Source: a virus
Length of the DNA stretch: 34,884 bases
Reading direction: 5' to 3' (one strand)
Virus record (IMG/VR): IMGVR_UViG_3300038825_000757
Span: 1-34,884 of that record
Position numbers and translations under genes: made by a program. This document shows, piece by piece, positions 1 through 34,884 of this stretch. The notes under the pieces were generated by a model. The model worked only from the letters and a program-made list of their open reading frames with translations, was not told the origin of the DNA and did no database searches. How positions within the stretch are numbered: the stretch's first letter is position 1; each line of letters starts with the position of its first letter.

Positions 1-77
1 TTCCTTAAGTATCCACCACTCTTGAGCGCTGCCTTGGCGACAGTCATATCAGCCCTCTCTGGCTGCTTCTCTGGGGT
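1..77. repeat. Terminal direct repeat, left copy (assembly circularisation overlap)
   Basis: These 77 bases are identical to 34808-34884. The coding frame of a small minus-strand gene continues smoothly when the two copies are merged, so the molecule was assembled as a circle of 34,807 bp. A 77-base overlap equals a commonly used assembler k-mer length, so I read it as an artefact of assembly rather than the phage's physical terminal repeat. The true packaged ends cannot be seen here. Confidence 0.9.
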
Positions 78-95
78 GCGGTCAAATCTACTCAT
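1..95 (-). CDS. Small basic hypothetical protein, N-terminal part (split by window junction)
   Basis: The ATG is at 95, with AAGG 8 to 11 bases upstream as a modest ribosome binding site. Read across the circular junction it continues from 34807 to a TAA at 34783-34785 and gives a 39-residue protein starting MSRFDRTPEKQPERAD and ending LRKKKNEEGT. It is basic, without a recognisable domain. It is the first gene after the terminase small subunit in late transcription order and overlaps the next gene (start 34799) by 17 bases. Function unknown. Confidence 0.55.
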   Translation of the reverse strand, partial: MSRFDRTPEKQPERADMTVAKAALKSGGYLR

Positions 96-144
96 GATCG
101 AACCTTATGCAGAAAAAAATATTTTCCACAATGCACAAATTAAA

Positions 145-171
145 TGGACACCATGGACGGGGTGGACGGGG
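145..171. repeat. Three 9-bp tandem repeats (TGGACGGGG type)
   Basis: Three consecutive 9-mers begin with TGGAC at 145, 154 and 163; the last two are identical (TGGACGGGG) and the first diverges in its last four bases. They lie in the 198-bp gap between the junction gene and the small terminase gene, where no coding frame is apparent. Their place beside the terminase small subunit gene makes a packaging or iteron-like binding site possible, but this is inference. Confidence 0.5.
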
Positions 172-293
172 TACTTCTGGGCAGAAAAATGTGAGTAGGG
201 CACCCCCTTACAATTCTCAACCGCAACTTTTCCCCCACCCCCCTACCTAAGCGTCAAGCATTGCAAGTCTTTTTCTGGCAAATGCAGCGAAGA

Positions 294-671
294 TCAACCA
301 AGGTCAATAGATACACGGATGTCACCTGCCACCTGCACTTGAGAACGATCAATAGGTTTATACCCTGCACGATCTAGCAAATCCTTACTGGCTTCCAACT
401 GGACATACTCAGACTTAGCACTTGTTGCCAACCTTCTCACTGTTCCTGCTGCCAATGTAGCACTCAATCCAAACTCTTCATTCATCCTCTGCATCAAGTA
501 CTGTTGCACATGAGGCAACTTCATTGTCTTGCAAGCAGTCACTCTTCCAGACTCGCCCGAACTGTATCCTGCAATCTCAGCAGCTTCCTTAATGGTGCAT
601 CCTCTTGCTACGATGGTGTCAACAAGTGCAGTCTGTTTATCAGTCAGCTTCTTAGTTGAAATATCATTCAT
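294..671 (-). CDS. Terminase small subunit (putative)
   Basis: 125 residues from ATG 671, chosen because GGAAGG lies about 10 bases upstream; a longer frame to 716 would run through a G-rich tract. The N-terminal half (about residues 8-55) reads LTDKQTALVDTIVARG, then AAEIAGYSS, and an HVQQYL segment, the helix-turn-helix pattern of terminase small subunits that bind the packaging site. The C-terminal part (EYVQLEASKDLLDRAGY, then a short beta tail) also fits that family. The small subunit recognises phage DNA and hands it to the large subunit (31209-32729), here separated from it by eleven tiny genes. It is the first gene leftward of the divergent control region. The assignment rests on motif and context; another HTH DNA-binding protein is the alternative. 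Confidence 0.7.
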   Translation of the reverse strand: MNDISTKKLTDKQTALVDTIVARGCTIKEAAEIAGYSSGESGRVTACKTMKLPHVQQYLMQRMNEEFGLSATLAAGTVRRLATSAKSEYVQLEASKDLLDRAGYKPIDRSQVQVAGDIRVSIDLG

Positions 672-689
672 TGATTGATCCTTCCGTTG

Positions 690-714
690 CCCCCCCTCTC
701 CCTCTCTCCCCCCC
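690..714 (-). promoter_or_regulatory. G-rich tract in the leader of the small terminase gene
   Basis: On the minus strand the runs are G7, G3 and G7 separated by AGAGA and AGA. The longer runs can each supply two G-triplets, so a four-stranded G-quadruplex could form in DNA or in the late mRNA leader, just upstream of the ribosome binding site of the gene starting at 671. Structure formation is inferred. Confidence 0.4.
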
Positions 715-747
715 ATCTAAGCCTTATCCCAAGCATCTGTGTCAATA

Positions 748-784
748 GTAACGTAACGTCACCTTGCATTTAACGTGGCGTCAC
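748..784. promoter_or_regulatory. Two operator-like half-conserved palindromes
   Basis: GTAACGTAACGTCAC at 748-762 differs by one base from the perfect palindrome at 3566-3580. A weaker relative (TTAACGTGGCGTCAC, 11 of 15) occupies 770-784. The two start 22 bp apart, about two helical turns, as expected for cooperative binding of a dimeric regulator. They sit upstream of the small terminase gene, where a late promoter would be. Confidence 0.5.
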
Positions 785-860
785 ACCTTGCCAAATGTAT
801 TGACGCACTGTTTCAAAATGATTGTTCCAATCATGTAACTCCGTTGGCCTATGCGGGGCA

Positions 861-903
861 CAAGCTGTTCACAGCTTGACCAAGATGACCTTTAAAAAGG
901 TCA
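861..903. promoter_or_regulatory. Tandem 18-bp perfect inverted repeats (8-2-8)
   Basis: 861-878 is CAAGCTGT, TC, ACAGCTTG; 886-903 is TGACCTTT, AA, AAAGGTCA. Both have perfect 8-bp arms around a 2-bp spacer and their starts are 25 bp apart. No T-run follows either, so they look like protein-binding operators rather than terminators. They lie in the middle of the divergent control region. Confidence 0.55.
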
Positions 904-974
904 ACCAAACTAACTCTCGGTTCATTCCTCACTGGTAGCCGCACCCGCGCAGATGAAAGCTCTTCACCTCTGCA

Positions 975-993
975 CTTTTGCTTTGGGCAAAAG
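975..993. repeat. Inverted repeat (7-bp arms)
   Basis: CTTTTGC at 975-981 and GCAAAAG at 987-993 form a 7-bp stem with a 5-base loop inside the divergent control region. Role unknown. Confidence 0.4.
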
Positions 994-1449
994 CTGCTTG
1001 AGGCTTGTGCTTTCTTTACTGCGCTATGATCGGCACGAAACCAGATTAAATGCTATTGCAGTTTAGTGGCATGTGCTTGCGCCCATGCTGTACAATCTTG
1101 GGGCCCCATCCCCTTTCTGAGCCTCACTCTACGCATCTCCACTCCGACTCGCTCGACGTGGGACTATTAAACGCCCTAAGTCACCGCATGTTGATACTTA
1201 TTGGAAGGCTCGCTTCGATTCCGATTGCTTAAAATTGATTGCTTTCGCTCGTTCTGCTTTGTTTGTGCGATAAATACGCCGACCATGCACATTCGCTGAC
1301 GCAAACGTGCAAGGCTCTATGTATTTTGCACAAACGGCATCACTAGCGTCACACACACACACAGATGCGGGCTTATACCCCCTGTAGGCTTCAACCCATT
1401 GAAAAGTCAAAGGGCAGACTTTTATTTGCGCATACGCGCTAATCAAAAA

Positions 1450-1531
1450 AAGTCTAGCTGAACCGCGAAGGGCGGCTTTGACTTACGGAAGGGATGCCGC
1501 ACCGCCTAGGGGCGGCTTGGCGATCCCTTCC
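1450..1531 (+). ncRNA. Two adjacent strong hairpins in the early leader
   Basis: Hairpin 1: AAGTC (1450-1454) pairs with GACTT (1480-1484), with an inner CCGC/GCGG stem (1463-1466 with 1472-1475). Hairpin 2: GGAAGGGAT (1487-1495) pairs with ATCCCTTCC (1523-1531), GCC (1496-1498) with GGC (1519-1521) and CCGCC (1502-1506) with GGCGG (1511-1515), loop TAGG. Hairpin 2 thus has about 17 base pairs in 45 bases. Both are 75 to 160 bases upstream of the first early gene (1608). No clean T-run follows, so a leader or RNA-processing structure is as likely as a terminator. Confidence 0.55.
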
Positions 1532-1607
1532 TTTCAAGCTGTTCAAGCAAGAACAACGGTATAGCCCATACTGTGTGGGTGTGCTTTTAAACTAAAGGAG
1601 TATTAAA

Positions 1608-2081
1608 ATGGCACAGACTAAAACAAACGTCAGATACAGACCGTACACGATAGATCAGGAAGGGATGTTCGCTTACTACTATCATCAACGCAACTGGATA
1701 CCTGCGCGGATGTTCCACGAATTTCCTCAATGGGGTCAGGCATACAACGCCTATTGGCAAGAGAAAGAAGGCATCAAGCCCGACCCAGATACAATGCCAA
1801 GGGACTACCTAGTATGGCCTGATGGTTCAGTAATGCTAAAGGACGAGTATTGCGAAGTAAGGGATGCGTATCTGGGTCAGGATTATAAACAAGCAAATGC
1901 TGCTGAGCTAAACCCACTTCAGAGAGATGAGGTTGAGGCAAGTGTAGAGGTTATTTTGGAATACTATTATGACCGCTGTTGGTTTCCGAAAGACTTAGCA
2001 GAACTGCACCCTCATCTGGCTAAGCGATACTCCGCATATTACGACTGGAGGATTCAAGACGCAACGGATAACCTCTCATGA
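1608..2081 (+). CDS. Hypothetical protein with internal duplication
   Basis: 157 residues from ATG 1608 with AAAGGAG just upstream. First gene of the early block. It is rich in aromatic residues and appears built from two copies of a module of about 33 residues: near residues 20-53 (YYYHQRNWIPARMF, then a QAYNAYW segment) and near residues 114-147 (EYYYDRCWFPKDL, then a KRYSAYYDW segment). The shared pattern is YYY, four residues, W-x-P, then Y-x-AY about 12 to 14 residues further on. No enzyme motif, signal peptide or membrane segment is visible. Early position suggests a host take-over or regulatory role, but I do not recognise the family. Confidence 0.75.
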   Translation: MAQTKTNVRYRPYTIDQEGMFAYYYHQRNWIPARMFHEFPQWGQAYNAYWQEKEGIKPDPDTMPRDYLVWPDGSVMLKDEYCEVRDAYLGQDYKQANAAELNPLQRDEVEASVEVILEYYYDRCWFPKDLAELHPHLAKRYSAYYDWRIQDATDNLS

Positions 2082-2094
2082 TCGTGAGAGCAAA

Positions 2095-2120
2095 GGTAGC
2101 GCGACTAATACCGCGCTGCC
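2095..2120 (+). ncRNA. Intergenic hairpin with TAATACCGCGCTG motif, copy 1
   Basis: GGTAGCGCG (2095-2103) pairs with CGCGCTGCC (2112-2120), nine pairs including one G-U, around an 8-base loop. It starts 14 bases after the stop of the preceding gene. The 13-mer TAATACCGCGCTG is shared with the hairpin at 3083-3108, which also follows an early gene stop. No T-run follows, so an mRNA-stabilising or RNase III-type processing hairpin is more likely than a terminator. Confidence 0.5.
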
Positions 2121-2189
2121 TACCCTTCAAGGTCTTACCAATTCGGATAGGCCTTGATACCACAACATATTGTAAGATTTACTTCTGCC

Positions 2190-2261
2190 GAGCGGAAATC
2201 GACAGAGAGTAAAGGGCGCGGCTGACGCCGACCCTTGACTCTCAGTCGAAGGTTTCCGCTC
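2190..2261 (+). ncRNA. 72-nt nearly fully paired hairpin
   Basis: Successive stems: GAGCGGAAA (2190-2198) with TTTCCGCTC (2253-2261); TCGAC (2199-2203) with GTCGA (2245-2249); GAGAGT (2205-2210) with ACTCTC (2238-2243); AAGGG (2212-2216) with CCCTT (2232-2236); CGGC (2219-2222) with GCCG (2227-2230) around a TGAC loop. That is 29 pairs with only single mismatches and one 3-base bulge. It lies in the 231-bp gap between two early genes and ends 51 bases before the next ATG (2313). It could be a small structured RNA, a processing site or a single-strand initiation hairpin for replication. Confidence 0.6.
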
Positions 2262-2312
2262 TGGTGGGAGTTACTATCAAATAAACTTGTCATTCAAAAA
2301 TGGAGAAATAAA

Positions 2313-3074
2313 ATGACTGTACTAAACGATCTAGAATTTGTGAACAAGAAGTACGAAGCCGCAAAAGTAGGTGAGGGTTGTACTTTAATTGAAGCGTACT
2401 GCGCAATTGCGTCAGAGTTTTATGACCCTGCCGAGCGGTACGACCCCACCGAGGGCAAGCATGTGCTTGTAAATACTCAACGCTTTGCGCAGCTTCAAAT
2501 GCTACAAAAGATTGGCAATCACCTATACGCCAAGCTTCATAATCCTCAGACCAACGTGGATAAGAACAAGCGCGTATGGTACAAGGGATTGCTTCATCAG
2601 CTTGAGGCCCAACAGCAAGAGGAGCGCGAAAAGAGCGAACCATACACAGGGCAAGATGGCGTAATGCGAGAGCTACCCGAGCAGGTTATGCAAGAGCTAG
2701 AAACTCTGTGGACACGCATCGACGATACCAAGCAAGAAATATTGCAGGTAGAAACTAACCTCAACAACCTTATGGATGTACTAGAGGTTGCGACTGGCGA
2801 AGCGTTCAAGCCTTATGAATACTGGAAGTTGCCACAGTATAACGCTCAACAGGACATCAGGCCCGAAGCTACCACCGACAGAGAGAACAGCTTCATGGCT
2901 AGAGCAGCCGCAAGAGGCATCAAGGTCAGCCCTCGCACAGAGGTTCAAACCGATGCAGTAGGTACTGAGGTCGGCAGTGGCAACACATCTCACCATGAGA
3001 TTGACGCCATGTTTAAGAAAGAAGAAACCAAAGCGGCTAATAAGAAAGGTGGTCGCAAGAAGAAGAGCGCATAA
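2313..3074 (+). CDS. Hypothetical early protein, coiled coil with basic tail
   Basis: 253 residues from ATG 2313, chosen because GGAG lies 7 bases upstream; the frame is open further upstream only through the hairpin at 2190-2261. The middle (about residues 95-155) is rich in Q, E and K with heptad-like spacing (LHQLEAQQQEEREK and later IDDTKQEILQVETNL), suggesting a coiled coil. The C-terminus is strongly basic (KKGGRKKKSA), suggesting nucleic acid contact. No catalytic motif is seen. It is the second early gene, flanked by structured intergenic regions on both sides. Function unknown. Confidence 0.75.
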   Translation: MTVLNDLEFVNKKYEAAKVGEGCTLIEAYCAIASEFYDPAERYDPTEGKHVLVNTQRFAQLQMLQKIGNHLYAKLHNPQTNVDKNKRVWYKGLLHQLEAQQQEEREKSEPYTGQDGVMRELPEQVMQELETLWTRIDDTKQEILQVETNLNNLMDVLEVATGEAFKPYEYWKLPQYNAQQDIRPEATTDRENSFMARAAARGIKVSPRTEVQTDAVGTEVGSGNTSHHEIDAMFKKEETKAANKKGGRKKKSA

Positions 3075-3082
3075 CTCTTCAA

Positions 3083-3108
3083 GGGGCAGCGTAATACCGC
3101 GCTGTCCC
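3083..3108 (+). ncRNA. Intergenic hairpin with TAATACCGCGCTG motif, copy 2
   Basis: GGGGCAGCG (3083-3091) pairs with CGCTGTCCC (3100-3108), nine pairs with one G-U and an 8-base loop. It begins 8 bases after a stop codon. Size, loop length and the 13-mer TAATACCGCGCTG match the hairpin at 2095-2120. Confidence 0.5.
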
Positions 3109-3308
3109 AACCCACTCACCAAAGGATTTGCCAATGTTTCACTTCATCATTACCCTTTTCTATCAACTGCTACGTCTTGCAAAGCAAACGTCACCTAAAG
3201 CAGACAGGAAAGCCGTAATGTGTTTTGCATTATTCCGATCAAAGATCGGGCAAAACTGGAGTGCTTGCCACTGGCTAATACCTGTGTTCCATATCAACCG
3301 CCCAAGTC

Positions 3309-3361
3309 AAAGGGGTTTCACCCCTTTAACAATTCCCCACAAGGAGACTGCGTACTCCTTG
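3309..3361 (+). ncRNA. Two consecutive perfect hairpins
   Basis: AAAGGGGT (3309-3316) pairs with ACCCCTTT (3320-3327) over a 3-base loop. CAAGGAG (3340-3346) pairs with CTCCTTG (3355-3361) over an 8-base loop. A third, smaller one (CCGATC, AAA, GATCGG) is at 3235-3249. The second stem buries an AAGGAG that would otherwise resemble a ribosome binding site, but no start codon follows it closely. Confidence 0.5.
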
Positions 3362-3565
3362 ACCTGTTGCCTAGCGTGACATAGCAACCGTTGCGCATGG
3401 GGCGGCTTGGGGCCACAATCAGGACTACTTACTACGGTGAGATATTTGCAATGCAGATTTGTGTATCAACTTCAACTGTATCAACTCTGTCAACAAGCAA
3501 AAGCGTCCGAGTAATTAGTATACAACCAAAAGTAAAGTGTCCGGTTATTTATATAAGGAGCCAAA

Positions 3566-3580
3566 GTGACGTAACGTCAC
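3566..3580. promoter_or_regulatory. Perfect 15-bp palindrome, probable operator
   Basis: GTGACGTAACGTCAC has two 7-bp arms around one central base. A one-mismatch copy is at 748-762 and a weaker one at 770-784 in the divergent control region. It lies 69 bases before the gene starting at 3649, close to where a promoter for the DUF932 gene group would be. A dimeric HTH regulator, perhaps one of those coded at 6014-6419, is a possible partner. Confidence 0.55.
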
Positions 3581-3602
3581 AATAGATTATTAATTATTAA
3601 CA

Positions 3603-3651
3603 CTGCATACTAGCAGTTGTTAACCCACTGTCCAGAAAGGAGAACATCATG
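3603..3651 (+). promoter_or_regulatory. Conserved 49-nt leader, copy A
   Basis: From CTGC at 3603 to the ATG at 3649-3651. Ungapped, 36 of 49 bases match 7318-7366. The shared parts are an inverted repeat CTGCATA..GCAG, an ACTGT block and AAGGAGAA-ATC before the start codon. Each copy leads one early gene group, so they probably share promoter or operator elements. Confidence 0.55.
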
Positions 3652-4086
3652 GACAACAAAACTAAACAAACCGCAATGCTCACACGCATGAAGATCGTTA
3701 GGAATTTTGTAAATGATCGACAAAATTACTTAAACAGTCTTGAGTATTATTCAGCAGAAATCGAGATTGTATTTGGTGACAGCTACGATGAAAGCCTTAT
3801 TGCTAGAGCTAAAGTCTACAGCAAGCCTTTTGCCGATGAAGACTCAAATTATAAAACGTTTGGAATAAAAGCAGAAACCTTTGAAGATGATGTGCAAGAG
3901 ATTGATGACCACATCAAGTCTTTGCCCAATCTGAAGTCAGCAAAGCAAGCCATCTTAATGAGGCAGCTTGAAGCAGTAAGAGAAAGTTCAGACGATCTTG
4001 GCTTAAACTTCTCAGCAGCAATCACAGAGATCATGGAATCTCTATCCTCTAACATCTTAGAAGCACCGAAAGGAGATGTCGCATGA
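3649..4086 (+). CDS. Hypothetical acidic protein
   Basis: 145 residues from ATG 3649 with AAAGGAG 6 bases upstream. Acidic and mostly helical by composition; no recognised domain, signal peptide or membrane segment. It overlaps the next gene by ATGA (4083-4086), so the two are probably translated together. It opens the gene group led by the conserved leader 3603-3651. Function unknown. Confidence 0.75.
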   Translation: MDNKTKQTAMLTRMKIVRNFVNDRQNYLNSLEYYSAEIEIVFGDSYDESLIARAKVYSKPFADEDSNYKTFGIKAETFEDDVQEIDDHIKSLPNLKSAKQAILMRQLEAVRESSDDLGLNFSAAITEIMESLSSNILEAPKGDVA

Positions 4087-4922
4087 CATTCATGAAACCT
4101 ATCAACGATTGGAACTTCCCAATCAAGATGATGCCAACGCCTAACGCCGTAACTGGTGAGCCTGTACCCAATTCGGTACAGGTGATCCGCACTGACACTG
4201 ATGAAGTGATGGGCGTTCACGGCAGTAAATACAAACCTGTCAGCCATGACCTAGCTGTTGAATCTATACTTGATGCAGCTAAAACAGCTAACATTAGTTC
4301 AGACTTCAAAACTAAGATCGAAGTCTATGAAGGTGGTCGCAAGCTAAGAGCTAGGATCATATGGCCTGATGTAACTATCGAACCAGAGGTCGGTGACTAT
4401 GTGCGATACGAAGCGCTAGCAACTAATAGTCTTGATGGCAGTTGGTCGTTTACTCAATGGAGTCAAGGCAATCGGTTATGGTGTAAAAACGGTTGCACCA
4501 CTGCTGACATCTCAGCTTATTCTAAATACAAACACACACGATCCATCAACGTAGAAGGATCGGCTATCAAGATTGCCAATGGGATGTCTGCTTTCAAGGA
4601 GCAGAAAGGCATATGGCAATCTTACATGGGTGTGAAAGTCAGCAATGACCAAGCAGAAAGCTTCTTCAAAAAGCACCTCTGCAAAATGCACACTCGCCAA
4701 GCCAACATCACCAAGACCAACGAGCGCCAACTAGAAAACCTGCTCGGTCTATGGGGCGACGAGCGATCACATCTCGGCCCGAACAAGTGGGCTTTATACA
4801 ATACCCTAACGCATTGGGCGACACACACTCAGGATATGCGCAGCCCTCATACAGCGCGTCATAATCGTGAGGCAATCATCACCAGTGCAATGCGTTCTAG
4901 CGCATGGAAAGAGCTAGCATGA
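4083..4922 (+). CDS. DUF932 family protein
   Basis: 279 residues from ATG 4083 with GGAG 9 bases upstream. The opening segment after the FP start (VIRTDTDEVMGVHGSKYKPV), the middle NSLDGSWSFTQW and the LWCKNGCTTAD segment match the DUF932 (phage/plasmid-like, TIGR03299) family found on many phages and plasmids. The biochemical role is not established; a tie to replication or anti-restriction has been suggested by context only. It overlaps genes on both sides by ATGA and so belongs to one translational unit with 3649-4086 and 4919-5104. The family call is fairly secure, the function is not. Confidence 0.8.
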   Translation: MTFMKPINDWNFPIKMMPTPNAVTGEPVPNSVQVIRTDTDEVMGVHGSKYKPVSHDLAVESILDAAKTANISSDFKTKIEVYEGGRKLRARIIWPDVTIEPEVGDYVRYEALATNSLDGSWSFTQWSQGNRLWCKNGCTTADISAYSKYKHTRSINVEGSAIKIANGMSAFKEQKGIWQSYMGVKVSNDQAESFFKKHLCKMHTRQANITKTNERQLENLLGLWGDERSHLGPNKWALYNTLTHWATHTQDMRSPHTARHNREAIITSAMRSSAWKELA

Positions 4923-5104
4923 AACAGCAATGGATTATGGTGATGTCAAAAGCACCTTTCCAAAAAGAGTTTGGAATGGACAAAGGTTTTAGCATTACTG
5001 AATTGGGTGCCAAAAAAGCAATGGAGAAAGCTCAATCCTATATGGAAGAACAGTCCAGTATGTTCAGGGATTTTGAATTCTTTTTACAAGGAGGAGAATG
5101 GTAA
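4919..5104 (+). CDS. Small hypothetical protein
   Basis: 61 residues starting at ATG 4919 (MKQQWIMVMSKAPF), overlapping the DUF932 stop by ATGA, with GGAAAGAG upstream. It ends in EFFLQGGEW. The last codons carry the GGAGGAG that serves the next gene. Helical and charged; no family recognised. Confidence 0.65.
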   Translation: MKQQWIMVMSKAPFQKEFGMDKGFSITELGAKKAMEKAQSYMEEQSSMFRDFEFFLQGGEW

Positions 5105-5105
5105 C

Positions 5106-5309
5106 TTGAAAGCAACACGACAGCATTACAGATACATAGCGGACAACTTTGCGCCGCTTGTATCATCACCCATCGTAATCGAACAGATTGCTGATGATCT
5201 TGAGAAACTAAACAAAAAGTTTAATCGTAAAAAGTTTCTCGCAAGAGCCATCGCTAAATGGGAGCAGAAAAATCTGCCACCAATTATTGATGATGAAATC
5301 CCATACTAA
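5106..5309 (+). CDS. Small hypothetical protein with SSB-like C-terminal tip
   Basis: 67 residues from TTG 5106. The frame has no ATG or GTG at the right place, but GGAGGAG at 5091-5097 sits 8 bases before the TTG, which decides the start. The protein reads TRQHYRYIADNFAPLV, then a basic helix (LNKKFNRKKFLARAIAKWE), and ends DDEIPY. That acidic, hydrophobic-ended tip resembles the DDIPF tail of single-strand binding proteins, and the SSB-like protein at 8694-9092 ends in DDIPF. A role near SSB partners is speculation. Confidence 0.6.
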   Translation: MKATRQHYRYIADNFAPLVSSPIVIEQIADDLEKLNKKFNRKKFLARAIAKWEQKNLPPIIDDEIPY

Positions 5310-5323
5310 AAGGAGACAGCAAA

Positions 5324-5533
5324 ATGGGAATTAAAATTATCCGTGGACTAAAAATGCCGCAAGCAAGAGGCAGCAATATAAGATCAACTATTATCTTAAT
5401 GGAAATTGGTGACGCTGTTAAAGCAAACTCACCAACTCAAGCAACTTACATTAGAAAAGTAATGCTTGGCCTTGGATTTAAATGCTCTCAACGAAAAATA
5501 GGTAATGACATTTACCTTTGGAGGACAGCATAA
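5324..5533 (+). CDS. Small basic hypothetical protein
   Basis: 69 residues from ATG 5324 with AAAGGAG 9 bases upstream. Starts MGIKIIRGLKMPQARG. The part about residues 24-66 (MEIGDAVKANSPTQATYIRK, then LGLGFKCSQRKIGNDIYLW) looks like a compact helix-turn-helix with a strand pair, as in small DNA-binding regulators, but no named family is certain. It overlaps the next gene by TAATG. Confidence 0.6.
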   Translation: MGIKIIRGLKMPQARGSNIRSTIILMEIGDAVKANSPTQATYIRKVMLGLGFKCSQRKIGNDIYLWRTA

Positions 5534-5826
5534 TGAGAGCAGAAATGATTGCCGTTGTTCGCAACGATTGTATCCATGATCCAGACGCTGCATCAGCAGC
5601 ACAATATTATCGCATGGGTCAATTATGCTATGAGTGTACGTTCTTAAACCCTCATGCTGTTCTTAAGCTACCAAGCTTGGACTTCCCTTTGTCAAAGCAA
5701 GATGCCTCAGATTATATCTCTGAACTAATGGAGATAAAAAATTCTTTGCGCATTGAGTGGATCAAGAACAACCCAAGCGCAGTGCCGCCTTGGATGCGAG
5801 AAGGAGAGATCAGTGACCAAGACTGA
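5533..5826 (+). CDS. Hypothetical protein
   Basis: 97 residues from ATG 5533 (MRAEMIAVVRNDC). TAATG overlap with the previous stop and GGAGG 10 bases upstream choose this start over a TTG five codons earlier. Mixed helix and strand composition, no motif recognised. Its end carries the AAGGAG used by the next gene. Confidence 0.65.
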   Translation: MRAEMIAVVRNDCIHDPDAASAAQYYRMGQLCYECTFLNPHAVLKLPSLDFPLSKQDASDYISELMEIKNSLRIEWIKNNPSAVPPWMREGEISDQD

Positions 5827-5989
5827 TATTGAACAAGCCATTGAACGCGAGAGAAAAGATTACAATGAACTTCTCGCAAAGTATGGCTCTGGTGTGAGGC
5901 CAAGTTGGGTATCGACCGAACTAGCCCACATTGGCATAGCCATACAAGGCTATAAACTTCAGCTAAAAGAAATGGAGGTTGACTTCTAG
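5813..5989 (+). CDS. Small hypothetical protein, helical
   Basis: 58 residues from GTG 5813 (VTKTDIEQAIERERKDYNEL), with AAGGAGAG 5 to 12 bases upstream. The upstream part of the frame overlaps the previous gene and lacks a ribosome binding site. Highly charged N-terminal helix, then YGSGVRPSW and a second helix. Function unknown. Confidence 0.6.
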   Translation: MTKTDIEQAIERERKDYNELLAKYGSGVRPSWVSTELAHIGIAIQGYKLQLKEMEVDF

Positions 5990-6013
5990 CTGCGCGTATG
6001 CAGTAAGTGCGGT

Positions 6014-6298
6014 ATGAAATCGTACTTGCAAACCATAACAGATTGTTCAACGGAGTATAAGATTCCGTTGAGCAAAGCTTTCCAAAGGGCGCAAATCCCA
6101 ACATCAACATACTATCGGACAGTAAATGGAGCGACAGAGTTAAGGTACGAGACAGCCGCAAAGGTGTTCAATGCCATCGAAGAGCTTCACTCGATTCAAC
6201 AAGCCCGTGAGTATACCCAAAGATTACGAGAAGCTAATCAAGATGTTAATCGAAGCTCGGTTCGAGCGAGGTTTAAGCCAAGAGTCGCTAGCCCATAG
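6014..6298 (+). CDS. HTH regulator, Cro/CI-like
   Basis: 94 residues from ATG 6014; the ribosome binding site is weak. Residues about 17-50 (IPLSKAFQRAQIPTSTYYRT, then an ELRYETAAKVFNAIEEL helix) have the layout of a five-helix Cro/CI type DNA-binding domain with recognition helix TSTYYRT. The tail is basic. It overlaps the next HTH gene out of frame by 128 bases, unusually long, so one of the two starts or ends may be different. Two regulators side by side in the middle of the early block suggest control of the operators at 748-903 and 3566-3580. Confidence 0.65.
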   Translation: MKSYLQTITDCSTEYKIPLSKAFQRAQIPTSTYYRTVNGATELRYETAAKVFNAIEELHSIQQAREYTQRLREANQDVNRSSVRARFKPRVASP

Positions 6299-6419
6299 CA
6301 TCGGGTGTACGTCATCACTGATCCACAAGTGGGAATCTCACAAGAGAATCCCATCTGGTTTTATGCTGATGTGTTGGTTAGACGCATTAGAATATGACAT
6401 CAAAGTCCAAAAGAGGTAG
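6171..6419 (+). CDS. XRE-family HTH regulator
   Basis: 82 residues from ATG 6171, with AAGGTG 6 bases upstream. Residues 25-58 (LIEARFERGLSQESLAHSIG, then CTSSLIHKWESHKRIPS) match the classic HTH_3/XRE motif, followed by a helix LMCWLDAL. Shorter starts at GTG 6207 (VSIPKDYEKL) or ATG 6243 would reduce the overlap with the previous gene but have no better ribosome binding site. Likely a DNA-binding transcription regulator of the phage. Confidence 0.75.
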   Translation: MPSKSFTRFNKPVSIPKDYEKLIKMLIEARFERGLSQESLAHSIGCTSSLIHKWESHKRIPSGFMLMCWLDALEYDIKVQKR

Positions 6420-6711
6420 TGCAATAACTTGCATTGCCTGTGAAACAGTAACGAATTGGTTCGTTGCTATTTGTAAAAACAACAGTGCAGCCACCAATGA
6501 AAAGCATTGGTACGTTTGCCTTAATTGTTACGAGGAAGATAAATGGCAAACCGTAACAAGAACAAAGGAACTTACCACGAAAAGTGGTTCGTCAATTGGC
6601 TCAACGAAATCCAAGCGCCGATCAAAGCGAAGAGGCAACCCCTCTCAGGCAGCTTGGGAGGCGAGTATAGCGGAGACATCAAACTCGAAGTCTTCGGACG
6701 AGAAATGGTAG
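6394..6711 (+). CDS. Zinc-ribbon protein overlapping the resolvase gene
   Basis: 105 residues from ATG 6394. Residues 13-45 carry two cysteine pairs, CIAC (13, 16) and CLNC (42, 45), a compact zinc ribbon. From residue 51 on, the frame runs for 169 bases through the start of the resolvase gene (6543) in another frame, giving a low-complexity, serine/lysine-rich tail (TKSKRRSKRRG). The finger is complete before the overlap, so the tail may be an overprinted extension, or a frameshift may hide an earlier stop. The start also overlaps the preceding regulator by 26 bases. Confidence 0.6.
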   Translation: MTSKSKRGSAITCIACETVTNWFVAICKNNSAATNEKHWYVCLNCYEEDKWQTVTRTKELTTKSGSSIGSTKSKRRSKRRGNPSQAAWEASIAETSNSKSSDEKW

Positions 6712-6902
6712 GAGAGGTAAAGTATAGGGACAAGTCCAATTTCCCTAGCCCCTTCTCAGTATTAGATAGGCGAGACATTGCCTTCTATAAAAGACGGACA
6801 GGCAGTCCGCAAACGCTAGTCATTATGTCTGGCGATGAGTTCAAACAGCTAATGGAGAAAGCTAATGGAAACGCAAAACAAAATGATAAAGGCTCACCTT
6901 AA
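6543..6902 (+). CDS. Holliday junction resolvase-like PDDEXK nuclease
   Basis: 119 residues from ATG 6543 with GAGGAAG just upstream. The order of motifs is that of Hjc-type resolvases and related phage endonucleases: KGTYHEKWF with E13, a QPLSGS stretch with small residues, SGDI with D45, and GEVKYR with E58 and K60. These are the acidic and lysine residues that bind metal in PDDEXK nucleases. It would cut branched recombination or replication intermediates before packaging and fits with the exonuclease and annealing protein that follow. A generic PDDEXK endonuclease is the alternative. Confidence 0.8.
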   Translation: MANRNKNKGTYHEKWFVNWLNEIQAPIKAKRQPLSGSLGGEYSGDIKLEVFGREMVGEVKYRDKSNFPSPFSVLDRRDIAFYKRRTGSPQTLVIMSGDEFKQLMEKANGNAKQNDKGSP

Positions 6903-7062
6903 AAAAGGTTTGAGATTAACTTCACTTGAAGCGCTAGAATTATTTGGGTGCTTTAGATTGTCGGCAAGAATATCTGAATTAAAAACATCAGGCTTTAATG
7001 TCGAGAAAGTAATGATCGACTTGCCAAATGGCAAACGCATAGCAGAGTATTATATGCCATGA
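6865..7062 (+). CDS. Small winged-helix protein (HTH_39-like)
   Basis: 65 residues from ATG 6865 with ATGGAGAAAG upstream, overlapping the resolvase end by 38 bases. KAHLKKGLRLTSLEALELFG, then RLSARISELKTSGF and a final wing ending AEYYMP match the small helix-turn-helix domain (HTH_39 type) common next to phage recombination genes. Probably DNA-binding; target unknown. ATGA overlap with the next gene. Confidence 0.7.
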   Translation: METQNKMIKAHLKKGLRLTSLEALELFGCFRLSARISELKTSGFNVEKVMIDLPNGKRIAEYYMP

Positions 7063-7316
7063 AGAAACCAACTAACATCGGCAAGTATGTCGAAAGCAAT
7101 GTGTGGGATGCACACGTTAGCAAAGCTACAAGCTCACCTCATTACGCTAAAGAATACAAACGTACAAATTATGTTCTCGACGAATACGAGGTGATGGCTC
7201 GACGCATCAAAAACGGAGAGCCAATCAGCGAGAACTATCTCAAGGGCAAGCAGAAAGAAAGGCTGCTAGAATTTACAGACTTAACTGAGGCTGACTTCAA
7301 AAAATATCTTGCGTAG
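7059..7316 (+). CDS. Hypothetical protein
   Basis: 85 residues from ATG 7059, in ATGA overlap with the winged-helix gene. Charged, with an EYEVMARRIKNGEPIS segment; no known family. It closes the gene group that began at 3649: a new leader (7318-7366) starts directly after its stop. Confidence 0.65.
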   Translation: MKKPTNIGKYVESNVWDAHVSKATSSPHYAKEYKRTNYVLDEYEVMARRIKNGEPISENYLKGKQKERLLEFTDLTEADFKKYLA

Positions 7317-7317
7317 T

Positions 7318-7366
7318 CTGCATATATGCAGTAGTCTAACTACTGTACCAGAAGGAGAAAATCATG
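7318..7366 (+). promoter_or_regulatory. Conserved 49-nt leader, copy B, with two palindromes
   Basis: Holds the 14-bp palindrome CTGCATATATGCAG (7318-7331) and an overlapping inverted repeat CAGTAGT, CTA, ACTACTG (7329-7345), then AAGGAGAAAATC and ATG. Ungapped it shares 36 of 49 bases with 3603-3651. It stands directly before the exonuclease gene, so it probably holds the operator and possibly the promoter of the recombination genes. Confidence 0.55.
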
Positions 7367-8146
7367 AAACGAACTGGCTTTATAGGCGGGTCTGACTGTG
7401 TAAAAATTATGCAGGGTGACTGGCTTGAGCTATGGCAGATCAAAACAGGTCGAATAAACCCACCTGATTTGTCTAAAAATTTAGCTGTGCAAATGGGCAT
7501 ACACACTGAGGACTTCAATCTTGAATGGTTCGAGAATGAATACGACTGTGTGCTGTCAGATCATCAGCGTGAATACAGACATCCCATTGGCATTGTTCCT
7601 GCAAGGGGTACAATAGATGCCATGTTTGGTGACGCTGTTGTTGAAGCAAAGCACACTAACTCATTCAACAAAATGGATGATATAATCCAACGCTATATGC
7701 CACAGATACAATTGTATTGTCGGCTAGCAGAATCACCAGACGCATACTTGTCTGTAATTTTTGGCAACAGCAAGTGGGAGTCAACAGTTGTCTCATTCGA
7801 TAACTCGTATTTCAATTCTATGTGGGCAGTGGTGTCAGATTTCTGGGGTTACGTTGTACGCAACGAAGAGCCGCCTAGTGATGTCGAAACTGGACACATA
7901 TCAACCGACTCCGTTCAGGTGGACAACATGGTCGTACGAGACGCCTCGACAAGCAACGAGTTCGTCAGCACCGCAGCCACATACGTTCAAGGGCTTGAGC
8001 AAGACAAAGTATTCCAGAACGCAAAGAAATCTCTCAAAGAAATGGTCGCCCCAAATGAGAGAGAAGTTTACTGTGATTTCCTCACAGTCAAACGAGACAA
8101 ACGAGGGGCATTAAGAATCAGTAAAACAAATGGAGAAGTGAAATGA
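7364..8146 (+). CDS. YqaJ/lambda-type recombination exonuclease
   Basis: 260 residues from ATG 7364 with AAGGAG 7 bases upstream. GFIGGSD (residues 5-11), LELWQIKTG, GIHTED with E49, TIDAM with D85, VEAKHTN with E94 and K96, and MPQIQLYC with Q114 and Q116 are the ordered motifs of the YqaJ-like viral recombinase nucleases. These digest one strand of linear duplex DNA 5' to 3' to expose a single strand for annealing. The next gene, overlapping by ATGA, is the annealing protein partner. Length is close to the family's usual 200 to 300 residues. High confidence in family; the rest of the C-terminal 100 residues is less conserved to my eye. Confidence 0.88.
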   Translation: MKRTGFIGGSDCVKIMQGDWLELWQIKTGRINPPDLSKNLAVQMGIHTEDFNLEWFENEYDCVLSDHQREYRHPIGIVPARGTIDAMFGDAVVEAKHTNSFNKMDDIIQRYMPQIQLYCRLAESPDAYLSVIFGNSKWESTVVSFDNSYFNSMWAVVSDFWGYVVRNEEPPSDVETGHISTDSVQVDNMVVRDASTSNEFVSTAATYVQGLEQDKVFQNAKKSLKEMVAPNEREVYCDFLTVKRDKRGALRISKTNGEVK

Positions 8147-8586
8147 CTATGGAAATATGGAACAGGCTTTCAAAGTCTGACCCTAAGTATCTCAAGAAGG
8201 TCAGCTTTGGGGCGCGTAGCTTCACAGCTATTGATCCACAATATCAGGTCAGAATGATGACCGAAGAGTTTGGCCCTGTCGGTCACGGATGGGGTTGGCA
8301 CAGTGAAACACAGATCGTCAATGTCAGCAACGGAGATAGCGCAGTACTTGCTCATGTTTCTGTCTGGTATAGCAGTCCATCAAATGTATTCGGGCCGTTC
8401 ACTGGCTGTCGTAAGTTCTTTGATTCAACCAAAGGACGGATGGCAGAGGATGCCCCCAAGATGGCTGTCACTGATGGTCTGACTAAAGCTCTGTCGCACG
8501 TTGGCTGTAATGCTGACGTATTCTTAGGAGAAATGGATGGCAATAAGTATGCCGCAGACAGTGGTTCATCCAGTAGTGGGTGGTAA
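8143..8586 (+). CDS. Single-strand annealing protein, Rad52-like
   Basis: 147 residues from ATG 8143 (ATG 8149 is the alternative), overlapping the exonuclease by ATGA. The segment SFTAIDPQYQVRMMTEEFGP then HGWGWHSE is the N-terminal signature I associate with small phage annealing proteins of the Rad52/Sak type; the later KMAVTDGLTKALSHVGCNADVF helix (about residues 108-128) is also typical of these and of related RecT/Erf-like folds. It would coat and anneal the single strands made by the exonuclease. The exact superfamily is uncertain, the role is well supported by the gene pair. Confidence 0.78.
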   Translation: MTMEIWNRLSKSDPKYLKKVSFGARSFTAIDPQYQVRMMTEEFGPVGHGWGWHSETQIVNVSNGDSAVLAHVSVWYSSPSNVFGPFTGCRKFFDSTKGRMAEDAPKMAVTDGLTKALSHVGCNADVFLGEMDGNKYAADSGSSSSGW

Positions 8587-8590
8587 TCTT

Positions 8591-8667
8591 GTGGAGAGGG
8601 GCGTTCTCCTGCCTCTGGACTAACCGTACAAGGGGCGGCGCGGTAGCTCTCCACTAAGAGCCGCCCC
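8591..8667 (+). promoter_or_regulatory. Mutually exclusive hairpins in the SSB-like gene leader
   Basis: GTGGAGAG (8591-8598) can pair with CTCTCCAC (8647-8654). Alternatively GGAGA (8593-8597) pairs with TCTCC (8605-8609), while GGGGCGG (8632-8638) pairs with CCGCCCC (8661-8667) and CTCT (8647-8650) with AGAG (8657-8660). CTCT and GGAGA are each used in two pairings, so the forms compete. This switch-like leader sits 27 bases before the ATG of the SSB-like gene; control by that protein is possible but unproven. Confidence 0.45.
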
Positions 8668-8693
8668 ATCATTACTAACTAGGAGCCAAAAGC

Positions 8694-9092
8694 ATGGCAG
8701 AATATGACGACACAAACCGAGGCGCAGCCTTCACACCTTTCCCCACGCAGAAGATGATCCTGCAAGGTAAGGTAAACATCGAAGGCAACGACAATAAAGT
8801 TGTCTTGGTTTCAGACGAAACGCGAGATGGCAGAAAAATTGTCGAAGTGTTTCAGAAAGTCGGCGTTCTATTTGAGAACGACAAGAAAGGCAATGAAGCA
8901 GCACCAGATTATTCTGGCCCAATCAAACAAGCAATTGATTCTCCACTTGAGAAGCGCATTGCAGGTTGGCGCAGAATGAAAGACGGCAAGCCTTATATGT
9001 CTTTCAATGTCAGTGATAAGCAAGGTGGCACTGAGGAAAGAAAGATTCCTGACCCATCAAAAGCCTTGCCAGAAGATGACATTCCGTTCTAG
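8694..9092 (+). CDS. SSB-like protein (putative)
   Basis: 132 residues from ATG 8694, with AGGAGCCAAAAGC upstream. It begins with strands (MILQGKVNIEGNDNKVVLV, then GRKIVEVFQKVGVLF) consistent with an OB-fold-like core and ends PEDDIPF, the acidic, phenylalanine-ended tip by which single-strand binding proteins recruit partners. It directly follows the exonuclease/annealing pair. The core does not show a clear canonical SSB motif to me, so the call rests on tail and context. It may protect single strands during recombination. Confidence 0.6.
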   Translation: MAEYDDTNRGAAFTPFPTQKMILQGKVNIEGNDNKVVLVSDETRDGRKIVEVFQKVGVLFENDKKGNEAAPDYSGPIKQAIDSPLEKRIAGWRRMKDGKPYMSFNVSDKQGGTEERKIPDPSKALPEDDIPF

Positions 9093-9138
9093 AATATAAA
9101 AATATACCCAGTGAGTTTGCCTCAATACTCGCAGACTT

Positions 9139-9179
9139 GGGCGCTTTGGGAATGACCCACCCAAGCGCCCATTTTTTTT
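9139..9179 (+). terminator. Strong intrinsic terminator
   Basis: GGGCGCTT (9139-9146) pairs with AAGCGCCC (9163-9170); GGG/CCC pairs further extend the stem with one T bulge. Eight T residues follow at 9172-9179. It lies 47 bases after the SSB-like gene stop and just before the ribosome binding site of the next gene, so it closes the recombination unit or attenuates the genes downstream. Confidence 0.85.
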
Positions 9180-9192
9180 CAAAGGAGACATC

Positions 9193-9381
9193 ATGGAAAC
9201 GTGGCAAGAAATAAAAGCAAGGCACAAGCGAGAGAAGATCGAACTGGTTCAAAGCTTTGCTGCTCATTACACAATGAAAGACGCAGCTAAGATATTAAAG
9301 TGTGACGAGCCTGTGCTTCGACGCTTTGCGCATCACAGCAATATAACATTCTTGAAAGCAAAGTGGCCTGATAAAGTGTGA
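9193..9381 (+). CDS. Small HTH protein
   Basis: 62 residues from ATG 9193 with AAAGGAG 6 bases upstream. AAHYTMKDAAKILKCDEPVL then RRFAHH (about residues 23-48) is a helix-turn-helix of the homeodomain-like kind. Likely DNA-binding. It is immediately downstream of a strong terminator, so it is expressed by readthrough, antitermination or a local promoter, and its stop codon lies inside the hairpin 9377-9454. Confidence 0.65.
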   Translation: METWQEIKARHKREKIELVQSFAAHYTMKDAAKILKCDEPVLRRFAHHSNITFLKAKWPDKV

Positions 9382-9454
9382 AGCGGCGGTTTGCTTTTCC
9401 GATAACAGGCAGTCGAACGCTAGCAAAAGTGGGTTTCTGAGGTGCCGCCTCACA
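9377..9454 (+). ncRNA. Long-range hairpin between two HTH genes
   Basis: TGTGAAGCGG (9377-9386) pairs with CCGCCTCACA (9445-9454), nine of ten positions. Inside, TTTGC (9390-9394) can pair with GCAAA (9423-9427). The stem begins at the stop codon of the preceding gene and the structure fills most of the 109-bp gap before the next GTG start (9491). A small structured RNA or a leader controlling the following gene is possible. Confidence 0.4.
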
Positions 9455-9490
9455 CAAATCCAGTAAACAAAACAAAGGAGAACAAGTCAA

Positions 9491-9784
9491 GTGACACCAT
9501 TAGAAAAAATGAAGGCCTATGCCAAAATCGAGAACGCAAGGATGCTCTCTCGCATAGGCGGCAGCAACGCTATAGCAGGGATGAAAGGCAGGGACGGAGG
9601 TTACAAAGGAGGTAGGCCCAACAAAAAGCAAAAGCTCTCTGAGAAAGCAGAAAAAATATTACTCTGCATGAAGTCCGATATGAATGTCCGCGCCATAGCG
9701 CAAGTCGTCGGCACTTCGCATCAAGCAGTCAGCCAAATTATTAGTAGATACAATCTAAAGGAGTTGGCTAATGAACAGTCTTAG
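9491..9784 (+). CDS. HTH DNA-binding protein
   Basis: 97 residues from GTG 9491 with AAGGAG about 12 bases upstream. The first half is basic and glycine-rich (GGYKGGRPNKKQKLSEKAEK). The C-terminal part, VRAIAQVVGTSHQAVSQIIS (residues 66-85), is a helix-turn-helix of the resolvase/sigma-4 kind. Probably a transcription regulator of the early block. It overlaps the next gene by 14 bases, and its last codons carry that gene's AAAGGAG. Confidence 0.7.
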   Translation: MTPLEKMKAYAKIENARMLSRIGGSNAIAGMKGRDGGYKGGRPNKKQKLSEKAEKILLCMKSDMNVRAIAQVVGTSHQAVSQIISRYNLKELANEQS

Positions 9785-9986
9785 CTTTGCTTTCCTTGCA
9801 GTAATCCCTTTTGAAAGTTGGGATGACTGTATGGATATGGTTCGTCGATTAGAAATAATAGACTTAACGCAACAGTGCGTAGGAATAGATGCAGAAGGAA
9901 ACTACACTAACTACGAACAAGAACCAAAGCTTGCACCAGACTGGTCGCTCAGACCAAAAGCAAGACCACCAGAATTGGAGAACTAA
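9771..9986 (+). CDS. Small hypothetical protein
   Basis: 71 residues from ATG 9771 with AAAGGAG 7 bases upstream. Begins MNSLSFAFLAVIPF, contains acidic and aromatic residues, and ends RPKARPPELEN. No family or membrane segment recognised with confidence. The next start is one base after its stop. Confidence 0.6.
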   Translation: MNSLSFAFLAVIPFESWDDCMDMVRRLEIIDLTQQCVGIDAEGNYTNYEQEPKLAPDWSLRPKARPPELEN

Positions 9987-9987
9987 G

Positions 9988-10221
9988 ATGAATATAGAAC
10001 AAAAACATGAGTGTTATGAAAACGCTCTAAAGGCTTTGCCAAACAAAATGACTGTCAAAGATTTGCTAATCTTTGTGTTTGGTTTATGTGACTGCTTTGA
10101 TACAGACTCAGAGTTAATAGCTCTAGGTTTAATAGCAGCAAAACCTAGTGATGAAGAAGAAGAAGAAGTAAAGGTCAGCTTCAAAGATGAAAAGCTGCAA
10201 CAACTTCTTGGCAAAAACTAG
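9988..10221 (+). CDS. Small acidic hypothetical protein
   Basis: 77 residues from ATG 9988 with GGAG 8 bases upstream; the upstream extension of the frame overlaps the previous gene and is not supported. It has a run of five glutamates (DEEEEEV) and ends QQLLGKN. Last gene of the early block; it meets the late endolysin gene tail to tail with a single base between stops. Function unknown. Confidence 0.65.
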   Translation: MNIEQKHECYENALKALPNKMTVKDLLIFVFGLCDCFDTDSELIALGLIAAKPSDEEEEEVKVSFKDEKLQQLLGKN

Positions 10222-10222
10222 A

Positions 10223-10690
10223 TTACATTAACTCAAAATGTGGGCCATCAATAAAGGGGCGGCGACCTTGAGAACGGCGCAAGTCGATATAAGAGTTCAT
10301 CGCCTCTTCCATTGTGCCTTCCCATTCCATGACATTTGGGACAGACCAAGCAGCACCCCAACGCAATTGAACAGAGTGAGCCATTGCGCCTTTCTTCATT
10401 GCATCAGCGATGTTGTCATAGAGAGGTAGCGACCAATCTACATTGCCACCAACATAAGCAAAGAGATCAACAGCATGACAGAATCCATCTTCTTGCCGCA
10501 AGTGTTTGCTCTTCATAGTTTGTGATGCACCCTTGGCGACAAGAGCAGCTTGCTCTTCCTCGGTTCTCAAACCAATTCCAACACCAAAGTCTACATCAGT
10601 AAAGTCAATCGCAGCTTTCACCACCTTAACCAAATCAGGGTGAACACCACGAAGGCGAGACAAACTTCTATCTGATAGTTTAAAACTCAT
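10223..10690 (-). CDS. Endolysin, M15 zinc peptidase
   Basis: 155 residues from ATG 10690 (MSFKLSDRS), with GGAG 9 bases upstream; a longer frame to 10720 lacks a ribosome binding site. Zinc ligands of the M15 (VanY / L-alanyl-D-glutamate endopeptidase) fold are visible: SKHL (His), then HAVDL (Asp) and near the end DGPHFEL (His). The fold cleaves peptide bridges of peptidoglycan. The spacing SKHLRQEDGFCHAVDL has a short insertion compared with the compact SxHxxGxAxD form. There is no signal peptide, so access to the wall would need the holin coded just upstream. It is the last gene of the late block. Confidence 0.85.
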   Translation of the reverse strand: MSFKLSDRSLSRLRGVHPDLVKVVKAAIDFTDVDFGVGIGLRTEEEQAALVAKGASQTMKSKHLRQEDGFCHAVDLFAYVGGNVDWSLPLYDNIADAMKKGAMAHSVQLRWGAAWSVPNVMEWEGTMEEAMNSYIDLRRSQGRRPFIDGPHFELM

Positions 10691-10851
10691 TTCTTTATCT
10701 CCACATACAAACGCCAACAATTAACAATTGTATTAATGCTGACCATTATTAGAAGGATTATTTGCCAATTTTGCATTACCAACAGGCCCCATATTCAAGG
10801 CGGTTTTTTACTTTTTTACAACCGCAGAGTTTTTTATTCAAAAATAATTTT
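10691..10851. other. Intergenic segment between endolysin and holin-like gene
   Basis: An AT-rich gap of about 160 bp. It holds an inverted repeat ACAATT, AAC, AATTGT at about 10721-10735 and the plus-strand terminator-like hairpin at 10800-10835. It could contain a separate endolysin promoter but I see no clear one. Confidence 0.4.
10800..10835 (+). terminator. Possible intrinsic terminator for rightward transcription
   Basis: GCGGTT (10800-10805) pairs with AACCGC (10820-10825) over a 14-base T-rich loop; T6 follows at 10830-10835. On the plus strand this would stop early transcripts that run past 10221 antisense through the endolysin gene. The stem is short, so strength is uncertain. Confidence 0.45.
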
Positions 10852-11241
10852 TCATTTTCCTTTACCGAAAAATTTAGTAGCTGACCTTACCGCAAAACTC
10901 GCACTTACGATAACGCCCAAGGTGTATTGATAATACGATGGCATTTTCTCCAAAGCAATGAAACCTTCTTCAACAACCTGTCTGCCCCAATCTCCTGTGA
11001 AGACTAATATTAATGGGATCGAAAACAAAATTGTTAGCCATTCGTCTTTCCAACTAGACCCAGAGTTCTGCGCCATAATTTTTTCCCAGTCTGCTACACT
11101 GGTTTCTTTACTGAGTAGAATTTTTGCTTTTGCTTCTGCCTCAGTAAGCTTGAGCTTGGCATCAGCAGCTTGCTTGTCTGCCTTACCTTTCAACCATCCC
11201 CCTGCAAGCTCTGTAAGGGGGGCTATAAGCGCTTGTATCAT
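10852..11241 (-). CDS. Holin-like membrane protein (3TM GTA-holin-like)
   Basis: 129 residues from ATG 11241. The N-terminal third begins with a hydrophobic helix (MIQALIAPLTELAGG) and then a K/A/E-rich amphipathic helix (about 18-45). WKDEWLTILFSIPLILVF (64-81) and a second segment near 105-118 are hydrophobic. This layout and length fit the three-helix holin family seen in gene-transfer agents and marine phages. It would open the inner membrane for the M15 endolysin next to it. ATGA overlap with the preceding gene. Confidence 0.65.
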   Translation of the reverse strand: MIQALIAPLTELAGGWLKGKADKQAADAKLKLTEAEAKAKILLSKETSVADWEKIMAQNSGSSWKDEWLTILFSIPLILVFTGDWGRQVVEEGFIALEKMPSYYQYTLGVIVSASFAVRSATKFFGKGK

Positions 11242-11438
11242 GTTTGTGACTCCTTACCCATCCAGATTCCAAAACAGCCTGTGAGCGCCCCCATACAGAC
11301 AGATACCAAACCTGATTGCTGTATGGTGGGATCAGGCAATGACATATACCAGTGAACAGATTGATAGGTCAGAATGGTGACAGCTATCATCATAAGTCGA
11401 GGTACGATCTTCCAGTCATCTACAATAGTGTGGGTCAT
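11238..11438 (-). CDS. Small two-helix membrane protein
   Basis: 66 residues from ATG 11438. Two hydrophobic segments, about residues 13-32 and 43-60, separated by a polar turn (SLPDPTIQQSG). Located inside the lysis cluster, so a second holin, antiholin or spanin-like role is possible. It ends in ATGA overlap with the holin-like gene. Confidence 0.6.
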   Translation of the reverse strand: MTHTIVDDWKIVPRLMMIAVTILTYQSVHWYMSLPDPTIQQSGLVSVCMGALTGCFGIWMGKESQT

Positions 11439-11882
11439 TTATATCCTCCCTGTTACGCCAAGTAAAACAACAATTGCAAAGCCAGTTATCAGCGAAAGAA
11501 TTAAGCCAATGCTTCCCCATATAACAAAGCTCTCAAATCTTTCAGCCTTTAGCCTAGCTTGTTCTTCTTCACGTTCTTTTTTTTCACGCCGCACTCGCGC
11601 TCTAATTGACAGTAATTCTTGCCAAGCTGAATAGCCGCGAGTAGCAATTACAATTTGCCGCAATTCTTCCTCTGCATCCCTTGCCTTCTGCAAAGCAATG
11701 AAAGTCTCCATTGCGTTTTCATCTTCATTGTTAAACGCGCTGCCTTTCTTTTTGTTATGCTTATTGCGCAGATCATCAACGCCATCAAAGAACTCACCAA
11801 TCTGCTTGGTGACGTTTACTAATTCTTGACCTGCCGAAACAGCAGCTTTAATTGCAGCAAATGCTGTTAAGGGATCAACCAT
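11439..11882 (-). CDS. Coiled-coil protein with C-terminal membrane anchor
   Basis: 147 residues from ATG 11882. A short hydrophobic N-terminus (DPLTAFAAIKAAVSAG), a charged helical middle (RVRREKKEREEEQARLKAER, about 97-115) and one strong membrane segment near 119-142. It sits between the tail genes and the lysis genes. Topology resembles spanin-like or membrane-linked lysis proteins, but the family is not recognised. Confidence 0.6.
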   Translation of the reverse strand: MVDPLTAFAAIKAAVSAGQELVNVTKQIGEFFDGVDDLRNKHNKKKGSAFNNEDENAMETFIALQKARDAEEELRQIVIATRGYSAWQELLSIRARVRREKKEREEEQARLKAERFESFVIWGSIGLILSLITGFAIVVLLGVTGRI

Positions 11883-11884
11883 TA

Positions 11885-12073
11885 TTAACCTTGCATTGTC
11901 ATCCGTAAAAGAAGAACAATAATAAAGCCAGATGTGCCGATGACTACAGCCTCTAGTCGCTTTACTCTATTGAACAAATCTTTAAATTGGATTTCCATTT
12001 CCGTTTTAATTGCCACGACTTCTTTCTCCAATCCGTCGATGCGTTGATGAGCTGATTGTACAGTTTGTTTCAT
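11885..12073 (-). CDS. Small XhlA-like coiled-coil membrane protein
   Basis: 62 residues from ATG 12073. Residues 8-40 form a heptad-patterned helix (QRIDGLEKEVVAIKTEMEIQ) and 43-57 a membrane segment (VVIGTSGFIIVLLL). This is the layout of XhlA/hemolysin-type phage lysis accessory proteins. Its place in the lysis cluster supports that. Confidence 0.6.
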   Translation of the reverse strand: MKQTVQSAHQRIDGLEKEVVAIKTEMEIQFKDLFNRVKRLEAVVIGTSGFIIVLLLRMTMQG

Positions 12074-12077
12074 TTTA

Positions 12078-12515
12078 TTATTCCGATTTAGTAGGCCAAG
12101 TTACATCAAAAGGAAACTCAGACTGAGTTGGCAAATCTCTCAGATCAGCACGATACTGACGCATTGCATCGCTTAGTGTTCTATCAGACAAAGCAAAGAC
12201 ATCGGTTTCTTGGAGTAGCGCATCACGTTTTTTGCGAATACTTGAGGCTGCGTCAGATTCTGATTTGTTTACAACTGTGTATTCAACTGACCACGACCCA
12301 TTGGAGTAGGTTGGTGTACCTAAAGTCCTCATTTGCGTCAGGTGATTATACTCTGGTTTTTCAGAAGTAGTTACCTTGTAAACGTGCCAAGAAGACAAAT
12401 CCACATTGCTCAAATCAGAAGGAAAACTGACGTTTGGATTGTCAGATTTTAATTTGCTTTCAGCATATGGGAACTCGACGATTTCATTTGCTGTGTTTGA
12501 TTTAATTAGCCGCAT
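12078..12515 (-). CDS. Tail fibre assembly chaperone-like protein
   Basis: 145 residues from ATG 12515, overlapping the preceding gene by 10 bases. The C-terminal part, with RKKRDALLQETDVFALSDR, an MRQYRADLRDLPTQ stretch and FPFDVTWPTK, matches the phage tail assembly chaperone pattern (R-LL--TD, YR--LRD-P, FP--V-WP). Such proteins help fold or attach tail fibres and are coded directly after them, as here. Confidence 0.75.
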   Translation of the reverse strand: MRLIKSNTANEIVEFPYAESKLKSDNPNVSFPSDLSNVDLSSWHVYKVTTSEKPEYNHLTQMRTLGTPTYSNGSWSVEYTVVNKSESDAASSIRKKRDALLQETDVFALSDRTLSDAMRQYRADLRDLPTQSEFPFDVTWPTKSE

Positions 12516-13372
12516 GTATATTGCTCCACTCTTTCAGATCCCGCATTACACACAACCATTTTCGTCATGGTCGGATTAAAGGCAAAGCCCTGTTGATTAC
12601 CAGAAATTATGCTCGCAGTATTGCCTGACGTAAATGTTGCGGTAGTAATGTCGTAAGCTGTAGAAAGGTCAAACTGTTTAATCTGGTCTGATGTATTATC
12701 AAGAATATAAAGGCGTGTTCCATCCGAGTTCCACTGAAGGTCGGTGGGTGTACCTATGCCTACCGAAAGTGTTGCAGTGTGACTTCCTGTCGAAACATCA
12801 AAAGCTGTTGATAACGTAACTTCATCTACACTATCCCCACTTTGACCGATCATCCAGAGAGTTGTCCCATCGTCAGAAATCCTTAGACCGTTTGTGCTTG
12901 TCTCCCAATCATCGGTGTCCAAACGCTCACTGTCGCCCTGATAGACTGCCTCGGAGACATCATATGCATCAGCCGCAGCAATGGTATATTCCTCAATAAA
13001 ATCACTACCATCATTAATATATAATTTCTGTCCATTATTGCCAAAACATATGCCTCTGGGATTAAGGCCGTCTGTAGCTAAAGTGCGGCTTGCACCCAAA
13101 TATGTGACTGTGCTGCTCAGGTCATAAGCTGTTGAAACTGAATATGTATGCACTTTATCCGTAGTTCTTCCCACAATCATCAACTCAGACCCGTTGTCGT
13201 TCCACAGAACGCCAGAAACCAAAGTCTCACCTGCCCCTCCCACTGCGTCGAGTTGTAGATAAACACTGTCATACGACACAGCGCTAAGGTCTATTGAGTA
13301 GACAGTTTCACCACCGCCGCCGCCAGAGCTAGTAACACCCCCTGCACCCATAAGTTTTTTACCAAGGAACAT
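12506..13372 (-). CDS. Beta-propeller tail-associated protein
   Basis: 288 residues from ATG 13372, which overlaps the tail fibre stop as TAATG and has GGGGATGGAAG upstream; a start at 13423 would overlap the fibre gene by 52 bases. After a glycine-rich linker (GGVTSSGGGGGETVYS) come about five repeats of 30 to 50 residues, near 53-88, 105-140, 162-194, 210-244 and 261-286. Each has a WN-DG-L-I core followed by a strand and the motif STAYD-S (STAYDLSS, STAFDVST, STAYDITT). This is a propeller-type fold. Placed after the fibre, it may form a fibre tip or receptor-binding accessory. Confidence 0.7.
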   Translation of the reverse strand: MFLGKKLMGAGGVTSSGGGGGETVYSIDLSAVSYDSVYLQLDAVGGAGETLVSGVLWNDNGSELMIVGRTTDKVHTYSVSTAYDLSSTVTYLGASRTLATDGLNPRGICFGNNGQKLYINDGSDFIEEYTIAAADAYDVSEAVYQGDSERLDTDDWETSTNGLRISDDGTTLWMIGQSGDSVDEVTLSTAFDVSTGSHTATLSVGIGTPTDLQWNSDGTRLYILDNTSDQIKQFDLSTAYDITTATFTSGNTASIISGNQQGFAFNPTMTKMVVCNAGSERVEQYTCG

Positions 13373-15738
13373 TAACTTCCATCCCCCACTAGAGCGCCGT
13401 ATAAAGTTGTTGACACTTTCCAAATCGCAATGACGGTATATCCAGACGTTGCCAGTGTAGGGGCAGAGCCACCATTATTAACCCACGTAATTGTGGGCCA
13501 AGTGATCGTGTAAGATGAGCCATCATCTATCATCAGAGTTATACTTTCACCTGCTGATAAACTATCGGTTAAGGTAGTGTTTGCAGATAATGTTTTTGTC
13601 TGAATGGTTCCGTTATTGGGGTCTAAGGCTGTACCACTCAAAGTGTACACTTCTTCCTCAATTGCGCCGTCGAAAGTTGTTTTGCCAGTTGTGACCTTTA
13701 GGGGCGTTGTGCCACCTGCGCCCAACTTAACACTGTCAGTCTCAAACAGCACCCAAGTGTTAGTATCTCCAGCGTGGTACACATAGCTTTGTACTTGGAG
13801 TTGAGCTGCTGCTAGAACATTTGTGCTTGGATTAAACGTGAGACCGCCATCATCTTGAGTAGGGGTCATCTGCACATTGCCAGACCCATCTGTGTTAGAA
13901 AACAGAATGTTGTAATCTAAGTTGTCATCGGAACTCTCTGTGACGTTAACAGAAGCAGCTTGGACGCCTGTGAGGTTAGAGCCATCACCGTCAGATAGCA
14001 GCACAGTCCCACTTGCGTTAGGTAAAGTTATAGTTCTATCAGCAGTTGGGTCTGTAACTGTTATAGTGGTTTCAAAATCATTGGCTGTTGCGCCTTCAAA
14101 GGAAATATCTCCAGTAAATGTCCCACCTGCTTTTGGCATAGCTGCATCGGCAGTAGAACCTTGTGCAGCAGTAGCATAATCTGAACTATCGAAAGCTTTA
14201 ACCTGAGCAAGGTTTGTTACCTCGCTGTCCATCAAAGCCCCTGCCGCAGTCACGTTAGTTGTATCGGTTACATCTGCACTAGCCTCAATTCCATCTAATT
14301 TGCTGCCGTCAGTTGCTATATCTCGACCATCTACAGTGCCTGAGACAACAATGTTGCCAGTTACATCAGCGCCACTCGCAGTAGTTGATATTTTGGAAGC
14401 CCCGTTAAAATATAAAGTTACGGCTCCATCCTCAATCGCTTTGATCATATTCTCGCTGTTAGACCCGTTTATATACAGATCGTCAGCAATAATTAGCAAG
14501 TTCCCAGAGCCGCCGCCATCAATGTAGCTAGTACCGCTTCCAGTTGCATCGTGGTAAATCTGGATGTCCGACCCTGCGCCAAAAACAGCCTTATCCCCAT
14601 CACCAAAACTTACGTCACCAGTAAATGTGCCACCTGCTAGCGGCATTTTTGTAGCAATGCTGTTTGTAACTGTAGTGCTAAAGTTAGCATCATCGCCCAA
14701 AGCGGCAGCTAGCTCGTTTAATGTATCTAGAGTAGACGGTGCGCTATCTACTAAATTACTCACAGCCGTATCTGCGTAACCTGTGTAGTAGCTTCCGTGT
14801 TGCCCATCTAATAAATCAGCATCTAAACCTGATGTTGCTCCGTCCACAGTTTTAACTGCTGTAAGTATTTCACTAGCTGTTTGATCTGCCGTGGCATTAT
14901 CTTCAATAGCATTTAGTTTTGTGTGGTCAGCATCAGTAAAGACATTACTATCTGAGGCACTTTCTACTAGTGTTCGTATTTCACTTGCAGTCTGGTCAGC
15001 CGTAGCACTAGCCTCAATGCCGTCTAACTTGCTATGGTCAGCATCAGTAAAGACATTACTATCAGTCGCGCTCTCAACTAATGTCCGTATTTCCGAAGCT
15101 GTTTGGTCAGCCGTAGCATTAGCCTCTATTCCATCTAGCTTGCTATGATCTGCGTCTGTAAATACATTACTATCGCTAGCCGCCTCTACTGCCGCACGAA
15201 CATCAGCATCGCTATCGTAGAAAGTTATTGCCTCTGGGTTTCCAGTTGACGAATTAAAGCCTAAAGCCTTTCCTAGTCTTGTTGCTTTGTCAGGCAAAGA
15301 CATATCAATGTTTGCATCTGTAACTGGTGCAGTCAGTGTTCGCAAAATGTTGGTATCTGCATCTGATACAAGTGCTGTCAGCGTATCTAGCTGAGTGTTG
15401 AGCGCTGCTCGGTTAATATCTGCTCCTGCGGAGAAGTCCGTGACACGCTCAATCGGAATGTCTCTGACAATTATTACTGTACTGCCACCAGAGATTCCTG
15501 TTACTGGCTGTGTGCCAGAAGATACATCGTTAAACGTAGCTGTACCAGTAGAGCCTTCACCGCCTGTTACAGTATACTTGCCATCGCCAGAACCCTGCGT
15601 TTTTAAAACGCCATCAACATACAGTTTAACCTCTGGGTCTTCAAAGAACTCAAACGGAATTGCAAATACTTTCTGCTCGACTCCTTGCCCAACAGTGTAT
15701 TCAATTCGCGGATTGTTATTTGCTGCGTTAATTGTCAT
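13372..15738 (-). CDS. Tail fibre protein with T7-like N-terminal domain
   Basis: 788 residues from ATG 15738, with AGAGGTGA 5 bases upstream. Residues 1-130 (IEYTVGQGVEQKVFAIPFEF, then an IIVRDIPIERVTDFSAG segment) match the T7 gp17-type N-terminal domain that attaches the fibre to the tail. Three repeats of a 37-residue unit follow (about 189-299), each with DSNVFTDADHSKLDGIE and TADQTASEI. Later segments include MPLAGGTFTGDVSFG, QIYHDATGSG and a second AGGTFTGDISFEG, common in fibres of marine phages. The C-terminal 100 residues are probably the distal beta-rich domain. It is the host-recognition protein; the beta-propeller and chaperone genes follow directly. Confidence 0.85.
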   Translation of the reverse strand: MTINAANNNPRIEYTVGQGVEQKVFAIPFEFFEDPEVKLYVDGVLKTQGSGDGKYTVTGGEGSTGTATFNDVSSGTQPVTGISGGSTVIIVRDIPIERVTDFSAGADINRAALNTQLDTLTALVSDADTNILRTLTAPVTDANIDMSLPDKATRLGKALGFNSSTGNPEAITFYDSDADVRAAVEAASDSNVFTDADHSKLDGIEANATADQTASEIRTLVESATDSNVFTDADHSKLDGIEASATADQTASEIRTLVESASDSNVFTDADHTKLNAIEDNATADQTASEILTAVKTVDGATSGLDADLLDGQHGSYYTGYADTAVSNLVDSAPSTLDTLNELAAALGDDANFSTTVTNSIATKMPLAGGTFTGDVSFGDGDKAVFGAGSDIQIYHDATGSGTSYIDGGGSGNLLIIADDLYINGSNSENMIKAIEDGAVTLYFNGASKISTTASGADVTGNIVVSGTVDGRDIATDGSKLDGIEASADVTDTTNVTAAGALMDSEVTNLAQVKAFDSSDYATAAQGSTADAAMPKAGGTFTGDISFEGATANDFETTITVTDPTADRTITLPNASGTVLLSDGDGSNLTGVQAASVNVTESSDDNLDYNILFSNTDGSGNVQMTPTQDDGGLTFNPSTNVLAAAQLQVQSYVYHAGDTNTWVLFETDSVKLGAGGTTPLKVTTGKTTFDGAIEEEVYTLSGTALDPNNGTIQTKTLSANTTLTDSLSAGESITLMIDDGSSYTITWPTITWVNNGGSAPTLATSGYTVIAIWKVSTTLYGALVGDGS
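14842..15174 (-). repeat. Three 37-residue coding repeats in the tail fibre
   Basis: The unit DSNVFTDADHSKLDGIEA, with NATADQTASEIRTLVESA completing it, occurs three times with a 37-codon period, the third copy more divergent. The DNA copies differ at many third positions, so the repeat is old or under protein-level selection. Confidence 0.8.
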
Positions 15739-15808
15739 AGATCACCTCTTTGATCTGTTTTCCCACGGCAAAGCAAAGAAGAGCAACGCACAAATAAACT
15801 AGGACAAA

Positions 15809-18800
15809 TTATTGCCGACCAAATGCAGATTTAGTTGCGTAATCAATAAACGCTTTAGAATCTTCCTTAACCCAAAACAGTTGGGTCAATGGTAAACTAA
15901 AGTAAAACTCCCTTGCGGCATCAGCATACTCTTGCTGACCGATTTTAGCACCTGCGTCAACAAAGTCCTTTATGGTAGACGGCCCTGCGCCCATGATTGT
16001 CATCATGCCTTCGGCAAATCCGTCTTCACCATAATAAGGTAGTCTAACAGCATCATTGTCTGGATCATTAAGTCCAAGCTGAACCCCAACCCTGATAGAA
16101 TTAAATGCAACATCTCCATAAACAGAAGATATACCACTTCTTTCGACTGCCGCCATAAATCTTTGGTCATAATCCATCTCTTCCCATGCCCAAGATGGAG
16201 TTTTGACCTTTGCGATTAAATAACCCATGCCAATCATAGTCGCAAAACCTGCATACTTAGACTTTAGTTGGCCTTGGGCTGATGTTTGCAAAATGTTAGC
16301 CATTGCTGACATTGAGAAGTTGTAAAATTGAAACGGAAGTGTAGCGATTGGCATTTCCCACCGAGCATAGCCCGGAAAGCTTGGGTCTTCTTGTATATTT
16401 GGCATAATTTTTCGAGCATTTTTGATTTTAAGAAACACAGAGCCGTCTGCATATTTAAACCTAGTAGCAGGTGAAGAAGTAAGAATTGTATTTGCTATAT
16501 TTTGAGACACAGCAGCCCTAAATGCCACAATTGTTTCTGTTGGAACGCCAGAGCTTGCCCACTCAGATATATTTCCAACGTGCAAACCTCTTTCTGTTAT
16601 TTCTGTTGGCGCTTTTGCAATTGCTTTTAAATGTTTTGGGTCAAGACCATACCTTGCAGCAAATTCTAACTCAAAGTTAGACGTTTTGCCTGATTCTACA
16701 TTTTTAGCTATTTGTATAAATTTATGGACAGACAAAGTTCCAGATATAGTTTTTAGGCCAACAGTCATAGGGCCAAGTCCGTTTGCAATAAAGCCTATAT
16801 TCTTTACTGAGTTCCAAACGTCAGAGCCAACCTTAACACCAGTCTCTTCTAAAACTCTCTGCTGAACAATTCCTAAAGAAAGCTCTACAGCCTCGCCATA
16901 AATCCCTTTTATTTCGTGGAATTGACGTTGAACAGAAGCGCTTTCCATTGCTCCAAGTGATGCTCTAAATATATCCTTAAAGCCATGCTCCATAACCATC
17001 TTTGGAATGTCGCCAATTGCAGTAATCCCTGCACCGCCAAGATAATTCAAAGAAGCATACTCTTTTAAGAACTGCACAGCTTTTGCAGACAGGCTTGTTG
17101 GATTATCAAGCGTGGATGCAGTTACACGTCTATAAAGAATTGTAAGATTTTGCCTTAACTCATTAACATCTTCTAACTTCATGCCATTAGAAAGCAAATC
17201 ACCAGTAAGCTCGTCTGCTAGCTCGTCGTAATTTTGCTTAAACATATTCGCAAAGTCAATTTTGCTTCCCATTCTGGTGTTGTACGTCCTAATTACCTCA
17301 CGGACATTTGTATTTATAAAGTCAACAACCTCAGAGTTTGGAATAGCAATGGCTCTGCTTGGGAACTTAATGCTTTGAGATGTCGGGATGTCAGAAGGAA
17401 CGTCATCGCTAAGTATAGAGCGAATAACTGTATCAACATATTTGTCTTGGGCTTCTAAGTCGCCTGTTAAATCTGCCTTTTCATGCAAGCCAGTCTTATT
17501 ATTGTACTTTACTCCAAACGGATTTTGCCTAATCCAGTTTGTAAGTATTGTTCTAAATGTTTGAGAGCCTTTTTCATCTAATTCTATAGCTCTGTGATCC
17601 CACATACGCATAAAATATGGCTCTTTTTTGCCCATAGGCCGAATGTTACCGCTTTCTAAATATGCTAAACTGTTTTCAAGCTCCGCTAAGTCTTCTTGGT
17701 GTTTTTTGATTTGAGATGACCAATACTCTTGAGCATCTAAATAAATATGCTTTTCTTTAGCTTTATCTAAAGCTTTTTGTGCATCATCAATTTTACCCTG
17801 TTTTTGAATTATTCTTGATCTAAGAAAATCGTATGAGCCAATTACACCTGCTGCTGTTGCTTCATTTTTCATTCGGTCAAAGTATTTTTGAAATAACTCT
17901 GCTGCTTCTTTTTCTTTAGCTGTTAAGTTTTCGCCACTAATATGTTTTATAAGTGTTCTTTCAGCCCATTTGTCTAAGCTTACGCTTGAGCGTGTTGCTT
18001 TACGAACAAGATTTGGCGCAATGCGTGGAGCATCAGTTGCTTCTTTCCAAATTCGAGTAAGGTCTGACTCAAACTGAATAACGTCTGCTCTTCTAAGTTG
18101 GTTTCTTATATGAACACTTGGCGGCAAAGTCATTCCTAGTTTTTGCCCTGCGTAAAGCAAAGAACTATCACCTGCCAAAAGCAATGAAGATTTCTTAAAT
18201 CTATTTATAGCTTGTTTAAGCTCTGGTGAAGCGTTCTCAGGCAACTTAAATCTAGCAATCGCTTTTATTGGTGTTGGTAAAATATCCAACTTATCAAGAA
18301 AACTTGCAGCAAGATTATAAGGGTCTTCTGAAAGCGTAAGGCCTTGGTCAAGCCGCCTCATATTAACTTCTCTTATAAGAGACTCTCTTTGCAAAGTTCT
18401 TTCATTTAACTTTGCAACCAAACCATTTAAAGATTTATCATCTAAAACAGGATGAATCCCATCTTCTACTTGAGCAATAGTTTTTGCCAAACCATGTATT
18501 TGTTGAGTTCTATTTTGAATTTTAGCGTTTAGCTCTATATCTGTAATGCTTTTAAATGGCCTAGCCGCTTTTGCATTAGAAGCTAACTCAGTTTGAGTCT
18601 TAGCAAAGTTTTCCATTTCAAGAATAGTTACAGAATGATCTTGTATTCGGCGGTGCGCGTCAGCCATTGCACCGTTAAACATACCTTTGCCTTTTGCAAT
18701 GCCCCATCCAAGGCCGCTTCCTAATATCGCAGAACCGCCAATATAAGCCGCACCCTCGCGCCAATCGTAATCAGGCATACTTGAGTACCGAATAGCCTCT

Positions 18801-19225
18801 TCCCCTGCTGCAATAGCCGTTGCAGTGCCTCCAAGGTTTATCGCTTGCTTTGTCGCGGTGACGCCTCTTGCAAACCTAAACACTGGAATAGCAGCAAGGG
18901 GATCAAGAAGACCTGATAAAAGCGTCTGACCCACAGGAGCCTTGCTTAACACACCTCTGTCTGCCTGTGATTTTAAATAAAGCTCTTTCTTTACATCAAA
19001 TTCTGCTTTTGTAGCAGCAAGCATAAGGTCTTCTTCAATTGGCTTATAAAAAGGCTCTATTACACGATCAAACTCTTCCCTTTCAGCCCATCTATTGTAA
19101 AGCCCATTTGAAACAACAGGGTCTTTCCAGTAAGAAATGTTACTGTAAACAGAGTTTGTGAACGTAGGGTTAAAGAATGAAGTTCGCTGACCAGTAACAG
19201 GCGTTAGAATATATGGCTCTGCCAT
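15809..19225 (-). CDS. Internal virion protein, gp16-like position
   Basis: 1138 residues from ATG 19225, sharing TAATG with the previous stop. It occupies the place of T7 gp16, the last of three internal core proteins before the fibre. No lytic transglycosylase motif is apparent at the N-terminus, unlike T7 gp16. A hydrophobic/small-residue stretch (about residues 105-180, including GGTATAIAAGEEAIRYSS and GGSAILGSGLGWGIAKG) may insert in a membrane during DNA ejection. Long charged helices follow (about 180-560). The role as an ejection protein rests on gene order and size. Confidence 0.65.
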   Translation of the reverse strand: MAEPYILTPVTGQRTSFFNPTFTNSVYSNISYWKDPVVSNGLYNRWAEREEFDRVIEPFYKPIEEDLMLAATKAEFDVKKELYLKSQADRGVLSKAPVGQTLLSGLLDPLAAIPVFRFARGVTATKQAINLGGTATAIAAGEEAIRYSSMPDYDWREGAAYIGGSAILGSGLGWGIAKGKGMFNGAMADAHRRIQDHSVTILEMENFAKTQTELASNAKAARPFKSITDIELNAKIQNRTQQIHGLAKTIAQVEDGIHPVLDDKSLNGLVAKLNERTLQRESLIREVNMRRLDQGLTLSEDPYNLAASFLDKLDILPTPIKAIARFKLPENASPELKQAINRFKKSSLLLAGDSSLLYAGQKLGMTLPPSVHIRNQLRRADVIQFESDLTRIWKEATDAPRIAPNLVRKATRSSVSLDKWAERTLIKHISGENLTAKEKEAAELFQKYFDRMKNEATAAGVIGSYDFLRSRIIQKQGKIDDAQKALDKAKEKHIYLDAQEYWSSQIKKHQEDLAELENSLAYLESGNIRPMGKKEPYFMRMWDHRAIELDEKGSQTFRTILTNWIRQNPFGVKYNNKTGLHEKADLTGDLEAQDKYVDTVIRSILSDDVPSDIPTSQSIKFPSRAIAIPNSEVVDFINTNVREVIRTYNTRMGSKIDFANMFKQNYDELADELTGDLLSNGMKLEDVNELRQNLTILYRRVTASTLDNPTSLSAKAVQFLKEYASLNYLGGAGITAIGDIPKMVMEHGFKDIFRASLGAMESASVQRQFHEIKGIYGEAVELSLGIVQQRVLEETGVKVGSDVWNSVKNIGFIANGLGPMTVGLKTISGTLSVHKFIQIAKNVESGKTSNFELEFAARYGLDPKHLKAIAKAPTEITERGLHVGNISEWASSGVPTETIVAFRAAVSQNIANTILTSSPATRFKYADGSVFLKIKNARKIMPNIQEDPSFPGYARWEMPIATLPFQFYNFSMSAMANILQTSAQGQLKSKYAGFATMIGMGYLIAKVKTPSWAWEEMDYDQRFMAAVERSGISSVYGDVAFNSIRVGVQLGLNDPDNDAVRLPYYGEDGFAEGMMTIMGAGPSTIKDFVDAGAKIGQQEYADAAREFYFSLPLTQLFWVKEDSKAFIDYATKSAFGRQ

Positions 19226-22200
19226 TATTTTTCCTCATCAAACATTTTTTGAATTTTATCCAAAACAAAGTCAGGAACTTCATTAACATTGCTATAGCCA
19301 AGAAGTTGCCTATAAGCGTCAACTCTAGTCATATAGTCTTTAACTGACTCATTTGGTTTTGGCGCAAAACCTGTGTCGTGCTTTTTCATTGTTCTAAGCC
19401 AGTTTGATGTTCTGTTCGTCATTTGAGAAACTATATTTCTTTGCATACTTGTAAGGCCGCTTTCATCGCCTTCTATTACAAAGTCCTTAAGCGTATTAAG
19501 CAATGATTTTGGCTCAGGCGCTGTCCCTGAAAGCTCTTGCAACTTACTTACAAGAGCTTGCACATTTCCAGTTCCAACGCTTTCTACAGCATTTTTGTAA
19601 TTTTGTTCGCCAAATTGATCTATAAACTGTTGCTCCAATTGACCTAAATTTGTTTCTTCGGCCCCAGACTCAGTATACACTTCTGGCTGCTCCCCAACTC
19701 CATAAATCCGTTGATCAACATCAGTAAGTTCAACCTCGAAAGCTGCTTTTAACTCATTAAGGCTAAAAGCAGAGCCAACAACTTCGTCAACACTTCCATC
19801 CTGCCTCATTCTAAATACCATCCATATAGGATTTGCAGCATTGCTAGATGGGTGAGCGCCAACAAAAGCACGATCAACCTGATCTAACTCAGCCAAGTGA
19901 TTAGTTAGATTGCCAAACAAATCCTTTGTTGTTTGAATTGGATATATGTCGGGATCGTGCCTCATTTGAGTCACGGTAACTTTTGAGTTTGGGTAATATT
20001 TTACAAGCCTTTCTTGACCTATATTTAAAATATTAATGTTTTGGAGCTTTTGCGCTATAAACCTATCAAACTTTGGCTTGTCATCTGCACTAAAGTAATC
20101 AGTCCAATGAAGGGCCGAAAACTCAGTGCCGCCAGTAAAGATCGAATAAGCATTAGGGTCTTCCACAAAACCTGTTTCATAAATGCCCTTAACAATTTTT
20201 TCCCAATTATTGCCCCCAATTTGATTTGCTATAACCGCAGCCTCAATAACGGGAGTAATGCTAGGAATTAATTGAGATGGGATACCTGCGGCTAGTGCCA
20301 AAGAAGTAGCATCTTCAAAATTAGTCATGCCTTTAAACTGATCTTTAGTTAAATTTTGGGCAATTAAAACTTCATTTATAAACCTGCCAACACCACCTTG
20401 ATAAGATGCTGACACCAAATCAGCCATTGAGAACACTTTGAGCTTGGCTATATCTTCTTGGCTTAGATCGCTATCAATACCCAAGTATGCAGGTTTAACT
20501 TTTAACCTTCCATCTTGAAGGAAAAAGAACTCTTCCCTTAAGTGCATAGCAAAGTTTTCTGCCTGTTGATCACTTAACTGACCACTAAGAAGGCTTTTTG
20601 CAGAATCTACAATAAGCATATTAGGAAAATACGGATTGTTCTTAGAGTAAGTTAAGAATTTGGCTATTGCCTTTTTATACTCAGCGTTGCCTTCAATCTC
20701 CAAAATGTCTCTGCTTGACATTGTGTATAAATCAGGAAAGTCATTTGTATTAAGGCCAAGCATTTCAGCAGCAGTGTTTGTAATACCCCTTGGGTCTTCT
20801 AATTGTTCAGAAGTAAATGGTGTTTCAGCGTCAATTTTAGCTTTTAACTCATTTTTTCTACGCGCTTTTTGTGCTGCATCAACCTCTGCGCTTTGGTTTG
20901 AGGCAAGACCTGAAAGAACAGATGTAATTTGTTTATTATTAAAACGAACAGGAGTTCCTTTAATATTTAATTGGGCTTTATTTACAGCGTCAGCAATTAG
21001 CTTTTCTTCTTGTGTAAGCTCTATTGTGGTATCCCCTAGAAAAAAACTTTCTAATCTTTGTAAAGATTCTAATTTTTCGTTTGGGTTTTGAGAAAGACTT
21101 CCTAATGTTTTTCTCAATTGAGAATCAGCATAATCATCAACAATTTTTTGCGCTTGTGAGGTTAATAAATCTATACTAGCCCCAACTGCATCTCCCTCCC
21201 TTACTAAAGCTTTTCCAAGATTTTCAAATTTTATAGTGCCAGAATCAGCTTCACCTACAAGACCTGATGCAAAATCCTTAAAACCTTCAATGCTAGCTTC
21301 ATTCTTTTTAGTGGTTATTGCACCTGAGATTTCTTTCCAAGCGCTTTGATACTCAGTCCCAATTAACTTTTCTGAGCCAAATGTTTCTTTAAATTTCTTT
21401 GCAATTTCCTCTGCGTCAAACAACGATGTTGTGTTTAGCTTTATACTTTGCAAAGTAGATATATGCTGCCGACCCATAGCTAACGAAAGTACAGCTTTTC
21501 TATTTTCCTCTGTAGTTGTAGCTATTTTTTTGCGACCAGTTAAAATATCCTTAAATGGAGTTGGGTTTTCCATCATAAGGTCAAAATACAGATTAGCGTG
21601 TTCTTTTGGCAGTATGCTAAAAATAACTTTTGGGTCTTTAATCCCATCAATCAAAAAAGAAATCTGCTCTTTGTTTAATACAGTATGGCTAACACCGCCT
21701 TTTGCTGGCCCCTTCTTTGGCTTTCTAGGCAAAGAAAGCAATTGAGACATAAGACCTGCGGCAAGCTGTTCTTTCTGCTCTACGACTGATGTTTTTAACT
21801 TACCAAAAGCCTCGGCACCAATGTCAGCCTGATAATAAGCAGCCTCATCAAGCAGAGTATCCATCTGCGTCATAATGCTTTTTACTTCTATTGGAGTAAA
21901 ATTTCTGCCCTTGATGTAAGCTTCGGCTAATGTGTCTTCAAATATTTGAGTGTTCTCGAAAACTTGCTGCTTAAGGTTAGCAACAAAAACTTTCCGTTCT
22001 TCGGCTATCCGCGCTTGCTCAATTCTTCTTTGTTCGGCAAACACTGCCCCGACATTTGAAGCTGCGCCAAATTCTGTATTTAGATCAGCAGAAAGAGAAA
22101 CAAAGTCTGCTTGTGTAAAGTCATCAGCCAACAGCATAACTTGAGTTAGCGCGTGTTGAGCTTTTTGTGGCAACATATCCATTATTGCCTTGCTGCCACC

Positions 22201-23016
22201 TACATTAAAGTAGGTTTGTATCATTGTTGAAAACTCTGCGACTTCTGGCTGCTTTAGTACAGTTGAGATTCTTCCCTTAAGGAAAGCTGTTTTTGCGGCT
22301 TTGAACTCTTCTATAGACTTATTGTCAGTCGCAATCCCTAGCGTTTTGAAGTCCTCAAACTTTGTGCCAACTGAGGTTTGCGTCTGATAAAACTCATGGA
22401 AGTCTCCATCGCCGCTTGCACCTGAGTTATAAGCCGAGTCATAAAAGTCATCTAGAAGCCGACTATAAGCAAGCCTTGCTTCTTCTTGCATTTTTTGGAT
22501 TTGCAAAACTTCAAGTTGGCTTTCGCCTCTGGTTCTTGCTGATGCTCCTGCGTCAACAATAACCTGTTTGTAATAACCAGACGCATCTTGCCCAATACCT
22601 TCTAGATAAGCATTAAAAGTCTGTTCAAACAATTCTGGGGCATTGTCTTCAACAGAAACCTTTTGCGCAATTTCATTAGCTTTTGCTGCTATCTGATCGT
22701 TTATGGATGTTTGGAAGCGTTGAAGAAGAACTCGCTCAAAAGCGTTTTTCCGAAATTCCCCCATGTGATCTGCTTGCTGAGAAGCAATTGGCTTTTTAGT
22801 ATCTGGGTCAAAGGAAAGTATTTCATTAATCCCAAGCTCTGCGGCTTGTAGCTCACCTGACTCAATAGCTTTGTTTTTTTCAAACTCAAAAGCTCTAGCT
22901 CTCATTTTGGCGGCTGACTCTTTTACAGCCTGACCAATTTGCTGTCCTGCAACTGGAACTCTCGTAACACCAATAGGTGCAATACCAAATCTTTTTGTCT
23001 GTCTTACAATAGCCAT
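19225..23016 (-). CDS. Internal virion protein, gp15-like position
   Basis: 1263 residues from ATG 23016, the longest gene, joined by TAATG to genes on both sides. It is mostly helical and charged with many Q, E and K, without a recognised catalytic motif. In T7 order (14, 15, 16) it takes the place of gp15, a core protein ejected into the cell to help form the DNA channel. Sequence similarity to T7 gp15 is not visible by eye, so the call is by position, size and composition. Confidence 0.65.
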   Translation of the reverse strand: MAIVRQTKRFGIAPIGVTRVPVAGQQIGQAVKESAAKMRARAFEFEKNKAIESGELQAAELGINEILSFDPDTKKPIASQQADHMGEFRKNAFERVLLQRFQTSINDQIAAKANEIAQKVSVEDNAPELFEQTFNAYLEGIGQDASGYYKQVIVDAGASARTRGESQLEVLQIQKMQEEARLAYSRLLDDFYDSAYNSGASGDGDFHEFYQTQTSVGTKFEDFKTLGIATDNKSIEEFKAAKTAFLKGRISTVLKQPEVAEFSTMIQTYFNVGGSKAIMDMLPQKAQHALTQVMLLADDFTQADFVSLSADLNTEFGAASNVGAVFAEQRRIEQARIAEERKVFVANLKQQVFENTQIFEDTLAEAYIKGRNFTPIEVKSIMTQMDTLLDEAAYYQADIGAEAFGKLKTSVVEQKEQLAAGLMSQLLSLPRKPKKGPAKGGVSHTVLNKEQISFLIDGIKDPKVIFSILPKEHANLYFDLMMENPTPFKDILTGRKKIATTTEENRKAVLSLAMGRQHISTLQSIKLNTTSLFDAEEIAKKFKETFGSEKLIGTEYQSAWKEISGAITTKKNEASIEGFKDFASGLVGEADSGTIKFENLGKALVREGDAVGASIDLLTSQAQKIVDDYADSQLRKTLGSLSQNPNEKLESLQRLESFFLGDTTIELTQEEKLIADAVNKAQLNIKGTPVRFNNKQITSVLSGLASNQSAEVDAAQKARRKNELKAKIDAETPFTSEQLEDPRGITNTAAEMLGLNTNDFPDLYTMSSRDILEIEGNAEYKKAIAKFLTYSKNNPYFPNMLIVDSAKSLLSGQLSDQQAENFAMHLREEFFFLQDGRLKVKPAYLGIDSDLSQEDIAKLKVFSMADLVSASYQGGVGRFINEVLIAQNLTKDQFKGMTNFEDATSLALAAGIPSQLIPSITPVIEAAVIANQIGGNNWEKIVKGIYETGFVEDPNAYSIFTGGTEFSALHWTDYFSADDKPKFDRFIAQKLQNINILNIGQERLVKYYPNSKVTVTQMRHDPDIYPIQTTKDLFGNLTNHLAELDQVDRAFVGAHPSSNAANPIWMVFRMRQDGSVDEVVGSAFSLNELKAAFEVELTDVDQRIYGVGEQPEVYTESGAEETNLGQLEQQFIDQFGEQNYKNAVESVGTGNVQALVSKLQELSGTAPEPKSLLNTLKDFVIEGDESGLTSMQRNIVSQMTNRTSNWLRTMKKHDTGFAPKPNESVKDYMTRVDAYRQLLGYSNVNEVPDFVLDKIQKMFDEEK

Positions 23017-23450
23017 TATCTAGTCTTCTTCCAATCAAGGTAGGCTTCACCACCAGTCGTTGCGGCTTCCATCATTGAGGCATAGAGGCTTTCTCGACCT
23101 TTTCTCATTGTAGCTGCGCCCTGTTGTTTTAGAGCAAGCTGATTTATTCTTGCCATAATTGCTACATCTGAAATGTCACCACCAACAACTGCTTTATCAG
23201 CCCTTTTTTGAGCTAGCGCAGATGGATCAGATATATCACGACCAAACTTACTATATAAAGCATCTGCGCTTTTAACCGCGCTTTTAAATGCACCTATAGC
23301 TGCTGTGCGCGTTTGTATTCCTTGCGCATTTGCGAGTTGAGATTCAGTGCCGACATTAAACCGTTCAAGCTTTGCTGATTGATAAGCACCTATTCCTTGG
23401 ATCAAGGAACCCCCAGCTTGCATTAAACCTAATGCTAATTGAAAGCTCAT
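23016..23450 (-). CDS. Internal virion protein, gp14-like
   Basis: 144 residues from ATG 23450, overlapping the tail tubular B stop by ATGA. An N-terminal hydrophobic helix (FQLALGLMQAGGSLIQGIGA) is followed by alanine-rich helices (KLERFNVGTESQLANAQGIQ and later ARINQLALKQQGAATMRKGR). This is the layout of T7 gp14, the small core protein ejected first and inserted in the outer membrane. Gene order before the two long core proteins supports this. Confidence 0.7.
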   Translation of the reverse strand: MSFQLALGLMQAGGSLIQGIGAYQSAKLERFNVGTESQLANAQGIQTRTAAIGAFKSAVKSADALYSKFGRDISDPSALAQKRADKAVVGGDISDVAIMARINQLALKQQGAATMRKGRESLYASMMEAATTGGEAYLDWKKTR

Positions 23451-26110
23451 AATATTAACTCCGCTACTAATCCATTGATCTGCATATCAAGGGGGTGATC
23501 CTGTTCAATAGTTATCTGTGGGTTTCGATCATAACCTAGTAACCTAAATTCTTTTTTGCCAGTAAATCCGCTTGTTGTAACCAATGGCCTACTGTTTATT
23601 TTAGCCGATCTAGTGTTTTTCATATCAACAACAACATTGGTCATGCCGCGAATGTCGCCTGTGGTTGGGCCATTACCTGCTGAAACGTCAATCGGATTTG
23701 TTACAAGCTTTGCTGTAAACTTTTTCCCTGCGTAGATGTGCGTATATCCAGAGCCAGAGTGCGCTGACATATCAACTTGATTGCTGCTGTTTACAGTAAA
23801 TTGGCCCAATGATGACAGCGTAGTTCCGTCTGTTGCAATGACATCAACAACATCATTGTGATTATAAAGAGCGCTTACATCGACTACATTCGATCCTATA
23901 GCCCCATAAAGATAGAAGTCTAAGCCAATGTCGCCTCTAAACTCACAAAGCTGTAGTCTGTTTTCTGAATCATAAGCATTAACAAAGAGCCTGTCTTCTA
24001 TTGAGCAGACCGAACCAAAGTTCCCATTTGTTGTAGCTCTTGACCATGATGCTCTTTTTTCTGCCCTGTTAGATGAAAACAAGGCCATGTCTCCATTGGA
24101 AAGAGTTAAAGCCGCATAAGAATCTGGCAAGCCAAATCCACTATGCACAACAGATAAATACTTTGGGCTGTCGATTAAATGAGATGCAATCGTAGAAACA
24201 GATGTAGCGGTGTAAGCTTCTTCTGTATCGGTGTAGATATACTCTCGAATCATCTTGCCATTATTCTGCACAAAAATCGTAGCGCCATCTATAGACATAG
24301 GCTCAACGTGTTCCACACCATATGGTGTTTGCTTTCGTATCTGAGCATTAGTCGGCGTGATCGCTTGGTTTAGATAGGTCGGAATGTAAAGCTCATTAGA
24401 TGCAGTGAAGACCTGCAAGTCTCTGTTTGAAACAAGATACCTTATCTCATTAACATCACCTGTTGCAGCAACCATAGAAATAGAATCTGTGTCTTCTGCA
24501 TCGCCCACATCAAAGTTAAAAAACTCACCAATTTGAGACATCCAAATGTTATCTGGCTCTGCTATTGTGCCGCCAAAGCAAAGGCGGTTTTCATGAAACT
24601 CTACAGCCGCAGGATAGCCTCTCTTTGCTGACCAAGATTGTTCGTCCCAATCTGCTGTTGGCGCATGAGTTGTTACTTTAACGTAACCGCCACCATCTTC
24701 TGAACTAGAGGCATTACCCCCTGCGGTTATAGTGTATGTATTTTCATCAATAATGGTGCCAACAGTTCTAGCCCCATTTAAATTACCTGTGTTAATACCA
24801 CCTGTGGCAGACGCTTCTGATAGTGTAATTGATTCACCGCCGCCAAAGCCGTGAGCAATATGCGTGACTTCAACTGTTGAACTTCCATCAATAGTTCTTA
24901 GTGGGTTAAGAACAGACAGTCTGATTTTTAATTCATCAACTACATTCCCTGTTGCCTGAGTTGCAGACTGAACACTTGTTATGTCAATCTCATTGCCGCC
25001 ATAGCGAACAGTTGTTCCAACATGAAGTGAGTCAGGATAATTTCCACCACTTTGAGAGCCAGTCGTATCCCAATAATTTGCGCTTGTTGTTAGAGTTATT
25101 CCATTTCCACTTGTAGCTGATGGGTTAAGCGTAACGCCGTGAGCTTGGAACTTAGAATAAGGCTGATATGTTTTCTTGTTATCTGCTCTTTGGTCAAAGC
25201 TATAAGTTGATATTTCAAAGTCAGTTAGACTTGTTCTTGTTAGCATCCTTGGCGCAAAGAGTGGATGCGAGATAAACATTACATCGCCATACTGCGCTGT
25301 AGTATATTCCTTTAAATAGGTTTCATCAAAAGGAAGTGCAGCACTGCTTGTATCTGCTGTAATGGTTGCAACAAGAGAAACCGTATCCGATCCATTTATT
25401 AGTCGAAAACATCTTACTCTCTGGTGTTCTACCGAAATGATGTATTCTTCGTTTTCATCAAAGACAAACGGATAAAGGTGAGATTGCTCTTCCTCGGTAA
25501 GATAATACATATCCGTAGTAACACCAATTTCTAAAAGGACTTGCCCAGTGCCAGTTCCTATTGATTGGACTGGTTGGCTAATTGACGTAACGGTGCTAAA
25601 AATTTTAGTTGTTATGTATTCTGGGTTAGAAACTACTGCTTGAATGGTCATTGTCTCCGTTTGAGAAAGGCCGTGAATGTCCGTTCCCGTTACAGTAATA
25701 GTCTGCCCAACATGAGTAGGCCATGTTGTATTAGCAGAAGGGGTTAGCCCGACATTATATTGCAATACAACTTTTCTACCTTTGTGCGGAACAAATGAAC
25801 CATCTGACCATTCCCCATCAAGGCTTTGAGTTCCAGAACTGGCAGCAGCATTTTCCTTAAAAACGCTTCCTAAATAATACTCAGTATTATCAGGGTCAAC
25901 TTCGGAGCTAACTGAATTAAATGGAACAAACCCATAATCATAGATATGCTTCATGCCATAGCGCTTTTTGACAGAACCCTCTGCCATAACCACCATGTTC
26001 TCAAGTCTTTGCGCTGATGCAGTATAAACAGCCGTATCAGTCCTCATAATGAGGGAGTCACTTACTTCACCATACTGAAAGCTGCTAACTGGTACTCTGA
26101 TCTTCTGCAT
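23447..26110 (-). CDS. Tail tubular protein B (gp12-like nozzle)
   Basis: 887 residues from ATG 26110, TAATG overlap with tail tubular protein A. The N-terminus (SFQYGEVSDSLIMRTDTAVY, then RLENMVVMAEGSVKKRYGM) is characteristic of podovirus nozzle proteins, as is the middle EFHENRLCFGGTIAEPDNIW, about residues 505-525, and the YLVSNRDLQVFTASNELYI strand. It forms the tail tip through which DNA leaves. The length is near that of the T7-type family. Confidence 0.85.
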   Translation of the reverse strand: MQKIRVPVSSFQYGEVSDSLIMRTDTAVYTASAQRLENMVVMAEGSVKKRYGMKHIYDYGFVPFNSVSSEVDPDNTEYYLGSVFKENAAASSGTQSLDGEWSDGSFVPHKGRKVVLQYNVGLTPSANTTWPTHVGQTITVTGTDIHGLSQTETMTIQAVVSNPEYITTKIFSTVTSISQPVQSIGTGTGQVLLEIGVTTDMYYLTEEEQSHLYPFVFDENEEYIISVEHQRVRCFRLINGSDTVSLVATITADTSSAALPFDETYLKEYTTAQYGDVMFISHPLFAPRMLTRTSLTDFEISTYSFDQRADNKKTYQPYSKFQAHGVTLNPSATSGNGITLTTSANYWDTTGSQSGGNYPDSLHVGTTVRYGGNEIDITSVQSATQATGNVVDELKIRLSVLNPLRTIDGSSTVEVTHIAHGFGGGESITLSEASATGGINTGNLNGARTVGTIIDENTYTITAGGNASSSEDGGGYVKVTTHAPTADWDEQSWSAKRGYPAAVEFHENRLCFGGTIAEPDNIWMSQIGEFFNFDVGDAEDTDSISMVAATGDVNEIRYLVSNRDLQVFTASNELYIPTYLNQAITPTNAQIRKQTPYGVEHVEPMSIDGATIFVQNNGKMIREYIYTDTEEAYTATSVSTIASHLIDSPKYLSVVHSGFGLPDSYAALTLSNGDMALFSSNRAEKRASWSRATTNGNFGSVCSIEDRLFVNAYDSENRLQLCEFRGDIGLDFYLYGAIGSNVVDVSALYNHNDVVDVIATDGTTLSSLGQFTVNSSNQVDMSAHSGSGYTHIYAGKKFTAKLVTNPIDVSAGNGPTTGDIRGMTNVVVDMKNTRSAKINSRPLVTTSGFTGKKEFRLLGYDRNPQITIEQDHPLDMQINGLVAELIL

Positions 26111-26694
26111 TAGCTGCGCCTTTCAACGATGAACCTCGAAGTGTTTAGCTTGCGTGTTGTTTGTGCTTGCGAATCTAGTCTGCGAGCTTTGATAAACTGA
26201 CGCTCTGCTCTGTTCTCCATTGCAGTGCCAAGCTGCGCATCTCTTGCTAAAGATATTGCAAAGACGCTAGCAACAGCAAACTCAACGGCAAGCGTAAAGT
26301 AAGGAGGCCAGTCGGCTTCGTCTGCTCTAAATATAAAGTCGGCTGTTACTGTGTCAGTAGATACTGCATCGCAGTAAATCTTATCGCCATATGTGTCATA
26401 CTTTATTGGCTCTTCTTCGACAGTTACAGCGCTAATCATTAAGGAGGTAGCAGGTATTTGATATGCTGCATCCCATCGTCCAGTAGGCGCGGCGACCAAT
26501 CTAACCAAATCTTCCTGATTTGATGCAAACCTCCATCGTGTGTTTGTCAGAGAAGACCGCGCTATATCTTCATAGATCGCATCTGCGACAGAAGACTCAG
26601 CAGTCCCATCCGTAAATGATTGAATCGCATCACCGCCTATAAGCAATGATGCGCGTGAACAAATCTTAATCGGTGTGTTTGCATAATCTGGCAT
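26110..26694 (-). CDS. Tail tubular protein A (gp11-like)
   Basis: 194 residues from ATG 26694. The opening ICSRASLLIGGDAIQSFTDG, then SSVADAIYEDIARSSLTNTR and WRFASNQEDLVRL are the well-known pattern of T7 gp11-type adaptor proteins; WDAAYQIPATSL also fits. It joins the portal to the nozzle protein. There is no clear Shine-Dalgarno before the ATG; instead a very stable hairpin (26701-26720) ends 6 bases upstream, which may limit its translation. Confidence 0.85.
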   Translation of the reverse strand: MPDYANTPIKICSRASLLIGGDAIQSFTDGTAESSVADAIYEDIARSSLTNTRWRFASNQEDLVRLVAAPTGRWDAAYQIPATSLMISAVTVEEEPIKYDTYGDKIYCDAVSTDTVTADFIFRADEADWPPYFTLAVEFAVASVFAISLARDAQLGTAMENRAERQFIKARRLDSQAQTTRKLNTSRFIVERRS

Positions 26695-26700
26695 GGCAGT

Positions 26701-26720
26701 ATGGGGGCCGAAGCCCCCAT
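26701..26720 (-). terminator. UUCG-capped hairpin between capsid and tail genes
   Basis: Read on the minus strand, ATGGGGGC, TTCG, GCCCCCAT: eight perfect pairs with a C(UUCG)G loop, among the most stable RNA tetraloops. No T-run follows, so it may pause rather than end transcription, or act as an mRNA end-block. T7 has its late terminator at the equivalent place after the capsid gene. Confidence 0.55.
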
Positions 26721-26727
26721 CCCTTTA

Positions 26728-26991
26728 TTAATCGCCGTCTGTTTCAACAACGGCTGTGCCGTCTGAAACATCGACTACAGTGCCAGTGTTCGACAGAACA
26801 TTGACAAAGTTAGTTGTTGGTGTGTTTGTGTCACAAACAATAATCAGGTCACGAACAGCAAGCATACTTGCTGCATCGTTAAAATAACCTGATGTATTTA
26901 CAGCCGCGATTGCATCCGCAGTTGAATACATCCACAAACTTCCGTTTGAGTCACCACCAATTCGAGCTAGTCCACTTGCTGCATAAGCCAT
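26728..26991 (-). CDS. Small capsid-associated protein (putative head fibre/decoration)
   Basis: 87 residues from ATG 26991 with AGGAGAG 7 bases upstream. Begins MAYAASGLARIGGDSNGSLW, then YSTADAIAAVNTSGYF, and ends with a beta-rich acidic stretch (DGTAVVETDGD). Short proteins of this kind commonly follow the major capsid gene in podoviruses of marine bacteria and are thought to decorate the head. Not proven here. Confidence 0.6.
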   Translation of the reverse strand: MAYAASGLARIGGDSNGSLWMYSTADAIAAVNTSGYFNDAASMLAVRDLIIVCDTNTPTTNFVNVLSNTGTVVDVSDGTAVVETDGD

Positions 26992-27003
26992 GTTCTACTC
27001 TCC

Positions 27004-27813
27004 TTAGTTATTGTCTAAGACTTCATAGACGCCATCGTCGTCAATAACGACAGCACCCATTGACATCATAGAGGTTGCGAGGTGTGAGACTTTTTCCGCA
27101 ACATAGTTGACCTCAGTTTGAACATCAGAGTTGATGCCAAGGCCAACAGCGTTTGTGTGGTAAGCAAAGTTTTTGCCACCTGCAACCGCAGATGTTGAGA
27201 AGATTTTAAAGCCCAAGAACTCTTTCATGGTGATGCCACCTGCAAAAGGCAGGTTTTGATCGCCAACGAAATCAGAAGATGCAAACTCTGTGATGTTATA
27301 CAGATCAGCAAATCCTGCAGGAGACATTGCCAAGAAGCGTTGTCCGTCCTCTGGCATATCAGCATTGCCTACAGTCTCGAAGAGAGAAAGCAGATCAGCT
27401 TTTGCCAAAGCAGAGCCAGTGTCGTGAATCTGAGTTGAGTTAGCACCTGCGTCGAGAGCAGTTGTTAGAATCTCATCTGTCTTACGACCAAGCGCAGCAG
27501 CAGCAGATTGAGCTACAGCTTGACGCTCGTTGATGTTGATTTTCAACTCGTCCAGTTTATCAATGTACTCTGGTGCATAGTAGTCAGCCATAGTGACTTC
27601 GACGTTTGTATGCGCCAATTCCATTGGGGTTACGTTGCCGTTACGAGATTTCGTATTGGCTGTGCCTTTTCCGATTACTTGGAAACGAGCAGTTGAACCA
27701 GTCACATTCGTAGAGCGAACAGTGTTCCGTAGTTTAGAACCCATACGCTGATACGCCATGTGAACTTCGGTTTCAAACTGCTTGATAAAGGCTTGGTCAA
27801 TTGTATTAGCCAT
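27004..27813 (-). CDS. Major capsid protein
   Basis: 269 residues from ATG 27813 (MANTIDQAFIKQFETEV); a GTG two codons earlier is a less likely start. It continues AYQRMGSKLRNTVRS, then TMADYYAPEYIDKLDELKIN (about residues 74-93) and ALGRKTDEILTTALDAG, a pattern seen in capsid proteins of small podoviruses. It forms the HK97-type shell. Preceded by scaffold and GNAT-like genes, followed by a small decoration-type protein, as expected for the head block. Shorter than T7 gp10A. Confidence 0.85.
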   Translation of the reverse strand: MANTIDQAFIKQFETEVHMAYQRMGSKLRNTVRSTNVTGSTARFQVIGKGTANTKSRNGNVTPMELAHTNVEVTMADYYAPEYIDKLDELKININERQAVAQSAAAALGRKTDEILTTALDAGANSTQIHDTGSALAKADLLSLFETVGNADMPEDGQRFLAMSPAGFADLYNITEFASSDFVGDQNLPFAGGITMKEFLGFKIFSTSAVAGGKNFAYHTNAVGLGINSDVQTEVNYVAEKVSHLATSMMSMGAVVIDDDGVYEVLDNN

Positions 27814-27892
27814 TTTCACAGTCCTAATTGAAGTTACGGTTTACAACGGGTGTCCACTCTCGCACTTCAATAAGGGTATCCTTTCGGGCCTT

Positions 27893-28378
27893 TCAGTGCA
27901 TTATGGGCCGTAATGCGCTATCGTAAACATTTTTTTTGTTTGGATTGCAACGCACAAATTCAACATACTTGTTTTTAGTAGATTGGCTAATACCTACTGG
28001 CTCAAAGCCTAACCATGCCGCCCATTGCAGCATTGATTCATATTCAGCAAGTATTGTCATGGTCATTCCCTCCTGCGTCTGATCAAAGAAATTAACAAGC
28101 ATCCTTGATCCACGCGCAAGCAGGGTGAAGTTTTCTTTAATCTTATCTGAAAACATACAGAACATTTGCGGATATTGCTGATCGTCAGAATAAAACAGAC
28201 CACCAACAGCTATAAAGCTTTCACCTTCCGCTCTAACAAGATAGCACTCGGATGTTTCATACATCTCAATAATAGCTTGCTCTAAGTCTGTATGTCCAAG
28301 CAGAGCAAGCTCATGTTTGTTTTCGTCGCTCAAATTATTAACGACTTCATCAAGTTGACGTAAGGTAAAGGGGGTCAT
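27893..28378 (-). CDS. T7 gp13-like / GNAT-fold virion protein (putative)
   Basis: 161 residues from ATG 28378 (MTPFTLRQLDEVVNNLSDEN) with AGGGGG about 10 bases upstream; the frame is open to 28486 but that part overlaps the scaffold gene. The order of strands and helices, with ESFIAVGGLFYS, an MLVNFFDQTQEGMTMTILAE segment and QWAAWLGFEPVGI, follows the GNAT-like fold of T7 gp13-type proteins, which are present in or needed for virion assembly. No acetyl-CoA binding motif is clear. It lies between scaffold and capsid genes rather than after the nozzle gene as in T7. Confidence 0.55.
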   Translation of the reverse strand: MTPFTLRQLDEVVNNLSDENKHELALLGHTDLEQAIIEMYETSECYLVRAEGESFIAVGGLFYSDDQQYPQMFCMFSDKIKENFTLLARGSRMLVNFFDQTQEGMTMTILAEYESMLQWAAWLGFEPVGISQSTKNKYVEFVRCNPNKKNVYDSALRPIMH

Positions 28379-28403
28379 GTAGTAACGCCCCCTTTTTAAA
28401 ATC

Positions 28404-29141
28404 TTAACCTCTGTAAAGTCCTTGGAACCCTTCGGTAACTTGTTTGATGAAATGGGGGTCACGATCTTTCCAGTACCTTGGGTCATTCATCATCTCCCTT
28501 AACTCAGCTTCGCTTTGACCTGCTGTTGGCTGCGTTTCTGCTGTAAACGACCCATCTTTCATTGCTTCCATTATTGTTTCAAGCGCGAGTATACCTTCGT
28601 GACTTTCACACATACGCTCTACAGCAGGAATTGCTTCTGCAGGAAAAAACTTATCAGCAAACATAGACGCTGCTTGTATGCGATCATTCGCGTTTTCACC
28701 TAGCTTTGCGGCTTCGCTCTCAAGGTCTGGCTGTGAGCTACCTACAGCTTGAGCATACATTTCGATGCCCTTATTAAATTCTTCTTGAGAAAACCCATTT
28801 TCAAAAGAATGTTCAGCCCACCATTGCAGCAATTCATTATCTACAGCAGATTCTTGGTCAATACTGTCTGGCAATTGATAATCACCTGCTGCCTCTGGCC
28901 TTTCGCTAAAAGCTTCGGTTTGGATTTCCTCAATTAATTTAGAGCGAATATCCTCTTCCTTTGTACCGAGTTTTGACTCTAGCTCTTTATATGCTTTAGC
29001 TAAGTCCTCGCCTGTGTTGTATTTTTCGGGCAACCACTCTGGTCGTTGTGGCTGACTGTCTTCTGCTACAACAAAATCACGCTCTTCTGTAGGCGCTTCT
29101 GTGGCTGTTTCGGCTGTTGCTTCGGCTACTGTTTGGTTCAT
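28404..29141 (-). CDS. Scaffolding protein
   Basis: 245 residues from ATG 29141, in ATGA overlap with the preceding gene. Acidic, low-complexity N-terminus (TVAEATAETATEAPTEERDF), then RPEWLPEKYNTGEDLAKAYK at 33-52, the classic opening of podovirus scaffold proteins, a helical middle, and the C-terminal YWKDRDPHFIKQVTEGF expected to bind the capsid subunit. It shapes the procapsid and is lost on maturation. Directly upstream of the capsid cluster. Confidence 0.85.
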   Translation of the reverse strand: MNQTVAEATAETATEAPTEERDFVVAEDSQPQRPEWLPEKYNTGEDLAKAYKELESKLGTKEEDIRSKLIEEIQTEAFSERPEAAGDYQLPDSIDQESAVDNELLQWWAEHSFENGFSQEEFNKGIEMYAQAVGSSQPDLESEAAKLGENANDRIQAASMFADKFFPAEAIPAVERMCESHEGILALETIMEAMKDGSFTAETQPTAGQSEAELREMMNDPRYWKDRDPHFIKQVTEGFQGLYRG

Positions 29142-29398
29142 CTGTTCTTACTCCTATGCGAATGTGAGATGCGCTGCTCAATGAGGCCAACGATATATCG
29201 CTGCCCTTCTATATGTCGCAACTCTTCTGTGGTCACATTAGGCCCATTAACCATTTCAATTGTAATGGATCGCAGATACCGCAAAACCTCCTGTCCTGTC
29301 GGTGAACTAAATATATGGGCGATGTTGTGACTTACCTCTACATCTTTGGCAGAAGCCCTCTGTATTCCGTCAATCCCAATATTAACTTTGTTCGGCAA
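29138..29398 (-). CDS. Bbp19-like small virion-block protein
   Basis: 86 residues from TTG 29398; no ATG or GTG is available in frame and AGGGA lies near 8 to 12 bases upstream. It overlaps the portal end by 17 bases. HNIAHIFSSPTGQEVLRYLR, ITIEMVNGPNVTTEELRHIE and GQRYIVGLIEQRIS resemble the Bbp19-type small protein found between portal and scaffold genes in Bordetella BPP-1-type and related phages. Molecular role unknown. Confidence 0.65.
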   Translation of the reverse strand: MPNKVNIGIDGIQRASAKDVEVSHNIAHIFSSPTGQEVLRYLRSITIEMVNGPNVTTEELRHIEGQRYIVGLIEQRISHSHRSKNR

Positions 29399-30920
29399 CC
29401 ATCTGTCCCTGCTGTTGTTGTTGCGCCATTTGCTGCGCTAATGCAGCTATTTGTTTACGCTGTTCTTCATCACGAATCAAGCTCTCTGGCACACCAAACT
29501 TTTTAGACAGGTGAATTGCGGTCTGTTCGCCATCAATTAGAAGCTGCAACATCTCAGGGCCAAACGTTCCACCAACCAGTTCTAGGAATCTTGCTACGCT
29601 AGAAATGTCTTGATTTGCTTGCGCTTGGGCCAATGGGGATACAGAGCGAACTTTAACCTCTCTGCCATTAACTGTTGGCACTTCAATGCGGCCCTGCTTC
29701 TTGAGAATGTAGATTACACGCTGCAATACTGGCTGAACTAACTCTGCTTGCAGTCTGCCAAAGGCTGCGCCCATTCTTCGAGACAGGTCTGCCATACGCT
29801 CTGCAACCTCTGTTGCAGTTGCAGGTGTGGTATCAGGCTTACCAAGCATATCATTGTACAAAGCCTGTTTGATATTGTGACGCATATCACTAAGAACAAG
29901 CTGCGCAACATCGAACTTACCTGCGGCTTGAATAGGTTGAAGGCCAGTTGAACCCATAGCTTTCGGTATGATTGTACCGGGGACTAAATTTATCGTGTCA
30001 GGGTTGATTACGCCATCATCTTCCATCTGATATATGCCAGAGATCGACATTTGAGCGTTCTCAAGTATTAACTGGATGGTGAGGTTAGTGGTCTTAATCG
30101 AAGACAACGCATTGATTAGCGGCCCTCGCCCATAAACTTCCCCTGCGCACTTCCCCCAACGGAAACAAACAAATGGATTTGAACCCAAACCGCTTAATTC
30201 TTTCGTATATAGGCAGGTGCTTGTCGTCAGGCAGATAGCATAATGGAGATAGGAATATTCGTTCTTTTTGGAGTAATCTCTGCAAACAATTTCAAGAACG
30301 GTTGTTTCTCGCTCTTTGCCCATCATTGCTTGCACCTTCGGGCTAAACTTGCCTTTTGGATACATTATCTCAAGATGATCAAACTTAACCTTCTTGCGCT
30401 CACGATAAACGTGATCAATCTGACCATTGGGGCCATTCTCAAGAATTATATGCGGAAGTGGTATTGCAGAAAAATTAATAGGATTAACTGAATCGCCTTC
30501 TTCTACGCAAAGAATACCAGTACCAACAGCCAAATCCATAAAGGATTCATGCACTTCTTGGCTAAAATTTGAGTTTTGCAAAACCTCAAAGACATATTCA
30601 GTTACTTCATCTAACTGATTGTCTACGCTTTCCCTTTCGCTTTTGGGGACTTCGCTTCCTGCCATAAGGTCAGCCCATCGCGCAAAGTTAGGAACTATGC
30701 CTGACTGTAAGCGGCTAGCAAATTCTTGAACCCCAACTACAGCAGTTTCGTCAAAGATTTTGTCATCCCTACGCTGCCCTGCCTCTTCATAATAAAATGA
30801 TTCTCGTTGAGGCAACGCATACTCATAGCACTCTTCAAAAAGCGGAACCCAATTATCCCTTAAGGCTTTAGCCTTATTGTACTTTTCAATGTACTTTTTT
30901 GCAATTGGATCATCAGCCAT
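29382..30920 (-). CDS. Portal (head-to-tail connector) protein
   Basis: 512 residues from ATG 30920, TAATG overlap with the preceding gene. KALRDNWVPLFEECYEYALP near the N-terminus, then VGVQEFASRLQSGIVPNFAR and WADLMAG, are hallmark segments of podovirus connector proteins; YGRGPLINALSSIKTTNLTI (about residues 265-285) and PATATEVAERMADLSRRMG also fit. The C-terminus is glutamine-rich. It forms the dodecameric ring for DNA entry and tail attachment. Length matches the family (about 500 to 550). Confidence 0.92.
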   Translation of the reverse strand: MADDPIAKKYIEKYNKAKALRDNWVPLFEECYEYALPQRESFYYEEAGQRRDDKIFDETAVVGVQEFASRLQSGIVPNFARWADLMAGSEVPKSERESVDNQLDEVTEYVFEVLQNSNFSQEVHESFMDLAVGTGILCVEEGDSVNPINFSAIPLPHIILENGPNGQIDHVYRERKKVKFDHLEIMYPKGKFSPKVQAMMGKERETTVLEIVCRDYSKKNEYSYLHYAICLTTSTCLYTKELSGLGSNPFVCFRWGKCAGEVYGRGPLINALSSIKTTNLTIQLILENAQMSISGIYQMEDDGVINPDTINLVPGTIIPKAMGSTGLQPIQAAGKFDVAQLVLSDMRHNIKQALYNDMLGKPDTTPATATEVAERMADLSRRMGAAFGRLQAELVQPVLQRVIYILKKQGRIEVPTVNGREVKVRSVSPLAQAQANQDISSVARFLELVGGTFGPEMLQLLIDGEQTAIHLSKKFGVPESLIRDEEQRKQIAALAQQMAQQQQQGQMVAEQS

Positions 30921-31147
30921 TAGCCAAACCTACCTAAAAACCCTTGACCACCTGCTCTCATAAGTGATCTGCGACCTGCCCCACCGCGCATACCGCCTCG
31001 ACGCTCAGTCCTTGCTTCAAGAGCTTCTTCAATATCTTCACGCTTTTGCGCGGCTGCGCTTTCTTTTACTTTTTGCTCTGCCGCATCTGCTTCGACTCTT
31101 TGTTCAGCAGCAGCTTTTTTTTCTTCCTTTGAAGGCCCAAAACACAT
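30920..31147 (-). CDS. Small charged hypothetical protein
   Basis: 75 residues from ATG 31147 with AAAGGAG 8 bases upstream. First part is a K/E/A-rich helix (PSKEEKKAAAEQRVEADAAE), the end is glycine/arginine-rich (RRGGMRGGAGRRSLMRAGG). Lies between terminase and portal; TAATG overlap with the portal. Similar short proteins occur there in other marine podoviruses; function unknown. Confidence 0.65.
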   Translation of the reverse strand: MCFGPSKEEKKAAAEQRVEADAAEQKVKESAAAQKREDIEEALEARTERRGGMRGGAGRRSLMRAGGQGFLGRFG

Positions 31148-31208
31148 AACAAGCTCCTTTGTCTTTTACATTCGTAAACACAGAAACAAATAAATCACAA
31201 TGCACAAA

Positions 31209-32729
31209 CTACATTCTTGCCCAAAACCCCTGCTTCTTAGGGCGTGGCTGCTTAGAAAAGACATCAAAGCTGCGTTTTGCAACAGATACCTTTGCAGGTT
31301 TTTGTGTATTCATAAGCGCTCGGCCCTCACCTGCACCCAAGAAAAGGTACTGTGCTGCATCGTGAACGTGGCTAAACATATTTTTGTCTGGCTTATCTGC
31401 ATACCTTTCGCCAGAAACCTCCATGCGTTTGTACGCATAGCCGCCCTCAAAGCCTTTGATTAGCTGTGGGCATCTGCGATCAATTAATAAAGCAGGTTTC
31501 CCTTCGACCATCTTAGTCAGTTGGGAGGAGACTGACTCAAGCCGAAGGTCAACGGAGTTGGAGGGTGCGGGAAAAGCCCTCAAACCTGCTCCGCGCAAGA
31601 TGTGAAAAGGAGTAGATTCATCAGTCTGTGCGCGGAAATCACCTGCGGGATCGCCATAGATTATCACCTCTGACGCTGCCGCGAATCTTATAGCTAGCTC
31701 GTTTCTAAGAACTTCGGCAAAACGCACGATGCCCATGTCTACCGCCACAATTTCGGATTGAATAAACCATCGCCCTCGAACCTTTTGTCCAAGCACTGCC
31801 GCAGGGGTCAAGCCAAAGTCCACGCCAACATAGACTGGGGAATTTGCGGCTACTGGTATTTCTTCTTTTGCAACGTGTACTTCTGCTGCAAACATCGGAT
31901 AGACAGGTTTCCCATCTTGAATGTGGCCCAAGCGGTTCATCACATACACATCTATCCATGATTTAGTCTTACCCCTTATCAAGTTTGGATAATAACTCTT
32001 CAACATATTCTTAGTGTTTTCGGCCTTGGGATTTGGCTCGTAATCTTCTATCTCGCCTTCCTCACCCTTCTTCTCAACCATACCACAGGGCTGCGTATAG
32101 AAAGACCAGTTGTCTGGTTTAACCAACATCTTAGCTTGCTCGCGCGGTATATGATCTGGGATTGGAACTTCACCTGCCATAATCGGCCACCAGTGATCTT
32201 CTTCGGGAGCATTGGTGTCAGCAATAACGCCAGTCCAAGTAGGCCCACCATCACGCATAGAAGGAAAGCGGCCCACACGCATAGTGCAAGCGTCAATAAT
32301 GCTCTTGGCAATTTCTCTAGCTTCATTAATCCAAACGCCAGTCAGTTCTAAAGATAGCAATTTCTTCACATCTTCGGGGCGGTCTAAAGCTAAGAAGATA
32401 ACCTCAAGGTCAATGTCGCCCTTCTTAATGTGATGCGTATATGGCACTGACCAAGTAAACTTGCCCCAATCTGATTCTGGAAACCAGTCAAGCCATGTCT
32501 TGATGGTGGTGGTTCTAAGTTGAGGATTGGTATTACGAATGATTGCCCATCGGCTTTTGCGTATTCCATCTGGCCCCTTGCCTTGCTCTAAGGCGCGGCG
32601 AAACACTTCTACACAACAGCCAACAGACTTGCCAGAGCCGACTGGCCCTCTTATGCCACGAAAGAATGTATCGTCTTTCATAAACCCTTTAAGGACTTCT
32701 CCATCGGGCTTGTATTTGAAGTCTATCAT
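31209..32729 (-). CDS. terL: Terminase large subunit
   Basis: 506 residues from ATG 32729, in ATGA overlap with the previous gene. Walker A is GPVGSGKS at 28-35, Walker B-like GVWINEARE at 131-139 with catalytic Glu 136. The C-terminal nuclease shows VGVDFG (Asp 304), IIYGDPAG (Asp 360) and VHDAAQYLF (Asp 457), the metal-binding acidic residues of the RNase H-like fold. It pumps DNA into the head and cuts it. It is the most reliable anchor gene for placing this phage. Confidence 0.95.
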   Translation of the reverse strand: MIDFKYKPDGEVLKGFMKDDTFFRGIRGPVGSGKSVGCCVEVFRRALEQGKGPDGIRKSRWAIIRNTNPQLRTTTIKTWLDWFPESDWGKFTWSVPYTHHIKKGDIDLEVIFLALDRPEDVKKLLSLELTGVWINEAREIAKSIIDACTMRVGRFPSMRDGGPTWTGVIADTNAPEEDHWWPIMAGEVPIPDHIPREQAKMLVKPDNWSFYTQPCGMVEKKGEEGEIEDYEPNPKAENTKNMLKSYYPNLIRGKTKSWIDVYVMNRLGHIQDGKPVYPMFAAEVHVAKEEIPVAANSPVYVGVDFGLTPAAVLGQKVRGRWFIQSEIVAVDMGIVRFAEVLRNELAIRFAAASEVIIYGDPAGDFRAQTDESTPFHILRGAGLRAFPAPSNSVDLRLESVSSQLTKMVEGKPALLIDRRCPQLIKGFEGGYAYKRMEVSGERYADKPDKNMFSHVHDAAQYLFLGAGEGRALMNTQKPAKVSVAKRSFDVFSKQPRPKKQGFWARM

Positions 32730-32926
32730 CTAAGTCCTTTGTTCACTCCAAAGCGGATCATATCTTCGACCACCTCTGGCGCAATGCTGTCAATCAGCTT
32801 GTCACACTCATGGTCTGTAACAAAGTGGTGTCCAAACTTTGCAATGACGCTTGATAGATGAACCTTGCGAACAATGCCGCGCAGCATATCGCGGTCTTGT
32901 TGGGTAATCGTAGAAGTAAAACTCAC
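32726..32926 (-). CDS. Small hypothetical protein
   Basis: 66 residues from GTG 32926, in GTGA overlap with the previous stop and ATGA overlap with the terminase. Helical; LRGIVRKVHLSSVIAKFGHH then CDKLIDSIAPEVVEDMIRFG. Its tight coupling suggests co-expression with the terminase; no family recognised. Confidence 0.65.
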   Translation of the reverse strand: MSFTSTITQQDRDMLRGIVRKVHLSSVIAKFGHHFVTDHECDKLIDSIAPEVVEDMIRFGVNKGLR

Positions 32927-33159
32927 GTTCTATACTTTCTTACTTTGTCAGCAATTGCTTTCGGTTGAGCCACAAACTGCTTACCCTTAGCCTTGCCCTT
33001 TCGTTTAGCTCTGGTTGTAGCTGCATATTCAGAATCACTAAGAGCAGCGATAGCCTTAGAAGGAAGGTAGCGCTCACCAGTCTCACTAGACTTCTTGCCA
33101 GACTTAGTGCGCCACTTCTGCTTTCCCCACTTAAGCAGCGATTTTTGCGAAGGTCTCAT
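32923..33159 (-). CDS. Conserved small basic protein
   Basis: 78 residues from ATG 33159. RPSQKSLLKWGKQKWRTKSG, GERYLPSKAIAALSDSEYA and KRKGKAKGKQFVAQPKAIAD form a lysine-rich protein of a kind often seen in marine phages (I associate it with a DUF such as DUF5872, not verified). Likely nucleic-acid contact. It overlaps the preceding small gene (33131-33280) by 29 bases. Confidence 0.7.
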   Translation of the reverse strand: MRPSQKSLLKWGKQKWRTKSGKKSSETGERYLPSKAIAALSDSEYAATTRAKRKGKAKGKQFVAQPKAIADKVRKYRT

Positions 33160-33280
33160 GCTCTAACCAAATATCTCCACAACCAAGGTCATCAACCTTG
33201 CAGGTAAATTTTATATCTCGAAGTTGAAGCTCATCAATAATATTAAGCATCATGCTCACACTAAAAAATTGTATTCTCAT
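33131..33280 (-). CDS. Tiny hypothetical protein
   Basis: 49 residues from ATG 33280 with GGAGG 10 bases upstream (GGTGGAGGATATAGATA) and TAATG coupling to the preceding gene. Reads MRIQFFSVSMMLNIIDELQL, then IKFTCKVDDLGCG and a short acidic end. It overlaps the start of the next gene. Too short for a family call; the strong ribosome binding site supports it. Confidence 0.5.
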   Translation of the reverse strand: MRIQFFSVSMMLNIIDELQLRDIKFTCKVDDLGCGDIWLEHETFAKIAA

Positions 33281-33447
33281 TATCTATATCCTCCACCTGC
33301 TGCTTTGTATCGCTTGGCTAAGAGTTGGGCCTTACGCGCAGACCACTTACCTGCCGCAGTGCCTTGAACATTTGCGGCCTTTATTCTGTTGAATAAGTTC
33401 TTCCGCATCTTAGGCTTAGTATAATTACCTGCTTCATTTACTGCCAT
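33280..33447 (-). CDS. Tiny basic protein
   Basis: 55 residues from ATG 33447 (MAVNEAGNYTKPKMRKNLFN), ending SARKAQLLAKRYKAAGGGYR. Overlaps the previous stop by 14 bases and couples to the next by TAATG. Lysine/arginine-rich helices suggest DNA binding. Similar short proteins occur in other marine podoviruses to my recollection; function unknown. Confidence 0.55.
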   Translation of the reverse strand: MAVNEAGNYTKPKMRKNLFNRIKAANVQGTAAGKWSARKAQLLAKRYKAAGGGYR

Positions 33448-33541
33448 ACTTCACACTCTTGTTCTTTTTCCGAGCATAAGCCTTTGCAGCTTTCTTTCCC
33501 TCTTTGCTGTAGGAGAAAGTCTTTCCACCAACTTTAGGCAT
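33434..33541 (-). CDS. Tiny basic protein
   Basis: 35 residues from ATG 33541 (MPKVGGKTFSYSKEGKKAAK, then AYARKKNKSVKYGSK). GGAAGAAG precedes it and it overlaps the previous stop by 8 bases. The pattern PKVGGK-FSY-K-GKKAAK is familiar from short phage proteins, supporting a real gene despite its size. Confidence 0.55.
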   Translation of the reverse strand: MPKVGGKTFSYSKEGKKAAKAYARKKNKSVKYGSK

Positions 33542-33770
33542 TTTTCTTCTTCCTTTTCTTTTTGGGCGCAGCTTTCGATTCATCAATGTCAGGCGTAGAA
33601 GGGTTGTCAGCCTTGTACGATCCCTTGGTTGTTCGCGCCCTTACTGGCTCTGGCCCTTCAACTAAACGCTTGGCATCAGACATTCGCGTCTTGCCAGTGT
33701 AATGAACCCCTGCAATTGTATGGGTTTCACCAGTCCAAAGTTCGTTAGTATGCGCAATGTAAAAAGCCAT
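33534..33770 (-). CDS. Small hypothetical protein with lysine-rich tail
   Basis: 78 residues from ATG 33770 with GGGAGGAATC upstream. The N-terminal half (FYIAHTNELWTGETHTIAGV, then YTGKTRMSDAKRL) forms a small beta-rich unit; the tail is KKKRKKKNA. No function assigned. Confidence 0.65.
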   Translation of the reverse strand: MAFYIAHTNELWTGETHTIAGVHYTGKTRMSDAKRLVEGPEPVRARTTKGSYKADNPSTPDIDESKAAPKKKRKKKNA

Positions 33771-33779
33771 GATTCCTCC

Positions 33780-34079
33780 CTATGGCAGTTTGTCTTGGTC
33801 GGCCTCTTCTTGCTTGGCCCCACTTTTAATCATCTGTTCTTCCATTTTCTTAACTCGCTTTAGCAAAGAATGGTGGCGAGAGCTTATAACCCTTTGCCCA
33901 GACTTCTCTGCTTCACGCATATCTTTGGCGTAATCTTTACCCCGAAGTAAAGTGCGCAGCTTGTTCTTAGCTCTGTTAATAAGCTTGTTGTCGATGTCCT
34001 TTTCAATAGCATCAACAGCTTTACTCAACACCTCATACCGATATTGAAAACGCTTGCTTGGGTTCTGAGGATTAGGCAT
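33780..34079 (-). CDS. Small basic helical protein
   Basis: 99 residues from ATG 34079, in ATGA overlap with the previous gene. Contains RYEVLSKAVDAIEKDIDNKL, a basic helix (INRAKNKLRTLLRGKDYAKD) and RVISSRHHSLLKRVKKMEEQ. Helical and charged; no recognised family. Confidence 0.65.
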   Translation of the reverse strand: MPNPQNPSKRFQYRYEVLSKAVDAIEKDIDNKLINRAKNKLRTLLRGKDYAKDMREAEKSGQRVISSRHHSLLKRVKKMEEQMIKSGAKQEEADQDKLP

Positions 34080-34261
34080 CAGTATTTACTCTGTAGCGCT
34101 GTAAGCATTGAGGACTGCATCGCGCCGCCACTTGGCTTTGGGACATCCTTCATCTTAGGCTTGCTCCTTTTAATCTTGCTTTGAAGCAAAGAAGGAAGAG
34201 GGCCGTAGTCAACCTTCATTTCCTTATAGTAGTCCCCTGCGCTTTTACCACCTGCACACAT
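34079..34261 (-). CDS. Small hypothetical protein
   Basis: 60 residues from ATG 34261 (MCAGGKSAGDYYKEMKVDYG), with a lysine/proline-rich centre (SKIKRSKPKMKDVPKPSGG). Couples to the next gene by ATGA. Function unknown. Confidence 0.6.
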   Translation of the reverse strand: MCAGGKSAGDYYKEMKVDYGPLPSLLQSKIKRSKPKMKDVPKPSGGAMQSSMLTALQSKY

Positions 34262-34263
34262 AA

Positions 34264-34530
34264 CTAAGCCTTTCTTGCTTTAGCGTTCCTTTTAATAGAC
34301 CGATTAGCCGCCCTAGCTATAGAGCGCAAATTCTTAGAAGAGTTGTCTCGCGGATTGCCGTTCTTGTGGTCTACATCCTTGCCATCATTCCGCTTGGCCT
34401 TACCAGACTTCTCCAACTTATAACGAGCCTTTTTCCTTGCCCTGTTGTCTTCCATCCGTTTAGGCGACTTGTCGTACTTGCCTTCGCCAGACATAGAATA
34501 ATCGCGGACATAATTCTTACCACTAGGCAT
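34264..34530 (-). CDS. HNH-like small basic protein
   Basis: 88 residues from ATG 34530, in TAATG overlap with the previous gene. DGKDVDHKNGNPRDNSSKNL (residues 49-68) is the DH-N-N core of HNH nucleases, followed by a basic helix. The usual second half of an HNH domain and zinc cysteines are missing, so it may be a minimal HNH nuclease or a non-catalytic relative. HNH proteins often sit near terminase genes and help in packaging cuts. Confidence 0.65.
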   Translation of the reverse strand: MPSGKNYVRDYSMSGEGKYDKSPKRMEDNRARKKARYKLEKSGKAKRNDGKDVDHKNGNPRDNSSKNLRSIARAANRSIKRNAKARKA

Positions 34531-34799
34531 TATGACTTCTTATGCCTCTTTGCAAAGTTACGAGCCGCCTCCACAGAGCCAAAGCCCCACTTCTTTAACG
34601 CCAATGCCTTTCGAGTCGGGCGACCCTTTGAATCTTTCATCGGCCCCTTCATCCCTGCAAACCGAGCAGCAAAAGAAACACGACGAGGATTTGTACCCTT
34701 GGGAACAGGCGGCTTTAGATTAGCCCCCTCCTTGCGCTTGAAGTGAGCGCGACCCGCAGCAGTCAAGCCACCAGTCTTGCTCTTATGTTCCTTCCTCAT
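34530..34799 (-). CDS. Small basic protein (DUF6321-like)
   Basis: 89 residues from ATG 34799. KTGGLTAAGRAHFKRKEGAN, PKGTNPRRVSFAARFAGMKG and GRPTRKALALKKWGFG resemble the small DUF6321-type phage protein with GGLT near the start and an SF-AR--GMKG core. Role unknown. It overlaps the junction gene by 17 bases and precedes the HNH-like gene. Confidence 0.65.
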   Translation of the reverse strand: MRKEHKSKTGGLTAAGRAHFKRKEGANLKPPVPKGTNPRRVSFAARFAGMKGPMKDSKGRPTRKALALKKWGFGSVEAARNFAKRHKKS

Positions 34800-34884
34800 T
34801 CTTCTTTTTCCTTAAGTATCCACCACTCTTGAGCGCTGCCTTGGCGACAGTCATATCAGCCCTCTCTGGCTGCTTCTCTGGGGT
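34783..34884 (-). CDS. Small basic hypothetical protein, C-terminal part (split by window junction)
   Basis: Same 39-residue gene as at 1-95, seen at the other end of the window. Within the window it is open at its 5' side and ends at TAA 34783-34785. The lysine-rich tail (LRKKKNEEG) resembles the other tiny basic proteins that follow it toward the large terminase gene. Confidence 0.55.
   Translation of the reverse strand, partial: TPEKQPERADMTVAKAALKSGGYLRKKKNEEGT
34808..34884. repeat. Terminal direct repeat, right copy
   Basis: Exact second copy of bases 1-77. It should be removed to obtain the unit-length genome. Confidence 0.9.

Follow-up and report, generated by a model that had tools for sequence, protein, structure and literature searches.

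A long imperfect hairpin lies between two plus-strand genes of the virus contig IMGVR_UViG_3300038825_000757 (34,884 nt; the whole record is referred to here as the window). Comparison with related contigs indicates that it is a real, conserved and covarying working element without a match in Rfam; its function is something that we infer. Across lineages the element is conserved through paired changes, and it has a constant core, a tip that is usually T-shaped and a nearly constant distance to the ATG of the gene that follows. At a probability of about one half, the best explanation is that it acts in cis as a hairpin in the leader or intergenic part of an early mRNA, where it is probably an RNase III-type processing or stabilising site. 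A leader or intergenic element of the message is the simplest reading because the start-codon spacing holds across proteins that are 25-30% identical. The features concerned are as follows, with the basis of each in brackets.

1608..2081, plus strand: upstream gene p1608, an orphan of 157 aa (ORF list, homology searches)
2093..2119, plus strand: smaller hairpin GGTAGCGCG..CGCGCTGCC between p1608 and p2313 (fold)
2127..2157, plus strand: smaller hairpin TCAAGGTC..GGCCTTGA, directly upstream of the main hairpin (fold)
2181..2271, plus strand: full hairpin, 38 pairs, -56.4 kcal/mol (fold; similar in a second run)
2190..2261, plus strand: hairpin as first reported, 29 pairs, five helices (fold and shuffles)
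2211..2214, plus strand: 5' core, AAAG in the window, CAAG in other lineages (ladder comparison)
2215..2233, plus strand: GC-rich tip, a single mini-hairpin in the window (fold, comparison)
2234..2237, plus strand: 3' core, CTTG, at 75 nt from the start codon (spacing measurement)
2272..2312, plus strand: linker rich in A, containing AAACTT (2283-2288) and the Shine-Dalgarno GGAG (2302-2305); relatives have a similar one (sequence)
2313..3074, plus strand: p2313, an unknown early gene of 253 aa; all its homologues have the leader hairpin (ORF list, alignment queries)
3083..3108, plus strand: hairpin GGGGCAGCG..CGCTGTCCC right after p2313, without a T-run; most relatives have an intrinsic terminator here (fold)

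A sequence-only reading had described a hairpin of 29 pairs in five stems at 2190-2261. Folding reproduced it exactly, and its true extent proved to be longer. On the plus strand this interval folds at -43.6 kcal/mol, its five stacked helices (9+5+6+5+4 pairs) being set apart by a bulge of 3 nt, a pair of 1x1 mismatches and one small asymmetric loop. The claim that such a structure is far beyond chance holds up: the z-score is -6.86, and none of 200 shuffles, or of 1000 in a separate run, was as stable. The minus strand of the same interval folds at -47.5 kcal/mol (z -8.6). Among 1160 scanning windows along the record, 2190-2261 is the top local structure after correction for GC content. Nine extra outer pairs, three of them G-U, lengthen the hairpin to 91 nt (2181-2271). 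No T-run stands beyond 2261 or 2271, or on the minus side of the hairpin. An intrinsic terminator (GC stem plus T-run) was therefore rejected for 2181-2271, as had been argued at the outset. The hairpin is also intergenic, as first described. It occupies the gap between ORFs 1608-2081 and 2313-3074, and no credible gene runs over it: the frames that do are a TTG-initiated upstream extension of the next ORF and, on the minus strand, a mechanical 52-aa ORF. Rfam 15 gave zero matches at the gathering score in the window or in ten relatives, and at a permissive E-value it returned nothing relevant, just a single weak unrelated match.

The terminase of the window is similar to that of Pelagibacter phage EXVC031P Hodr (65% amino acid identity) and, to a lesser degree, to that of Methylophilales phage MEP301. 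Packaging and structural genes, including terS (294-716), are on the minus strand. The plus-strand gene set begins at 1608 and includes DUF932, a YqaJ/RecE-like exonuclease and a protein with ERF-type relatives. Going by gene order and strand alone, the genes around the hairpin are presumably early. With the queries used, neither viral contigs nor cultured phages gave a homologue of p1608, and megablast and tblastn searches of the flanking genes against cultured phages gave no match. The stretch from terS to DUF932 is hypervariable: L004 and L006, relatives with 98-99% terL identity, are without most of window positions 910-3530.

Several other observations concern this region and the record as a whole. 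Between terS and the first plus-strand gene there are three further strong structures (1252-1341, 1404-1484 and 1487-1531), one of which is T-shaped with a GTCAAAG/CTTTGAC stem. A 13-base exact repeat, TAATACCGCGCTG, occurs at 2106-2118 and 3092-3104, within the hairpins that follow ORFs 1608-2081 and 2313-3074. In the cultured relative Hodr (L002), a stable simple hairpin lies between the first two plus-strand genes (approximately 12826-12859). Hodr is more distant, and its hairpin is smaller. The window's terS and terL (31209-32729) are on the same strand near opposite ends of the record, a placement which suggests that the break point of the record falls within the block of late genes, in a genome that is permuted or circular. 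In the scan of early-region proteins (5324-9784), polymerase, helicase and primase were not recognised; the only genes recognised were of recombination type (the RecE/YqaJ-like exonuclease and the protein with ERF-type relatives). Replication of the phage may rely on the host.

The gene behind the hairpin, p2313, has no Pfam or PHROG match above cut-off and nothing significant in PDB. A fold search with a structure model of moderate confidence produced three weak matches to unnamed phage proteins and none in PDB. Single-sequence searches of contigs with p2313 or p1608 also gave no matches, and the relatives of p2313 were found through terL neighbours and then by alignment query. Homologues of p2313 (27-31% identity) are encoded by three terL relatives, and in all three a long hairpin comes immediately before the gene. 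Alignment queries with p2313 returned 30 and 44 contigs in largely overlapping sets, and the gene belongs to a group of uncultured podovirus-like phages. GTDB genomes yielded no homologue and therefore no host or prophage is assigned. Wherever the sequence upstream of a p2313 homologue is long enough, a long imperfect hairpin precedes the gene, and this holds across about a dozen virus lineages. The control for this association took the 150 nt upstream of each gene and scored the best 90-nt interval by its energy below GC expectation. By this measure all 21 distinct p2313 leaders have an excess below -15 kcal/mol. Even the milder value of -10 kcal/mol is passed by few control leaders (4 of 23 for DUF932, 0 of 15 for YqaJ and 0 of 5 for ERF) and by 3% of random positions, 0% of which go below -15.

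The leaders share an anatomy. The CAAG/CTTG core is constant across lineages (AAAG/CTTG is the variant in the window), a match that was in part demanded by the anchor search. Around it, mismatches in the stems recur at intervals of a few pairs. In most other lineages the tip, as read from the sequences, is a three-way junction, which gives the T-shape, with two mini-hairpins that are often CGC-NNN-GCG. In the window and in most lineages 75 nt separate the 3' core from the ATG (74-82 nt over all lineages), despite changes in the intervening letters; the linkers of relatives are rich in A and carry a word like AAACT(T) and, ahead of the ATG, GGAG. The base of the hairpin is about 40 nt upstream of the ATG, leaving the Shine-Dalgarno free. 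In 11 of the 15 loci examined an intrinsic terminator directly follows the p2313 homologue.

Arm identity across lineages is mostly just 17-57% when arms are compared from the tip outwards. The mean arm duplex is worth -25.6 kcal/mol with the cognate partner versus -14.7 kcal/mol with swapped partners. In ladders anchored on the core (15 positions outside the core, 15 sequences), 73% of cells are paired, a value somewhat favoured by a register that was set by maximising pairing around the core. Slid ladders give 25-36%, and column shuffles and swapped arms 46% each (0 of 1000 reach the observed value in either case). Two-sided changes are present at 14 of the 15 ladder positions. A clean MAFFT-aligned subset is 87% paired and has nine pairs with two-sided changes (0 of 500 shuffles). 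The pair counts were made on these two sets because MAFFT applied to all hairpins displaces the 3' arm in some rows. An ungapped ladder scan was overly strict and missed the window owing to its bulge. The pattern GTCAAGG..CCTTGAC, searched across all viral contigs, is palindromic and matched mostly by chance, and was discarded. Uncompensated breaks of the stem in related phages had been named beforehand by the sequence-only reading as evidence that would count against it; instead, pairing is kept through two-sided changes in about a dozen lineages.

A covariance model (R1) built from seven hairpins, with the window left out, finds 2195-2255 as the best match in the record (24.6 bits on the minus strand and 18.6 on the plus strand; the next match has 10.2). 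It also finds the hairpins of L090, L093, L105, L109 and L138. In other words, the window's hairpin is recovered as a leader hairpin of a p2313 homologue, at the correct place and spacing, by a model that excludes it.

Relatives that do not have p2313 hold another small gene family (q, A7; 79 loci) in the same slot between terS and DUF932. Leaders of this family in closer relatives (L006, L012, L033 and L043) resemble those of p2313 in their genome slot and, often, in a T-shaped rod that, where measured, stands 57-59 nt upstream of the ATG. They differ in the outer stem (GGGCAGAAA) and in a possible alternative hairpin adjoining the Shine-Dalgarno, and they are not uniform. Strong folding was seen in 32 of 49 distinct q-family leaders. 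The family, with its T-shaped or otherwise strongly folded leaders, is present at L006 (1565-1182, minus strand), L012, L033, L043, L014 and L048 and at 79 further loci; the 170-nt leader of L043 folds at -96 kcal/mol. If formed, the putative alternative hairpin next to the Shine-Dalgarno, GCGAGGGTGGTCCTCGC, could be a competitor of pairing with an upstream GCGGCCACC, and the q-family leader may be a switch. Profile comparison of p2313 with the q family gives a weak alignment (76% probability over 50 columns). It seems that the slot, beyond the gene alone, keeps structured leaders.

How might the p2313 leader work? As an RNase III-type site, the hairpin would be transcribed within the p1608-p2313 early message, would act as RNA and, in double-stranded form, would be the target of RNase III of the host or of a comparable enzyme. 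A cut in the mismatched stem would split the p2313 mRNA from the upstream cistron and leave p2313 with a defined leader and a free ribosome-binding site. What is left of the stem would shield the end of the upstream message from decay. Most relatives have a terminator after the gene, which would close the other end, to give a compact one-gene mRNA like those of the T7 early region. Cleavage, transcription and the acting molecule are all steps that we infer.

The T7 RNase III sites (R0.3 to R1.3) are likewise irregular mismatched hairpins in early-gene gaps close upstream of start codons, and in both cases the genes would finish on short mRNAs. What is found here is also an irregular hairpin, lying in the untranslated stretch between two genes that are early by gene order. 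The T7 hairpins ahead of genes 0.3, 0.5, 1.1 and 1.3 share an AAGG/CCUU core, which in three of them reads CAAGG/CCUUU. These cores resemble CAAG/CTTG in the relatives and AAAG/CTTG in the window, a likeness of four pairs only. A CUU/GAA element is common to RNase III signals. Unlike the T7 sites, the stems here are far longer and more stable, the tip is mostly T-shaped and the core is 74-82 nt from the ATG, versus about 29-37 nt at most of the T7 sites. Covariance model R1 run on T7 500-7500 gave no match at the processing sites. The resemblance is, on this analysis, probably a functional likeness, and neither homology nor membership. Three readings had accompanied the first description. The RNase III-type site fits the anatomy best, through intergenic position, near-fixed spacing and T7-like core. 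A free-standing non-coding RNA fits worse than a cis-acting leader, and the link between spacing and start codon makes a single-strand DNA origin less likely.

Perhaps the element instead represents a class of phage RNA that is new: a T-tipped leader that goes with a single unknown gene slot in widespread uncultured marine phages and acts, by a route not known from T7 or lambda-type phages, with the protein of that gene or with RNA polymerase. This idea is tentative. What if the leader is an operator? In this scenario the core and T-tip would serve as the binding site of the p2313 product, or of some other protein of the phage, for translational or transcriptional autoregulation. Gene family and hairpin always co-occur in the loci found, the CAAG/CTTG core is constant and the tip constrained while the remainder turns over, and the start-codon distance is near-fixed. 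However, with the hairpin base about 40 nt 5' of the ATG the Shine-Dalgarno is unobstructed, and no nucleic-acid-binding domain was recognised in p2313 (Pfam, PHROG, PDB). An operator is unlikely.

As for the acting strand, in the stems of 14 relatives A.C on the plus strand (G.U on the minus strand) outnumbers G.U on the plus strand by 27 to 11, in related sequences that are not independent. This excess is the opposite of that expected under selection for plus-strand RNA, which the wobble statistics thus do not indicate as the selected form. The minus strand folds better in many lineages, whereas the window favours the plus strand once the outer stem is counted. With wobble counts and folds that lean minus in relatives, the plus strand as the acting strand, and even RNA as the acting molecule, are putative. 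A mismatch pattern that is strand-neutral but leans minus would suit a hairpin or cruciform in DNA, serving as a replication origin, single-strand initiation site or protein-binding site beside a gene whose product acts on it. T-shaped tips would suit it too, as would the presence of recombination genes in an early region where the scan recognised no polymerase, helicase or primase. However, an ATG spacing kept at 74-82 nt, with a ribosome-binding site in between, would be needless for a DNA function, and this reading is improbable.

Structured RNAs of early operons are also known from HK022, where put RNAs of about 70 nt form two stem-loops and function without a phage protein (PMC9378689). 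They lie downstream of early promoters in two copies per genome (PMC9378689). By analogy, the nascent p2313 leader might alter RNA polymerase, which would then ignore the terminator behind p2313 and continue into the remaining early genes. Like put, it would be a structured RNA of similar length in an early operon, upstream of terminators: most lineages have a strong intrinsic terminator after p2313, with DUF932, YqaJ and ERF genes beyond. The anatomy of put (two adjacent stem-loops past early promoters, two copies) is not what is seen, though. Here a single copy before p2313 forms one long stem with a bipartite, T-shaped tip, linked to a start codon and not a promoter, and the window itself lacks a recognisable terminator after p2313. 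Put-like antitermination is a long shot. Very unlikely indeed is a minus-strand non-coding RNA that stands in front of p2313 fortuitously. The minus strand does fold better in the 72 nt first reported and in most lineages, and G.U is commoner on it, but no T-run or other RNA end is present on the minus side and the spacing is bound to the plus-strand start codon. Chance origin or an ordinary terminator, whose sole point in favour is that the region is rich in hairpins, is refuted, in so far as sequence comparison can do so, by the shuffle results, the covariation and the missing T-run.

The element thus covaries strongly, has no Rfam match and goes with an early gene that is uncharacterised. 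The phage group is well represented in public virus contigs. The constant core and spacing of the element make it directly testable using short transcripts. If it is not an RNase III-type site, it would point to a new RNA-based control of early phage genes. If it is, early mRNA processing like that of T7 would extend to phages without a recognised T7-type RNA polymerase.
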